Positions 1 to 64,000 of a DNA stretch of 64,000 bases are shown here, piece by piece; the stretch's first letter is position 1; every line of letters begins with the position of its first letter. The translations under genes were made by a program, and so were the position numbers. The notes beneath the pieces were generated by a model, which had not been told where the DNA came from, did not search any database, and was given only the letters and a program-made list of their open reading frames with translations. Origin of the DNA: Oscillospiraceae bacterium (GTDB lineage: Bacteria; Bacillota; Clostridia; Oscillospirales; Ruminococcaceae); assembly GCA_029007985.1 (NCBI GenBank), contig JAQXIW010000017.1:1-64000 (forward strand), written 5' to 3'.

Positions 1-62
1 ATATTTAGTCAAAATATCAAATTATTCAAAGTACAATTCGGCGGTTTGCGACAGTGATTTTA

Positions 63-91
63 TTGACTTAAACCATAATAAAATGTATAAT
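63..91 (+). promoter_or_regulatory. Sigma-A type promoter TTGACT-N17-TATAAT upstream of the rubrerythrin fusion gene
   Basis: -35 TTGACT at 63-68, 17-nt spacer, -10 TATAAT at 86-91, read directly. Confidence 0.75.
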
Positions 92-186
92 AAACAAAAG
101 AAAGTTACCATAGCACAACTATGCATTTACCGCACAAGTGCCCCGGGCAAACCGTTTCGGGAAATTATGGTAAAACGGAGGTAAAA

Positions 187-1368
187 ATGGACAAAAAAGC
201 AATGTACAAGCTCAGTTACGGCCTTTTCGTATTGACGGCAAAAGAGGGCGACAAGGACAACGGCTGTATCATCAACACGGCTATTCAGGCGGCGTCAACC
301 CCGAATCAGCTGAGCGTTTGCGTAAACAAGGCAAACTACACCCACGATATGATTATGAGAACGGGCGAATTTACCGTCTCGATACTCAGCAGAGAGGCGA
401 ATTTTGATTTGTTCAAACGCTTCGGTTTCCGGTCGGGCAAAGACACGGACAAATTTGCCGGCTACGAAAACTGCAAACGCGCGGCAAACGGCCTGTACTA
501 TATCACAGAGGGCACAAACGCCTACATTTCAGTAAAGGTGGGCAAGACAGAGGACTTGGGCTCGCATACAATGTTTGTGGGCGAGATAACCGATATGGAG
601 GTGCTCAGCCGGGCGCCGTCGGTGACATACGACTACTATTTAGAAAACATTAAACCGAAGCCGCAGCCGGTCGGCACGACTGACGACGGTCAAACTGTAT
701 GGCGCTGTTTGATTTGCGGATATGAATATGTGGGCGAAGAACTGCCTGAAGATTTCATCTGCCCGCTGTGTAAGCACCCGGCGTCCGATTTTGAAAAAAT
801 CACAAAAAAGCCGGAGAAAAGCGAGCCGTCGGTGAATAAATACGCAGGCACACAGACAGAAAAGAATCTGTGGGAAGCATTCGCAGGCGAATCACAGGCG
901 AGAAACAAATACACATATTTTGCGTCTGTTGCAAAAAAAGAGGGCTATGAACAGATGTCGGCTCTTTTCCTGAAGACAGCGGACAACGAAAAAGAACACG
1001 CAAAAATGTGGTTTAAGGAGCTGAAAGAGCTGGGAGACACACCGGCTAACCTTGCCGCCGCCGCAGAAGGCGAAAACTATGAGTGGACGGATATGTACGA
1101 CGGCTTTGCAAAGACGGCGGAAGAAGAGGGCTTCCCTGAGCTTGCCGCAAAATTCAGAGCCGTGGCCGCCATTGAAAAACACCACGAGGAAAGATACCGT
1201 GCGCTTTTGAAGAACATTGAAACGGCACAGGTATTTGAAAAGAGCGAAGTTAAAATCTGGGAATGTCGCAACTGCGGACATATCGTAGTGGGTACAAAGG
1301 CCCCTGAAGTCTGCCCGGTATGTGATCACCCGAAGGCATACTTTGAAGTAAACGCAGAAAATTATTGA
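187..1368 (+). CDS. Flavin reductase domain - rubredoxin - rubrerythrin (ferritin-like) - C-terminal rubredoxin-like fusion
   Basis: ORF 121-1368; start at 187 preferred because of ggaggt just upstream. [27 protein letters not shown] (rubredoxin), [20 protein letters not shown]...EHAKMW...EKHHEERY (rubrerythrin diiron), [25 protein letters not shown] (second Fe(Cys)4). Confidence 0.9.
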
Positions 1369-1418
1369 TTTCCGGGTTGATAATCAAAATATCAAACAAA
1401 CAAAGAAATAAGTATAAA

Positions 1419-1451
1419 CAATATCCCGTCGGCAAACCCGACGGGATATTG
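1419..1451 (+). terminator. Stem-loop, likely intrinsic terminator (weak U tract)
   Basis: Perfect 14-bp stem CAATATCCCGTCGG/CCGACGGGATATTG with 5-nt loop downstream of the fusion gene. Confidence 0.7.
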
Positions 1452-1542
1452 TACTGTTTAATTATGTATATATTACTTTATGCCTGCTTTTTTTGCACAG
1501 AGTATGTTATCTCAGGGTAATGGACTTTGTCGTTATATTATG

Positions 1543-1571
1543 TTGAATAAAAGCAAAAAAAGTATTATAAT
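1543..1571 (+). promoter_or_regulatory. Sigma-A type promoter TTGAAT-N17-TATAAT
   Basis: TTGAAT 1543-1548, TATAAT 1566-1571, spacing 17. Confidence 0.65.
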
Positions 1572-1613
1572 ATTTAGAATAAATATTTGTTTATACGGGA
1601 GATTATATCCGTT

Positions 1614-3473
1614 ATGGATAAGTTGCTATCCAAGCATCGCAGATTTTTACTGTTTACGATTGACTTTGTCACAATAACCTTTGCATATCTTTTCACATGG
1701 ATGCTCATTTTGGGCAGAGCCGACATAAATTTGTATTACAGTCTTATGGTGTCAAGCACTTTTTTGTTTGTCGCCTGTTTTCTCATCGTTTACACGGCTC
1801 GGGGCATGTACGACAGTTTGTGGCGATATGCGGAGATTGTAGAATTTTCAAAATGCGTATATTCCAGCGTGGTTGCCGTCATCACATTTTTGGCAATCAG
1901 CCTGATAATATTTACCGACCGCCGCATACCGCTGTCGGTCTACGGGCTTTCCGCCGCCTTTGCGTCCACATTTACAATTTATGTCCGTTTGACATACAGA
2001 ATGGTCAGAAACACAAAAATCAACGCAATGGGCAAAAAACGACAGAGAGTATTGCTGGTGGGCGCCGGTGACGCCGCGTCCACTCTCATTCACGAGACGA
2101 GAAAAAATCGCGACCGGGAAATGAACATAATCTGCGCGGTCGACGACGACAAGGGCAAGCAGGGCAGGAGCATTATCGGCGTTGAAATATTGGGTACGAC
2201 TAACGACATTCCGCAGCTTGTCACCGAATGTCAAATTGACACAATCCTTATAGCCATACCTACTCTTGACGCCGAAAACAGAAAGAGAATAATTGATATT
2301 TGCTCGTCAACACAGGCAAATGTCAAAACCTTGCCGGACATCGTAAAAATTATCGCCGAGGGCGGCGATATTATGAGCCGTATCAGAGACATCAGGGTGG
2401 AGGATTTGCTGGGCAGAGACCCGGTCACCTTGCCGGACGAAGCCGCAAAGCTGGTAAAGGGCAAGACCATATTTGTCACCGGCGGCGGCGGCTCGATAGG
2501 CTCGGAGCTGTGCCGTCAGATTATGGCGATAGGTCCGAAAAAACTGGTGATAATAGATATTTACGAAAATTCCGCATATTCCGTACAGCAGGAGCTGATA
2601 AGAAAATACGGCAAAGATTTGCCGCTGGAAGTCCGCATCGCCTCGGTCAGAGACACAAAGAAAATGGATTCGCTTTTCTGTGAGTTCCGCCCGAATGTCG
2701 TTTTCCACGCCGCCGCACACAAGCATGTGCCGCTGATGGAGGACGCCCCGGAGGAAGCGGTGAAAAACAACGTTTTCGGCACATATAACTGCGCTCTCTG
2801 CGCCGAAAAATACGGGGCTGAAAAGTTCGTTCTCATTTCCACCGACAAAGCCGTAAACCCGACAAATGTGATGGGTACGACAAAGCGCATATGCGAAATG
2901 ATAATACAGAATATAGGTCAAAATTCAAAGGGCAACACCATATTCGTCGCCGTCAGATTCGGCAATGTATTGGGCTCAAACGGCTCGGTTTTACCGCTTT
3001 TCAAAGAGCAGCTCGCCGAGGGCGGCCCGCTGACCGTAACGCACAAGGATATAGTCAGATTCTTTATGACCATTCCGGAGGCCGTGTCTCTCGTTCTTGA
3101 GGCCGGCGCCATGGGCGAGCGCAACGGCGAGATATTCGTTTTGGATATGGGCAACCCGGTGAAAATTCTCACTCTGGCGGAAAACCTTATAAAAATGTCG
3201 GGGCTTGTGCCGTATAAAGATGTGGATATTGTGTTCACCGGTCTGCGCCCGGGCGAAAAGCTGTATGAAGAGCTTTTGCAGGACGAGGAGAGCGTGAGAA
3301 AAACCACAAACAGCAAAATTTTTATCGGCTCGCCTCTCAAAATGGATTCTGACAGATTCTTCAGCGATTTGCTGGAATTAAAGGCGATTGCCTATGAAAA
3401 CAACCAGGATAAACTGATGTCAAAATTACAGCAGATGGTACCTACATTCCATCACAACACATATTCATATTAA
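1614..3473 (+). CDS. Polysaccharide biosynthesis protein, CapD/FlaA1-type nucleotide-sugar dehydratase/epimerase with N-terminal TM segments
   Basis: Rossmann GGGGSIGSELCRQI, HAAAHKHVPLMEDAPEEAVKNNVFGT, multi-TM N-terminus; ATG at 1614 preferred over TTG at 1587. Confidence 0.88.
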   Translation: MDKLLSKHRRFLLFTIDFVTITFAYLFTWMLILGRADINLYYSLMVSSTFLFVACFLIVYTARGMYDSLWRYAEIVEFSKCVYSSVVAVITFLAISLIIFTDRRIPLSVYGLSAAFASTFTIYVRLTYRMVRNTKINAMGKKRQRVLLVGAGDAASTLIHETRKNRDREMNIICAVDDDKGKQGRSIIGVEILGTTNDIPQLVTECQIDTILIAIPTLDAENRKRIIDICSSTQANVKTLPDIVKIIAEGGDIMSRIRDIRVEDLLGRDPVTLPDEAAKLVKGKTIFVTGGGGSIGSELCRQIMAIGPKKLVIIDIYENSAYSVQQELIRKYGKDLPLEVRIASVRDTKKMDSLFCEFRPNVVFHAAAHKHVPLMEDAPEEAVKNNVFGTYNCALCAEKYGAEKFVLISTDKAVNPTNVMGTTKRICEMIIQNIGQNSKGNTIFVAVRFGNVLGSNGSVLPLFKEQLAEGGPLTVTHKDIVRFFMTIPEAVSLVLEAGAMGERNGEIFVLDMGNPVKILTLAENLIKMSGLVPYKDVDIVFTGLRPGEKLYEELLQDEESVRKTTNSKIFIGSPLKMDSDRFFSDLLELKAIAYENNQDKLMSKLQQMVPTFHHNTYSY

Positions 3474-3479
3474 ACATTT

Positions 3480-4067
3480 ATGTATAAAAAGTATTTTAAG
3501 AGAATAATTGATATTATACTTTCCGGCGCCGCTCTAATTATTCTTTCACCGATTATGCTGCTGATTGCGATCATTATAAAGGCGGATTCAAAAGGGCCGG
3601 TGCTTTTCAAACAGAAAAGGGTGGCGAAGGATAAAGAGTATTTTCAGATACTTAAATTCCGCACAATGTACGCCGATGTGCCGAAGGACGTACCGACGCA
3701 TCTTTTGGCGGACCCGAACAGCAAAATAACAAAGGTCGGCAGATTTTTGAGAAAATCTTCTCTCGATGAATTGCCTCAAATATGGAATATTCTTGTGGGC
3801 GAAATGTCGGTGATAGGGCCGAGACCTGCTCTGTGGAACCAATACGATTTAATTGCCGAAAGGGACAAATACGGTGCCAACGACATAAGACCGGGCTTGA
3901 CCGGGCTGGCGCAGATAAACGGCAGAGACGAATTACCGATTGACATAAAGGCAAAATACGACGGCGATTACGCACAAAACATAACCTTTTTGGGCGATGT
4001 CAAAATATTTTTCGGCACGATTTTCGGCGTGCTGTCCGCAAAAGGCGTGAAAGAGGGCAAAGACTGA
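3480..4067 (+). CDS. Sugar transferase (undecaprenyl-phosphate phosphoglycosyltransferase, WcaJ/PglC family)
   Basis: KRIIDIILSGAALIILSPIMLLIAI, FKQKRVAKDKEYFQILKFRTM, SLDELPQIWNILVGEMSVIGPRP, RPGLTGLAQINGRDEL. Confidence 0.92.
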   Translation: MYKKYFKRIIDIILSGAALIILSPIMLLIAIIIKADSKGPVLFKQKRVAKDKEYFQILKFRTMYADVPKDVPTHLLADPNSKITKVGRFLRKSSLDELPQIWNILVGEMSVIGPRPALWNQYDLIAERDKYGANDIRPGLTGLAQINGRDELPIDIKAKYDGDYAQNITFLGDVKIFFGTIFGVLSAKGVKEGKD

Positions 4068-4106
4068 TTTTCTCTGTGTTTTAAGGCGGTTTTATTTCGC
4101 CTGCGC

Positions 4107-4135
4107 TTGAAATTGTAAAAGACTTATGTTAAAAT
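4107..4135 (+). promoter_or_regulatory. Extended -10 promoter TTGAAA-N17-TAAAAT upstream of yebC
   Basis: TTGAAA 4107-4112, TG at 4127-4128, TAAAAT 4130-4135. Confidence 0.65.
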
Positions 4136-4184
4136 TGTGTAGATAATTTACAATAATTCTATTTAATATATTCGGGAGATTTAT

Positions 4185-4934
4185 ATGTCAGGACATTCAA
4201 AATGGAGCACCATTAAAAGAAAAAAGGGCGCAAATGACGCCGCAAGAGCAAAAGTGTTTACAAAACTTTCCAGAGAGATTGCGGTAGCCGTCAAAGAGGG
4301 CGGCGGCGACCCTAACAACAACTCAAAGCTCAGAGACCTTCTCGCAAAAGGCAGAGCGGCTAATGTGCCTCAGGACAACCTTTTGAGAGCCATTAAAAAA
4401 GCCGGCGACGATGACAAGACAAACTATGAATCCAACGTATACGAGGGCTACGGCTGCGGCGGTATTGCCGTCATCGTGGAAACTCTCACAGACAATAAAA
4501 ACAGAACAGCGTCAAATGTCCGCCACTATTTTGACAAATTCGGCGGCAATCTCGGCTCTACCGGCTGTGTTTCATATATGTTTGAGACAAAGGGCGTAAT
4601 CGTAATCGAAAAAGACGAATACGAAACATACGACGAAGAAGAAATTATGATGAACTGCATGGAGGCCGGAGCAGACGATTTTTCAAATGAGGAAGATGTC
4701 ATCGAGGTCACATGCCGGGCTGCAGATGTATCGGCGGTTGCCGACGCTCTTGAAGGCATGGGCTACAAGCTCGCCCAGAGAGAAGCCGCACAGGTACCGA
4801 ACAACTACACAAAAATTGAAGACGAAGAATCGCTCAAAAAACTTGCTCTCTTGTTCAGCCATCTCGAAGAAGACGACGATGTTCAGAACTTCTACCACAA
4901 TCTTGAAAACGAAGAAGATTTACCGGAAGTTTAA
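4185..4934 (+). CDS. yebC: YebC/PmpR family DNA-binding regulator
   Basis: MSGHSKWSTIKRKKGANDAARAKVFTKLSREI signature, full length. Confidence 0.96.
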   Translation: MSGHSKWSTIKRKKGANDAARAKVFTKLSREIAVAVKEGGGDPNNNSKLRDLLAKGRAANVPQDNLLRAIKKAGDDDKTNYESNVYEGYGCGGIAVIVETLTDNKNRTASNVRHYFDKFGGNLGSTGCVSYMFETKGVIVIEKDEYETYDEEEIMMNCMEAGADDFSNEEDVIEVTCRAADVSAVADALEGMGYKLAQREAAQVPNNYTKIEDEESLKKLALLFSHLEEDDDVQNFYHNLENEEDLPEV

Positions 4935-4999
4935 TACGATACTAAATAACGGGCTTTGCATTTACGGAGTGCAGAGCCCTGTTTGATAAAGGGGTTAAA

Positions 5000-6700
5000 A
5001 TGTCGGATAACATCTGTATTTTTTGTCACGGAATACTCGACGAAAACGGCGAGTGCTCACGATGCGGTTTTCCGCAGACGAGCCGGGCAAAACATTTGGT
5101 GGGCACGCTGGAATACGGCACGAGGCTCGGCGGCTACACCGTCGGCGACGTCGTCGCCATGGACGGCGAGAGCACATCCTATCTTTCCTACGATATAAAG
5201 AACAACCGCAGAGTAATAATCAAGGAATTTTTGCCGGTCTCTATGATAGGCGGCCGCGACGGAGATATGATATTGCCGCAGCGGGGCAAGGAAGTACTGT
5301 TCAAAAATCTGATGATGGATTTTGTCGACATTCATTCCGCCGTTGCAAAAGCCAACAGCCGCTCCGTTCAGGCGGTGTATGACATTATCACGGAAAACGG
5401 CACGGCATACGCTGTTTTGGAATACATAAAGGGCGAAACGCTGAAAGAAAACCTGATTAAAAGGGGCAAGCCATATTCTTTTCGAGAGGCCAGATGGCTT
5501 TTCAAAGACCTTTTCAATGCGGTGGAAATTCTCGAGGAGATGAACATCGCCCACGGCGGCATAAGCGACGAGACGGTTATGATAACTCTCGAGGGCGCGC
5601 TTGTGCTGACCGGTTTTGCCATTCGGGATTTGAGAGTGCGCAACGAGCACATAATGTACAAACTCTACGACGGATTTTCCGCCCCGGAGCAGTACGCCCA
5701 GAACAAATTTGCCGGAATGTATACCGATATTTACTCGGTTGGCGCCCTGTTTTTTAACGCCGTCACCGGCAAGCTGTTTTACCCGGGTGCATTTAACGAC
5801 GAAAATATCGCAGCCCTCTTCCCGAAACACGCCATTGAGGCAATTAAAAATGCAACCAAGACCGAACCGTCGGAGCGCACCGACAATATTTCGGATTTTG
5901 CCGACGGCCTCGACGGCAAAATAAAAGCCGCAAAGGCTGCGCCTCGGCGGGAATCGGGGGAGAAAATATCAAAAGTTAAGAGTTTTACCGAATCTTTTGA
6001 CAAAAGATACATACCGATTGTTGCCGTAGTGCTGATAGCCGTGCTGTTTGTAATTGCGATTTTCGGGATGACGGGGGATAAAGAGACAACATCCTATTCC
6101 GGCGACAGCACATCGGAAATAATTCGGACGGTTGAAACCGTAATTGTGCCGGATTTCCGCAACGCCGAATACGAAAAAGTTGTCGAAAACCCGATGTATT
6201 CGGAGGATTTTCAATTTTCTGTCAGCTATATTCATTCAAATGATGTTGCAGAGGGGCACATTGTTTCGCACACGCCGGAGGTCGGCACAAAGGTTGACAA
6301 GGGTACGGTTATTTATTTGACTGTTTCAAAGGGCGGAGAACTGCCGAAGGTCCCTGACGGTCTGGTGGGAATGGAAATTGCCCGGGCCGAGAGATATTTG
6401 GATTCTCTGGGCATAAGATACGCTCAGATTCAAGTCAAACAGACGGAAAAATATCCGTACAACACCGTTGCCGGCACGGACAAGGTGGCAGGTACCGAGA
6501 TAGACCCGGACAGAGATGTGCTATTGCTCTATGTTTCAGACAATACGCCGTTGGTCGTATCATCATCGTCTGCGTCCCGGGAAGAGCCGCCGCAGTCCTC
6601 TGAAGAGCCGCAGCCGCCTCGGTCATCGCGGGAACAAACACCGAGCGAGTCGACAGAAACCGAAAATTCGGCAGAAAATACCGACGGAAACGGCGAATAA
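5000..6700 (+). CDS. Zinc-ribbon / protein kinase-like (catalytically degenerate) / TM / two PASTA domains
   Basis: N-terminal CIFC...CSRC; kinase-like IIKEFLP and SAPEQY retained but HRD replaced by HGG and DFG by TGF; TM IPIVAVVLIAVLFVIAIF; two PASTA-like repeats; Ser/Pro/Glu-rich tail. Confidence 0.85.
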   Translation: MSDNICIFCHGILDENGECSRCGFPQTSRAKHLVGTLEYGTRLGGYTVGDVVAMDGESTSYLSYDIKNNRRVIIKEFLPVSMIGGRDGDMILPQRGKEVLFKNLMMDFVDIHSAVAKANSRSVQAVYDIITENGTAYAVLEYIKGETLKENLIKRGKPYSFREARWLFKDLFNAVEILEEMNIAHGGISDETVMITLEGALVLTGFAIRDLRVRNEHIMYKLYDGFSAPEQYAQNKFAGMYTDIYSVGALFFNAVTGKLFYPGAFNDENIAALFPKHAIEAIKNATKTEPSERTDNISDFADGLDGKIKAAKAAPRRESGEKISKVKSFTESFDKRYIPIVAVVLIAVLFVIAIFGMTGDKETTSYSGDSTSEIIRTVETVIVPDFRNAEYEKVVENPMYSEDFQFSVSYIHSNDVAEGHIVSHTPEVGTKVDKGTVIYLTVSKGGELPKVPDGLVGMEIARAERYLDSLGIRYAQIQVKQTEKYPYNTVAGTDKVAGTEIDPDRDVLLLYVSDNTPLVVSSSSASREEPPQSSEEPQPPRSSREQTPSESTETENSAENTDGNGE

Positions 6701-6827
6701 ACCGATAATATTTTAACTAAACCGCAACTAAACTGTCCGTCGTGCAAACTAAACTGTCGGTCGGTTGAGTATTTTTTGTTGAGAGCCTAAAATGAAACCA
6801 ACAAATCATTCACAAGGAGAACTCAAT

Positions 6828-7223
6828 ATGAAAAACACAATGGGACAAATAATCGCGGCAAAAAGAAAAGAACTCGGTATGACACAGCTTGAACTCGCTG
6901 AAAAAATGGGCGTGACCGACAAGGCGGTATCAAAGTGGGAGAGAGACCTCTCTTACCCGGATGTCAATTCTCTGCCGAAGCTGGCGGAAATTTTCGACAT
7001 GACGGTGGACGAGCTTATGCGGATTAAGTCGGAGACCGTTTCCGCCGCCGACAAACCGACGGTAAAAGAGATAATCTCTACGGTTATAAGAGCCGTGTGT
7101 CTGGCAATGGGCGTATCGGTTACAACACTGTCTTGCCTCGGCGTTATCGACGCGGAAAGAGCCGTAACGCTGTTGGGTATAGGCCTTGCCTGCGCCGGCA
7201 TAAGCCTTATGGAAAAAAGATAA
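6828..7223 (+). CDS. XRE-family helix-turn-helix transcriptional regulator
   Basis: MGQIIAAKRKELGMTQLELAEKMGVTDKAVSKWERDLSYPDVNSLPKLAEIFDMTVDEL; aaggag RBS before ATG 6828. Confidence 0.92.
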   Translation: MKNTMGQIIAAKRKELGMTQLELAEKMGVTDKAVSKWERDLSYPDVNSLPKLAEIFDMTVDELMRIKSETVSAADKPTVKEIISTVIRAVCLAMGVSVTTLSCLGVIDAERAVTLLGIGLACAGISLMEKR

Positions 7224-7329
7224 AACGATGATAAATCAAAAAAGTCCGGAAGACACTCGGCAAAGCGAGCAGCCTTTCGGGCTTTTGTTGTATACGGTTT
7301 ATATATGGCTGACAGCCCATAGAGAATTG

Positions 7330-8439
7330 TCAATAGTACATGTAAAGCTGACACGGTATCATGCCGTTGTACAGCTTTCTTCTCTTTGACCGTTTTTTGC
7401 CGAAATGGGATTCAAATTCGCCGTCGGAGGTAATGATATACGCCGACTTGACCGGGTTTTCTTTCAGCCTTTTTGACAGGATTTCTTCGAGTCTTGCCGC
7501 CTGCTCAATGTCGCCCAATCTCTCGCCGTAAGGTGGATTTGTGATGACTGTCGAATCCGGGCTCGGTGAAAACTTTTTGACATCCGCCTCAAAGAATTTA
7601 ACATATTTTGCAACGCCCGCTTTCTCGGCGTTTTTGCGCGCGGTTTCCAAAACGAGAGGGTCTATGTCAAAACCGTAAGCCGCAAAACCGTTGTCGGCTC
7701 TCACGGCCGCTTTTGCTTTTGCTCTTTCCTCCGCCCATACTTCTTTCGGGATAAAATCGTATTTTTCCGCGGCAAATTTTCTGTTCATCCCCGGGGCAAT
7801 GTTCATCGCCTTTTGAGCCGCCTCGATAAGCAACGTGCCTGAGCCGCAGAACGGGTCCTGAACGGTGTCATAATCTCTGATCCTCGCCAAGTCCACAATA
7901 GCCGCCGCCAAAGTTTCTTTTATCGGCGCCTCGCCGCTGTGACGGCGGTAGCCCCTTTTGTGCAGACCGTCGCCGGAGGTGTCCAGCATAATCTGACACA
8001 CATCTTTTCTTATTGAAAATCTGATTTTGTAGAGATCGCCGTCCTCGGACAGTATCGTGGTTTTGTATTGCTTTCTCAATTTTTCCACTATGGATTTTTT
8101 GATGATTTTCTGACAGGCCGGAACGCTGGACAGCACGCTGGACAGAGACGAGCCCTTGACAGGAAATTCAGCGTTGAGGGGCAATATCCGCTTCCAGTCG
8201 ATTTTTGACACGCCGTCAAACAACTCGTCAAAAGTCGTCGCCTTAAATTCCGCCAAAAGTATGAGGACTCTCTCGGCGGTGCGCAAATTTATATTCGCCC
8301 GGGCAATGATGTGTTCATCCCCCTTGAAAATAATTCTGCCGTCGGAGACATCTATATCGTGAGCGCCCAATTTTTTTATTTCGTAATTCAGCACAGACTC
8401 AGTGCCGAAATAGCATGGTGCAATCAATGTGTATTCCAT
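7330..8439 (-). CDS. THUMP domain class I SAM-dependent RNA methyltransferase (RlmL/YpsC-like)
   Basis: DPFCGSGTLLIEAA, NPPYGERLGD; start re-assigned to MEYTLIAPCYFGTE at 8439. Confidence 0.9.
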   Translation of the reverse strand: MEYTLIAPCYFGTESVLNYEIKKLGAHDIDVSDGRIIFKGDEHIIARANINLRTAERVLILLAEFKATTFDELFDGVSKIDWKRILPLNAEFPVKGSSLSSVLSSVPACQKIIKKSIVEKLRKQYKTTILSEDGDLYKIRFSIRKDVCQIMLDTSGDGLHKRGYRRHSGEAPIKETLAAAIVDLARIRDYDTVQDPFCGSGTLLIEAAQKAMNIAPGMNRKFAAEKYDFIPKEVWAEERAKAKAAVRADNGFAAYGFDIDPLVLETARKNAEKAGVAKYVKFFEADVKKFSPSPDSTVITNPPYGERLGDIEQAARLEEILSKRLKENPVKSAYIITSDGEFESHFGKKRSKRRKLYNGMIPCQLYMYY

Positions 8440-8587
8440 AAATATACCTTCCCGTGTCAATTTATAATAGTATATGATATTATTAAAGATAATGCAAACA
8501 AATAAATGGATAAATTTATAAATGTTACATTTTTTATTATGGTAATTGTGCATATAAACAAAATTGTAAATATATGTAATTTTTGCT

Positions 8588-8616
8588 TTGACAATTGAAT
8601 AAAAAAACAATATAAT
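8588..8616 (+). promoter_or_regulatory. Perfect-consensus sigma-A promoter TTGACA-N17-TATAAT
   Basis: TTGACA 8588-8593, TATAAT 8611-8616, spacing exactly 17. Confidence 0.85.
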
Positions 8617-8845
8617 CAAAATGAGATAAAGTTATCTTCACAATTTGAACCCTTCGGGTAATTGATAATAGAATTTTTGCAGTTTCGTCATAGTATTAAC
8701 CTTTATGAAAATGTTTTGAATTTAATTTATCGCCAAAGGCAACAAACTGTTAATAAATGCACCGTGCGTTTATATATACCGAGGCTCATTTAATACATTG
8801 TTTTGAATCTGCCTTGGACACATTTTATTAAGGGAGATTACAAAC

Positions 8846-9130
8846 ATGTATCAGGACGAAATTTTAGTATGCAGAGACTGCGGAAAAGAATTTGTTTTCA
8901 CAGCCGGCGAGCAGGAATTCTACGCTTCAAAAGGCTTTGAAAACAAGCCGGTTCGCTGCAAGGAATGCCGCGCCGCCAGAAAGAACGGTACCCCGACGGC
9001 AAAACCTGTCAGAGAGTACTACACAACAGTCTGTGCCAGATGCGGCAAAGAGGCAAGAGTGCCTTTCAAGCCTCGCGAAGACAGACCTGTGCTCTGTTCC
9101 GAATGTTTTGAAGCGTCAAAAGCGGAATAA
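8846..9130 (+). CDS. Small zinc-ribbon protein with multiple CxxC motifs
   Basis: LVCRDCGKEFVFTAGEQEFYASKGFENKPVRCKECR and CARCGKEARVPFKPREDRPVLCSECF. Confidence 0.88.
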   Translation: MYQDEILVCRDCGKEFVFTAGEQEFYASKGFENKPVRCKECRAARKNGTPTAKPVREYYTTVCARCGKEARVPFKPREDRPVLCSECFEASKAE

Positions 9131-9136
9131 AAAATT

Positions 9137-9167
9137 AAGCGGTGTCTCGGACACCGCTTTTCTTTTT
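9137..9167 (+). terminator. Intrinsic terminator
   Basis: AAGCGGTGTC-TCG-GACACCGCTT followed by TTCTTTTTT. Confidence 0.9.
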
Positions 9168-9181
9168 TGCTTTGCTTCGTC

Positions 9182-9814
9182 TTATTTTGTTTCGCCGACA
9201 AGCTTTTCAAAGAATTTTTGCTTGCCCAAAATATACGCGACAACAGCCGTGATAATCATTTCAGGTATAAGATAGGAGCCGTTGTACATAAGGCTGTACA
9301 GCATATACAGCGGTGTGCCGTTGCCGAGGGCGGCAAATATCGAATTGCCCAGAGTGAAGCCCTCCTGAGTGAAAAACCATTCCGCCCAGCCGGAGAAAAG
9401 TAAATATCCCGACACAAAGTGAGCCGCAAATCTGGCAAGTATTGCGATAACTGCGCCCAAGGACAGCTCTTTTGCGATGCTGTTGAATTTACCTCTGAAT
9501 ATTCCGCCTATTCCCAGCACGGCAAAAGCCACGATGTAGTCCAAAAGAATAATCATAAAGGTGTCGAATACGCTTGCGCCCGCCACACCTTTCAGCTCTG
9601 TCATAAGCTGGATAACGCCGAAAACGGTGGAGGACATAAAGCCCCATTTCATACCGTAAAGATATGAGATAATGATTATAGGCAGCATTGAGCAGAAAGT
9701 GACCGAGCCGCCGTTAGGCCACATACCGTCGAATTTCGGCCACACCGACAACACGGTCGCCACCGCAATCAGCATGGCACAGGTAACCAAGGTTTTTGTT
9801 TTGTTTCTTTGCAT
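9182..9814 (-). CDS. thiT: Energy-coupled thiamine transporter S component ThiT
   Basis: Six-TM hydrophobic protein with ThiT-like MWPNGGSVTFCSMLPIIIISYLYGMKWGF; preceded by a TPP riboswitch. Confidence 0.92.
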   Translation of the reverse strand: MQRNKTKTLVTCAMLIAVATVLSVWPKFDGMWPNGGSVTFCSMLPIIIISYLYGMKWGFMSSTVFGVIQLMTELKGVAGASVFDTFMIILLDYIVAFAVLGIGGIFRGKFNSIAKELSLGAVIAILARFAAHFVSGYLLFSGWAEWFFTQEGFTLGNSIFAALGNGTPLYMLYSLMYNGSYLIPEMIITAVVAYILGKQKFFEKLVGETK

Positions 9815-9847
9815 TTTTTCTTTTCCTTTCGAAATTTTTCAGCCATA

Positions 9848-9877
9848 AAAACAAATAACCCCGCCAAAACGGCGGGG
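9848..9877 (-). terminator. Terminator-type hairpin in the thiT leader (expression platform of the riboswitch)
   Basis: Minus strand CCCCGCC-GTTTT-GGCGGGG followed by TTATTTGTTTTT. Confidence 0.85.
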
Positions 9878-9929
9878 GATTGTACGGTATACCTGCGGCG
9901 CAGTCGCGCTCAAAGACACAGTCAATACT

Positions 9930-10010
9930 GTAAAACTCCCTCCGTCGGCATTATCCGAATCAGGTTAAAGGGTTTAAGCCTTAGGGCTAATCTCAGCAAA
10001 TGCTCCCCTG
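9930..10010 (-). promoter_or_regulatory. TPP (THI-box) riboswitch
   Basis: Minus strand GGGGAGCATTTGCTGAGATTA...ACCCTTTAACCTGATTCGGATAATGCCGACGGAGGGAGTT matches the THI-box core. Confidence 0.96.
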
Positions 10011-10058
10011 TTTTTATGTCCGTGAATATATTATCACTTGCGTATCGCAAAGTCAATA

Positions 10059-10724
10059 TTATTGTTTTTTCGCCTTTTTATCCGCTTCTTTTTTATAACG
10101 GCACAAATCCGAAAGACAGCACTTTTCGCAATAAGGCTTTCTCCGAGTGCAGACAGCTCTGCCGTGCAGGACAAAACGGTGGCACAGATCGTTGGATTTT
10201 TCCGGCGCAACCACTTTTTTTAACGCAATTTCGACTTTGTACGGGTCGGTGACGGTCTCGCCCCGTTTCATAAAGCCCAGTCTGTTTGACAGCCTTATGC
10301 AGTGGGTGTCGGCGACGACGGCAGGCTTGCCGTACACATCGCCCAAAATCAGATTTGCGCTTTTGCGGCCCACGCCAGGCAATTTCAGCAAATCATCCAT
10401 ATTGTCCGGCACAACTCCGCCGAAATCGTCTTTCAGCATGGTCATACACCGTTTTATGTCTCTGCCTTTTGTGTTCCCCAGACCGCACGGCTTGACGATT
10501 TCTATTATTTCGCCCACCGGGGCGTCTGCCAGCGCCTCAACCGTCGGGAATTTGTCCAACAATATGGGTATGATTTCATTTACTCTTGCATCTGTGCATT
10601 GGGCGGCAAGTCTTACCGACACCAAAAGCTGCCACCGGGTCGATGTGTCCAAGGTACATTCGGCGACAGGATATTCTTTTTCCAGTCTTTGTACAATTTC
10701 AGCCGCTTGTTTTTTAGTTTTCAT
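10059..10724 (-). CDS. nth: Endonuclease III
   Basis: LPGVGRKSANLILGDVYG helix-hairpin-helix, CTRRKPYCEKCCLSDLC 4Fe-4S cluster motif; start at MKTKKQAAEIV. Confidence 0.95.
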   Translation of the reverse strand: MKTKKQAAEIVQRLEKEYPVAECTLDTSTRWQLLVSVRLAAQCTDARVNEIIPILLDKFPTVEALADAPVGEIIEIVKPCGLGNTKGRDIKRCMTMLKDDFGGVVPDNMDDLLKLPGVGRKSANLILGDVYGKPAVVADTHCIRLSNRLGFMKRGETVTDPYKVEIALKKVVAPEKSNDLCHRFVLHGRAVCTRRKPYCEKCCLSDLCRYKKEADKKAKKQ

Positions 10725-10814
10725 ACATTTTACCGACTTTCTATGATATAATAAAATTCTAACACAAATAAACCGCAATTAAAATACTTTTATATAATTT
10801 AACGAGGAATATCT

Positions 10815-12077
10815 ATGAGTCAGCCTTTGCGGGCGTCAATGCGCCCCATCACATTGGACGATGTCTGCGGTCAAAAGCACCTGCTGTCAAAGGACAGCGT
10901 GTTCAGACAGCGGATTGAAGCCGGCGTGATACAAAATATGATTTTTTACGGCCCGTCCGGCGTAGGCAAGACAACGGTGGCGTCGATAATAGCCAAAATG
11001 ACCGACCGCAAACTTTTCAAGCTCAACGGAACGCAGAGCTCGACGGCGGATATAAAAGACATAATATCACAGATAAACACCTTCGGCTGTGAAAACGGCA
11101 TTTTGCTGTATTTGGACGAAATACAGTATCTCAATAAAAAGCAGCAGCAATCTCTGCTCGAGGTTTTAGAGGACGGCTCGGTGACGATGATTGCCTCCAC
11201 TACCGAAAATCCGTACTTCGCCGTTTTCAACGCCATACTTTCACGAGCGACTGTTTTTGAATTCAAGCCTCTGTCGGCGGAGGATATCGCCGAGGGCATA
11301 GAAAAATCCCTCGACAGATACAACAGGGAAAACGGCACGAAGTACGCTCTGACGGAGACTGCGGTGAAAACACTGTCAATGGGATGCGGCGGCGATATGA
11401 GAAAATCCTTTAACGCACTTGAACTTCTCATTGCGGCGGCGTCTTATTCCGGCGACAATGTCATAACCGATACAATGGCAAAACAGGTGACGCAGCGCTC
11501 GGCAAACAGGTTTGACAACGGCGGCGACGAACACTACAATCTGCTTTCGGCGCTGCAAAAGTCGATAAGGGGCTCGGACGAAAACGCGGCTCTGCACTAT
11601 TTGGCAAGGCTTTTGGAGGCCGACGGAATGTTGCCGGCTATCAGACGAATACTCGTCATAGCATGCGAGGATATCGGTCTGGCATATCCGCGGGCGATTT
11701 CTGCGGTCAAAGCCTGCTGCGACATCGCTTTACAGGTGGGTATGCCTGAGGCGAGAATACCTTTGGCTGACGCGGTTATTCTATTGGCGACTGCGCCTAA
11801 ATCCAACAGCGGCGAAACTGCCATAGACAGAGCGGCGGCTGTTGTCAGAAACGGCGGTTTCCGCGATATGCCGCCTTATCTGAAAGACGCGCACAATCCG
11901 GCGCAGTCGGGTCTTGCCGACGGCGAAAAATACAAATACCCTCATTCTTATCCGAATCATTGGGTGAAACAGCAGTATCTGCCGGATGAAATCAAAGACG
12001 ATGTCTACTACGAATTCGGCGAAAACCGCACCGAGCAGGCGGCAAAGACCTATTGGGACAACATAAAGAAAAGGTGA
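10815..12077 (+). CDS. rarA: Replication-associated recombination protein RarA (MgsA), AAA ATPase
   Basis: YGPSGVGKTTVASIIA Walker A, LYLDEIQYLNKKQQQSLL, conserved C-terminal PNHWVKQQYLPDEI. Confidence 0.94.
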   Translation: MSQPLRASMRPITLDDVCGQKHLLSKDSVFRQRIEAGVIQNMIFYGPSGVGKTTVASIIAKMTDRKLFKLNGTQSSTADIKDIISQINTFGCENGILLYLDEIQYLNKKQQQSLLEVLEDGSVTMIASTTENPYFAVFNAILSRATVFEFKPLSAEDIAEGIEKSLDRYNRENGTKYALTETAVKTLSMGCGGDMRKSFNALELLIAAASYSGDNVITDTMAKQVTQRSANRFDNGGDEHYNLLSALQKSIRGSDENAALHYLARLLEADGMLPAIRRILVIACEDIGLAYPRAISAVKACCDIALQVGMPEARIPLADAVILLATAPKSNSGETAIDRAAAVVRNGGFRDMPPYLKDAHNPAQSGLADGEKYKYPHSYPNHWVKQQYLPDEIKDDVYYEFGENRTEQAAKTYWDNIKKR

Positions 12078-12080
12078 AAT

Positions 12081-13019
12081 ATGAACAGGAACGATTTATT
12101 GAATTTCGGCAAATCCAACGGTTTTACTCAAATCAGCCCGGGCGGTATTGCAGGAATCTGGGACGACTATGTGACGCTCATCACGACAAACGGCAACGGC
12201 GTGGGCGTGACATTTTCCGCCACGGTTACGGCGTCGGACAAAAAGGCGTTGGTCAATCTGAATAAACTCATTAAGGGCTACGGCTTGACCGTGTCCGGCT
12301 GGAACGATAAAAGAGTATTCTTTTCTCTGTCCGCCGACGCTCTGAAAACAAGGAAGCTCTCGGAATACCTCGATATTCTTGTAAGATGCCTTAGAGATGT
12401 CAGAGCATATCCGCAGCTCGTCTGTTCGGTTTGCGGCGAAAACGGCTGTGATGTGATGGCAATTCACGGCGGCGAATACGCCAGAGCCCACAAAAACTGT
12501 ATTGAAAATGAGGCAAAGCGGCTGGAAATTTCATACGCCCAAGAAAAAGAAAACAGCAAGGGCGGTCATTTACAGGGTTTGCCGGGCGCGATTTTGGGCG
12601 CGTTCATCGGCGCATTTATAAATATGTTTATCACCGCATTCACCGGCAAAATATACTCGGTCGCTTTTCTGTTTGTGCCGGTTATGGCATATTTGACTTA
12701 TAGAAAACAGCACGGAATTACCGACGGCAAGGGCCTGGCGATATGCGGCGCAGTCTGCGTATATATGGCCTATATGACAGTCTGTTTTAATTCCGCATTT
12801 ACAATGTGGATGGCGGACGCGATGGGCTTTTTGGACGCCTTTAACGGAATGTTGACATATCTGTTTACACCGGGCGGCTTTGTTGAACTCACATCAAAAT
12901 CTCTTATTTACTTTGCCGTTACGGTCTGTGCGCTGTTTTTTACTCACAAGCTGAAACGGCCTAAAAAAACACCTAAAATAAAGCCGGAAGACATCTTAAA
13001 AACAATGGTAAAACTCTAA
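12081..13019 (+). CDS. Hypothetical multi-TM membrane protein with small Cys cluster
   Basis: ORF with RBS; CSVCGENGCDVMAIHGGEYARAHKNC then several TM segments. Confidence 0.75.
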   Translation: MNRNDLLNFGKSNGFTQISPGGIAGIWDDYVTLITTNGNGVGVTFSATVTASDKKALVNLNKLIKGYGLTVSGWNDKRVFFSLSADALKTRKLSEYLDILVRCLRDVRAYPQLVCSVCGENGCDVMAIHGGEYARAHKNCIENEAKRLEISYAQEKENSKGGHLQGLPGAILGAFIGAFINMFITAFTGKIYSVAFLFVPVMAYLTYRKQHGITDGKGLAICGAVCVYMAYMTVCFNSAFTMWMADAMGFLDAFNGMLTYLFTPGGFVELTSKSLIYFAVTVCALFFTHKLKRPKKTPKIKPEDILKTMVKL

Positions 13020-13023
13020 AAAC

Positions 13024-13049
13024 AAATCCTCCGCCGATGCGGAGGATTT
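13024..13049. terminator. Bidirectional terminator between convergent genes
   Basis: AAATCCTCCGC-CGAT-GCGGAGGATTT. Confidence 0.88.
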
Positions 13050-13055
13050 TCTGTG

Positions 13056-14090
13056 TTATTCGATATTGTCGGCGTGCGGTTTTTCTTCGTCTTCGTCGTA
13101 AGAGGCCGACAAAGGGCCGAATTCCTCCTCGTCATAGAGATAGGCGGCCTTTTTGTCCACGATCTTTTCGCCTCGGGCGATTTTTTTCTGTCTTTTTTCT
13201 TCTTCGGCTATTTTTTCAATTTCGATTTTGCGTGCCCGGCGCCGCTCTTTTTCTTCGCGTTTCTTTATCTGTTCTTCCTCAGCTTTTGACATCTCAATAA
13301 CAGGCATATCCTTGTATTTGCCCGACCGAGGCATAAAACCCTTGATGAACATACAGTCCATTTCTTCTTCGAGGGATTTTGCGGTCTCGCTGTCGGTGAT
13401 CGTAAATGTGCCGTGGGAAGCGCCGAATGCATAGCAGAATTTGACCAAAAAGCTCAGCGGTTTGTTGCGGTACACTATCATCTGCGGGCGGGATGCCGAC
13501 AGCCTCAGCAAATTGCCGTTGAGAAAAGCGTCGGTTTTGCTCAAACCGATAAAGTCTGCGGCAGGTGCGGAAATCAAAATTCTGAAAATTGACTTTTCTG
13601 TGTGCTTAAACCAAGCTATTGTGCCGGAATGTAAACTTGCCACGGCACAGTTGCCGAAAGGATAGCTCAAAATCAAATCCGCCACAAGTCTGCAGTTTTT
13701 ATCGTTGTCCTTTGTAGGCTTGATTTCTACGATAATAGGCACTCTGCCGTTTACGATTGACAAAAGCTCCGACAGCTTCATAAAGCCTTTTTCCGAAAGA
13801 ACATCCGAATTTATATCGGTAATATCTGTGCCGTCTACGGATAGCTTTTCCGCTAAGAAAATCTTCATATCCTCCGAATGATAGGCGGATACCTTGATGC
13901 CGACGCCGTTTTCGGCGCATTTCTCAAAAGCTTCTTTTGAGTTAGGCACATCGTTTTCGTCGGTCACGCCGTTTTCCGCATAGTAGTAGCCGTAAAAAAG
14001 CTCCCTCTGCGCTCTGCGCGCTCCTCCCGGTGTAAATGTAAAGAAAATCAAAATAACCAAAACGATAACTATTGCTAAAACATATACCAT
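13056..14090 (-). CDS. Membrane-anchored glycerophosphodiester phosphodiesterase-like protein, catalytic motifs degenerate
   Basis: GDPD-like order of segments (NSKEAFEKCAENGVGIKVSA, PIIVEIKP), N-terminal TM, charged C-terminal tail. Confidence 0.7.
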   Translation of the reverse strand: MVYVLAIVIVLVILIFFTFTPGGARRAQRELFYGYYYAENGVTDENDVPNSKEAFEKCAENGVGIKVSAYHSEDMKIFLAEKLSVDGTDITDINSDVLSEKGFMKLSELLSIVNGRVPIIVEIKPTKDNDKNCRLVADLILSYPFGNCAVASLHSGTIAWFKHTEKSIFRILISAPAADFIGLSKTDAFLNGNLLRLSASRPQMIVYRNKPLSFLVKFCYAFGASHGTFTITDSETAKSLEEEMDCMFIKGFMPRSGKYKDMPVIEMSKAEEEQIKKREEKERRRARKIEIEKIAEEEKRQKKIARGEKIVDKKAAYLYDEEEFGPLSASYDEDEEKPHADNIE

Positions 14091-14284
14091 TTTTATATCT
14101 CCGTATGCTTTGTATTACTACAATTTTAATAAATTTGTCCGGTATAGTCAAGTTAATTTGAATTGTCATGCGAACAAGTCAAAAGTTTTGCAATTTTCAC
14201 AAAACTATAACCAATGCTATTTATAATGAAGATAATAATAGAAATAATATGCCTATATATGATATAATATAGAAAAGCGAGGAT

Positions 14285-14968
14285 ATGTTTATGAAAATAT
14301 TAGTGGTTGACGACGAGCAGAGAATAAGAGATCTCATCAGTCAGTATATGACAATCGAGGGATATGATGTCGAAACGGCGCAAGACGGTATTGACGCACT
14401 TTCAAAAATAAGCAAAGGCGATATCGACCTTTGTATTCTCGATATTATGATGCCGTTTATGGACGGCTACACCTGTCTTAAAGAGATGAGAAACAGAGGC
14501 TTCCGCACACCTGTCATCATTCTTTCCGCAAAGGGCGAAGAATACGATAAAATACAGGGATTTGAGGCCGGCTCGGACGACTATGTGGTAAAGCCGTTTT
14601 CGCCGAAAGAGCTTGTCGCCCGTGTAAAGGCCGTTATTGCGAGAGCAAACCCGGTACAGAGCGAAAGCAACGAAAGATACATTTTCGGCGGTCTTGTCAT
14701 AGATGTGCCGTCCCACTCGATACGAATTGACGGCGAGCTGATAAATGTCACCCCGAAAGAATTCGATTTGCTTGTATGCCTTGTACAGAATAAAGGCGTG
14801 GCTCTTTCAAGAGAGAGAATACTTTTGAAAGTTTGGAATTACGACTATTTCGGCGAGGACAGAACGGTCGACACTCACATCAAAATGCTCAGAGGCCATC
14901 TGAAAGATTACAGAGACTGCATTGTCACCGTATGGGGCGTCGGCTATAAGTTTGAACCTAAGGATTGA
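14285..14968 (+). CDS. OmpR-family response regulator
   Basis: KILVVDDEQRIRDLI receiver, LDIMMPFMDG phospho-acceptor, winged helix TPKEFDLLVCL...ERILLKVWNYDYFGEDRTVDTHIKMLR. Confidence 0.95.
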   Translation: MFMKILVVDDEQRIRDLISQYMTIEGYDVETAQDGIDALSKISKGDIDLCILDIMMPFMDGYTCLKEMRNRGFRTPVIILSAKGEEYDKIQGFEAGSDDYVVKPFSPKELVARVKAVIARANPVQSESNERYIFGGLVIDVPSHSIRIDGELINVTPKEFDLLVCLVQNKGVALSRERILLKVWNYDYFGEDRTVDTHIKMLRGHLKDYRDCIVTVWGVGYKFEPKD

Positions 14969-14973
14969 TTTTA

Positions 14974-16404
14974 ATGAAAACAAGCATACGCAATAAGCTG
15001 ACCGCAATGATACTTGCGGTCTGTCTGTCTATACTTGCGATAGTATGGGTAATAACATCGCTGTTTTTCAAGCCGATGTATTACAGAATGACTCAAAATC
15101 AGCTGACAAAGCTGATTTCATCGACGGCTAAAATAATAAGCGACAACAACGGCGAATTGACCGACGATGTGACGGAAAAGATAAAAACCCTCGCCGCAAA
15201 CGGCTATTGCATCGAAATTGCCGACGAATTCGGCAACGGTATAGCGCTTTTTGAGGGCATAGGCGACGGATGCAGTCTGCATGTCCCGGACGAGTCTATG
15301 TCGTATATTTACGGCGTGCACCGCAGAATGAATAACGAAACCGCCGTAGATATAAGAGAGCAGACGAGAAAATCCGGCTCCTATGTGGGCACGCTCAACG
15401 ACGCTTACGGCAACAGACAGCCTGTACGGGGCAAATATTGGAACAACAGATACACCATTGTGGCGTCCACATCTCTGGCGTCTACAGATTCCATCATTTC
15501 CATTGTCACGGCACAGCTTAAAACGGCGACAATTTTTACGATTTTAATTGCGCTCATCATTTCCGCAATAATGTCTCATTGGTTTGTCAGCCCGATTATG
15601 ACGCTGTCAAAGGCGACAAAAGAGGTCGCAAAGGGAAAATACGATATTGAAATATCCTTTCCGGAGGACCCAACCGATGAATTCGGCCAGCTTGCCGCCG
15701 ACTTCAACTCAATGGTCAAAGAGATCAAAACCACACAGGATATGCAAAAAGAGCTTGTCTCCGGCATAACCCACGATTTGCGCACGCCTTTGACGATAAT
15801 TAAAGGCTATGCGGAATCCATAAGAGACATAACCGGCGACAACAGGGAAATACGCGAGTCACAGCTCAACACCATTATCGACGAGACGGACAGGCTGACA
15901 AAGATGGTCAACAGCGTCCTTGAATATACCAAGCTGTCACAGGGCGCATACAAATTGAATTTTGTACAGTACAACATAGCGGATATGTGCCTCGACATAG
16001 TCGATATTTACAAGAATAAGGCAGAAAAAGAGGGCAAGACCATAAGATACGAGGGCGTTGATGAAGCTTATGTGACGGCGGACGCCTCTCTCATCGAAAG
16101 AGTGCTGCACAATTTCGTGTCAAATGCCCTTGTACACACGCCGCAGGGAACAGAAGTCGTGGTCGGTGTAAATATTTTGCCTAACGGCAAGGTCAAAGTC
16201 AGCGTGACCGATTCCGGCGAAGGCATAAGCGAAGAAGACCAAAAGCATATTTTTGACAGATACTACCGTTCGAGAAAAGACTTGGGTAAACAAGGTACCG
16301 GTCTCGGTCTCGCCGTTGTCAAAACCGTTATGGAAAATCACCACTTTGAATACGGCGTCACATCCCAAGAGGGCAAAGGCAGTGAATTTTGGTTTATTAT
16401 GTGA
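14974..16404 (+). CDS. Sensor histidine kinase with HAMP domain
   Basis: SGITHDLRTPLTIIKGYAESI H-box, NFVSNALVHTP N-box, DSGEGISEEDQKHIFDRYYR, GTGLGLAVVK. Confidence 0.95.
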   Translation: MKTSIRNKLTAMILAVCLSILAIVWVITSLFFKPMYYRMTQNQLTKLISSTAKIISDNNGELTDDVTEKIKTLAANGYCIEIADEFGNGIALFEGIGDGCSLHVPDESMSYIYGVHRRMNNETAVDIREQTRKSGSYVGTLNDAYGNRQPVRGKYWNNRYTIVASTSLASTDSIISIVTAQLKTATIFTILIALIISAIMSHWFVSPIMTLSKATKEVAKGKYDIEISFPEDPTDEFGQLAADFNSMVKEIKTTQDMQKELVSGITHDLRTPLTIIKGYAESIRDITGDNREIRESQLNTIIDETDRLTKMVNSVLEYTKLSQGAYKLNFVQYNIADMCLDIVDIYKNKAEKEGKTIRYEGVDEAYVTADASLIERVLHNFVSNALVHTPQGTEVVVGVNILPNGKVKVSVTDSGEGISEEDQKHIFDRYYRSRKDLGKQGTGLGLAVVKTVMENHHFEYGVTSQEGKGSEFWFIM

Positions 16405-16415
16405 CTTAGGTCACA
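16400..16415. promoter_or_regulatory. CRP/FNR-superfamily-like palindrome TGTGAC-N4-GTCACA
   Basis: TGTGACTTAGGTCACA read directly, upstream of a TTGCAA-N17-TATACT promoter. Confidence 0.6.
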
Positions 16416-16421
16416 ATAGTA

Positions 16422-16450
16422 TTGCAAATAACCTACTGTTTTGATATACT
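16422..16450 (+). promoter_or_regulatory. Promoter TTGCAA-N17-TATACT for the DUF1858 gene
   Basis: TTGCAA 16422-16427, TATACT 16445-16450. Confidence 0.7.
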
Positions 16451-16482
16451 ATTGATATAACAAGAATAAAAGGAGAATCACT

Positions 16483-16680
16483 ATGGTTGTCACAAGAGAA
16501 ACAAACCTCGGCGCTATTCTTGACGAAGACCCGACAACTGCAATCTATTTTATGCAGATCGGTATGCACTGTCTGGGATGTCCTGCGTCAAGGGGCGAAA
16601 ATATAGAGCAGGCATGTATGGTACACGGCGTTGACCCGGATGACTTGATTGAGATGCTCAACGCTCACTTTGCCGAGTAA
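16483..16680 (+). CDS. DUF1858 domain protein (hybrid-cluster-protein-associated redox disulfide domain)
   Basis: FMQIGMHCLGCPASRGENIEQACMVHGVDPDDLIEMLN. Confidence 0.93.
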   Translation: MVVTRETNLGAILDEDPTTAIYFMQIGMHCLGCPASRGENIEQACMVHGVDPDDLIEMLNAHFAE

Positions 16681-16681
16681 T

Positions 16682-17377
16682 ATGAAAAACACAAATATAG
16701 GCAGTCGTTTACTTATGGCTGCCTCTTTTGTTCAAGACGGCAAGACGGTGTGCGATGTAGGCTGTGACCACGGCAAGCTGTCGCTGTACCTGATAAAAGA
16801 AGGCAAAGCCCGCCGCATTATCGCCACCGACATAAACGCAAAGCCTTTGCAGAAAGCGGTAGACTTGTTTTCACGGCAGGGCTTGTCGGACAAAGCCCGG
16901 TTTTACTTGACGGACGGCCTTGACGGAATAGACAATTCCGACGGCGAAATAAGCCACATTGTCATCGCCGGTCTCGGCGGCACCACGATGAAATTCATTT
17001 TAGATAATGCGCCGTGGGTTAAGAGCCCTGATATTAAGCTTGTTCTGCTGCCGGCTCAAAGCGGCTACACCGTGAGAGAATGGCTGTATTCCAACGGGTT
17101 TGAAATCGAAAAAGAAACAACGGTCGAGGAAAAGGGCAAATACTATTCCTGTATGTGCGCCGTCTACACGGGTAAAAACACAGCGTCAGATGTTTTTGAT
17201 ATATACCTCGGCAAGAGCGGTGAAAACACAGGCGACAGCGCAAAGGGCTATTTTGAGCTGATTATGACAAGGCTTAAAAAAGAGCAAAAAGGCTTTTTGA
17301 TTGAAACCGGCGCCGAGAACCCGGAATATTCAAAGGCGATAAATAAATTGCAAACTCTCATCGACGGCATAAAATAA
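16682..17377 (+). CDS. trmK: tRNA (adenine(22)-N(1))-methyltransferase
   Basis: GSRLLMAASFVQDGKTVCDVGCDHGKLSLYLI; HIVIAGLGGTTMKFIL. Confidence 0.92.
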   Translation: MKNTNIGSRLLMAASFVQDGKTVCDVGCDHGKLSLYLIKEGKARRIIATDINAKPLQKAVDLFSRQGLSDKARFYLTDGLDGIDNSDGEISHIVIAGLGGTTMKFILDNAPWVKSPDIKLVLLPAQSGYTVREWLYSNGFEIEKETTVEEKGKYYSCMCAVYTGKNTASDVFDIYLGKSGENTGDSAKGYFELIMTRLKKEQKGFLIETGAENPEYSKAINKLQTLIDGIK

Positions 17378-17381
17378 TATT

Positions 17382-17410
17382 TGCAGAGCAGCAATGCTCT
17401 GCATTTATTG
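17382..17410 (+). terminator. Intrinsic terminator-like hairpin
   Basis: TGCAGAGCA-GCAA-TGCTCTGCA then TTTATTG. Confidence 0.75.
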
Positions 17411-17486
17411 ATTAAAACACAATTATCTTATATAATATAGTACTATATATTGTGATTAGAAAATAAATGATATTACGGAGACAAAA

Positions 17487-19223
17487 ATGGCACTTGACGC
17501 TTTGACAATGTCTCTGCTGGCGGCAGAGCTTGACGAAAGACTGCAAAACAGCAGAATAGATAAAATACATCAGCCTTCAAAAGACGAGATAGTTTTCCAC
17601 ATGCGTACAAAAGGCGGCAATCTCAAACTATTGCTTTCCGCCAGAAGCGGCTCACGGAGAATTTGCGTAACAAACGAAGAATTTGAAAACCCGCGGACGC
17701 CGCCGTCCTTTTGTATGCTGCTTAGAAAATATCTCTCCGGCGCAAAGTTCGTCGGTGCACATGGCATAGCCGGCGAGAGAATCATAATGCTCTCCTTTAC
17801 CGCAACCAGCGAAATGGGAGATACGGTAAGCATAGATGTTGCGGCGGAGCTGATGGGCAGATATTCCAATCTTGTAATAATAAACGGTGACGGTAAAATA
17901 ATCGACGCCATGAAAAGAGTAGACGCGGACGCTTCCAGCGTGCGCCAGCTTTTGCCGGGCTTGACTTATAAATTGCCGCCGAACAGAGACAACCCGAGAC
18001 TTGTCGGGCGGCTCGGCGAGGTTTTGGAAAAGGTGTTTGAATTTCCGGCGCTCGTCGACAAGGCTTTTATGAAGTGTACACAGGGCATAGGCCCGGTTAT
18101 TGCCAGAGAGATTGCCTACAATTCGGGCACTTCCGATATTATGGCAAACAATCTCACACGGGCGGAGAGAGCCGCTGTGCAAAGACGGGCGCAAAGAGTA
18201 GTCGAATACTATGAAAACCCTATGTGGACGGTTATTTATAACGAACAAAATGCGCCGAGCGAATTTTCCTTTATGCCGCTGTGCCAATACGACGGCTTGG
18301 ACAAAAAGACTTTTTCCTCGGTCAATGAGCTCTTGGTGGAATATTACGCCCGGAAAGACCGCACCGAGAGACTCAAACAAAAGGGCAGAGACCTGCATAA
18401 GCTGGTATCAAATCTTATAGACAGAACGCAGAGAAAACAGACGGCAAGGGCGGAAGAATTGCGGCGGTCGGTCGACAACGAAAAATACAGAATATACGGC
18501 GAATTGCTGACGGCAAATCTCTACGCTTTGCAAAAGGGTATGAAGAGCGTTGAGGTGCTCAACTACTACGACGGCAACACCGTTACAATTCCGCTCGATG
18601 TAAGGCTGACGGGCAACCAAAACGCCCAGAAGTATTACAAGGAATACAAAAGGCGACAGACTGCCGTCAAAATGATGACAAAGCTTTTGCGGGAGGGCGA
18701 AATAGAATTGGAATATCTCAATTCCGTTTCCTACAATATTTCCGCCGCAGAAAGCGAAAAAGAATTGACGGCTATCCGAGCGGAGCTGCACGATGCCGGT
18801 TATTTGAAATATTTTAAGGCAAAGGACAAAAAACAAAAGCCGCAGGATTTTATCAGATATATTTCCTCCGACGGATTTTTGATTCTTGTCGGCAGAAACA
18901 ACTCTCAAAACGACAGGCTCACAATGAAAATTGCCAGGGGCAAGGATATGTGGTTTCACACAAAAAAGGCGCCTGGCAGCCATGTCGTCGTCATGAGCGA
19001 GGGCAAGGACATACCGCTGACCACACAGAATGAAGCCGCCATGCTTGCGGCTTACCATTCTAGCCTGAAGGGCGAGCGGAAGGTGGATGTCGACTACACT
19101 TTTGTAAAAAATATAAAAAAGACAAATGACCTAAAACCGGGTATGGTTATTTATCACACTTATGAAAGCGCCCCGGTTACCGTGGACGAAAAGGTTATAT
19201 CCAAGCTTCGGAGGGTAAATTGA
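17487..19223 (+). CDS. rqcH: NFACT-family ribosome quality control protein RqcH / fibronectin-binding-like
   Basis: MALDALTMSLLAAELDERLQNSRIDKIHQPSKDEI; MWFHTKKAPGSHVVV NFACT-R. Confidence 0.94.
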   Translation: MALDALTMSLLAAELDERLQNSRIDKIHQPSKDEIVFHMRTKGGNLKLLLSARSGSRRICVTNEEFENPRTPPSFCMLLRKYLSGAKFVGAHGIAGERIIMLSFTATSEMGDTVSIDVAAELMGRYSNLVIINGDGKIIDAMKRVDADASSVRQLLPGLTYKLPPNRDNPRLVGRLGEVLEKVFEFPALVDKAFMKCTQGIGPVIAREIAYNSGTSDIMANNLTRAERAAVQRRAQRVVEYYENPMWTVIYNEQNAPSEFSFMPLCQYDGLDKKTFSSVNELLVEYYARKDRTERLKQKGRDLHKLVSNLIDRTQRKQTARAEELRRSVDNEKYRIYGELLTANLYALQKGMKSVEVLNYYDGNTVTIPLDVRLTGNQNAQKYYKEYKRRQTAVKMMTKLLREGEIELEYLNSVSYNISAAESEKELTAIRAELHDAGYLKYFKAKDKKQKPQDFIRYISSDGFLILVGRNNSQNDRLTMKIARGKDMWFHTKKAPGSHVVVMSEGKDIPLTTQNEAAMLAAYHSSLKGERKVDVDYTFVKNIKKTNDLKPGMVIYHTYESAPVTVDEKVISKLRRVN

Positions 19224-19224
19224 T

Positions 19225-20712
19225 ATGAACAAGACAGACAGAATATGCAAAAACATCTTTTATCGGATATTTACCCTGTGCTTTTCATGGCTTATGATAA
19301 ATGTTTTGTTTTTCAATCCGTACTTTGATTACAAGCCGTACATTGTTTTGCCTATTGCGGCTGTTTGGCTTGCTCTCATGTTTTTGGCTTTCAAGACCGT
19401 AGAAAAACACCGGGACTTTATAGAGAGAAATACCGTAAAATTCCTTGTCTGCTTTTTTATCGTGCTGTGGATCACACAGTTTGTGACATATAACCTGTGC
19501 GGCGGCTATCCGACCAGAGATTTTGAAAGAGTTTTCACGGGTGCATATAACTACACAATCACGGGGGTTATTGAGGACCCGTACTTGGATTATTTCTACA
19601 AATATCCAAACAATATGCCTATTACAATTATTTTGCAGTTTATTTTCAGGCGGGCACATAAATTCGGAATAACAAACTTTTTTGCGGTAGGCGCACTGTT
19701 TAACCGGCGGTGTATAAGCGCTGCGTATCTGTTCACATTTTTAAGCGTAAGAAACGCTATGGGTACAAAATATGCCGCATTCGCCGTTATTCTTTTGTAT
19801 TTTTGTCTACCTCTGCAAACTTACATATCCATTTTTTATACGGATACCACATCAATGCTCTTTCCGCCTTTGATAATTTATTTTTATCAGACAGTCGGAA
19901 AGCCGAAAGGCAAAATCCAAAATATTCTTTTTTGCATTGCCATGGGTCTGGCGGTCGGTTTGGGCATCAAAATAAAATATTCCGTGGCTATTGCTCTGAT
20001 AGCGGTGATTATTCGGTGTGTTATAAAATTTGATTTCAAAAGACTTGCCGTCATTGCTGTCAGTTCCGCGATGGGGTTCGCTTTGGTAAGCGGAGTTTTC
20101 GACCGGTTTATGTACAGAAATATTTTGGACAAGGATAAAGCGTATGACATGAGCACTCCGTTTCTCGCATGGATTGCCATGGGTATGCAGGGTGACGGCA
20201 CACACAGCGCCGATGACAATCATTTCATCTGGGCGCAGGAAACACACGAAGATAAAGTTGACGGCGCAAAATTCCTGCTGAAAGCCCGACTTGAATATAT
20301 GGGACCTGTCGGATATATAAAATTTCTTAACGAAAAAGCAGTAAGAAGCTTCGGCAGCGGCAACTTGGACTATCCGAATACAGTATCGGATTCACCCATG
20401 AAGCAAAATTTTATGATAGATATTCTCAATTCTCGGGGCAAGTACAACGCCGTATTTGACAATATTATACAGGGCTATCATGTAACGGTGTTTTTAATGA
20501 TTTGTATCGGCGGCGCAGTCGGGGTATCGGGAAAAGACCGCAGACTTTTTGCGCGGCAGCTGTCGTCATTCGGCATGTTCCTTTTCCTGCTTCTGTGGGA
20601 GGCCGGCACAAGATATTTGCTCAATTATTATCCTGTATTCATATCCGCGTCTCTCGCCGGATTTGCATTTGTCTTTGAAAAAATCCGGGCGGCAAAAAAT
20701 CAAAAAAACTGA
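19225..20712 (+). CDS. Multi-TM GT-C fold glycosyltransferase-like membrane protein
   Basis: Many TM segments with GT-C-like organisation; exact family not resolved. Confidence 0.7.
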   Translation: MNKTDRICKNIFYRIFTLCFSWLMINVLFFNPYFDYKPYIVLPIAAVWLALMFLAFKTVEKHRDFIERNTVKFLVCFFIVLWITQFVTYNLCGGYPTRDFERVFTGAYNYTITGVIEDPYLDYFYKYPNNMPITIILQFIFRRAHKFGITNFFAVGALFNRRCISAAYLFTFLSVRNAMGTKYAAFAVILLYFCLPLQTYISIFYTDTTSMLFPPLIIYFYQTVGKPKGKIQNILFCIAMGLAVGLGIKIKYSVAIALIAVIIRCVIKFDFKRLAVIAVSSAMGFALVSGVFDRFMYRNILDKDKAYDMSTPFLAWIAMGMQGDGTHSADDNHFIWAQETHEDKVDGAKFLLKARLEYMGPVGYIKFLNEKAVRSFGSGNLDYPNTVSDSPMKQNFMIDILNSRGKYNAVFDNIIQGYHVTVFLMICIGGAVGVSGKDRRLFARQLSSFGMFLFLLLWEAGTRYLLNYYPVFISASLAGFAFVFEKIRAAKNQKN

Positions 20713-20726
20713 AATAATAAAAATGG

Positions 20727-20754
20727 GCTGCGGTTAGTCAATCGCAGCTTTTTT
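20727..20754 (+). terminator. Intrinsic terminator
   Basis: GCTGCG...CGCAGC followed by TTTTTTC. Confidence 0.8.
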
Positions 20755-20917
20755 CATAAAACCGTTGACATTTTCCGGTCAATTTGATATTATAGACGAG
20801 GTTTTAATATTGCATATATGACGGCGATAATCACATTATCAATATCAACAAAAAATCAATATTAAAAGTCAAAAATATAGGTTATGTATACAAAATTTCA
20901 AAATAATGCAAAAATGC

Positions 20918-20946
20918 TTGCATTATTTATGCGTTTGTAGTATCAT
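20918..20946 (+). promoter_or_regulatory. Promoter of the ribosomal protein superoperon, TTGCAT-N17-TATCAT
   Basis: TTGCAT 20918-20923, TATCAT 20941-20946. Confidence 0.65.
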
Positions 20947-20952
20947 AATTAG

Positions 20953-21244
20953 GCGACTGCAAAGATTATGCGTTGAAGCGGGAGGTTGCCGTGAAAAACG
21001 GGTTTTTCCGCTGAGTATGTCCGATCTTTGAACCGGGCGAAACTGAATATAAAAATGCGAAGGGTGCATGAACTTAAAAGTTCCTCTGACCTAAACTTTG
21101 TGAAACGGGCCGCAAGGCTCAAATCCGATGTAACTGCATGGCGGTTAATCGGTTTTTGTTATGAGAAGATGCGAAACACCCGACAAGGTTTTTAATTCAG
21201 ATAACCGCCGCTAAAAAATTAAAATCTTATAAGGAGGCGTTACA
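20953..21244 (+). promoter_or_regulatory. Long structured 5' leader of rpsJ operon
   Basis: About 290 nt without ORF; helices CAAAGAT/ATCTTTG, GCGGGAGG..CCGU-GAAAA-ACGG..UUUUCCGC, GGGCC-GCAA-GGCUC, GGCGGUUA/UAACCGCC. Confidence 0.6.
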
Positions 21245-21556
21245 ATGGCAGTCAAGGAAAAAATCAGAGTCAGATTGAAAAGTTATGACCATCAGTTGGT
21301 AGATGCTTCGGCAGAAAAAATCGTTGAAGCAGCAAAGAGAACAGGTGCAAGAGTTTCAGGCCCTATTCCGCTCCCGACAGAAAAGGAAATCACTACAATC
21401 CTCAGAGCCGTTCACAAGTACAAAGACTCAAGAGAACAGTTCGAGTACAGAACTCACAAGAGAGTTATCGACATCATCAAGCCTACAAACAAGACTGTAG
21501 ATGCTCTCAAAAACCTGCAGCTCCCTGCAGGCGTTGAAATTGAAATCAAGCTCTAA
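21245..21556 (+). CDS. rpsJ: 30S ribosomal protein S10
   Basis: [40 protein letters not shown]. Confidence 0.99.
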
Positions 21557-21660
21557 CCAATATAATAGTTACTCATTATATAGAGCGAACCTCTCAACCG
21601 CAAAGTTGGAGTCATGTTGGCTGCAAGGCCAACCAATAACCTAACAGGAGGCATTATAAA

Positions 21661-22293
21661 ATGCAGAAAGCAATTATCGGTAAGAAAATCGGTATGACAC
21701 AGCTTTTCGACGAAAACGGTATGGTAGTACCGGTAACAGTCGTCGAGGCAGGTCCTTGTGTTGTCGTACAGAAGAAGACAGTCGAGAGCGACGGCTATCA
21801 GGCTGTTCAGGTAGGTTTTGGCGAAGTTAAAGACAAGCACCTCACAAAACCTGAAAAAGGACATTTCGAAAAAGCAGGCGTTGCTCCTAAGAAAACACTC
21901 AGAGAATTCCGCCTCGACTCAATCGAAAACATCAATGTTGGCGACATCATCAAGGCCGACACATTCGCTGCAGGCGACAAAGTTGACGTATGCGGCACAT
22001 CAAAAGGTAAAGGTTACGCCGGCACAATCAAGCGCTGGAACAACCACAGACTCAAGGAAACTCACGGCGTAGGCCCTGTTCACAGACACGCAGGCTCTAA
22101 CGGCTCAACATCCACACCGTCAAGAGTTTTCAAGGGCAAAAAACTCCCTGGTCACCTCGGTGCAGAAAGAGTTACAGTTCAGAATCTTACAGTAGTTAAG
22201 ATTGATGCAGAAAATAATCTCATCGCTGTTAAGGGTGCAATTCCTGGCGCAAAAGGCGGAATTGTTGTTCTTACAGACAGCGTGAAGGCTTAA
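21661..22293 (+). CDS. rplC: 50S ribosomal protein L3
   Basis: [14 protein letters not shown]... Confidence 0.99.
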
Positions 22294-22307
22294 AGGAGGA
22301 AAACAAA

Positions 22308-22931
22308 ATGGCACAGTTTGATGTTTTTGACATTAATGGCGCAAAGGTTGACACAGTTGAGCTTTCCGATGCAGTATTCGGTATCACACCGAACGAGAGA
22401 GTTATGCACGCAGCAGTCGTAAACTTCCTCGCTAACCAGAGACAGGGCACACAGTCGACTCTCACAAGAGCCGAAGTTCGCGGCGGCGGTCGCAAACCGT
22501 GGAGACAGAAGGGTACAGGCCGCGCAAGACAGGGTTCTATCCGCGCTCCGCAGTGGACACACGGCGGCGTAGCACTCGGCCCAAAACCGCGTGACTACAG
22601 CTACTCGCTCAACAAGAAAGTAAAGAGACTTGCTATTTGCTCAGCACTTTCAGCTAAGGCACAGGCAGGCAAGCTCGTAGTAGTAAATGACTACGCTGTT
22701 ACAGATTACTCAACAAAGGCAGTCGTAAAGATGCTCAAGAATCTTAACGTTGAAGGTAAGGCTCTTATGGTTCAGGCTGTTGTAAACGAGAAGGTTGTTA
22801 AGTCGGCAGGTAATATTCCTGGCGTACAAACAACATTGGCAACAACAATGAACGCATACGACACAATCAACGCAAAGACACTTGTAGTTGACCTCGCTGC
22901 CGCAAAGAAACTTGAGGAGGTATTCGCATAA
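22308..22931 (+). CDS. rplD: 50S ribosomal protein L4
   Basis: RGGGRKPWRQKGTGRARQGSIRAPQW. Confidence 0.99.
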   Translation: MAQFDVFDINGAKVDTVELSDAVFGITPNERVMHAAVVNFLANQRQGTQSTLTRAEVRGGGRKPWRQKGTGRARQGSIRAPQWTHGGVALGPKPRDYSYSLNKKVKRLAICSALSAKAQAGKLVVVNDYAVTDYSTKAVVKMLKNLNVEGKALMVQAVVNEKVVKSAGNIPGVQTTLATTMNAYDTINAKTLVVDLAAAKKLEEVFA

Positions 22932-23224
22932 TGACATTCGCACAGGATATCATCATCAAGCCAATCATCACTGAAAACAGCATGAAGGGCATTGCTGAAA
23001 AGAAGTACACATTCCAGGTTGCCAAATCCGCCAACAAGATCGAAATCGCAAAAGCTGCGGAAGAGCTCTTCGGCGTAAAGGTAGCTAAGGTAAACACAAT
23101 GAATGTTCGCGGCAGATATCGCCGTCAGGGCATGAAGGGCGGTTTCACAGCCGCAACAAAGAAAGCTATCATCACATTGACAGCTGATTCAAAGGGCATC
23201 GAGTTCTTCGAAGGTATGAACTGA
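22931..23224 (+). CDS. rplW: 50S ribosomal protein L23
   Basis: IIIKPIITENSMKGIAEKKYTFQV. Confidence 0.98.
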   Translation: MTFAQDIIIKPIITENSMKGIAEKKYTFQVAKSANKIEIAKAAEELFGVKVAKVNTMNVRGRYRRQGMKGGFTAATKKAIITLTADSKGIEFFEGMN

Positions 23225-23320
23225 TAAGCCCCTCCGTCCTATAAATCATAGAGACGTTTTTAAGTATGGGAGGCGCAAAGGCGTTTCTCGCAAAAAGACT
23301 CATAAGGAGAGTGAACCTAA

Positions 23321-24151
23321 ATGGCAATTCAAAAATTTAAGCCGACTACTCCGTCACGCCGCAACATGGCTCTGACAGATTACTCAGCTCTTTCAAAGGT
23401 TGCACCGGAAAGAAGTCTTCTGGAACCTATGAATAAAACAGCCGGCCGCAATAACACAGGCCGCATCACTGTTCGTCACCACGGCGGCGGCAACAGAACA
23501 AAATATCGTGTTATCGACTTCAAGAGAAACAAAACGGATGTTCCTGCTACAGTAAAGACACTCGAGTACGACCCGAACAGAACAGCTTTCATCGCACTTC
23601 TCCAGTACGAAGACGGCGAAAAGGCTTACATCGTCGCACCGGACGGTCTCAAGGTAGGAGATACGGTTATGGCAGGTGCTAACGCCGACATCAAGCCGGG
23701 CAACGCACTTCCGATCGCAAACATTCCGGTAGGTACAGTTATCCACAACATTGAACTCTACCCGGGCAAAGGCGCACAGCTCGTTCGTTCAGCAGGCAAC
23801 TTTGCACAGCTTCTCGCTAAGGAAGGCAAATACGGCCTCGTAAGACTTCCTTCAGGCGAACAGAGATACATCCCGATGAACTGCATGGCAACAGTCGGCA
23901 CAGTATCAAATGTTGACCACAACAACGTAAAAATCGGCAAAGCCGGTAAAAAGAGACACATGGGTTGGAGACCGACAGTTCGCGGTTCTGTTATGAACCC
24001 TAACGACCACCCGCACGGCGGTGGTGAGGGCAGAGCACCAATCGGCCGCTCAGGCCCGGTTACACCATGGGGCAAGCCTGCTCTTGGTTACAAGACAAGA
24101 GACAAGAAGAAGGCATCCGACAAGCTTATCGTCAGACGCCGCAACGGTTAA
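23321..24151 (+). CDS. rplB: 50S ribosomal protein L2
   Basis: [23 protein letters not shown]. Confidence 0.99.
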
Positions 24152-24170
24152 TTAAAGGAGTTTTAATAAT

Positions 24171-24443
24171 ATGGGTAGAAGTGTTAAAAAAGGCCCTTTC
24201 GTACAGCCTGTTCTCCTCAAGAGAGTTATTGAAATGAACAAGACTGGCGAAAAAAGAGTTTTGAAGACTTGGAGCCGTTCATCTACAATTTTCCCACAGT
24301 TTGTAGGTCACACATTCGCTGTTCACGACGGCCGCAAGCACGTTCCGGTCTATGTAACAGAAGACATGGTAGGCCACAAGCTTGGTGAATTCGCACCAAC
24401 AAGAACATTCCGCGGTCACGCAGGATCTAAATCAGGCAAGTAA
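24171..24443 (+). CDS. rpsS: 30S ribosomal protein S19
   Basis: [19 protein letters not shown]. Confidence 0.99.
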
Positions 24444-24455
24444 GGAGATATAACT

Positions 24456-24794
24456 ATGGAAGCTAGGGCATACGCAAGAAATGTCCGCATTGCGCCAAGA
24501 AAGGTACAGATCGTCATGGACCTTATCAGAAATAAGCCGATTGACGAAGCTATCGCCATTCTGCGCCACACAAACAAGGCTGCATGTGAACCGTTACTTA
24601 AACTGGTTAAATCAGCACAGGCAAATGCGGAACACAATTTTTCAATGGACAAAAACAATCTGTACGTTTCAGAATGTTTTGTAACACCTGGTCCGACTCT
24701 TAAAAGAGTAATGCCGAGAGCACAGGGTAGAGCATACAGAATTCTCAAGAGAACATCTCACATGACAGTAGTTCTCAAGGAAATCGAGGAATAA
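24456..24794 (+). CDS. rplV: 50S ribosomal protein L22
   Basis: [21 protein letters not shown]. Confidence 0.99.
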
Positions 24795-24804
24795 GGAGGA
24801 AGCT

Positions 24805-25476
24805 ATGGGACAGAAAGTTAATCCACACGGTCTTCGTGTCGGCGTAATTAAGAACTGGGATTCTCGTTGGTTTGTCGAAAAACAGCAGTTTGGCGACACA
24901 CTCGTAGAAGACTACAACATCAGAAAAGTTCTCAAAGCTCAGCTTTACACTGCAGGTGTTTCAAAAATTGAGATTGAGAGAGACTCAAAAGTATTAAGAA
25001 TCAACATCTTCTGCGCAAAACCGGGTATGGTTATCGGCCGCCAGGGTGCAGAAATCGAAAAGCTCAAAGCTCAGATTGCAAAAATGGTCAAGAGACCGGC
25101 TGACGAAGTAATCGTCAACATCACAGAGGTTAAGGCTGCAGACGCAGACGCTCAGCTCGTCGCAGAAAACATTGCAGCACAGCTCGAAAAGAGAATTGCA
25201 TTCAGAAGAGCTATGAAGCAGGCTATGTCAAGAGCCATGAGACTCGGCGTTAAGGGTATCAAGGCAAGCTGCTCGGGTCGTCTCGGCGGCGCAGACATCG
25301 CCAGAACAGAACAGTACCACGAAGGTACAATCCCGCTTCAGACACTTCGCGCCGATATCGACTACGGCTTTGCAGAAGCCGATACAACATTCGGTAAAGT
25401 AGGCGTAAAGGTTTGGATTTACAAGGGTGAAGTCCTCAAGGTATCTAAACCACGCAGAGAAGGAGGCAAAAAATAA
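24805..25476 (+). CDS. rpsC: 30S ribosomal protein S3
   Basis: [23 protein letters not shown]. Confidence 0.99.
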
Positions 25477-25895
25477 TGCTTTTACCAAAGAGAGTAAAGT
25501 ACCGCAGAGTACACAGAGGTCGTATGACAGGTAAGGCACTTCGCGGTAACAAAGTTACATACGGTGAATTCGGCCTCCAGGCTCTTGAGCCGGCATGGAT
25601 CACATCTAACCAGATCGAAGCAGCCCGTGTTGCCATGACTCGTTACATCAAGCGTGGCGGCCAGGTTTGGATCAAAATATTCCCTGATAAACCTGTTACA
25701 GAAAAGCCGGCAGGCACCAGAATGGGTTCAGGTAAAGGTTCACCTGAAAAGTGGGTAGCCGTTGTTAAACCGGGCAGAGTCCTGTTCGAAATCGGCGGCG
25801 TATCCGAAGAAGCAGCAAGAGAAGCTATGCGTTTGGCTATGCACAAGCTTCCTATCAAGTGCAAGTTTGTCAAAAAGGAAGAGGAGGCTGAATAA
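25476..25895 (+). CDS. rplP: 50S ribosomal protein L16
   Basis: [22 protein letters not shown] overlaps rpsC TAA. Confidence 0.99.
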
Positions 25896-26083
25896 TGAAA
25901 GCATCAGAACTTAAGAATATGTCAGCTGAACAGCTCACAGCAAAACTCAAGGAACTCAAAGCCGAACAGTTTAACCTCCGTTTCCAGCACGCTATCAATC
26001 AGCTGGAAAACCCAATGAGAATCAATGCAGTAAGAAAAGATATCGCAAGAGTTCTGACAGCTCTTTCCGCTATCGAGAAATAA
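25895..26083 (+). CDS. rpmC: 50S ribosomal protein L29
   Basis: [26 protein letters not shown]. Confidence 0.98.
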
Positions 26084-26101
26084 TGAAGGGGAGGTAATAC
26101 A

Positions 26102-26356
26102 ATGGAACGCAATTTGAGAAAAACAAGAATCGGTACAGTAGTATCCGACAAGATGGACAAGACAATCGTTGTCGCTATCGAAGACAGAGTAGCTCACCCT
26201 TTGTATAAGAAAATCGTTAAGAGAACAGTTAAGTTCAAAGCTCACGACGAGAAAAATGAATGTGGCGTAGGCGACCGTGTTGAAATCATGGAATGCCGCC
26301 CGCTTTCAAAGGACAAAAACTGGAGACTTGTTAGGGTAGTAGAAAAAGCTAAATAA
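26102..26356 (+). CDS. rpsQ: 30S ribosomal protein S17
   Basis: [29 protein letters not shown]. Confidence 0.99.
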
Positions 26357-26380
26357 GCTATTGAAAAGGAGGACTTGTAC

Positions 26381-26749
26381 ATGGTACAGATGCAGACCTA
26401 TCTGAAGGTTGCAGACAACACAGGCGCCAAAGAGCTTATGTGTATCAGAGTTCTTGGCGGTACACGCAGAAGATATGCAAATATCGGCGATGTAGTTGTA
26501 GCTTCAGTTAAGAAAACAACACCGGGCGGCGTTGTTAAAAAAGGTGAAGTAGTTAAGGCTGTTATCGTTCGTTCAAAGAGCGGTCTCCGTCGTGAAGACG
26601 GTTCATACATCCGTTTCGACGAAAACGCAGCAGTTATTATTAGAGATGATAAAAATCCGAGAGGCACACGTATTTTTGGACCTGTTGCTCGTGAACTTCG
26701 CGACAAGGGCTATCTGAAAATCTTGAGCCTTGCACCGGAATCACTGTAA
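26381..26749 (+). CDS. rplN: 50S ribosomal protein L14
   Basis: [27 protein letters not shown]. Confidence 0.99.
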
Positions 26750-26760
26750 GGAGAATTATA

Positions 26761-27075
26761 ATGACAAAAGTTCATGTAAAAACTGGTGATACCGTTAAGA
26801 TTATTAGCGGTAAGGACCGCGGTGAAACAGGCAAGGTTCTCGCTGTAAGCCCGTCAGAAGGCAAGGTAATTGTCGAAGGCTTCAACATGGCTAAAAAGCA
26901 CATCAAGCCGAGAAGACAGGGCGAGAGCGGCGGTATCGTAGATGCCGAGAGAGCTATCTACGCATGCAAAGTTATGCCGGTGTGTCCAAAATGCGGCAAG
27001 GCTACAAGAGTCGGCCACAAAATCGAAAACGGCAAAAAAGTTCGCGTTTGCAAGCACTGTGGTGCTGAGCTGTAA
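26761..27075 (+). CDS. rplX: 50S ribosomal protein L24
   Basis: HVKTGDTVKIISGKDRGETGKVLAVSP. Confidence 0.98.
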   Translation: MTKVHVKTGDTVKIISGKDRGETGKVLAVSPSEGKVIVEGFNMAKKHIKPRRQGESGGIVDAERAIYACKVMPVCPKCGKATRVGHKIENGKKVRVCKHCGAEL

Positions 27076-27093
27076 GAAAGGAGAAACTAAACT

Positions 27094-27633
27094 ATGTCAA
27101 ATCTTAATGAATTATACACAAAAGAAGTTGCTCCTGCTCTTATGAAGCAGTTCAACTACAAGAGCACAATGCAGATTCCGAAACTTGAAAAAGTAGTTGT
27201 AAATGTCGGTTGCTCAGAGGCAAAAGATAACTCAAAGGTTATCGACGCAGTAGTAGGCGACATCAAGAAAATCACAGGTCAGCAGCCAATCGTCTGCAAA
27301 GCAAAGAAATCGGTTGCTAACTTCAAGCTCCGTGAAGGCCAGCCAATCGGCGTTAAGGTAACTCTCCGCGGCGAAAGAATGTACGAATTTGTCGAAAGAC
27401 TTTTCTATGTTGCTCTTCCGCGTGTAAGAGACTTCCACGGCATTAACGGCAACTCATTTGACGGCCGCGGCAACTACTCATTCGGTATCAGAGAACAGCT
27501 TATCTTCCCTGAAATCGAATACGACAAAATCGATGCCATTCGCGGTATGGATATCTCATTCGTAACAACGGCAGAAACAGATGAAGAAGCCAAAGCACTT
27601 CTCAAAGCTCTTGGCGCTCCATTCGCTAACTAA
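27094..27633 (+). CDS. rplE: 50S ribosomal protein L5
   Basis: [21 protein letters not shown]. Confidence 0.99.
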
Positions 27634-27647
27634 GGGGGATAACATAC

Positions 27648-27833
27648 ATGGCAAAGACATCAATGAAAATCAAACAGCAGCGTGAGCCGAAATACTCAAC
27701 AAGAGCTTACAACAGATGCAAAATCTGCGGCAGACCACATGCTTATCTGAGAAAATACGGTATCTGCCGTATCTGCTTCAGAGAACTCGCTTACAAAGGT
27801 GAGATTCCGGGCGTTAAGAAAGCAAGCTGGTAA
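27648..27833 (+). CDS. rpsN: 30S ribosomal protein S14 type Z (zinc-binding form)
   Basis: [38 protein letters not shown]. Confidence 0.98.
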
Positions 27834-27864
27834 AAAACTTTTAACTTAATAAGGAGGCAAGATT

Positions 27865-28263
27865 ATGAATATCACTGATCCAATCGCTGACTTGCTCACA
27901 AGAATCAGAAATGCTTCACAGGCAAGACACGAAACAGTAGACGTACCTGCATCCAACATGAAAAAAGCTATTTGCCAGATTCTTGTTGATGAAGGTTATA
28001 TCAAAGGCTACACAGTAACCGAAGATAACAAACAGGGTGTAATCACAATTACACTTAAATACACAGAAACAGGCGCATGCGCCATCACAGGCCTGCGCAG
28101 AATTTCTAAGCCGGGTCTTCGTATCTACACAAGCTGCGAAGATATGCCAAAGGTTTTGAAGGGTATCGGTATCGCTATCGTTTCAACATCTAAAGGCGTT
28201 ATGACAGACAAGGCAGCTCGCAAAGAGAATGTGGGCGGCGAAGTACTCGCATATATTTGGTAA
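27865..28263 (+). CDS. rpsH: 30S ribosomal protein S8
   Basis: [22 protein letters not shown]. Confidence 0.99.
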
Positions 28264-28277
28264 GGGGGTTAATAGTT

Positions 28278-28820
28278 ATGTCGAGAATAGGAAGAAAACA
28301 CATTGCTATTCCAGCAGGTGTTACTGTTACAGTAAACGGCAGTAATGTTACAGTTGCTGGCCCTAAAGGAACACTTAATTCCACATTCCACCCAAACATG
28401 AAAATCGAAGTTGAGGGTGCAGAGGTAGTTGTTTCACGTCCAAATGATTCAAACCAGAATAAATCTTTGCACGGTCTTACAAGAACACTTATCAACAACA
28501 TGGTAATTGGTGTATCTGAAGGCTTTACAAAAGAGCTCGAAGTACAGGGTGTAGGTTACAGAGTTGCAAAACAGGGCACAAACCTTGTTATGAACCTTGG
28601 TTTCTCACACCAGGTAATTGTTCCTGAAGTTGAAAATATCAAAATCGAATGTCCGGATCCTAACCACATCAAGATTATTGGTATCGACAAGCAGAAAGTC
28701 GGTCAGTTCGCTGCCGAAGTCCGCGAGAAGAGACCACCGGAGCCATATAAGGGCAAGGGTATTCGCTATGTCGGCGAATATGTAATCCGCAAGGAAGGCA
28801 AGACAGGTAAAGGTAAATAA
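28278..28820 (+). CDS. rplF: 50S ribosomal protein L6
   Basis: MSRIGRKHIAIPAGVTV; start moved from 28257 to ATG 28278. Confidence 0.99.
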   Translation: MSRIGRKHIAIPAGVTVTVNGSNVTVAGPKGTLNSTFHPNMKIEVEGAEVVVSRPNDSNQNKSLHGLTRTLINNMVIGVSEGFTKELEVQGVGYRVAKQGTNLVMNLGFSHQVIVPEVENIKIECPDPNHIKIIGIDKQKVGQFAAEVREKRPPEPYKGKGIRYVGEYVIRKEGKTGKGK

Positions 28821-28838
28821 TAAAGGAGTGAGCTAATT

Positions 28839-29198
28839 ATGGTAAAGAAACCAAACAGTAACCGGGCAAGACTCAGAAGACATGCTCGCGTTCGCAGAAA
28901 AATCAGTGGCACAGCAGAGCGTCCACGTCTTAACGTTTTCCGCTCCTCAAAGCACATTTATGCTCAGATTATTGACGATGTAGCCGGCACAACACTTTGC
29001 GCCGCATCTTCAATGGATAAGGGCTTCGAAATTTACGGCGGCAACATCGAGGCTGCAACAGAAGTAGGCAAGAACATTGCCAAAGCAGCTATCGAAAAAG
29101 GTATTACAGAAGTAGTATTTGACCGCGGCGGCTATCTCTATCATGGCCGTGTGAAGGCATTGGCAGAAGGCGCTCGCGAGGGCGGCCTCAAGCTGTAA
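28839..29198 (+). CDS. rplR: 50S ribosomal protein L18
   Basis: [20 protein letters not shown]. Confidence 0.99.
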
Positions 29199-29209
29199 GG
29201 AGGGATACA

Positions 29210-29710
29210 ATGGAAAGAATTGACGCAAGCACACTTGACCTTCAGGAGAAGGTTGTATCAATTAACCGTGTATCAAAGACCGTTAAGGGCGGCCGTATTG
29301 CAAAGTTCTCAGCACTTATCGTTGTTGGCGACGGCAATGGTGTCGTAGGTTATGGTATAGGTAAAGCAGCTGAAGTACCGGAAGCTATCCGCAAAGGTAC
29401 AGAAGATGCAAGAAAGCACCTTGTCAGAATTTCGACAAAGGGCACAACAATCCCACACGAGGTTGTTGGCGAATCAGGCGCAGCAAGAGTTCTTCTCAGA
29501 CCTGCAGCACCTGGTACCGGTGTTATCGCCGGCGGCGCGGTACGTGCCGTTATCGAAGTATCCGGCATTAAAGATATCAGAACAAAATCACTTCGTTCAA
29601 GAAATCCGGGCAACGTTGTTGCCGCAACAATCGCAGGCCTTGCTTCTGTAAGAACTGTTGCCGAAGTTGCAAAAATCCGCGGTCTTGACGAAAAAGATAT
29701 ACTGGGCTAA
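29210..29710 (+). CDS. rpsE: 30S ribosomal protein S5
   Basis: [32 protein letters not shown]. Confidence 0.99.
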
Positions 29711-29723
29711 GGAGGACTTGTAA

Positions 29724-29897
29724 ATGGAAACAATCACAATTACACTCGTAAAGAGCCTTGCAGGTCGCCTTCAGAACCAGAAGGATTGTGCAGCAGCTCT
29801 CGGACTTAAGAAGGTTGGCGATGTAACAGTCCAGCCAAAGAATGCTGCAACAATGGGTAAAATCGCTAAGATTTCTCACCTCGTTGTAGTTAAGTAA
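29724..29897 (+). CDS. rpmD: 50S ribosomal protein L30 (57 aa, absent from ORF track)
   Basis: Hand-translated METITITLVKSLAGRLQNQKDCAAALGLKKVGDVTVQPKNAATMGKIAKISHLVVVK; ggagg RBS. Confidence 0.96.
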   Translation: METITITLVKSLAGRLQNQKDCAAALGLKKVGDVTVQPKNAATMGKIAKISHLVVVK

Positions 29898-29917
29898 TTA
29901 AAGGGAGGTGCACAAAC

Positions 29918-30361
29918 ATGATGCTTCATGAATTGAGACCGGCAGAAGGCTCAAGCAAAGCTGCTAAGAGAAAAGGTCGTGGTCACGGCAGCGGTAACGG
30001 CAAAACAGCAGGTTACGGCCACAAAGGTCAGAAGGCTCGTTCTGGCGCTAAGAAGGCAGGCTTCGAAGGTGGTCAGCTTCCACTTCAGAGAAGACTTCCT
30101 AAGGTAGGTTTTACAAACTACCCATTCAGAAAGATTTTCGCTACAATTAAAGTCAGCGACCTCGAAGCAAGATTTGAAGCAGGCGCTGTTGTTGACGAAG
30201 CAGCAGTAATCGCAGCAGGTCTTGTCAAAAAGACAAATGACGGTATCAAAGTCCTTGGCAACGGTGAAATCACAAAGCCAATGACAGTGCAGCTTACAGC
30301 TTTTTCTGCATCAGCTAAGGAAAAGATTGAAAAAGCAGGCGGAAAGGCTGAAGAGGTATAA
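29918..30361 (+). CDS. rplO: 50S ribosomal protein L15
   Basis: MLHELRPAEGSSKAAKRKGRGHGSGNGKTAGYGHKGQKAR. Confidence 0.99.
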   Translation: MMLHELRPAEGSSKAAKRKGRGHGSGNGKTAGYGHKGQKARSGAKKAGFEGGQLPLQRRLPKVGFTNYPFRKIFATIKVSDLEARFEAGAVVDEAAVIAAGLVKKTNDGIKVLGNGEITKPMTVQLTAFSASAKEKIEKAGGKAEEV

Positions 30362-30366
30362 GTAGA

Positions 30367-31662
30367 GTGTTACAGACATTTAAGAATGCATGGAAAATTG
30401 AAGACCTTCGTAAGAAGATTATCTTCACAGCGATAGTTCTTGTGATTTATCGCTTGGGTGCGGCAATCGCCGTCCCGTTTATCCAACCGGAAGCTCTCAA
30501 GGCTATGATTTCGGCCGATAACGGCAATATGCTCGGCTATCTCAACCTTGTATCCGGCGGTGCATTTGCCAATGCCACTCTCTTTGCTCTTGGTGTAATT
30601 CCTTACATCAACTCATCCATCATCATCACTCTTTTGACAGTTGCCATTCCTTATCTGGAAAACCTGTCAAAAGAAGGTGAAGAGGGTAGAAGAAAAATCG
30701 CAAGAATCACAAGATATGTCGCCGTAGGCATCGCCTTTATAATTTCCATAGGTTACTATTTCACCCTCAGAAATTACGGAACGCTTATGTACACAAAAGG
30801 TCTTGAAGGTTTCTTTGCGGCTGTAGTAATTATCGTTACATTTGTTGCAGGTTCACTTTTACTCATGTGGATGGGCGAACAGATAGACAAAAAAGGCATC
30901 GGCAACGGTGTTTCTCTGATTATCTTCACCGGTATTGTTTCAAGATTCCCGCAATCAGTTTCAACATTCGTCGATATGGTTAAGCGCGGCATCGACGGGG
31001 AGGTTATCAACTTCGTTCTTGTCCCTGTATTCGTTATTTTTGCCGTTGCAGTAGTTGCTTTTGCCGTTGTTCTCAATAACGCCGAAAGAAGAATTCCTGT
31101 TCAGTACGCAAAAAGAGTTGTCGGCAGAAAAATGATGGGCGGCCAGAGCACATATCTTCCTATCAAGGTAAATATGTCCGGCGTTATGCCAATCATCTTC
31201 GCTTCCGCTTTGGTATCCATTCCGGGTACAATCAGAGCGTTCTTCAACGTAACAAGTGAAGTATGGGTCAAGATTCTCAATGTATTCAACTATAACGGTT
31301 TTGTATATGCCGTTGTTTACGCAGTTCTCATCGTAGTTTTCAACTACTTCTACGTAACAATGCAGTACAACCCGGTTGAAATCGCAAATAACCTGCGCAC
31401 AAACAACGGCGTCATCCCTGGCTTCAGACCGGGTAAACAGACACAGGACTTTATCGCAAAGGTTATTTCAAAACTCACATTTATCGGTGCTCTCTTCCTC
31501 GTAGTTGTCGCCATCCTGCCGATTATCACAGGTAACCTGACAGGCAAGGCAATTCAGCTCGGCGGTACATCAATACTCATCGTAGTAGGTGTTGCCCTTG
31601 AGACAGCCCAGGTACTTGAGAGCCAGATGGTTATGCGCCATCACAAGGGCTTCCTTGAATAA
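30367..31662 (+). CDS. secY: Preprotein translocase subunit SecY (GTG start)
   Basis: Multi-TM; GGAFANATLFALGVIPYINSSIIITLL, GMPI-type VIPGFRPGKQT. Confidence 0.98.
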   Translation: MLQTFKNAWKIEDLRKKIIFTAIVLVIYRLGAAIAVPFIQPEALKAMISADNGNMLGYLNLVSGGAFANATLFALGVIPYINSSIIITLLTVAIPYLENLSKEGEEGRRKIARITRYVAVGIAFIISIGYYFTLRNYGTLMYTKGLEGFFAAVVIIVTFVAGSLLLMWMGEQIDKKGIGNGVSLIIFTGIVSRFPQSVSTFVDMVKRGIDGEVINFVLVPVFVIFAVAVVAFAVVLNNAERRIPVQYAKRVVGRKMMGGQSTYLPIKVNMSGVMPIIFASALVSIPGTIRAFFNVTSEVWVKILNVFNYNGFVYAVVYAVLIVVFNYFYVTMQYNPVEIANNLRTNNGVIPGFRPGKQTQDFIAKVISKLTFIGALFLVVVAILPIITGNLTGKAIQLGGTSILIVVGVALETAQVLESQMVMRHHKGFLE

Positions 31663-31694
31663 TCCGATATAAAATAAATTGGAGAACAATAATT

Positions 31695-32324
31695 ATGAAC
31701 ATTATATTATTAGGTGCTCCGGGTGCCGGCAAAGGCACACAGGCAGAAATCATTTGCAATAAGCTGAACATCCCGGCTATTTCAACAGGCAACATTCTCC
31801 GTCAGGCTGTCAAGGACGGCACGGAAATGGGCATAAAGGCAAAAGCTTTTATGGACGCAGGTCAGCTCGTACCGGACGAGGTTATCTTCGGTATCTTGGA
31901 TGACAGACTTAAAATGGATGACTGCAAAAACGGCTTTGTACTTGACGGTGTTCCAAGAACAATCCCTCAGGCAGAAGCTATTGACAACATGGGTGTCAAA
32001 ATTGATATGGCACTTGATATCGAGGTCAGAGATGAGCTCATCGTCGAGCGCGTAAGCGGCAGACGAGTTTGCTCATGCGGCGCCACATATCATGTGAAAT
32101 ATAACCCGAGTGCCGTTGAAGGCATTTGCGACAAGTGCGGCAAACCGCTTATGATCCGCAAGGACGACGAGCCGGCTACCGTTCTTGACAGACTTGCCAC
32201 ATACCACAAACAGACCGAGCCTCTGAAAGATTATTACAGGACAAAGGGCGTTTTAGTTGAGGTTTGCGGCGAAAACAGCGTAGAAGACACAACGGAACTC
32301 GTACTCAAGGCAATAGGTAAATAA
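31695..32324 (+). CDS. adk: Adenylate kinase with zinc-binding LID
   Basis: MNIILLGAPGAGKGTQAE; CSCGATYHVKYNPSAVEGICDKCG. Confidence 0.98.
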   Translation: MNIILLGAPGAGKGTQAEIICNKLNIPAISTGNILRQAVKDGTEMGIKAKAFMDAGQLVPDEVIFGILDDRLKMDDCKNGFVLDGVPRTIPQAEAIDNMGVKIDMALDIEVRDELIVERVSGRRVCSCGATYHVKYNPSAVEGICDKCGKPLMIRKDDEPATVLDRLATYHKQTEPLKDYYRTKGVLVEVCGENSVEDTTELVLKAIGK

Positions 32325-32326
32325 CT

Positions 32327-33082
32327 GTGATTATAATTAAAAACGCCGACGAAATAAAAAGTTTAAAAAATGCTTGCATAATTTCTGCAGGTGTGTTAAA
32401 CTATGTCGGTGAGCAAATTTGCGCAGGTATGACTACCTACGAACTTGACAAAATTATACACGATTATATTATCGCTCACGGGGCTAAGCCGGGATTCCTC
32501 GGAATGTACGGCTTCCCCGGAAGCGCTTGTATATCCGTAAACGATGAGGTTATACACGGCATTCCGTCAAAAAAGGTAATCATCAGGAGCGGTGATATAG
32601 TAAGTGTAGACACGGGCGCATTTATAGGCGGTTTCCACGGTGATAATGCTTTCACTTATCAGGTGGGAAAGGTCAGCCCCGTTGCTGAAAAACTGTGCCG
32701 AGTCACAAATGAATGTCTTGCTTTGGGCATTGCGGCTGCTCGCCCGGGCAACAGAATCGGTGACATCGGATATGCGGTTCAAAAGCATGCGGAAGAAAAC
32801 GGCTTCTCCGTAGTCAGAGAATATGTCGGTCATGGTATCGGCAGAGATCTGCACGAAGACCCTGAGGTGCCGAATTTCGGCAGGGCCGGCAGGGGCGTGA
32901 GACTTGTGCCGGGTATGACTATAGCTATAGAGCCTATGATTACTGAGGGCTCTTGCGAAGTCAAAGTAATGTCAAACGAATGGACGGTTAAAACCGTAGA
33001 CGGCGGATTGGCTGCTCATTTTGAGCGTACAATAGCAATCGGCGCAAACGGTCCGGAAATTCTGACAAATTGGGATTTATAA
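32327..33082 (+). CDS. map: Type I methionyl aminopeptidase (GTG start)
   Basis: SVDTGAFIGGFHGDNAFTY, GHGIGRDLHEDPEVPNFG. Confidence 0.97.
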   Translation: MIIIKNADEIKSLKNACIISAGVLNYVGEQICAGMTTYELDKIIHDYIIAHGAKPGFLGMYGFPGSACISVNDEVIHGIPSKKVIIRSGDIVSVDTGAFIGGFHGDNAFTYQVGKVSPVAEKLCRVTNECLALGIAAARPGNRIGDIGYAVQKHAEENGFSVVREYVGHGIGRDLHEDPEVPNFGRAGRGVRLVPGMTIAIEPMITEGSCEVKVMSNEWTVKTVDGGLAAHFERTIAIGANGPEILTNWDL

Positions 33083-33089
33083 TCTCGGT

Positions 33090-33119
33090 TTGACAGTGAC
33101 ATTAAGTGACTGTTATTTC
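33090..33119 (+). promoter_or_regulatory. Probable extended -10 promoter in map-infA gap (TTGACA-N18-TATTTC with TG)
   Basis: TTGACA 33090-33095; TGTTATTTC at 33111-33119. Confidence 0.5.
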
Positions 33120-33125
33120 TGTATG

Positions 33126-33312
33126 GTCAGGCTGTCGGGAGTGAATAATGCTTAACAAACTTTTGTATGGGTTTGTCCCCAAAGGGATAACTATGCATAC
33201 AAAAGTATTAAGTGTGTTTTGATTACCCCTCACACTTTACAGCGGACTGAAATGCAAATAAGTATTTCAATCGGCTAAAGACAGCCGAGAAACAAAGATA
33301 GGAGTAATAATA
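33126..33312 (+). promoter_or_regulatory. Structured leader RNA upstream of infA
   Basis: ACTTTTGTATG/CATACAAAAGT 11-bp stem, TCCC/GGGA, TGAAATGC/GTATTTCA, GGCTGTC/GACAGCC, TCGGCT/AGCCGA. Confidence 0.65.
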
Positions 33313-33531
33313 ATGGCTAAAGATGATGTAATCGAAGTCGAAGGAACAGTTGTCGAGGCTATGCCAAACGCAATGTTCCAAGTTGAACTCGCAAACGGTC
33401 ACCGTTTGCTCGCTCACATTTCAGGCAAACTCAGAATGAACTACATTCGTATTTTGCCGGGCGATAAGGTAACAGTTGAAATGTCACCTTACGACTTAAC
33501 AAAGGGGCGCATTACTTGGCGTTCCAAATAA
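33313..33531 (+). CDS. infA: Translation initiation factor IF-1
   Basis: [53 protein letters not shown]. Confidence 0.99.
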
Positions 33532-33564
33532 TCACACACACAGCATTTTAGGAGGTTACGAATT

Positions 33565-33678
33565 ATGAAGGTAAAGCCATCCGTTAAACCAATGTGCGAA
33601 AAATGCAAGGTTATCAAGAGACACGGTAAAGTTATGGTAATCTGCACAAATCCAAAACACAAACAGCGTCAGGGTTAA
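33565..33678 (+). CDS. rpmJ: 50S ribosomal protein L36 (37 aa, absent from ORF track)
   Basis: Hand-translated [37 protein letters not shown]; aggagg RBS. Confidence 0.97.
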
Positions 33679-33708
33679 TGACAGTATAATTAACAGGAGG
33701 TAAGATAT

Positions 33709-34080
33709 ATGGCTCGTATATCAGGTATTGACTTACCAAGAGAAAAGCGCGTTGAAATCGGCCTTACATACATTTACGGTATCGGTCTTTCAACATCACA
33801 GAAGCTTCTCGCAGCTGCCGGCGTAAATCCGGACACAAGAGTAAAAGACCTTACAGATGAAGAAGTACAGGCAATCAGAGATCAGATAGAAGCACAGCAG
33901 GTCGTAGTAGAAGGCGATCTCAGAAGACAGACAGCTCTTGACATCAAGAGACTCACAGAGATCGGCTGCTACAGAGGCGTCAGACACCGCAAAGGTCTCC
34001 CGGTTCGCGGTCAGAGAACAAAGACAAACGCAAGAACACGCAAGGGCGCCAAAAAGACTGTTGCTAACAAAAAGAAGTAA
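33709..34080 (+). CDS. rpsM: 30S ribosomal protein S13
   Basis: [26 protein letters not shown]. Confidence 0.99.
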
Positions 34081-34096
34081 TTAAGGAGGCTAAAAA

Positions 34097-34489
34097 ATGG
34101 CAGTTAAAAAGACAACAACTCGCAAGAGAATTCAGCGTAAAAATATTGAACGCGGTGCTGCTCATATTCAGTCTACTTTTAACAACACAATTGTTACAAT
34201 TACAGACGTTCAGGGCAACGCAATTTCATGGTGCAGCGCAGGCGGCCTCGGTTTCAGAGGTTCAAGACAGGCTACACCTTATGCAGCACAGATGGTTGCA
34301 GAGACAGCTGCAAAGGCAGCTATGGAACACGGCCTCAAAACAGTTGAGGTTTTCGTAAAGGGTCCGGGTCAGGGCAGAGAATCCGCTATCAGAGCTCTTC
34401 AGGCAGCAGGCCTTGAAGTAACAATGATTAAAGATGTTACACCTATCCCGCACAATGGTTGTCGTCCACCTAAGAGAAGACGCGTTTAA
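34097..34489 (+). CDS. rpsK: 30S ribosomal protein S11
   Basis: [26 protein letters not shown]. Confidence 0.99.
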
Positions 34490-34509
34490 TACAAATAGGA
34501 GGAACTAAT

Positions 34510-35112
34510 ATGGCAAAGAATATGCAGCCAATCGCAAGACGTTGCAAGGCCTTGGGTATCTCACCGGCAGTTATGGGCTATGACAAAAAGACAACAACTC
34601 GTAACCCTGGCAACGGCATGCGCAAAAAGCAGTCTGAATATGCTCTTCAGCTCAAAGAAAAGCAGAAGCTTAAATTTATATACGGCGTTCTTGAAAAGCA
34701 GTTTGCCGGCTATTTCGCAATGGCAGAACGCAGAGAAGGTATGGCAGGTGAAAACCTCCTCACAATTCTCGAATCCCGTCTTGACAACGTTGTATTCCGT
34801 CTCGGCTTTGCATCTACACGCCGTGACGCAAGACAGCTTGTCAACCATGCTCACTTCACAGTAAACGGCAGAAAAGTTGACATTCCGTCATATCAGGTTA
34901 AGGCCGGCGACGTTATCGCAGTACGCGAGCGCTCAAAGTCTTCTCCGAAATTTGCTCAGTATGCAGCAGCAGACGCTCCGCTGGTAATCGTACCGGCTTG
35001 GCTCAGCCGCGACGCAGCTGAACTCAAAGGCACTGTGCTCCGCGCACCGGAACGCAGCGATATTGAATTCGAGGTTTCAGAACATCTTATCGTCGAGCTT
35101 TATTCTAAATAA
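34510..35112 (+). CDS. rpsD: 30S ribosomal protein S4
   Basis: [41 protein letters not shown]. Confidence 0.98.
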
Positions 35113-35174
35113 TCCATCTAAGCAAATTAGCAGTTATAAAACTATTTTTAAGCTTATAATCGGAGGATTAACGA

Positions 35175-36131
35175 ATGATAGAAATCGAAAAACCAAGAAT
35201 CAAAACACGGGTTTTATCAGACGACGGCAGATACGGTAAATTTGTTGTTGAACCTCTTGAAAGAGGCTTCGGCATCACACTCGGCAACTCGCTCAGAAGA
35301 ATTCTTCTTTCATCTCTTCCGGGCGTAGCCGTAACAAGCGTGAAAATCGACGGCGTTCTCCACGAGTTCACAACAATTCCGGGCGTCAAGGAAGATGTCA
35401 CAGACATCATCCTCAATGTCAAGGGCATCACGGCAAAGCTTTACTGCGATGAAGTAAAGACTGTGCGTATCAACGCTGTGGGTCCATGCGAAGTAACGGC
35501 AGGCTCAATTGAGGCAGACAGTGACATCGAGATTCTTAATCCTGATTGGCACATCGCCACATTGAGCGAAGGTGCTAAACTTGTAATGGAACTCACATTC
35601 GATAAGGGACGTGGTTATGTTCCGGGCGATAAGAATAAGAAAACACAGGAATACACAACACTGGGAATTCTTCCTACAGACAGCATTTATACTCCTGTCG
35701 TAAAGGCTAACTACTCGGTTGAAAATACGCGTGTAGGTCAGATAACAGACTATGACAAACTCACACTTGAGGTTTGGACAAACGGCGTTATCACAGCCAA
35801 CGAAGCCATGAGTATAGGCGCAAGAATCCTCATCGACCATCTTGAACTCTTTGTCGGTCTCGCCGACGACGTTTCAAGACCGGTGATGGTTGAAACAGGC
35901 AAGGATGAAACAACAAATAAGGGTCTCGGAGAAATAACAATTGAAGACTTAGACCTTTCGGTCCGTTCCTTCAACTGTCTCAAGAGAGCCGGCATCCACA
36001 CTGTTGGAGACCTTGTAGGTAAATCCGAGAGCGAAATGATGAAAGTCAGAAATCTCGGCAGAAAGAGCTTTGAAGAAGTCATGCAGAAAATGGCTGCTTT
36101 GGGCTTAAAATTCCCAAAAGATGAAGAATAA
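35175..36131 (+). CDS. rpoA: DNA-directed RNA polymerase subunit alpha
   Basis: [29 protein letters not shown]-terminal alphaCTD. Confidence 0.99.
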
Positions 36132-36145
36132 AAGGAGTAACTCAC

Positions 36146-36487
36146 ATGCCAGGTACAAGAAAACTCGGTAGAACAAGTGAACACCGCAGAGCTATGATGA
36201 GAGCAATGGTTACATACCTTCTTGAAAACGGCAAAATCGAAACAACTGTTTCAAGAGCCAAAGAAGTAAGAATTGCTGCTGAAAAAATCATCACTCTCGG
36301 CAAAAATGATACACTGCATGCAAAGAGACAGGTATACGGCTACGTAACAAAAGAAGATGTAGCAAGAAAAGTCTTTGATGAAATTTCACCAAAATACGAA
36401 GACCGCAACGGTGGTTATACAAGAATCATCAAAATCGGCGCTCGTCGCGGTGACGCAGCTGAAATGGCAATTATCGAACTTGTTTAA
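36146..36487 (+). CDS. rplQ: 50S ribosomal protein L17
   Basis: [30 protein letters not shown]. Confidence 0.99.
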
Positions 36488-36508
36488 TCGTAATTGATAA
36501 ATATTAAG

Positions 36509-36536
36509 AGTCCGTCTGTGTGGCGGACTTTTATTT
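36509..36536 (+). terminator. Intrinsic terminator of the ribosomal superoperon
   Basis: AGTCCG-N9-CGGACT followed by TTTATTTTT. Confidence 0.82.
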
Positions 36537-36664
36537 TTATATAAAAAATAACATATTTTTTGTAAGATATTTAGAATTCGGTTAATATTCACACAATAAA
36601 CTTTATATTATATTCTCTATATGATATTATATATCGAGATAAATACCTAACATCAGGGGGCATT

Positions 36665-38872
36665 ATGACTGAAAAATCAGGTAAAAAGAACAGCATACAA
36701 AAGAGTATAAGATATATCATAAAAAGGGCAAAACGGGGCAGCAAGCCCCACATAGCGCTTATTGCGGGCTTTGCCGTATGTATAGTGCTTATATTTGCGC
36801 TGTTTGTCGGCGCTGTTTTCGGCGGCGGCAAAAATGCGGCCTCCGACGGCGAAGATATGTCTCAAAACGAGCTTGATGCCGAATACAACCCGCGGGACGA
36901 GGCGCTCGACACCGACCAGCTGGGCGTCACCGTTTTGCAGGAAACAGCCGACGCCGGCAAGGATTATATAGACGAAACGCTGTTTATCGGCGACTCCAAC
37001 ACCGTGCGCACAATGCTGTACGGCTACACCACATGGGACAATGTCATCGCCGCCGTATCAATGGGCGTACAGCACATTGACAATTTACAGTTGGTCTATT
37101 TCAAAGGATACAAAAATCCGATGACGGTAATTGAGGCAGTAGAAGTCTATCAGCCGAAGAGAATAATAATCACCTACGGCACCAACAATCTGTTTATGGA
37201 CACCGATGAATTTATCGAGCGGTACAGAAAACAGCTCAAAAAAATATACGACGCCTATCCTTATTCCGACATTATAGTAAATGCCGTTCCGCCGCTTGAC
37301 AAAGAGAGAGAAAATACCCTCCTCACAATGCAGGCGGTCGACAAAATGAATAAGGCTATTGCGGAAATGTGCAAAGAAGAGGGGTATAAGTTCCTGAACT
37401 CATCCGAGGCGCTCAAAGACCGGAAAACGGGCTTTGCCAAAAAGGATTACACGATAGGCGACGGAGTGCACCTGTCGATGAAGGGCATGGAAGCTCTTAT
37501 GAACTATATCACCACCCACGCCTACATAACGGAAGACACCCGCCCGAAGCCGTTGAAGAAAGTACCGGCAAGGGACGAGACGCCGACGGGTATCATCACC
37601 GAAGACCCGATTGCCGTCCGCGGCACAAGAATAACGATAAATTTTGTGTCCTCCGACACCGAATTGGGAAAAATCAGCGGTGAAATTCAGCAAAAGGTCA
37701 AGAGAACGCTGTCAACAACAGAGGTCATTGCGGAGCCTGCGACGGAAAACGGAGGCATTTTCACCGGCTGGAGCTGTGACTACGAGGGGCTGTCTTCAAA
37801 ATCCGATGAAAAAATCAAATTCACCGTGCCGAAAGTCGATGAAAATGTCACGGAAATTACAGTCACCGCAAATTTTGCAAAGGCGAGCATAAACATTAAA
37901 AAGGATTCCGAAATAGTAAACAGCATTTCGCTCAACAGCGGCGAGACCGCAATTCTCAACGCGGCGATTGTCGGCAATTTCCAAGGCGACAAGACTGTCG
38001 AGTGGGAGAGTGAGGACAAAACCGTGGCCACGGTCGACAAAAACGGCGTTGTAAAGGCTGTTTCCGGCGGCACGACAAAAATATATGCGTCTATTTGCGA
38101 GGGCAAAATTTACGCCTATACGACAGTCACCGTAAAACAGGCTTTGGAATCAATTTCAATTTCCGGCGATTCGGGTATGAAGCCGGGCGCGACTGCACAG
38201 CTTAAACTTGTTCTGAATCCGGAGGGCGCAAACGCCAATGCCGACGACGCTGTATGGAGTTCCGACAACGACAGCGTGGCGACGGTCTCGCAAAGCGGTC
38301 TTGTAACCGCAAAGGGCGAAGGCACGGTCACAATAACCGCAAAACTTGACAAGCATGAGGCAAAGCACAAAATAACCGTGACGGCGTCAAAGCCGCTGCA
38401 ATCAATACAAATTTCCGGCAACACAACCCTTGAAATCGGTGAGTACACACAGTTGACGGTCACATTTACACCGAGCGACACCACCGACAGCAAGAGCGTA
38501 AAATGGTCGTCCTCCGACACTTCCGTCGCAACGGTAACAGAGGGTAAGGTCACCGCCGAAGGGGCCGGAACGGCGAAAATCAAGGCTGTGTCCGGCAACT
38601 GTGAGGCGGAGATAACAATAACCGTCAATGCGGCGCCTACGCCGCCGCCTCACACTCACGAATGGACGGAAACAGCCAGAGTCGAAGCCGGCCCGGGCAC
38701 AGACGGCTCGGTCACTTATTCCTGCACTTGCGGAGAGACAAAGACGGAGATTATACCGGCGTTGCCTGTGATAGAAGAGCCGCAGCCGAGCCGGGAGCCG
38801 CCTGCCGACCCTACTCCTGCACCGCCGGAACGGCAGGATCCTCGGCCGCGGCGGCCGGATAGCGTAGAGTAA
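36665..38872 (+). CDS. Membrane-anchored SGNH/GDSL hydrolase-like protein with bacterial Ig-like (Big_2) repeats and proline-rich tail
   Basis: TM near N-terminus; LFIGDSNTVR, TYGTNN, IGDGVHLSMKGM catalytic blocks; repeated VxWxSxDxxVATVxxxGxVTAxxxGTxxI Big_2 units. Confidence 0.85.
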   Translation: MTEKSGKKNSIQKSIRYIIKRAKRGSKPHIALIAGFAVCIVLIFALFVGAVFGGGKNAASDGEDMSQNELDAEYNPRDEALDTDQLGVTVLQETADAGKDYIDETLFIGDSNTVRTMLYGYTTWDNVIAAVSMGVQHIDNLQLVYFKGYKNPMTVIEAVEVYQPKRIIITYGTNNLFMDTDEFIERYRKQLKKIYDAYPYSDIIVNAVPPLDKERENTLLTMQAVDKMNKAIAEMCKEEGYKFLNSSEALKDRKTGFAKKDYTIGDGVHLSMKGMEALMNYITTHAYITEDTRPKPLKKVPARDETPTGIITEDPIAVRGTRITINFVSSDTELGKISGEIQQKVKRTLSTTEVIAEPATENGGIFTGWSCDYEGLSSKSDEKIKFTVPKVDENVTEITVTANFAKASINIKKDSEIVNSISLNSGETAILNAAIVGNFQGDKTVEWESEDKTVATVDKNGVVKAVSGGTTKIYASICEGKIYAYTTVTVKQALESISISGDSGMKPGATAQLKLVLNPEGANANADDAVWSSDNDSVATVSQSGLVTAKGEGTVTITAKLDKHEAKHKITVTASKPLQSIQISGNTTLEIGEYTQLTVTFTPSDTTDSKSVKWSSSDTSVATVTEGKVTAEGAGTAKIKAVSGNCEAEITITVNAAPTPPPHTHEWTETARVEAGPGTDGSVTYSCTCGETKTEIIPALPVIEEPQPSREPPADPTPAPPERQDPRPRRPDSVE

Positions 38873-39030
38873 TACGATACCCCCGCGGTGAAGATAATAT
38901 TGACCGTGAAATTAAGGGCTATTCATTGCACTTTGATTTAAGGATATTTTTCATCACCGTTATCATCAAAACCGTAAACTTTCCACGCTGACCGATGTTC
39001 TCAAAAGGACATAAAAACAACGCATAAACA

Positions 39031-39105
39031 AAACGGCATTTATTGTCCAAAACCCGACTCAATCAACTTATCGGGCTCGGACGACAAATGCCGTTTATTT
39101 ATTTT
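39031..39105 (+). terminator. Long composite terminator hairpin between convergent genes
   Basis: AAACGGCATTT/AAATGCCGTTT outer stem, GTCC/GGAC and CCCGA/TCGGG inner stems, followed by TTTATTTATTTTG. Confidence 0.8.
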
Positions 39106-39108
39106 GTT

Positions 39109-40401
39109 TTATTTCACCGCTCCGCATGTCATTTTTGCGCCGTCTATTCCGGTCAATTTCACCTTTACGATGTCACCGGATTTGTACCCCTCATCTTTTA
39201 TCAAAACCGGGATATAGCGTGTTGTATAGGCTGTATAATAACCGTCTGCGGTTCTTGCTTCGAGCAGAGCTTCGTCCTCCATACCTATGTAGTCGGCATA
39301 TACTCTGTCTCTCGTCTGCTCGGATTTATATATCATTGTGCGGTTTCTGTCCTGCTTTGTTTTGTTGTCCAGCTGATTTGGCATGGTCGCGCCTCTTGTG
39401 CCCTCGCGCGGCGAATAAGGGAATGCGTGCACTCTTGTGAATTTACAGCTCTGAACAAAAGCCAAGCTGTCGAGAAAGTCCTCTTCGGTTTCACCCGGAA
39501 AACCGACTATGACATCGGTGGTAAAGCTCGGCCTGTCAAACAGCTCTCTCATTCTGTTCATCATATTTGTATAAAAAGCCCTGTCGTATCGTCTGCCCAT
39601 GGCTTTCAGAGTTTTGTCGCATCCGCTTTGCAGACAAAGGTGAAAATGCGGGCAAAGCTTTTTCACCTTGCTCATTCTCACCAGCATTTCATCGGTGAAC
39701 ATATCCAGCTCAAGACTTGACAGTCTTATTCTCTCAATGCCGTCCACGGTTGCAACCGCCTCAATGGCGTCGCATATGTTGATGCCCAAATCCTGACCGT
39801 AGCAGGACAGATTAACCCCGGACAGCACTATTTCTCTGTGGCCGGCGGCAGCCATCTTTTTTGCCTCGTCGATTATGCTGTCGATAGGGCGGGAGCGCAC
39901 CCGGCCTCTTGCCTTCGGAATAATACAGTAGGCGCACCATCTGTTGCAGCCGTCCTCGATTTTCATAAAAGCTCGGGTGTGAAGTCTGTCGACCTCGCTT
40001 TCAAATTCTTCAAATTTCTCATTGCTGTCGTACTGTACTATATTGACATATCGTTTTTTGTCCGCCAAATAGTTGTTTACAAGGTCGAGCACGCCGCTTT
40101 TTCCGCGGCTGCCAATAATTATGTCCGCCTCCCGTATGCCCTCCGCTTTTTCCGGAAAAGCCTGAGGCATACATCCGCACAAAACTATGACGGCGCTCGG
40201 GTTTGCTCTTCTGGCGCGTCTTATCCAGGAAATCGACTTTTTGTCGCCGGATAGAGTTACCGTACAGCTGTTGACCACATACACGTCGGCGACCTCGCCG
40301 TCCTCGGCAATTTCGTATCCGGCTTTTTTGAAAATATTTATCATAGCGGCAGTTTCCTGCTGATTAACTTTACATCCCAAAGTAAAAAAACAAACCTTCA
40401 T
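39109..40401 (-). CDS. mtaB: tRNA (N(6)-L-threonylcarbamoyladenosine(37)-C(2))-methylthiotransferase
   Basis: MKVCFFTLGCKVNQQETAAM; radical SAM CNRWCAYCIIPKARGRVRSR; start re-assigned to 40401. Confidence 0.94.
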   Translation of the reverse strand: MKVCFFTLGCKVNQQETAAMINIFKKAGYEIAEDGEVADVYVVNSCTVTLSGDKKSISWIRRARRANPSAVIVLCGCMPQAFPEKAEGIREADIIIGSRGKSGVLDLVNNYLADKKRYVNIVQYDSNEKFEEFESEVDRLHTRAFMKIEDGCNRWCAYCIIPKARGRVRSRPIDSIIDEAKKMAAAGHREIVLSGVNLSCYGQDLGINICDAIEAVATVDGIERIRLSSLELDMFTDEMLVRMSKVKKLCPHFHLCLQSGCDKTLKAMGRRYDRAFYTNMMNRMRELFDRPSFTTDVIVGFPGETEEDFLDSLAFVQSCKFTRVHAFPYSPREGTRGATMPNQLDNKTKQDRNRTMIYKSEQTRDRVYADYIGMEDEALLEARTADGYYTAYTTRYIPVLIKDEGYKSGDIVKVKLTGIDGAKMTCGAVK

Positions 40402-40552
40402 ATTTGCTCCTTGCGTTTTATTCAAAGTATTATAGCAAAATTTTTACAAAAACTCAACATTGCATTAAACGCCGGGCAAAAAATGTCAAGAGTGAATAAT
40501 GACAAATCTTTTAACCCTTTGATTTATATATCGCCGAAATGGCTATATTTTA

Positions 40553-40581
40553 TTGACACGCACAAATAACTATTGTAAAAT
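40553..40581 (+). promoter_or_regulatory. Sigma-A promoter TTGACA-N17-TAAAAT upstream of pgi
   Basis: TTGACA 40553-40558, TAAAAT 40576-40581. Confidence 0.75.
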
Positions 40582-40617
40582 TGATATAAGAAAGAGTATA
40601 CAGAAAGAGGGATAGTA

Positions 40618-41949
40618 ATGTCAGTTACATTTAACGGTAAATATCTCGACGGCTTCGTATCCGCCGATGAATTTTCCAACATATATCCGCAGGTGGAAAC
40701 GGCTCATCGCATTGTGACGGACAAAACCGGCGCAGGCAATGATTTTCTCGGCTGGCTCAATCTTCCTTTTGATTACGACAGGGAAGAATTCGCAAGAATC
40801 AAAAAAGCGGCGGAAAAAATCAGAGGCGACTCGGATGTCCTTGTAGTAATAGGAATCGGCGGATCGTATCTCGGCGCAAGGGCTGCGATACAGTTTCTCG
40901 GCTCGGAATTTTACAATGATTTGAACCCTTTGAAAATTTACTTTGCAGGCAACAACATCAGCCCGGACTATTTGAATAAAATCATCAAACTGTGCGAGGG
41001 CAAGAGGCTGTCCGTAAATGTCATTTCAAAATCCGGCACGACGACCGAGCCGGCGCTCGCATTCAGAGTTTTCAAAAAGCTTTTGGAGGACAGATACGGC
41101 AAACGGGAGGCCGCAAAGAGAATTTACGCCACGACCGATAAGGCGAGAGGCACGCTGAAAACGCTTGCCGACAGAGAGGGCTACGAAACTTTCGTAGTGC
41201 CGGACGATGTGGGCGGCAGATATTCGGTTTTGACGGCAGTAGGTCTTTTGCCGATTGCTGCGGCGGGCTTTGACATCGACAAGCTCATGTCGGGCGCGCG
41301 GAAAGCCGCTGAAAAATACGCCGTGTGCACACCGGACAACGACTGCTACAAATACGCTCGGGCGAGAAACATTCTCATGCGCAAGGGCAAATCCGTCGAA
41401 TTGATGGCCTGTTACGACCCGGACTGGACAATGATGAACGAGTGGTTCAAACAGCTGTACGGCGAGAGCGAAGGCAAGGACCAAAAAGGTCTTTTCCCGG
41501 CGTCAGTCATATTCTCGACAGACCTTCACTCAATGGGTCAATTCGTCCAGGACGGCGCAAGAATAATGTTCGAGACGGTGGTGGATATTAAGTCGCCTAA
41601 CTGCGATTACTATCTCGAGCCGGATTCCGAAAATGCCGACGGGCTCAACTTCCTTGCAAATCAAAATATGTCAATAGTAAACAACAACGCGATGCGCGGC
41701 ACGATTTTGGCTCACACATCGGGCAATGTGCCTAACATAGTTATTGAACTCGACAAAAAAGATGAGGAAAATCTAGGCGAAATTATCTTTTTCTTTGAAA
41801 AGGCCTGTGCGATTTCAGGCTATATGAACGGCGTAAATCCGTTTAACCAGCCGGGCGTGGAAGCATATAAAAAGAATATGTTTGCGCTTTTGGGCAAACC
41901 GGGCTATGAAAGCCGGAGAGAAGAACTTCTCAAAAAATTAGGTGAATAA
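40618..41949 (+). CDS. pgi: Glucose-6-phosphate isomerase
   Basis: [46 protein letters not shown]. Confidence 0.97.
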
Positions 41950-41979
41950 AGCGAAAGCTAAAATAAAGGAGATACTGTT

Positions 41980-42381
41980 ATGATTAAATTAATCGTTGGC
42001 GCAAAAGGTTCGGGCAAGACAAAGGCACTTGTCGACATGATGCACGAAAATCTCGCAAAGGTAAACGGCAACATCGTATGTATCGAAAAAGCCATGCAGG
42101 ATACATTCAATGTCAACAACAAGGTCAGACTTATTGACATCGACGAATATAAGATTGACTCTTACGACGAATTCTACGGTCTGTTTGCAGGCGTTTTGGC
42201 AGGCAACTACGATATTGAACAGGTATACATCGACGGCCTTAAGAGAACAGGTACAAAAGAGCTCGCCGACATCGGCAAACTCCTTGAAAAGATGGACTCA
42301 ATTTCGGGCGACAAGACTGTTGTAGTCACAATTTCCGCCAAGGAAGACGAGCTCCCTGACTCTATCAAAAAATACCTTTAA
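41980..42381 (+). CDS. Small P-loop NTPase-like protein of unknown function (133 aa)
   Basis: MIKLIVGAKGSGKTKALVDMMH Walker A; IEQVYIDGL possible Walker B. Confidence 0.75.
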   Translation: MIKLIVGAKGSGKTKALVDMMHENLAKVNGNIVCIEKAMQDTFNVNNKVRLIDIDEYKIDSYDEFYGLFAGVLAGNYDIEQVYIDGLKRTGTKELADIGKLLEKMDSISGDKTVVVTISAKEDELPDSIKKYL

Positions 42382-42395
42382 TCAAAAGGCAATTC

Positions 42396-42426
42396 GGAGG
42401 TGGCTTTTGTCACCTCTGTTTTTTAG
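42396..42426 (+). terminator. Intrinsic terminator
   Basis: GAGGTG...CACCTC followed by TGTTTTTTAG. Confidence 0.8.
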
Positions 42427-42478
42427 CGGCAAAAATTGACTTTTTATATATTTGTCAACTTTTTAGGTGTCTGTTTTG

Positions 42479-42507
42479 TTGACAAACAGCCGCAAAGTAT
42501 ATATAAT
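42479..42507 (+). promoter_or_regulatory. Perfect-consensus promoter TTGACA-N17-TATAAT upstream of DUF177-rpmF
   Basis: TTGACA 42479-42484, TATAAT 42502-42507. Confidence 0.85.
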
Positions 42508-42534
42508 ATCATTCGTAACTGATGAGGTGATTAT

Positions 42535-43035
42535 ATGTTAGTAAATCTCGGCAATATATTCACTCGTGACGATACCGAAAAAACACTTAACGCAGAATAC
42601 GATTTTTCTCATGACGACCTCAGTTATGACGCGGTTTTTACACAGCCGGTCATTTCAAATCTGCATTTGAAAAAAGAGGACAGAGACATTCGTATCAACC
42701 TGTCGGTAAAAGCTGTGGCGGACTGCACATGCGCAAGATGCTTACGCTCATTCAAAAAGGATTTTGAGTTCAGCCGCGACTTCATATTGACACCGGCCAT
42801 TATGAATGACCCGGACATTGAAATCCCGGTGGATTCAAACAAAGTGCTGGACGCAAGACTTTACACGATGCAGGAGCTCCGGCTGGAAATCCCGACGGTG
42901 CTGCTCTGCGAGGAAGACTGCAAGGGTCTTTGCCCTGTGTGCGGCAGACCGCTGAGAGAAAACTGCGGGTGTAAAATTCGGAAAAGAGTGGACCCAAGGT
43001 TATCTGTTTTAGATGATTTAGTTTTTGACGAATAA
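42535..43035 (+). CDS. YceD/DUF177 family protein
   Basis: CTCARCLRSFKKDFEF...CEEDCKGLCPVCGRPL...DPRLSVLDDL; immediately upstream of rpmF. Confidence 0.93.
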   Translation: MLVNLGNIFTRDDTEKTLNAEYDFSHDDLSYDAVFTQPVISNLHLKKEDRDIRINLSVKAVADCTCARCLRSFKKDFEFSRDFILTPAIMNDPDIEIPVDSNKVLDARLYTMQELRLEIPTVLLCEEDCKGLCPVCGRPLRENCGCKIRKRVDPRLSVLDDLVFDE

Positions 43036-43051
43036 AAAAGGAGAATAAAAA

Positions 43052-43234
43052 ATGGCAGTACCAAAGAGAAAACTTTCAAGCGCAAGAAAAAACAAAAGAC
43101 GTTCAAATGTATGGAAACTTGAGGCTCCTCAGTTTGTAAAGTGCCCACAGTGCGGCGAGCTCACACTCCCACACAAAGTATGTAAGTCATGCGGCTACTA
43201 CAAGGGCAAAGCTGTTATCAAAAAGGAAGATTAA
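43052..43234 (+). CDS. rpmF: 50S ribosomal protein L32
   Basis: MAVPKRKLSSARKNKRRSNVWKLEAPQFVKCPQCGELTLPHKVCKSCGYYKG. Confidence 0.98.
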   Translation: MAVPKRKLSSARKNKRRSNVWKLEAPQFVKCPQCGELTLPHKVCKSCGYYKGKAVIKKED

Positions 43235-43254
43235 TTCCGGGCGCACAATTATCA

Positions 43255-43280
43255 GGGCAGGTTTTCCTGCCTTTATTTTT
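43255..43280 (+). terminator. Intrinsic terminator
   Basis: GGCAGG-TTTT-CCTGCC followed by TTTATTTTTTG. Confidence 0.88.
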
Positions 43281-43349
43281 TGTGTTTGCATATAGCAAAA
43301 TCAACATTTGTATGTTATAATATTATGTCAAAATATAAGGAGGGATAAA

Positions 43350-44663
43350 GTGGCGGTACATATTACGGGCATCGAAAAAAACTCTGTCGCGTACAGAAAA
43401 AAGATTTTGCCGGGGGACGATTTGATATCCATCAACGGCGAAGTCATAAACGATATGATGGATTTACAGTTTTTCTCCACCGACAGCAATTTGCATCTCG
43501 TGCTGAAAAGAGACGGCAAGGAGTATGAACTCGACATAAAAAAGAGAGACGATTACGAGCCGCTCGGCTTGGAATTTGAGACATACCTGATAGACAAACA
43601 TCATTCCTGCAAAAATAAGTGTATTTTCTGCTTTGTCGACCAACTGCCGAAGGGAATGAGAGAGGATTTGTATTTTAAGGACGACGACGAGAGGCTGTCC
43701 TTCCTTTTCGGCAACTATATCACCATGACAAATCTTTCAAATCATGAATTTGAAAGAATTAAAAGAATGAAAATTTCGCCGATTAACATCTCCGTTCACA
43801 CCACCGAGCCGGATTTGCGAGTCCATATGATGAAAAATCCGAGGGCGGCGGAAATCAATGAAAAAATGCAGGAGCTTGCCGACGCCGGCATAACGATGAA
43901 CACACAGGTGGTTTTGTGCAAAGGCGTCAACGACGGCGAACATCTTTATAAGACGATAAAAAGACTTGAACGGCTCTATCCTCGGGTGCATTCCTGCTCA
44001 ATCGTACCTGTCGGAATCACCAAATTCCGCGACGGCCTGGAAAAAGCCGAATCCTTTTCAAAAGAGGAATGTCGCCGGGTCATAGAGCAGGTAAATCAAT
44101 GGACTGAGGATTTCGTCAAAGAACACGGCGAGAGGCTGGTTTATTTGGCGGATGAGTTTTATCTCAGAGCCGAATTGCCTCTGCCGGAAAATTCATATTA
44201 CGGTGACTACGCCCAAATAGAGAACGGCGTGGGTCTTGTCAGAACATTCATTGACAACTTTGCCGACGAGGTGGAATACGCCGGCAAAATCGAGCGCACG
44301 GTCAAAGCCGACATAGCGACCGGAGAGGCAATGTATCCGGTTATGGTCGATGTCATCAATAAGGCAAACCGGGTGCTCGGCGGCAAATTGGACATAAAAG
44401 TACACAAGATAGTAAATAATTTCTTCGGGGGCAATGTCTGGGTGACAGGTCTGATAACCGCAAAGGATTTGACCGAACAGCTCAAAGGAAAGCTGTATTC
44501 CGACAATCTCCTGCTTTGCAGAGATATGCTGGAGAGCGAAGGCAAATATTTCCTCGACGATAAAACGCCTGCCGATGTGGAGAGAGAGCTGGGTGTGAAA
44601 GTCAGCTTTTATCAGAACGACGGTATGGAAATGGCCCGATTTTTACTGGGCACGGAAGACTGA
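43350..44663 (+). CDS. DUF512 family protein (PDZ-like N-terminus, radical-SAM-like core)
   Basis: CKNKCIFCFVDQLPKGMREDLYFKDDDERLSFLFGNYITMTNL; GTG start at 43350 after aaggagg. Confidence 0.92.
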   Translation: MAVHITGIEKNSVAYRKKILPGDDLISINGEVINDMMDLQFFSTDSNLHLVLKRDGKEYELDIKKRDDYEPLGLEFETYLIDKHHSCKNKCIFCFVDQLPKGMREDLYFKDDDERLSFLFGNYITMTNLSNHEFERIKRMKISPINISVHTTEPDLRVHMMKNPRAAEINEKMQELADAGITMNTQVVLCKGVNDGEHLYKTIKRLERLYPRVHSCSIVPVGITKFRDGLEKAESFSKEECRRVIEQVNQWTEDFVKEHGERLVYLADEFYLRAELPLPENSYYGDYAQIENGVGLVRTFIDNFADEVEYAGKIERTVKADIATGEAMYPVMVDVINKANRVLGGKLDIKVHKIVNNFFGGNVWVTGLITAKDLTEQLKGKLYSDNLLLCRDMLESEGKYFLDDKTPADVERELGVKVSFYQNDGMEMARFLLGTED

Positions 44664-44674
44664 AAGGAGTAAAA

Positions 44675-45994
44675 ATGGCAAAACCGATTATTGCGATAGT
44701 GGGCAGACCTAATGTGGGTAAAAGCACACTGTTCAACAAAATAGTAGGTCAGCGCATAAGCATTGTAGAAGATACGCCGGGCGTCACCCGCGACAGAATT
44801 TATGCCGAAGGCGAATGGCTCGACAAAAAATTCCTGCTTGTAGACACAGGCGGCATTGAAATAGCAAACGACAACAGCATATTAAAACATATCAGACGGC
44901 AGGCTCAGATAGCCATAGACACCGCCGATGTGATTTTGTTTGTCACCGATATACGCACAGGCGTCACAGCCAACGACTACGATGTTGCAACAATGCTGTT
45001 AAAAAGCGGCAAACCGGTTGTCCTCGTCGTCAATAAGTGCGATACTGTGGGCGCCGTACCGGACGACATATACGATTTTTATTCGCTCGGCCTGGGCGAG
45101 CCTTTTCCGGTGTCGTCGGTACACGGCCACGGCACAGGCGATATTCTCGACGAATGTTTTAAGCATATCACCTGGACTGAGGACGAAGAAGACGGGGACG
45201 AGGTCATCACAGTGGCGGTCATAGGCAGACCAAATGTGGGCAAATCGAGCTTGGTAAACAAAATACTCGGCCAAGAGAGAATGATAGTCCGCGACGAAAG
45301 CGGCACGACGAGAGACGCGGTAGATTCATATATTGAAAACAAATACGGCAAATTTGTGTTCATCGACACCGCCGGTATGAGAAAAAGAGGCAATGTGGAC
45401 GAGGGCGTAGAGAGATATTCGGTTATCCGTGCTCTTGCCGCCGTTGAAAGATGCAAGGTCGCTGTCATCATGATTGACGGCACAGTTGGATTTACGGAAC
45501 AGGATTCCAAAATTGCCGGCTATGCTCACGAGCAGGGCAAGGCGTGTATCATAGCGGTCAACAAGTGGGACGCCGTCGAAAAAGACGACAAAACGATGAA
45601 CATCATGAGAGCAAAGCTCCAAGAGGACTTCAGCTTTATGTCCTATGCTCCAATCATTTTCATTTCCGCACAGACCGGGCAGAGAATTGACAAGCTGTTT
45701 GAGCTTATCAAGGAGGTCGACAATATGGCGGCGTTTAGGACGACGACAGGCGTTTTGAACGACATTTTGGCAAATGCTACCGCCAGGGTACAGCCGCCGT
45801 CTGACAAGGGCAAGCGCCTCAAAATTTACTATATGACACAGATTTCCACCCGACCGCCGACATTTGTGGCGTTTTGCAATAACAAACAGCTTTTCCATTT
45901 TTCTTATCAGAGGTATATCGAGAACCGGATTCGAGATGTTTTCGGTTTGCAGGGCACGCCAATAAGACTGCTGCTGAGAGAAAGAGGTGAATAA
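44675..45994 (+). CDS. der: Ribosome biogenesis GTPase Der (EngA)
   Basis: Two tandem GTPase domains GRPNVGKSTLFN and GRPNVGKSSLVN. Confidence 0.98.
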   Translation: MAKPIIAIVGRPNVGKSTLFNKIVGQRISIVEDTPGVTRDRIYAEGEWLDKKFLLVDTGGIEIANDNSILKHIRRQAQIAIDTADVILFVTDIRTGVTANDYDVATMLLKSGKPVVLVVNKCDTVGAVPDDIYDFYSLGLGEPFPVSSVHGHGTGDILDECFKHITWTEDEEDGDEVITVAVIGRPNVGKSSLVNKILGQERMIVRDESGTTRDAVDSYIENKYGKFVFIDTAGMRKRGNVDEGVERYSVIRALAAVERCKVAVIMIDGTVGFTEQDSKIAGYAHEQGKACIIAVNKWDAVEKDDKTMNIMRAKLQEDFSFMSYAPIIFISAQTGQRIDKLFELIKEVDNMAAFRTTTGVLNDILANATARVQPPSDKGKRLKIYYMTQISTRPPTFVAFCNNKQLFHFSYQRYIENRIRDVFGLQGTPIRLLLRERGE

Positions 45995-46676
45995 TTTGCA
46001 AACCGTCAAATTAGTCTTGGTGTTTGTTACAGCCTATTTGCTCGGGTCGGTGGATTTCGGTATCATAGTCAGCAAACACATGTTCAAAGACGATGTCCGC
46101 AATTACGGCTCGGGAAATGCCGGCACAACAAATATGCTGCGCACATTCGGCTTAAAACGGGCGGCTATTACCGTCGTGGGCGACGCCCTCAAAGGCTTTG
46201 TCGGCGTGCTTATAGCAAAAGAAATTTTTAAGGCCGCCCCGTTAATTGCCGTCAAGGGCTTTTTCACACCGCCCGTAATGCGAGAAATAGCCGTATATAC
46301 GGCAGTTTTGGCGGCTGTAATCGGTCATATGTACCCGCTGTTTTTCAAGTTTAAGGGCGGAAAAGGCGTGGCTACCGGCTTTGGCGGAATGCTGCGGGCG
46401 TCGCCTGTCGTGAGCTTACTTGCCATATCGGTTTTCGCAGTTATCGCCCTTACCACAAAAATTGTGTCGCTGGCATCGGTGACGGCTTGCGTCTCATTCT
46501 TTGTGTTCACTTTGGCAATTCAGCTCTATACGCATACATTCGGCGCTTCAAACGCGGTAATTCAGCTCATTGCCGCATTCGTGCTGCCGTCATTGGTTAT
46601 TTACGCCCACAGGGGCAATATAAAAAGGCTGTTAAACGGTACGGAATACAAATTCGGCCGGAATAAAAAACAGTAA
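45987..46676 (+). CDS. plsY: Glycerol-3-phosphate acyltransferase PlsY
   Basis: AYLLGSVDFGIIVSK, GSGNAGTTNMLRTFG, FKFKGGKGVATGFG. Confidence 0.96.
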   Translation: MNNLQTVKLVLVFVTAYLLGSVDFGIIVSKHMFKDDVRNYGSGNAGTTNMLRTFGLKRAAITVVGDALKGFVGVLIAKEIFKAAPLIAVKGFFTPPVMREIAVYTAVLAAVIGHMYPLFFKFKGGKGVATGFGGMLRASPVVSLLAISVFAVIALTTKIVSLASVTACVSFFVFTLAIQLYTHTFGASNAVIQLIAAFVLPSLVIYAHRGNIKRLLNGTEYKFGRNKKQ

Positions 46677-46694
46677 ATATTTGCAAATTAAATC

Positions 46695-46724
46695 AAAACG
46701 GCAGACAAAAGTCCGCCGTTTTTT
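46695..46724 (+). terminator. Intrinsic terminator
   Basis: AAAACGGCAGAC-AAAA-GTCCGCCGTTTTTT. Confidence 0.9.
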
Positions 46725-46761
46725 ATGTTTTACAGTATTTCAAATAACATATACCCGAAAA

Positions 46762-46795
46762 AAGCCAAAAAAATAAGACAGCCACCGGGACTGTC
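46762..46795 (-). terminator. Terminator of rpmB
   Basis: Minus strand GACAGTCCCGGTGGCTGTC followed by TTATTTTTTTGG. Confidence 0.75.
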
Positions 46796-46820
46796 GGTAT
46801 TTTTTGTAAGCATCCGAGAA

Positions 46821-47009
46821 TTACATTGCTCTTGTAACCTTGCCAGAACGAAGGCATCTGGTGCATACGTGAATATAACGAGGAGAACCGTCTACGATAG
46901 CTTTTACTCTCTTAACGTTTGGTTTCCAAGTTCTGTTTGAGCGTCTATGTGAGTGAGAAACCTTGATACCGAATTCTACACCCTTGCCACAACAATCACA
47001 TTTTGCCAT
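46821..47009 (-). CDS. rpmB: 50S ribosomal protein L28 (zinc-ribbon form)
   Basis: MAKCDCCGKGVEFGIKVSHSHRRSNRTWKPNVKRVKA...CTRCLRSGKV. Confidence 0.97.
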   Translation of the reverse strand: MAKCDCCGKGVEFGIKVSHSHRRSNRTWKPNVKRVKAIVDGSPRYIHVCTRCLRSGKVTRAM

Positions 47010-47044
47010 TCTGTTGCACCTCCTAATCCGAATTTAACTATTGC

Positions 47045-47073
47045 ATTATAACAGATAATCCACTATTTTGCAA
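47045..47073 (-). promoter_or_regulatory. Promoter of rpmB, TTGCAA-N17-TATAAT on minus strand
   Basis: Plus-strand ATTATA 47045-47050 and TTGCAA 47068-47073. Confidence 0.75.
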
Positions 47074-47216
47074 TAGAGGATATAGACAAATTTATTGCTA
47101 AATAATATTAGCATATATATTGAAATATATCAAGCGATTTTTTAATTTTTTTGTTTTTTATTTTTTCACACAAAAGAAAGATATACTAACAAAAATAGTT
47201 ATTGAATATTACAGAC

Positions 47217-47245
47217 TTGAAAAATTGACATAAAAACAATATAAT
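47217..47245 (+). promoter_or_regulatory. Promoter TTGAAA-N17-TATAAT upstream of M50-scpAB operon
   Basis: TTGAAA 47217-47222, TATAAT 47240-47245. Confidence 0.75.
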
Positions 47246-47267
47246 ATTACTTTAAGGGAGATATGCT

Positions 47268-47933
47268 ATGTTTTCTAATTTGACTTTGTTTGATATTGTG
47301 GTCAGGGCGATTTGCCTTTTGACCACCATTCCTATACACGAATGCGCCCATGCCTATGTGGCGGATAAATTGGGCGACCCTACCGCCAAGCACATGGGCA
47401 GACTCACTCTCAACCCGGCGCGGCATTTTGACCTGATGGGCAGCGTCAGTATGATTTTGTTCGGCATAGGCTGGGCAAAGCCCGTGCCGATAAACCGGAT
47501 GAATTTTGAAGACAGAAAAAAAGGTATGGCGATATCTGCCGCCCGGGGCCCGATTTCAAATGTACTCATCGCATTTTGGGCTTTGATTATGGCAAAGGTT
47601 GTGATGTATCTTGAATACATCATAGGGGTAAACCGGTTTTTTTCAACGCTGTACACCATTTTTGTGACAATGTGCTTTATCAACATTTCGCTGTCGATAT
47701 TTAATTTATTGCCTTTCCCGCCGTTTGACGGCTCAAGGATATTTAATTATTTTCTGCCGGACAAGTTCTATTTCAAGGTAATGGAGTACGAAAGATACAT
47801 ATTTATTGCCGTGTTCGCACTTTTGTGGCTGGGCATTTTGGACGCTCCGCTGAGCGCAATGTCGCATTTTCTGTTTACGGTTCTCAATACTCTTACAAGA
47901 TTTGTCGACAAGATTTTTTACCTCATCATTTGA
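47268..47933 (+). CDS. Site-2 protease family (M50) membrane metalloprotease
   Basis: TIPIHECAHAYVADKLGDPTAKHMGRLTLNPARHFD; NLLPFPPFDGSRIF. Confidence 0.94.
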   Translation: MFSNLTLFDIVVRAICLLTTIPIHECAHAYVADKLGDPTAKHMGRLTLNPARHFDLMGSVSMILFGIGWAKPVPINRMNFEDRKKGMAISAARGPISNVLIAFWALIMAKVVMYLEYIIGVNRFFSTLYTIFVTMCFINISLSIFNLLPFPPFDGSRIFNYFLPDKFYFKVMEYERYIFIAVFALLWLGILDAPLSAMSHFLFTVLNTLTRFVDKIFYLII

Positions 47934-47948
47934 TTTTTTGGAGTTGCG

Positions 47949-48656
47949 ATGTCTTTAATTAAGTATAAAATATCGGATTTTGAAGGCCCGCTGGACTTGC
48001 TTTTGGCTTTGATACGGCAAAACAAAATGAGCATTGCCGACATAGAGATATTGACGGTGATAAATCAGTATCTCGATGTCATCAATTCCGCCGACCAATC
48101 CGATTTGGACGAGGCCAGCGAATTTATTGACATGGCGGCTCGACTGATATATATGAAATCCGTATTTCTCTTGCCGAAAGATAAGGAGACGGAAAAGCTC
48201 AAAGCCGAATTGCAGGGGCGGCTCATTGAATATTCCCTGGCGAAAAAAGCCCGGCGGCTTCTCAAAGAAAAATTTATCGGCGACAAAATATTCACAAGGC
48301 CGGCTCGGGAAATCACGGTAGACTACACATACGCAAACGTTCACAGGGTGGAAACTCTGGTAAATGTCTATTCGAAACTGTCCGACAAGGACTTGAGAAG
48401 AACAGCCCCGGCGGCAGAGACCTTTGAGCCGATTGTATCCGCTCCGGTTGTTTCGGTTTCGTCAAAGATATTTTCCGTGCTGAAAGGGCTGATGAAAAAC
48501 AATTTTGACTCCCTGAGCGGCGCTTTCAGAAATATGAGAAGCAAAAGCGAAGCCGTAGCCACCTTTTTGGCTGTGCTCGAACTGATTCGCTCGCACAGAA
48601 TAACCCTTGCCTCCGACGGCAAAATGGACTTAATCCGAAAGGAAAGCAAAAAATGA
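47949..48656 (+). CDS. scpA: Segregation and condensation protein A
   Basis: YKISDFEGPLDLLLALIRQNKMSIADIEI. Confidence 0.96.
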   Translation: MSLIKYKISDFEGPLDLLLALIRQNKMSIADIEILTVINQYLDVINSADQSDLDEASEFIDMAARLIYMKSVFLLPKDKETEKLKAELQGRLIEYSLAKKARRLLKEKFIGDKIFTRPAREITVDYTYANVHRVETLVNVYSKLSDKDLRRTAPAAETFEPIVSAPVVSVSSKIFSVLKGLMKNNFDSLSGAFRNMRSKSEAVATFLAVLELIRSHRITLASDGKMDLIRKESKK

Positions 48657-49204
48657 CGATAGAACAGACCGTAAAATCAGTAGAGGCGATAGTTTTCGCC
48701 TCGGGCGAAGGGATCGCTCCGCGGCGGATAATGGACGTGCTCGGCATAGACGAAAAAATGCTGGGATATGTGCTGTCCGTCCTGGCGGACAAATACGACG
48801 GCGAGACCTCCGGCGTGGTTTTGGTACACAATACGGAAACCGTCTCTTTTGTCACATCCCCCGATGCAGCCGACGATGTGCGAAAAGCCCTGACGGTAAA
48901 AAAGACCACTCCGCTCTCCAACGCCGCCATGGAAACTCTCGCAATAATAGCCTACAACCAGCCTGTGTCAAAGGCCTTTATAGAGCAGGTCAGGGGCGTG
49001 GACAGCGCGTCCTCCGTACAGACGCTCATCACCAGAGGGCTTATAGAAGAGGCCGGCAGACTCGAAATACCGGGTAGACCGGTGTGCTACCGCACAACGC
49101 CCGTCTTTTTGAGAAGCTTTTCCATCGAATCGCTGTCCGACTTGCCGAAGGTAAAAGCCGAGGAAAGCGGACAGATGACGACAGATGAATTAACACGGGA
49201 ATAA
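48653..49204 (+). CDS. scpB: Segregation and condensation protein B
   Basis: SNAAMETLAIIAYNQPVSKAFIEQVRGVDSASSVQTLITRGLIEEAGR; ATGA overlap with scpA. Confidence 0.96.
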   Translation: MTIEQTVKSVEAIVFASGEGIAPRRIMDVLGIDEKMLGYVLSVLADKYDGETSGVVLVHNTETVSFVTSPDAADDVRKALTVKKTTPLSNAAMETLAIIAYNQPVSKAFIEQVRGVDSASSVQTLITRGLIEEAGRLEIPGRPVCYRTTPVFLRSFSIESLSDLPKVKAEESGQMTTDELTRE

Positions 49205-49205
49205 A

Positions 49206-49895
49206 ATGACGATTATATTTGGCGTTTTGAAAATACTCGGCATGATTGCGGCGGCTCTTTTGCTGTTGCTTATATGGGTGATTGTCATACCGAGGCATTT
49301 TTGGATTGAATATTCAAAAGCCGACGGTTTGACCGTCAAAATGAACATTCTTTTTTTCAAATTCGGGCTGTATCCTTTGCCGAAATTTTTGAATAAAAAA
49401 GAAAAGTCGTCCGCTCCGGCAAATTCGTCGGACAGCGGCGAAAAGCCGGATAACCAACCGACTGCCGAAAAGAAAAAAGAGAAGAAAAAAGCGGGGTTCA
49501 CACCGCCGGGCAACATTGAGTTTTCGTTTGATTTAATTAAACAGATTGTCTCGTCCGCCGGGGGAATACTTAAAAGGATTTTCGCTTCGCTCAAATTCAG
49601 CGACTTGTCCTTTACGCTACCGATACACGCGGAAAGCGCCCGGGACACCGCAAAAATGTACGGCGCGGTCAGCACCGCATTTGATGCATTGATTGCATTT
49701 TTACAACAATATGTCAAAATTCGCTTAAAATGTCCGTTATTTGTCCCGGATTTTGCGGGCAATTTCGGAGAAAGCATATATTTCTACACAAAAATCACAG
49801 CCAGCCCTATAATGCTTTTATCGGCGGGATTTTATTCCTATAAACAGTACAGGAAAATACTCGCAAACGGCAAATCCAAGGCGGAAAAGGAGTAA
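49206..49895 (+). CDS. DUF2953-like membrane protein
   Basis: N-terminal TM, position between scpB and ytfJ as seen in spore formers. Confidence 0.75.
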   Translation: MTIIFGVLKILGMIAAALLLLLIWVIVIPRHFWIEYSKADGLTVKMNILFFKFGLYPLPKFLNKKEKSSAPANSSDSGEKPDNQPTAEKKKEKKKAGFTPPGNIEFSFDLIKQIVSSAGGILKRIFASLKFSDLSFTLPIHAESARDTAKMYGAVSTAFDALIAFLQQYVKIRLKCPLFVPDFAGNFGESIYFYTKITASPIMLLSAGFYSYKQYRKILANGKSKAEKE

Positions 49896-49897
49896 CT

Positions 49898-50371
49898 ATG
49901 GAACACCCTATCAAAGAAATTATGACAGACGCAATAGCAAAAATGAAAGAGCTTGTCGATTCAAACACGGTTATCGGCCGGCCTATTTCCACCGGCGACG
50001 GCACTACGATTTTGCCGGTGTCAAAAATCAGCTTCGGCTTTATTGAGGGCGGCAAGGACTTTGCCACCGACAAGCAAAAAGACCTTTTCGGCGGCGCGGC
50101 GTCGTCCGGCGCGTCAATCACACCGGTGGGCTTTCTCATTTTGAGGGGCGACAATGTGCGCTTAATCCAGCTTGCCGAGGGCGGCGCGGCAGTAGACAGA
50201 GTACTGAATATGGTGCCGGAGGTTCTCGACAGAGTTGAGGGCTTTATGAAAAAAGACAAAAAAACAGACGAATTCAAAACATATAAGGATGTCGAAAAAG
50301 CCGTGGCGGACGCGCAAAAAAACGCCGACGGCGACAAGACGGAAGAAGAAAATAAAGAGAAAAAGGAATAA
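49898..50371 (+). CDS. ytfJ: GerW/YtfJ family sporulation protein
   Basis: TVIGRPISTGDGTTILPVSKISFGFIEGGKDF...GGAASSGASITPVGFLIL. Confidence 0.94.
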   Translation: MEHPIKEIMTDAIAKMKELVDSNTVIGRPISTGDGTTILPVSKISFGFIEGGKDFATDKQKDLFGGAASSGASITPVGFLILRGDNVRLIQLAEGGAAVDRVLNMVPEVLDRVEGFMKKDKKTDEFKTYKDVEKAVADAQKNADGDKTEEENKEKKE

Positions 50372-50374
50372 AAA

Positions 50375-51154
50375 GTGAGAGATACAAGAATACAAAAAGC
50401 AATGGCGGATATGGGCCTTTGCTCACGCCGCCGGGCAGAGCAGATAATCCTCGAGGGCAGAGTAAAGCTCAACGGCCACCCGGTTAAATTGGGCGACAAA
50501 ATGGATTTGAACGAAGATGTTCTGCAAATAGACGACAGAACAATCCGCCCGAAGAGAAAAAGAGAGCTCAAATACTATATGCTGCACAAGCCTCGCGGCT
50601 ATATAACCACATCGAACGACGAAAGAGGCAGAAAGACGGTAATGGATTTGATGGAGGGCGTCGACGAGAGAGTATACCCTGTCGGCAGACTCGATAAGGA
50701 TTCCGAGGGATTGCTCATTATGACAAACGACGGCGCAATGGCAAACGCCCTCATGCACCCGTCTCACAAAGTGGCAAAAATGTACAGAGTCACCACTCAC
50801 CCTGCCGCAACGGAAGAACAGATAGTCGCCCTGACAAACGGCGTCGTGCTGGATGACGGCACAAAAACTCTGCCTGCCGTAATCAGAATAGTGGCGGAGG
50901 AAGAAGAGCGCACCGTAATGGAAATGACCATCAAAGAGGGCAAGAACAGACAGATTCGCCGCATGTGCGAGGCTGTCGGCTTACAGGTGGCGAGACTTTC
51001 GAGAAAGAGCATAGGCCCTGTCAAACTCGGCATGCTCAAACCGGGCGCATACCGCGAGCTCAAACCGAGCGAAGTAATCGCATTGAGAAATGCCATCGCC
51101 AAAAATTCGGCTCGGGCAAAACAGGAAAAAAACACCCGCCGCAACATAAGATAA
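50375..51154 (+). CDS. rluB: Ribosomal large subunit pseudouridine synthase (RluB family; GTG start)
   Basis: S4 domain RRRAEQIILEGRVKLNG; VYPVGRLDKDSEGLLIMTNDG. Confidence 0.94.
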   Translation: MRDTRIQKAMADMGLCSRRRAEQIILEGRVKLNGHPVKLGDKMDLNEDVLQIDDRTIRPKRKRELKYYMLHKPRGYITTSNDERGRKTVMDLMEGVDERVYPVGRLDKDSEGLLIMTNDGAMANALMHPSHKVAKMYRVTTHPAATEEQIVALTNGVVLDDGTKTLPAVIRIVAEEEERTVMEMTIKEGKNRQIRRMCEAVGLQVARLSRKSIGPVKLGMLKPGAYRELKPSEVIALRNAIAKNSARAKQEKNTRRNIR

Positions 51155-51158
51155 CATT

Positions 51159-51192
51159 AAAGCAAAGCATTTTTTGTGCTTTGCTTTTTTAT
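51159..51192 (+). terminator. Intrinsic terminator
   Basis: AAGCAAAGCA...TGCTTTGCTT then TTTTAT. Confidence 0.88.
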
Positions 51193-51252
51193 ATAATTGA
51201 CAAATGATTTTATAGTATTGTAAAATATTATAATTATACGGAGGACACTCAA

Positions 51253-52131
51253 ATGGTATACAGTATGACAGGCTACGGCAAGGGCAACGCTGTCCTTGAC
51301 GGCAAAGATATAACGGTTGAAATCAAAAGCGTAAACCACAGATATTTTGAATATTCTTCCAGAATGTCCAGGGCTTACCGGGCTTTTGACGACAAGATAA
51401 AAAAAGAACTTCAAACAAAAATACAGCGCGGCAAAGTTGAGGTCAGTCTCATGATAAGAAACGTCGACCAGCGGGATATGCGCATTGAGGCGGACACCGC
51501 ATTGGCAAAGAGCTATTACGACGCTCTGTGCGAAATTGCCCGGGCAACCGGCGCCGCAAACAACGTCGACGCGGTCGCTCTTTCAAAATATGACGGCGTT
51601 TTGACGCCCGTAAAGAACGAGGAGGACGCCGACAAGCTCTGGCGGGATATAAACAGCGTCTTGCACATTGCGATGGATGAATTTATCGCAATGAGGGCGG
51701 CAGAGGGCGAAAAATTGCGCCGGGATGTTCTTTCACGACTTGAAACAGTGGAAAAGATGGTTGAAAAAATCGAGCGCGACGCCCCGTTGAGAGTGGCAGA
51801 ATACCAGGATAAACTTTATAAAAAGCTGCAGACAATACTCGAGGACAAACAGATAGACGAGCGGAGAATACTGACCGAGGCGGCGATTTTTGCCGACAGA
51901 GTAGCTGTGGACGAGGAGACAATCAGACTGCATTCGCATATCGCTCAGTACAGAGCCATTCTCGATTCGGACGAAGCCCGGGGCAGAAAACTTGATTTTC
52001 TCACACAGGAGCTCAACCGAGAGACAAACACGATAGGCTCAAAGTCCAACGATTTGGGCATAACCAACACTGTTGTGCGGATTAAAGCCGAAATCGAAAA
52101 AATCCGCGAGCAGATTCAGAACATAGAATAA
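51253..52131 (+). CDS. YicC/YloC family endoribonuclease
   Basis: MVYSMTGYGKGNAVLDGKDITVEIKSVNHRYFE; LDFLTQELNRETNTIGSKSND. Confidence 0.95.
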   Translation: MVYSMTGYGKGNAVLDGKDITVEIKSVNHRYFEYSSRMSRAYRAFDDKIKKELQTKIQRGKVEVSLMIRNVDQRDMRIEADTALAKSYYDALCEIARATGAANNVDAVALSKYDGVLTPVKNEEDADKLWRDINSVLHIAMDEFIAMRAAEGEKLRRDVLSRLETVEKMVEKIERDAPLRVAEYQDKLYKKLQTILEDKQIDERRILTEAAIFADRVAVDEETIRLHSHIAQYRAILDSDEARGRKLDFLTQELNRETNTIGSKSNDLGITNTVVRIKAEIEKIREQIQNIE

Positions 52132-52142
52132 GGTGACGGCGC

Positions 52143-52409
52143 ATGGGTATGTTAAACATCGGCTTTCAAAGCATGATAAATTCCGACAGGGTTATGGCTG
52201 CATTGAGCCCGGATTCTGCCCCTGTCAAAAGAATGATAACGAAGGCAAAACAGGACAAAACCCTGATTGACGCATCATTCGGCAGAAAAACAAAAACCGT
52301 ACTTGTCACCGATACCAACCAGCTTATACTCTGCGCTTTTTCGGCAGAGAGAATATTCGGCACAAGTGAAAAAAGTCTGATAAATTTTATGGAGGATGAA
52401 GATGAGTGA
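52143..52409 (+). CDS. remA: RemA/DUF370 family regulator
   Basis: MINSDRVMAALSPDSAPVKRMITKAK; LIDASFGRKTKTVLVTD. Confidence 0.92.
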   Translation: MGMLNIGFQSMINSDRVMAALSPDSAPVKRMITKAKQDKTLIDASFGRKTKTVLVTDTNQLILCAFSAERIFGTSEKSLINFMEDEDE

Positions 52410-52968
52410 CATCGGCAAAAGTCTTATAGTGGTATCGGGCCCGTCAGGCTGCGGCAAAGATACCGTAGTTAAACACATTCTCGAAACAGACGACAGATTT
52501 GTTCTGTCCGTTTCCGCAACAACAAGGGCAAAAAGGCCTTACGAAAAAGACGGCGTAGACTATATTTTCCTGACAAAACAGCAGTTTATCGACGGCATTT
52601 CAAATGGCGATTTCTTGGAACACACCCTTTATTGCGACAACTATTACGGCACCCTCAAAAAACAGATTGAGGACAAGGTCGCCGACGGCAAAATTGTCGT
52701 GCTCGTAATCGAGGTCGAGGGCGCACGGAATGTCAAAAAGGTATACCCGGATTCTCTTACTGTTTTCATTGCTCCTCCGTCGCTTGAAGAACTGGAACGC
52801 CGCCTCAGAAGCAGAAACACAGAGGACGAAACCACGATAAAACAGCGCCTGTTCAAAGCCAATGAGGAGCTCGGTTTTAAGTCCAGCTATGACTACATAG
52901 TGGAAAACAACTATGTGGAGCAGTGCGCACAATCTATCATAAGGATTTACGATAGCAACAATAAATAA
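52402..52968 (+). CDS. gmk: Guanylate kinase
   Basis: LIVVSGPSGCGKDTVVKHIL; start at 52402 with ggagg at 52391. Confidence 0.96.
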   Translation: MSDIGKSLIVVSGPSGCGKDTVVKHILETDDRFVLSVSATTRAKRPYEKDGVDYIFLTKQQFIDGISNGDFLEHTLYCDNYYGTLKKQIEDKVADGKIVVLVIEVEGARNVKKVYPDSLTVFIAPPSLEELERRLRSRNTEDETTIKQRLFKANEELGFKSSYDYIVENNYVEQCAQSIIRIYDSNNK

Positions 52969-52980
52969 AAATGTTAGGAG

Positions 52981-55218
52981 GTGGCTATATTGCTTACGGC
53001 CGGTGTTGCGGTAGATAAAGCCACCCTTGATTTTGACCGCATTTTCACTTATGCGGTGCCGCCGCAGTTTGAGAGCAAGGTAAAAAAAGGCTCTATTGCG
53101 GCCGTGCCTTTCGGCAGGGGCAACACGGTTAGGATAGGTATTGTCCTGTCGGTGTCCGAAACGGAAGACACGGGAAAATTAAAATATATTTCGGATTTGA
53201 AAAACGAAGACGCCGTAATCACCGATTACGCCATGTCTTTAATAACCTATTTGAAAGAAAACACTTTCTGCACATGGTATGAGGCCGTCAGGACGGTCAT
53301 CCCCTACGGCGCGCTTTACAAAGTAAAAGACGGCCTTTTGTCAAAACAGCTCACAAGATATACCGAAAACTACTATCGGGCAAAAGACGGCTTTGACGAG
53401 TCGCTTTTGAAGACGGAAAAGCAAAACCTGGTTTTTTCTTTACTTAAAAGCGGCGAATACACGGAAAAAGAAATATCCCGGCTGATCGGCACCACAAAAT
53501 CCGTGATAGAGGGCTTAGTGAAAAAAGGCGCTGTGTCCGTCGCCGAAAAAGACAAAACAGCCTCTGCATACCGGAACATCAAAAAGTGCAAAGACGAGGT
53601 TAATCTGTCTCGGCGGCAACAGGCGGTGTACAGAGAAATATCCGATTGCAATGATTCAAAACCTCACCTTTTGCACGGGGTCACATCATCCGGCAAAAGT
53701 ATGATATTCATAAAACTCATAAAAGATGTTTTGGAAAGCGGCGGCAGCGCAATGGTTTTAGTGCCGGAAATATCCTTGACGCCGCAAATGGTCAGACTTT
53801 TGAAAGAGTATTTCGGCGACACCGTCAGCGTTATACATTCAAGGCTGTCCCCGACGGAGAGACTATTGCAATACAACGCCGCCCTAAACGGCACGGCAAG
53901 AGTGGCGGTGGGTACGAGGAGCGCCGTTTTTACCCCTTTGCAAAACCTTTCGCTGATAATAATTGACGAAGAGCACGAAAAGACATACAAGAGCGAATCC
54001 GCGCCGAGATACAGCGCGGTCAGAGTGGCGCGGCAAATATCAAAAATGACCGGCGCAAAGCTATTGCTGTCCAGCGCCACGCCGAGTATTGAGAGCTATT
54101 ATTTGGCAAAATCAGGCTACTATCACCTGCATACCCTCAGCCAAAGATACGCCGATATGCCTCTGCCGTCTGTCGAAATAATAGATATGTCGCGGCAGAC
54201 CTTGGCGGGCGATACCGGGCCGGTGTCGTCGGTGGTGCTCAAATACATTGCCGAAAGCATAGCCGATTCAAAACAGAGCATTGTTTTGATAAACAGGCGC
54301 GGCTACACGACGGTGGGCATCTGCAAAGACTGTAAAAAGACGTTACAGTGTCGGCGGTGTTCGGTTAACCTTGTGCGCCACAAACACAAAAATAAACTCA
54401 TGTGCCACTACTGCGGCAGAACATACCCGATAACAGACACCTGCCCCGACTGCGGCGGTGAGATTGTCTATTCCGGTTTCGGCACTCAGAGAATTGAAGA
54501 ATACATTCAACGGGCTATACCGTCGGCAAGGATACTCAGAATGGACGCCGACTCGACGGGGCGGGCAGATTCCCACGAGAAAATGCTTGAAGCCTTTGCA
54601 AAAAAAGAGTATGATATTTTGATAGGCACGCAGATGGTGGCAAAAGGGCTGGACTTTGAGGATGTAAATTTGGTTTGCGTTTTGGGTATAGACGCAATGA
54701 TAAACGCCCCGGGCTACAATTCAAACGAGCAGGCGTTCAATCTTATCACCCAGGTGATAGGCAGACGGGGCAGACATTCGCAAAACGCAAAAGCCGTCAT
54801 TCAGACCTACGACGCCCAAAATAAGATAATAAATATGGCGGCGGCTCAAAACTACGCCGAATATTTCAATGAGGAAATATCTTATCGAAAGCTCAATTTG
54901 TATCCGCCGTACTGTACCGTGGTACAGGTGGCTTTCACACACGCCAATGAGACGGTGTGCGAAAGGGATTCGCGCGCCTATCTCGAGATAATGAAAACCG
55001 TTTCAAAAGAATACGGCGACAAAGTGCCGCTGGTGGTGCTGGGACCCGTGCCTTTTGACATTGCTCTGGCAAACGGCATGTACAGATACCGCTTGACAAT
55101 AAAGTGCAAAAACAACGCCCTTTTCAGAGAGTACCTCAACAGGACAATACAGTGTTATTTACAGGACAGAGACAATAAGTCCTCTGTCTATGTCAACATA
55201 AATCCGATTCGGGAATAA
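52981..55218 (+). CDS. priA: Primosomal protein N' (replication restart helicase PriA; GTG start)
   Basis: LLHGVTSSGKSMIFIKLI, IIIDEEHEKTYKSESAPRYSAVRVA, zinc-binding Cys pairs CKDCKKTLQCRRCSVNL. Confidence 0.97.
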   Translation: MAILLTAGVAVDKATLDFDRIFTYAVPPQFESKVKKGSIAAVPFGRGNTVRIGIVLSVSETEDTGKLKYISDLKNEDAVITDYAMSLITYLKENTFCTWYEAVRTVIPYGALYKVKDGLLSKQLTRYTENYYRAKDGFDESLLKTEKQNLVFSLLKSGEYTEKEISRLIGTTKSVIEGLVKKGAVSVAEKDKTASAYRNIKKCKDEVNLSRRQQAVYREISDCNDSKPHLLHGVTSSGKSMIFIKLIKDVLESGGSAMVLVPEISLTPQMVRLLKEYFGDTVSVIHSRLSPTERLLQYNAALNGTARVAVGTRSAVFTPLQNLSLIIIDEEHEKTYKSESAPRYSAVRVARQISKMTGAKLLLSSATPSIESYYLAKSGYYHLHTLSQRYADMPLPSVEIIDMSRQTLAGDTGPVSSVVLKYIAESIADSKQSIVLINRRGYTTVGICKDCKKTLQCRRCSVNLVRHKHKNKLMCHYCGRTYPITDTCPDCGGEIVYSGFGTQRIEEYIQRAIPSARILRMDADSTGRADSHEKMLEAFAKKEYDILIGTQMVAKGLDFEDVNLVCVLGIDAMINAPGYNSNEQAFNLITQVIGRRGRHSQNAKAVIQTYDAQNKIINMAAAQNYAEYFNEEISYRKLNLYPPYCTVVQVAFTHANETVCERDSRAYLEIMKTVSKEYGDKVPLVVLGPVPFDIALANGMYRYRLTIKCKNNALFREYLNRTIQCYLQDRDNKSSVYVNINPIRE

Positions 55219-55229
55219 AGGAGATTAAA

Positions 55230-55763
55230 ATGGCAATAAGAAATATAGTAAAAGACGGCGACCCTATTCTCAAAAAGGTCTGCCGCCCGGTCACAAAATT
55301 TGACGAAAAGCTCGCCACACTTTTAGACGATATGGGCGAGACAATGATACAGGCTAACGGCCTCGGTCTTGCAGGCCCTCAGGTGGGTATGCTTAGACGA
55401 GTTTTTGTCGTGCTCGACGAATTTATCAACGAAAACGACGAGCCGGATTACGAAGTAATCGAATTCGTAAACCCGGAAATACTCGAAACAAGCGGTGATA
55501 TGGTTACCATTTGGGAGGGCTGTCTGTCTTTCCCGGAGAGAAACGGCGCAATAGCAAGACCTCGCTATGTCAAGGCAAGAGCTCAGGACAGAAACGGCGA
55601 GTGGTTTGAAATAGAAGCTGAAAATATGCTTGCCAGAGCCATTTTGCACGAAAACGACCATCTCAACGGCATCACGGTTTTGGACAACGCCAATGTATTT
55701 TACGAGGACTTGACCCCGGAGCAGAGAAAGAAAGTACACATTGACAGCTACGACGAGGAATAA
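55230..55763 (+). CDS. def: Peptide deformylase
   Basis: GLGLAGPQVG, WEGCLSFPE, HENDHLNG. Confidence 0.97.
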   Translation: MAIRNIVKDGDPILKKVCRPVTKFDEKLATLLDDMGETMIQANGLGLAGPQVGMLRRVFVVLDEFINENDEPDYEVIEFVNPEILETSGDMVTIWEGCLSFPERNGAIARPRYVKARAQDRNGEWFEIEAENMLARAILHENDHLNGITVLDNANVFYEDLTPEQRKKVHIDSYDEE

Positions 55764-56692
55764 TGGACAAAAAGAACGCAAGATTGATTTTTATGGGTAC
55801 GCCCGACATAGCTCGGGATTGCCTTTCACAGCTCATTGAGGACGGCTACAACATCACAGCCGTTTTCACGAGAGAGGATAAACCCGTCGGCAGAAAGCAA
55901 ATTATGACTGCGCCGCCGGTAAAAACAGTCGCTTTGGACCACGGTATACCGGTTTATCAGCCGAAAACTCTAAAGGGCGAGACCGGCGACATAATTAAAG
56001 GTTTACAGCCGGATTTGATAGCGGTTGTTGCCTACGGCAGAATTTTGCCGGCGAATGTGATAGAGATGCCGACCTGCGGCTGTCTGAATCTTCATGTCTC
56101 TTTGCTGCCTAAATACAGAGGGGCGGCGCCGATTCAGTGGGCGGTCATTAACGGCGATAACCAAACCGGCGTCACCGTAATGCACATTAACGAGGGGCTG
56201 GACACAGGCGACATCATCGATGTTTTGCCTGTTGAGATAGACGACGACGAGACCGCCGATGAACTTTTTGCAGATGTCGCCGAAAAGGGCAAAGTATTCT
56301 TTTCAAAAGTCATAGAGAAGGTGCTGTCCGGCAACTACACGAGAACCCCTCAGGACGATTCAAAAGCCACTTTTGCCCCGCCGCTGACAAAAGAGATGTC
56401 GAGATTTGAGCTTTCCGACGATGTGAATGTTGTATACAACAAAATCCGCGGTCAAAACCCGTGGCCGGGTACGGACTTTCTCTGCGACGGCAAAAAAGTT
56501 AAAGTTATAAAAGCGAGAAAATCCGCAAAAAGCGGCAAACCGGGCGAAATTCTGTCGCTCAAACCGCTGACGGTTTCACTTTCCGGCGGCTCCGTAGAGA
56601 TGCTGACCGTACAGCCGGAGGGCTCAAAAGCCATGGACGGCACGGCTTGGGCTCGGGGCAGAAGGTTCAAAATCGGCGATATTATAAAATAA
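55763..56692 (+). CDS. fmt: Methionyl-tRNA formyltransferase
   Basis: LIFMGTPDIARDCL; NLHVSLLPKYRGAAPIQWAVINGDNQTGVT. Confidence 0.97.
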   Translation: MDKKNARLIFMGTPDIARDCLSQLIEDGYNITAVFTREDKPVGRKQIMTAPPVKTVALDHGIPVYQPKTLKGETGDIIKGLQPDLIAVVAYGRILPANVIEMPTCGCLNLHVSLLPKYRGAAPIQWAVINGDNQTGVTVMHINEGLDTGDIIDVLPVEIDDDETADELFADVAEKGKVFFSKVIEKVLSGNYTRTPQDDSKATFAPPLTKEMSRFELSDDVNVVYNKIRGQNPWPGTDFLCDGKKVKVIKARKSAKSGKPGEILSLKPLTVSLSGGSVEMLTVQPEGSKAMDGTAWARGRRFKIGDIIK

Positions 56693-56782
56693 TTTACACC
56701 GATATTTTACCGAATTATCAAATATTGCCTGTATGATATTTATTGTGTACAAATAAATATACACACAAAGGAGATATAATTT

Positions 56783-57454
56783 ATGTATTATCTTATACTT
56801 GTTTTGCCTGCAATGCTTTTTGCCATGTGGGCGAATGCAAAGGTAAACTCGACATACAGAGAATATTCAAAAGTCACCACTTACAGCAGAATGACCGGCT
56901 ATGAGGCCGCCCGCCGAATACTCGACGCAAACGGCTTGAGAAATGTGGCCATTGAGCATGTCAGGGGCGAACTCACCGACCACTACGACCCGCGCACCAA
57001 TGTTTTGAGACTTTCCGACGGTGTATATTATTCGGATTCCGTAGCCGCAATAGGCGTTGCCGCCCACGAATCCGGCCACGCGGTACAGTACCGGCAGGAC
57101 TATTTGCCGGTAAAAATCAGGACGGCTATTTTGCCTGTCTGCAATTTCGGCTCACAGGCGGCATGGCCTATTATGATGGTGGGTCTTGTTTTGGGCAGCA
57201 TGAATCTTTTCAGATTCGGCATTTTGCTGTTCTCGATGATTGCCGTATTCCAGTTTGTCACTCTGCCGGTTGAATTTAACGCTTCCGACAGGGCAATGGC
57301 GGCTCTCGAAAGCTCCGGCGCGTTTACCGAGAGCGAATTGGACGGCGCACAAAATATGCTTTGGGCGGCCGGTATGACATATGTGGCGGCGCTTGCCGTT
57401 TCACTTGCAAACGTAATGAGACTTTTGCTTATTTCAAACAGGCGAAACAGATAA
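56783..57454 (+). CDS. Zinc metallopeptidase, YugP family
   Basis: GVAAHESGHAVQYRQDY HExxH. Confidence 0.93.
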   Translation: MYYLILVLPAMLFAMWANAKVNSTYREYSKVTTYSRMTGYEAARRILDANGLRNVAIEHVRGELTDHYDPRTNVLRLSDGVYYSDSVAAIGVAAHESGHAVQYRQDYLPVKIRTAILPVCNFGSQAAWPIMMVGLVLGSMNLFRFGILLFSMIAVFQFVTLPVEFNASDRAMAALESSGAFTESELDGAQNMLWAAGMTYVAALAVSLANVMRLLLISNRRNR

Positions 57455-57467
57455 AATTTGAGGTTTT

Positions 57468-58784
57468 ATGCCACAGGATTTACAGAGAAAAACAATCGTA
57501 GATGGTCTGTTAAAAGTGGAAAAGTCAGGGTTTTCAAACCTTGTCCTGTCGTCGATGCTGTCGGACTCAAGACTCACGCGGCAGGATAAAGACTTTATCA
57601 CAACGGTATTCTACGGCACATTAGAGAGAAAAATAACATTAAACGCCATATTGCAAAATTTCATATCAAAGCCTCTGAATAAACTCGATAAAGAAATTGT
57701 CGCGATTATGCAGTCGGGTTTGTATCAGATACTGTATATGGATTCGGTGCCGCGGTATGCGGCGATAAACCAAGCCGTCGGGCTGTGTTCTTCATTCAAA
57801 AAGACCAGCGCCAAGGGCTTGGTTAATGCTGTTTTAAGGAAAGCGGAAAAATTCGATATAAACAGCTTAAAATTCAAAAGCGAGGCGGACAGGCTGTCGA
57901 CGGTCTATTCGGTGAGCAGAGAAATCGTCGACATAATTTTGAGAGATTACCCGGAAAGACGGGAAGAAATTCTCAAAGGCCTTTTCACCCGACCTCTTTT
58001 GACAGTCAATATCAACACGAATAAAATATCCCTGTCGGATTACGAAAAGCTGCTTGAAAAAAACGGCATTTCATACAGAGAAATGCCGGCAAGACACTCG
58101 CTGGAAATACAGTCCGGCGGCAGCATTACGAATTTACCCGGTTTTGCCGAGGGTTACTTTTTCGTACAGGGCGTGACCTCGACATTTGCCGTTCAGTCGG
58201 CAAAAATAAAACAAGGCGACAGCGTGCTGGATTTGTGCGCCGCACCGGGCGGCAAAACCTTTGCGGCGGCCGTGGAGCTGGGCGGCACGGGCTCGATTGT
58301 TTCCTGTGACCCTAACGAGAGCAGGCTGAAACTTATCAGAGACGGCGCGGAAAGACTCGGCTTTTCAAATGTAACAACCCGGCAAAATTTGGGGCAGATT
58401 TACAGTGAAAAATTTGTCGGCAAAGACACGGTTATATGCGATGTGCCTTGCTCGGGGATAGGAATTATCCCGAAAAAACCGGATTTGAGATACAAAAAAT
58501 TAGACGATATAGACGGTCTTGTGCGTCTGCAATACGATATACTGTGCACTGCGGCAAGATATGTGAAAACCGGCGGCAGAATCGTATATTCAACATGCAC
58601 GGTGAACAAAGACGAAAACGAAAGGCAGATTGCAAAATTCCTGTCTTCACACGATAATTTTGCGATTGTCAGACAAACCGATATACCGGACGGGGCAATT
58701 ATAAATGACGAAACGGTTACATTTTTGCCTTCTCACCCGGTCTGTGACGGTTTTTTTATAGCAGTATTGGAGAAAATGTGGTAA
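57468..58784 (+). CDS. rsmB: 16S rRNA (cytosine(967)-C(5))-methyltransferase
   Basis: VLDLCAAPGGKTFAAA; DVPCSGIGIIPKKPDLR; YSTCTVNKDENE. Confidence 0.95.
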   Translation: MPQDLQRKTIVDGLLKVEKSGFSNLVLSSMLSDSRLTRQDKDFITTVFYGTLERKITLNAILQNFISKPLNKLDKEIVAIMQSGLYQILYMDSVPRYAAINQAVGLCSSFKKTSAKGLVNAVLRKAEKFDINSLKFKSEADRLSTVYSVSREIVDIILRDYPERREEILKGLFTRPLLTVNINTNKISLSDYEKLLEKNGISYREMPARHSLEIQSGGSITNLPGFAEGYFFVQGVTSTFAVQSAKIKQGDSVLDLCAAPGGKTFAAAVELGGTGSIVSCDPNESRLKLIRDGAERLGFSNVTTRQNLGQIYSEKFVGKDTVICDVPCSGIGIIPKKPDLRYKKLDDIDGLVRLQYDILCTAARYVKTGGRIVYSTCTVNKDENERQIAKFLSSHDNFAIVRQTDIPDGAIINDETVTFLPSHPVCDGFFIAVLEKMW

Positions 58785-58785
58785 A

Positions 58786-59811
58786 ATGGCTAAAATAGAC
58801 ATAAACAGCCTTGAACTGAACGAACTGAAAGAATATATAATGTCATTGGGCGAAAAACCTTTTGTCGCAAAGCAGATTTACTCGTGGCTTCATGTAAAAA
58901 ATGCCGAGAGCTTTGACGAGATGACAAATGTCTCAAAGGCTCTGAGGGCGACTCTCGGTGAAAACTGCGCTGTCACAACGCTGTCCGTCAGAAAAAAACA
59001 GGTCTCAAAGGACGGCACAATAAAATATCTCTATCAGCTCGGCGACGGCAACTGCATCGAAACGGTTTTGATGAGATACGAACACGGCAACAGCATTTGC
59101 GTTTCCTCCCAGGTGGGTTGCAGAATGGGCTGCAAATTCTGCGCATCCACTCAGCACGGCAAGGTCAGAGACTTGACGACGGGCGAAATTCTGCGGCAGG
59201 TCTACAAGACCGAAAAGGACATCGGTGAGAGAATATCCAACATCGTTATGATGGGCATAGGCGAGCCGCTGGACAACTTTGACAACGCTACACGCTTTGT
59301 CAGAATGATTTCTTCACCGGACGGCAAAAACATCAGCCAAAGGAATATTTCACTGTCCACCTGCGGCATAGTGCCGAAAATTTATGAGCTTGCGGATATG
59401 AATCTGAACATAACCCTTTCGATTTCTCTGCACGCCACGACGACGGAACTTCGAAAAAAGACGATGCCGATAACAAACGCATACAGCGTGGAACAGCTCA
59501 TGCAGGCTTGCCGCGATTACACAAAAAAGACGGGCAGAAGAATTTCCTTTGAATACACCGTCATTCACGGCACAAACGACTCCGACGACGACGCACGCCG
59601 CCTCGCCGGTCTGCTTAAAGGTATGATAAGCCATGTCAATCTCATACCTCTTAATCCGGTCGACGGCTCGCCGTTTACCCGGTACGACGACAAAATTATT
59701 AAGATTTTCCAAAAAAAGTTGACAGATTTACATATAAATGCCACAATAAGACGCAGACTCGGCCAGGATATTTCCGCCGCCTGCGGACAACTTCGAAACG
59801 AGAACAGATAA
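58786..59811 (+). CDS. rlmN: 23S rRNA (adenine(2503)-C(2))-methyltransferase
   Basis: CVSSQVGCRMGCKFCAST; MGIGEPLDNFDN. Confidence 0.97.
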   Translation: MAKIDINSLELNELKEYIMSLGEKPFVAKQIYSWLHVKNAESFDEMTNVSKALRATLGENCAVTTLSVRKKQVSKDGTIKYLYQLGDGNCIETVLMRYEHGNSICVSSQVGCRMGCKFCASTQHGKVRDLTTGEILRQVYKTEKDIGERISNIVMMGIGEPLDNFDNATRFVRMISSPDGKNISQRNISLSTCGIVPKIYELADMNLNITLSISLHATTTELRKKTMPITNAYSVEQLMQACRDYTKKTGRRISFEYTVIHGTNDSDDDARRLAGLLKGMISHVNLIPLNPVDGSPFTRYDDKIIKIFQKKLTDLHINATIRRRLGQDISAACGQLRNENR

Positions 59812-59812
59812 A

Positions 59813-60535
59813 ATGAAAATTTCGGCGCGAACGGACAAAGGATATAAACGATCCGAAAACCAAGACAGATACATCGCCGGCAAACTTGCCAACGGTGTGT
59901 GTTTTGGCTTTGTTTGCGACGGTATGGGCGGCGCAAAGGGAGGCAGCGTGGCGGCGTCCATGCTCACGGAAATATTGGAGGGCTGCCTTTTTTCACAGAG
60001 CTCAAACAGGGCGATTGACATTGAAAAAGTCGCCGTCGATGCCATTGATTCGGCATGTCGGGAGATATATTCCAGAGCCTGCCTGGACGAAAGGCTGGGC
60101 GGAATGGGCACTACAATTTCCGGCGTCACCGTCAAAGACGGTCTGGCGACGGTCTACAATGTGGGCGACAGCCGAGTTTACATATCCAGAGACGGGATAT
60201 TGACTCAAATAACAGAGGACCATTCCGTTGTTCAGGAACTTTTCAACAGGGGCTCCATCACCGAGGAGGAAATGAACAACCACCCCAGAAAAAACCTGAT
60301 TACAAGGGCTGTCGGCGTAAAACACGATGTGGAGACCGACATCACCGAGGTGGCACTGAAAAAGGGCGACAGGCTGCTCTGTGCCTCCGACGGTTTGACC
60401 AACTTTATTTCAAAGGAGGATTTGAGCAGAATTATGTCCTGTCGGGACATTTATTCGGCGGCCGGCGAGTTGGTCGGCAAAGCTCTGCTCAACAATTCCA
60501 CCGATAATATTACGGCAGTAGTGCTGGAATACTAA
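59813..60535 (+). CDS. prpC: PP2C-type Stp1/PrpC protein phosphatase
   Basis: ARTDKGYKRSENQDRYIA, FVCDGMGGAKGG, ASDGLTNFI. Confidence 0.95.
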   Translation: MKISARTDKGYKRSENQDRYIAGKLANGVCFGFVCDGMGGAKGGSVAASMLTEILEGCLFSQSSNRAIDIEKVAVDAIDSACREIYSRACLDERLGGMGTTISGVTVKDGLATVYNVGDSRVYISRDGILTQITEDHSVVQELFNRGSITEEEMNNHPRKNLITRAVGVKHDVETDITEVALKKGDRLLCASDGLTNFISKEDLSRIMSCRDIYSAAGELVGKALLNNSTDNITAVVLEY

Positions 60536-60550
60536 ACGAAAGGTAAAGAT

Positions 60551-62503
60551 ATGGATAACAGTTATATTGGCAAATTGGTGTCCGGAAGATACGAAATAAT
60601 ATCTCTCATCGGCATAGGCGGCATGTCAAATGTCTATAAAGCCGTCGACACCAAAACGGGACAGACGGTAGCCGTCAAATTTATGAAGCCGGAGCTATTC
60701 GAAAACGAAGAGCTGGTCAGACGCTTCAAAAACGAGAGCAAGGCTATTTCTCTGCTCAATCACCCAAACATCATTAAAGTTTTGGATGTTAGCATAACCC
60801 CGACCGAAAAATACATAGTTGTCGAATACATAGACGGCATCACCCTGAAAGAGTACATTGAAAACCGCAAAATTCTCACCGTTCGGGAGACGGTGCGGTT
60901 TACACAGACTATCCTTGACGCGATAGGCTATGCCCATCAAAACGGCATTATACACAGAGATATGAAACCTCAGAATGTGATGCTTTTGAGGGACGGCACA
61001 ATCAGAATAATGGATTTCGGCATCGCCAGACTCTCCACCGCCAACCAGCACACAGTCACCGACAAGGCGATAGGCTCGGTACATTACATCAGTCCGGAGC
61101 AGGTAAAGGGCAAGGAGAGCGACGCGAGAAGCGACATTTATTCTATCGGCATAATGATGTACGAAATGCTGACGGGAGTTTTGCCGTTTACCGGAGATTC
61201 CGCCGTCAATGTGGCTATGAAACAGGTCAACGAGGCCGCAAAACTGCCGTCTCGGATTGTTGACGCGGTGCCGGAGGGCTTAGAGCAGATTGTCATGAAG
61301 GCAATGGAAAAGAACCCTGCCGACAGGTATCAGAACGCAGATGAGATGATTGCCGACCTAAAACGGTTTAAGGAAAACCCGGCAATCGTGTTTCCGTACG
61401 GAAAAGAAGAGGAGGCGACACAGGCTATTCCGGTGAAAACAGCAAAAACAGCCGTACAAAAAGGCGGCAATTCAAAGAAAAAGAGAAAAAAGACATTCGG
61501 TATTTTGCACGCTTTGGCGGCGATTGCCATTGTTGTGTTCATAGGCTCGCTGGTGCGGATTTTTGCAATGTTCAAAACCAGCGGCAACTCCCTGATTTCC
61601 CGACGGGACAATGTGGATTTACCTAACTTTGTCGGAATGACGGTGGAACAGGTAAAATCACAGGGCTATAAATTCAAATACACGGTTGAAGAAGCAAACA
61701 ACACAAACTATGCCAAAGGTCAGATTTACGCTCAAAACCCGAGACCGCCTAAGACGGTCAAAGAAAACGGCACGATCAAGCTGTTCGTATCTCTCGGCCC
61801 GGCGACAGAGCAGCTGATAAATCTGTCCGGATACACGCGCAGCGAGGCCGAAAGATATTTGGGAGAGCTCGATGTCAATGTAAATATCGTAATGGTGGAA
61901 AATAAATCCGTCTCGTCAAACCATGTCATCTCCACAGATCCGGAGACCGGCACAATCATAACACGGGGCAGCACGGTCACGCTCTATGTTTCAAAGGGAG
62001 ACCCGGAGAACACAAGAACGAAAGTGCCTGTGCCTAACGTAGTCGGTCTGTCAAAAGATGAAGCGTCAAAAATTCTGGCGGCGAACAAACTCACCCTGGG
62101 CGCATATACCTCCGAATACTCAGACGCCCCGGCCGGCACGGTCATCAGACAGTCGCCTGACCCGGGCGAAAAGACATTTGCCGGCGGCAGAGTCAGCATC
62201 GTGCTTTCCGACGGCCCAATGCCGCAACCGAAGTGCAGTATTTGCGGCAAGGAAGGCCACGAATCAAAAGACCATGTCTGCGAGCTGTGCGGCGAAAAGG
62301 GACACGGCGAGGACAACTGCCCGAATGTCGAAAAATGCGAGCACTGCGGCAGCACAGAGCATAAGAGTGAGGATTGCCCGACAATAGTGCCTACGCCTAC
62401 ACCTACGCCGCCGCCTACGCCGACTCCTCCGGAAAGCAGTGAGGAAACCGGCGGCGAAAATCCGGGCGGCGACGATGTGGCGTCAGAGCCTGCGGGAGAA
62501 TAA
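60551..62503 (+). CDS. prkC: PASTA-domain Ser/Thr protein kinase with C-terminal CCHC zinc knuckles and proline/threonine-rich tail
   Basis: IIHRDMKPQNVMLL, IMDFGIAR, one TM, three PASTA repeats, then CSICGKEGHESKDHVCELCGEKGHGEDNCPNVEKCEHCGSTEHKSEDC. Confidence 0.95.
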   Translation: MDNSYIGKLVSGRYEIISLIGIGGMSNVYKAVDTKTGQTVAVKFMKPELFENEELVRRFKNESKAISLLNHPNIIKVLDVSITPTEKYIVVEYIDGITLKEYIENRKILTVRETVRFTQTILDAIGYAHQNGIIHRDMKPQNVMLLRDGTIRIMDFGIARLSTANQHTVTDKAIGSVHYISPEQVKGKESDARSDIYSIGIMMYEMLTGVLPFTGDSAVNVAMKQVNEAAKLPSRIVDAVPEGLEQIVMKAMEKNPADRYQNADEMIADLKRFKENPAIVFPYGKEEEATQAIPVKTAKTAVQKGGNSKKKRKKTFGILHALAAIAIVVFIGSLVRIFAMFKTSGNSLISRRDNVDLPNFVGMTVEQVKSQGYKFKYTVEEANNTNYAKGQIYAQNPRPPKTVKENGTIKLFVSLGPATEQLINLSGYTRSEAERYLGELDVNVNIVMVENKSVSSNHVISTDPETGTIITRGSTVTLYVSKGDPENTRTKVPVPNVVGLSKDEASKILAANKLTLGAYTSEYSDAPAGTVIRQSPDPGEKTFAGGRVSIVLSDGPMPQPKCSICGKEGHESKDHVCELCGEKGHGEDNCPNVEKCEHCGSTEHKSEDCPTIVPTPTPTPPPTPTPPESSEETGGENPGGDDVASEPAGE

Positions 62504-62508
62504 CCCGG

Positions 62509-63384
62509 ATGGATAAAAAAATGATACTCAAAAGTATCGGCGGATTTTACTATGTCAAAACCGCCGACGGAGTAATCGAATGTAAAGCAAAGGGGAAATT
62601 CCGCAATATGTCGCTTTCTCCCGTTGCCGGGGATTTTGTGGACACCGAATTTGACGGCTCCACAAATGTCATCTCGCATATTTACGAGAGAAAAAATAAA
62701 TTTTTGAGACCGCCTTTTGCAAACCTGGATTTGCTCGTCATGGTGGTGTCGGTTGTCGACCCGGCGCCGAACTTTCTCGTCATTGACAAAATGTGCGCGA
62801 TTGCTCGGCACAAAAATGTGGATGTGGCGATAGTGATTACAAAAACCGACCTGGCGGAATTTGAAAATGTCGCGTCGATATACAAAAAAGCCGGCTATGA
62901 AGTTTTTTTCACCGGCGAAAACGACGGCGCCGAGCTGGCTCGACTGCACGAATTCATGCAGGACAAGACAGTAGCCTTTTCCGGCAACAGCGGCGCAGGC
63001 AAATCGACCCTGCTGAATAAACTGTTTCCGCACTTACGGCTCGCCACCGGCGAGACCTCCAAAAAACTCGGCAGAGGCAAACACACAACCCGAGCCGTGA
63101 CGATATATGAAGTCGACGGATGTATGGTGGCTGACACCCCCGGGTTTTCCTCGGTGGAATTGGATTACGACAATTTCATTTCAAAGGACGAATTGCCGTA
63201 CGCCTTTATCGAGTTCAGAGACTATCTCGGCGACTGCAAATTTTCCGACTGCGCCCACATCGGCGAAAAGGGCTGTGCGGTGTGCCGGGCGGTAGCCGAC
63301 GGCAAAATAGGCAGGACGAGATACGATAGTTATTGCGCCCTGTACGAAAGGCAAAAAAACATCAAGGAATGGGACATCAAATGA
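62509..63384 (+). CDS. rsgA: Ribosome small subunit-dependent GTPase A
   Basis: AFSGNSGAGKSTLLNKLFP circularly permuted GTPase; CKFSDCAHIGEKGCAV zinc site. Confidence 0.96.
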   Translation: MDKKMILKSIGGFYYVKTADGVIECKAKGKFRNMSLSPVAGDFVDTEFDGSTNVISHIYERKNKFLRPPFANLDLLVMVVSVVDPAPNFLVIDKMCAIARHKNVDVAIVITKTDLAEFENVASIYKKAGYEVFFTGENDGAELARLHEFMQDKTVAFSGNSGAGKSTLLNKLFPHLRLATGETSKKLGRGKHTTRAVTIYEVDGCMVADTPGFSSVELDYDNFISKDELPYAFIEFRDYLGDCKFSDCAHIGEKGCAVCRAVADGKIGRTRYDSYCALYERQKNIKEWDIK

Positions 63385-64000
63385 AAAGATGTGTTATTTT
63401 CGGCTCAGTGGATATTGATTTCCCCGTTGAAAAAATGATACGCGACAGCGATGTGATTTTCTGCGCCGACAGAGGCTGGAAAAACGCCGTAAAGCACGGC
63501 ATAAAGCCGGATTTCATAATCGGCGATTTTGACTCTTCGGAAAAACCCGACGGCACAGACGCCGACATCACGGTGCTGCCGACGGAAAAAGACGATACCG
63601 ACACATATCACATTGCAAAAACGGTGGTTGAAAACGGATTTACCGATGTTTTGATGGTGGGTCTTTTGGGCGGTAAAAGAATAGAACACACCTTTGCCAA
63701 CATACAGACTATGCTGTATTTTGCAAAAAACAGAGTAAACGCCACCGCCGCTGACAAATACAGCAGTATCACGGTAATTCAAAACGGGCGGATAAATTTG
63801 CCGCCTATGGAGAATAAATTTTTCTCGGTTTTTTCCCTGGGCGAAAAAGCAAATGGCGTTTCGATTAAAGGCGCAAAATACACCGTTGAGGACGCCGACA
63901 TTTCAAACGATTACCCGATAGGAGTCAGCAACGAATTTTGCGGCTGTCCGGTTGAAATTTCCGTCAAAGACGGCGCATTGCTGATTGTGATAACGGAAAA
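63381..64000 (+). CDS. thiN: Thiamine pyrophosphokinase (truncated by window end; not in ORF track)
   Basis: Hand-translated MKRCVIFGSVDIDFPVEKMIRDSDVIFCADRGWKNAVKHGIKPDFIIGDFDSSEKP...LPTEKDDTDTYHIAKTVVENG; ATGA overlap with rsgA stop. Confidence 0.9.
   Translation, partial: MKRCVIFGSVDIDFPVEKMIRDSDVIFCADRGWKNAVKHGIKPDFIIGDFDSSEKPDGTDADITVLPTEKDDTDTYHIAKTVVENGFTDVLMVGLLGGKRIEHTFANIQTMLYFAKNRVNATAADKYSSITVIQNGRINLPPMENKFFSVFSLGEKANGVSIKGAKYTVEDADISNDYPIGVSNEFCGCPVEISVKDGALLIVITE

Follow-up and report, generated by a model that had tools for sequence, protein, structure and literature searches.

To our knowledge, bacterial pseudokinases have barely been studied, and most of what is known of PASTA domains comes from active kinases and penicillin-binding proteins. 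In the kinase PknB, the PASTA domains bind muropeptides or lipid II (PMC6428115), and IreB, or ReoM in Listeria, is a PASTA-kinase substrate of Firmicutes (PMC7286690). Seven pseudokinase-rich bacterial families (ActPs1-3, GLW, CP1, DYD and DLHK) are listed in a 2025 review, which describes the DYD kinases as having a DYD motif and retaining HRD and/or DFG motifs (PMC12599244). None of the families in that review matches the protein reported here in motifs, domains and taxonomy; zinc ribbons are unmentioned in it and PASTA occurs in its reference list only. A zinc-ribbon/PASTA pseudokinase family was not found described in the literature searched, the scope of which excluded most subscription papers.

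The locus analysed lies in a 64,000-nucleotide stretch of an Oscillospiraceae bacterium (GenBank assembly GCA_029007985.1, contig JAQXIW010000017.1, positions 1 to 64,000), referred to as the window. The ORF at 5000-6700 is predicted to encode a protein that is almost certainly a pseudokinase, with the following features:

5000..6700, + strand: zinc-ribbon PASTA pseudokinase gene, ORF of 566 aa plus stop (Pfam, AF2, orthologues)
5015..5065, + strand: N-terminal zinc-ribbon-like CxxC...CxxC, residues 6-22 (Cys conserved in 100-103 of 105 homologues, most others having gaps)
5111..5911, + strand: pseudokinase domain, residues about 38-304 (PF00069, 1.4e-14; AF2; PDB folds PpkA, PknB)
5156..5173, + strand: degenerate glycine loop AMDGES, residues 53-58, replacing GxGGFG
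5222..5224, + strand: beta3 Lys75 (Lys in 60 and Arg in 39 of 105 homologues)
5552..5575, + strand: pseudo-catalytic loop HGGISDET in place of HRDxxxxN (HRD Asp to Gly)
5612..5620, + strand: DFG position, reading GFA (TGFA at 5609-5620; Gly in 87 and Asp in 10 of 105 homologues)
5672..5695, + strand: retained P+1/APE segment GFSAPEQY (alignment; partly biased by the search pattern)
6002..6070, + strand: single transmembrane helix, residues 335-357 (hydrophobic stretch; helix in the AF2 model)
6137..6334, + strand: PASTA domain 1, residues 380-445 (Pfam)
6347..6544, + strand: PASTA domain 2, residues 450-515 (Pfam)
6545..6697, + strand: Ser/Pro/Glu-rich disordered C-terminal tail (mostly pLDDT <50; least conserved segment of the family)

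Domain architecture and catalytic residues

The layout of a PASTA Ser/Thr kinase is present in this ORF, comprising a kinase fold, a transmembrane helix and predicted extracellular PASTA repeats, and the initial annotation, which had described an N-terminal CxxC...CxxC ribbon, one transmembrane segment and two PASTA domains, was borne out in each of these elements. The putative ribbon Cys are residues 6, 9, 19 and 22, and Pfam recognises PASTA twice (4e-16). An AF2 model built on a 57-row alignment had a mean pLDDT of 85.9, with the kinase fold and the two PASTA folds confident, and the closest PDB folds to the pseudokinase domain were the kinase PpkA (best), then the PASTA kinases PknB/Stk1. 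The Pfam Pkinase match (1.4e-14) begins at profile position 52, so the profile does not recognise the N-lobe. The ORF scores 141.9 bits with NF033483, the PASTA Ser/Thr kinase model, below its cut-off of 450, and it has no match to the EssB/YukC T7SSb EssB domain up to E 10 (Pfam). Both the CxxC ribbon and the IKE(Y/F)xP motif, features of zinc-ribbon HRDISPDN kinases, are found in it.

Residues were counted in an alignment of 105 distinct homologues keyed to active kinases. The protein had been read as a membrane pseudokinase lacking the HRD Asp, the Asn and the DFG Asp, and this reading holds in the orthologues, the check that had been proposed for it: the HRD Asp position is occupied by Gly in 102 homologues, Ala in three and Asp in none, the DFG-site Asp is present in 10/105, and the catalytic-loop Asn is retained in 36/105 and absent from ORF 5000-6700. 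By the general criterion for a pseudokinase, loss of at least one catalytic-triad residue (beta3 Lys, HRD Asp or DFG Asp), the HRD Asp is lost in 105/105 and the DFG Asp in 95/105 homologues. The glycine loop, rightly called unrecognisable, has the family consensus x-x-(N/D)-G-(E/D)-(G/S); the Phe of the active GGFG is replaced by Glu/Asp in 101/105 homologues, and the glycines are kept in 19/19 active relatives. Two losses go beyond the earlier reading: the alphaC Glu position is Ile111 here (Glu in 0/105 and Leu in 87/105 homologues), and the VAIK Ala is Ile, Ala being retained in a single homologue of the 105.

Other kinase positions are almost invariant, including the HRD His, the APE Glu and the subdomain IX Asp (each 105/105), the subdomain XI Arg (104/105) and the DFG Phe/Tyr (101/105). 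Judged from the alignment, the structural core is retained together with the regulatory-spine His and Phe, and the chemistry is gone. The zinc ribbon and the pseudo-active site rank among the most conserved parts of the family, and its two most conserved segments are the dead catalytic loop and the P+1/APE segment, although conservation of the latter is partly inflated by the use of the pattern G(F/Y)(S/A)APEQY to fetch loci L031-L110, whereas the catalytic loop was in no search pattern. Given its rank, the dead catalytic loop is being retained, not drifting.

Phylogeny and distribution

A tree of 75 kinase domains, from which the catalytic-loop and DFG columns had been removed, placed the 43 pseudokinases in one clade (support 100/98), the 19 active zinc-ribbon kinases as its sister (95/92) and the 13 PrkC-type kinases in a distant group (100/100). 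ORF 5000-6700 therefore falls outside the active zinc-ribbon HRDISPDN clade and within a separate sister clade, and the distance of the PrkC-type kinases rejects an origin as a degenerate PrkC duplicate. No PASTA domain was detected in ten active zinc-ribbon relatives scanned; where these had a recognised extra domain at all, it was LRR, lectin, F5/8C or another one. A single pseudokinase clade with an active zinc-ribbon sister that lacks PASTA points to one ancient catalytic loss joined to a PASTA gain, and the simplest history would be one loss of catalysis and one gain of PASTA in the common ancestor, with later local PASTA loss. Identity between the PASTA repeats of the pseudokinase and those of PrkC is 16-28%, which is uninformative as to shared PASTA descent.

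Together with this sister relationship, the near-universal occurrence of the clade in its bacterial family extends the earlier reading. A homologue was found in 16/16 genomes searched in the window's genus and, in a survey restricted to family genomes at least 90% complete, 197/199 matched at E <1e-60, covering 95/95 genera and mostly in one copy; for motifs, the reading covered the fetched loci only. As to the specificity of this threshold, active zinc-ribbon kinases elsewhere reach at best about 1e-75, and all but two of the 197 matches were better than 1e-80. Both exceptions belong to genus g4, a member of which (G018, locus L121) was read directly and is a pseudokinase. This 381-aa form stops right after the transmembrane helix, keeping the ribbon, pseudokinase domain and helix and having no PASTA, which suggests that the sensor is dispensable in genus g4. 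PASTA and Pkinase were both present in 57/57 complete pseudokinases scanned, these having been selected as open frames of 500-720 aa. Strong matches also occur in two families related to that of the window; within the order, full-length matches were found in families f1, f24 and f23, and a match in family f16 spans the kinase half only. Named records with homologues include Gemmiger, Faecalibacterium, Ruthenibacterium, Bittarella, Angelakisella, Massilioclostridium and many gut Oscillospiraceae MAGs.

Genomic context and proposed function

The source genome (1.63 Mb, 96% complete) encodes two kinase-fold proteins only, the pseudokinase and a PrkC, and its PASTA proteins are these two and one further protein on contig 3. 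The other elements of the window that bear on function are:

4185..4934, + strand: yebC-like gene (MSGHSKWSTIKRKK...), the only recurrent same-strand upstream neighbour
4951..4979, + strand: terminator-like hairpin in the gap from yebC to the pseudokinase gene (fold -21.4 kcal/mol, z -4.2)
59813..60535, + strand: PP2C-type phosphatase adjoining PrkC (sequence motifs)
60551..62503, + strand: canonical active PASTA kinase, PrkC type, candidate partner (HRD, DFG; NF033483)

The apparently active PASTA kinase and PP2C phosphatase noted initially at 59813-62503 were confirmed as a PP2C-like ORF and a canonical kinase with HRD and DFG, scoring 533 bits against the NF033483 cut-off of 450; an RsgA-like ORF comes after the pair. 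Past the third PASTA domain, and thus predicted to lie outside the cell, PrkC carries CCHC zinc-knuckle-like Cys/His repeats at residues about 575-625 (zf-CCHC, 9.9e-5). PrkC terminates in similar repeats in all 10 genomes of the genus that were read (of CxxC type in L179), and the motif was not found in four PrkCs read from other genera. In several same-genus genomes (L175, L176, L180 and L182), a second short PASTA-bearing open frame of about 250-270 aa adjoins prkC. PrkC was above cut-off in 57/61 relatives, and it also occurs where the pseudokinase is absent; IreB was found in 39/41 genomes, including that of the window.

Gene neighbourhood gave no partner. Among 111 loci, the pseudokinase gene was linked neither to prkC nor to wall genes, and upstream on the same strand only yebC recurs (22/111), lying directly upstream also in two other families of the order (L116/L117); other recurrent neighbours, among them opposite-strand ssb/rpsR-like genes, look housekeeping. 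The yebC gene ends 66 bases upstream of the pseudokinase gene, and the strong terminator-like hairpin between them makes co-transcription uncertain. Elsewhere in the window, ORF 121-1368 (415 aa) is an apparent fusion of a flavin-reductase-like domain, rubredoxin-like CxxC motifs and rubrerythrin.

The product is rather likely a non-catalytic PASTA receptor; a little less strongly favoured is the fuller reading, in which it spans the membrane once, serves as a PASTA receptor/scaffold without catalysis and takes part in peptidoglycan control, perhaps through an effect on PrkC. Outside the cell, the PASTA pair would read the state of the peptidoglycan (muropeptides or lipid II), as PASTA biology suggests; given the ligands bound by PknB, a wall-precursor signal would be the natural input. 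Dispensability of the PASTA domains of C. difficile PrkC for activity and location (PMC9674922) counts against a receptor. On the cytoplasmic side, the zinc ribbon and the rigid, catalytically dead kinase fold would act by protein contact only, cell-wall signals probably being passed on by gripping other proteins, not by phosphorylating them. The partner would be PrkC, the cell's one active kinase, anchored in the same membrane, with the pseudokinase as allosteric partner, decoy or substrate-scaffold and output to IreB/ReoM and wall synthesis being tuned. On co-occurrence and shared architecture alone, a direct partnership with PrkC is somewhat doubtful. Because the pseudokinase domain does not descend from PrkC, a PrkC-type dimer interface would not have been inherited from it. 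Also against the proposed reading are the absence of linkage to prkC or wall genes, the low identity of its PASTA repeats to those of PrkC and the PASTA-less form in genus g4. A speculative extension is a family-wide two-member kinome of an active PASTA kinase and an obligate PASTA pseudokinase, of separate descent and sharing an outside ligand, in which the pseudokinase would be a built-in allosteric regulator or decoy that sets the way PrkC signals wall precursors to IreB/ReoM. That a large family of gut bacteria has a PASTA pseudokinase almost universally, usually in single copy, implies that cell-wall sensing includes a conserved arm without catalysis, and makes it testable whether PASTA signalling can be run or tuned without phosphotransfer by the receptor.

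The rival that survives best, and a serious one, is a scaffold or substrate independent of PrkC, in which the ribbon and pseudokinase domain would keep a protein of wall synthesis or division at the membrane and PASTA would serve septal localisation only. EssB/YukC and MviN, precedents also for action by contact in the main reading, show that membrane pseudokinases can work as scaffolds (PMC12599244), the PASTA-less genus (L121) still has the cytoplasmic module, and the conservation of the ribbon and pseudo-active site fits such a role, but no conserved gene neighbour suggests a client and this reading is considered rather unlikely. Its MviN-FhaA version is improbable, since no FHA domain was detected in the source genome. 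Kinase-fold proteins can also have alternative catalysis, as do SelO and SidJ, and the pseudokinase might still bind nucleotide and catalyse AMPylation, glutamylation or weak phosphorylation; beta3 is Lys/Arg in 99/105 homologues, some members retain Asn192 or the DFG Asp, and the pseudo-active loop is strongly conserved. Such activity is nevertheless very unlikely because the nucleotide and metal ligands, namely the glycine loop, the alphaC Glu and both the catalytic and the metal Asp, are all lost together; in addition, 104/105 homologues have another residue in place of the VAIK Ala, mostly a bulkier one that would be expected to crowd the adenine site. That the gene has recently decayed or been misassembled, as a domain that appears broken when read alone might suggest, is refuted by the 105 distinct homologues from many assemblies, which share the substitutions in open frames.

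Comparison with known systems

The pseudokinase domain of Mycobacterium MviN (ActPs3) is likewise a membrane-linked dead kinase in peptidoglycan control, but it is fused to a MurJ-like flippase, has the motifs VALT/Lsidhpsr/Y-- and works through FhaA (PMC12599244); the motifs of ORF 5000-6700 differ from these and it has no MurJ-like domain (Pfam). EssB/YukC of type VIIb secretion is another pseudokinase from Firmicutes that crosses the membrane once and serves as a scaffold; it differs in its motifs, in having no PASTA or zinc ribbon and in being tied to the T7SS. The DYD kinases are set apart by HGG and GFA here, the DFG site being Gly in 87/105 homologues. A subfamily of the 42-family atlas behind the review may already include the pseudokinase under an active-kinase label. 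PpkA, a T6SS kinase, is the best PDB match in both sequence and fold and has a similar IKEYMP motif; however, the alignment shows an HRD-like HRDIS in it, and its system and phylum are different ones.

PrkC/Stk1/PknB (NF033483) share with the pseudokinase a kinase fold inside, one transmembrane helix and PASTA outside, whereas the pseudokinase is distant from them in the tree, falls far short of their model's cut-off, has HGG and TGF where they have intact HRD and DFG, and carries an extra zinc ribbon. In the related genera at L111-L114, active zinc-ribbon kinases cluster with PP2C-like, zinc-ribbon and secreted-looking ORFs. The active zinc-ribbon Ser/Thr kinases of Clostridia (IKEYYP...HRDISPDNI...DFG; for example L113, L143, L146 and L148) form the sister clade and share the N-terminal CxxC ribbon, the IKE(Y/F)xP beta3 motif, the ISPxx catalytic-loop context and EQY after the activation loop; unlike the pseudokinase, they keep all catalytic residues and, in the ten scanned, are without PASTA.
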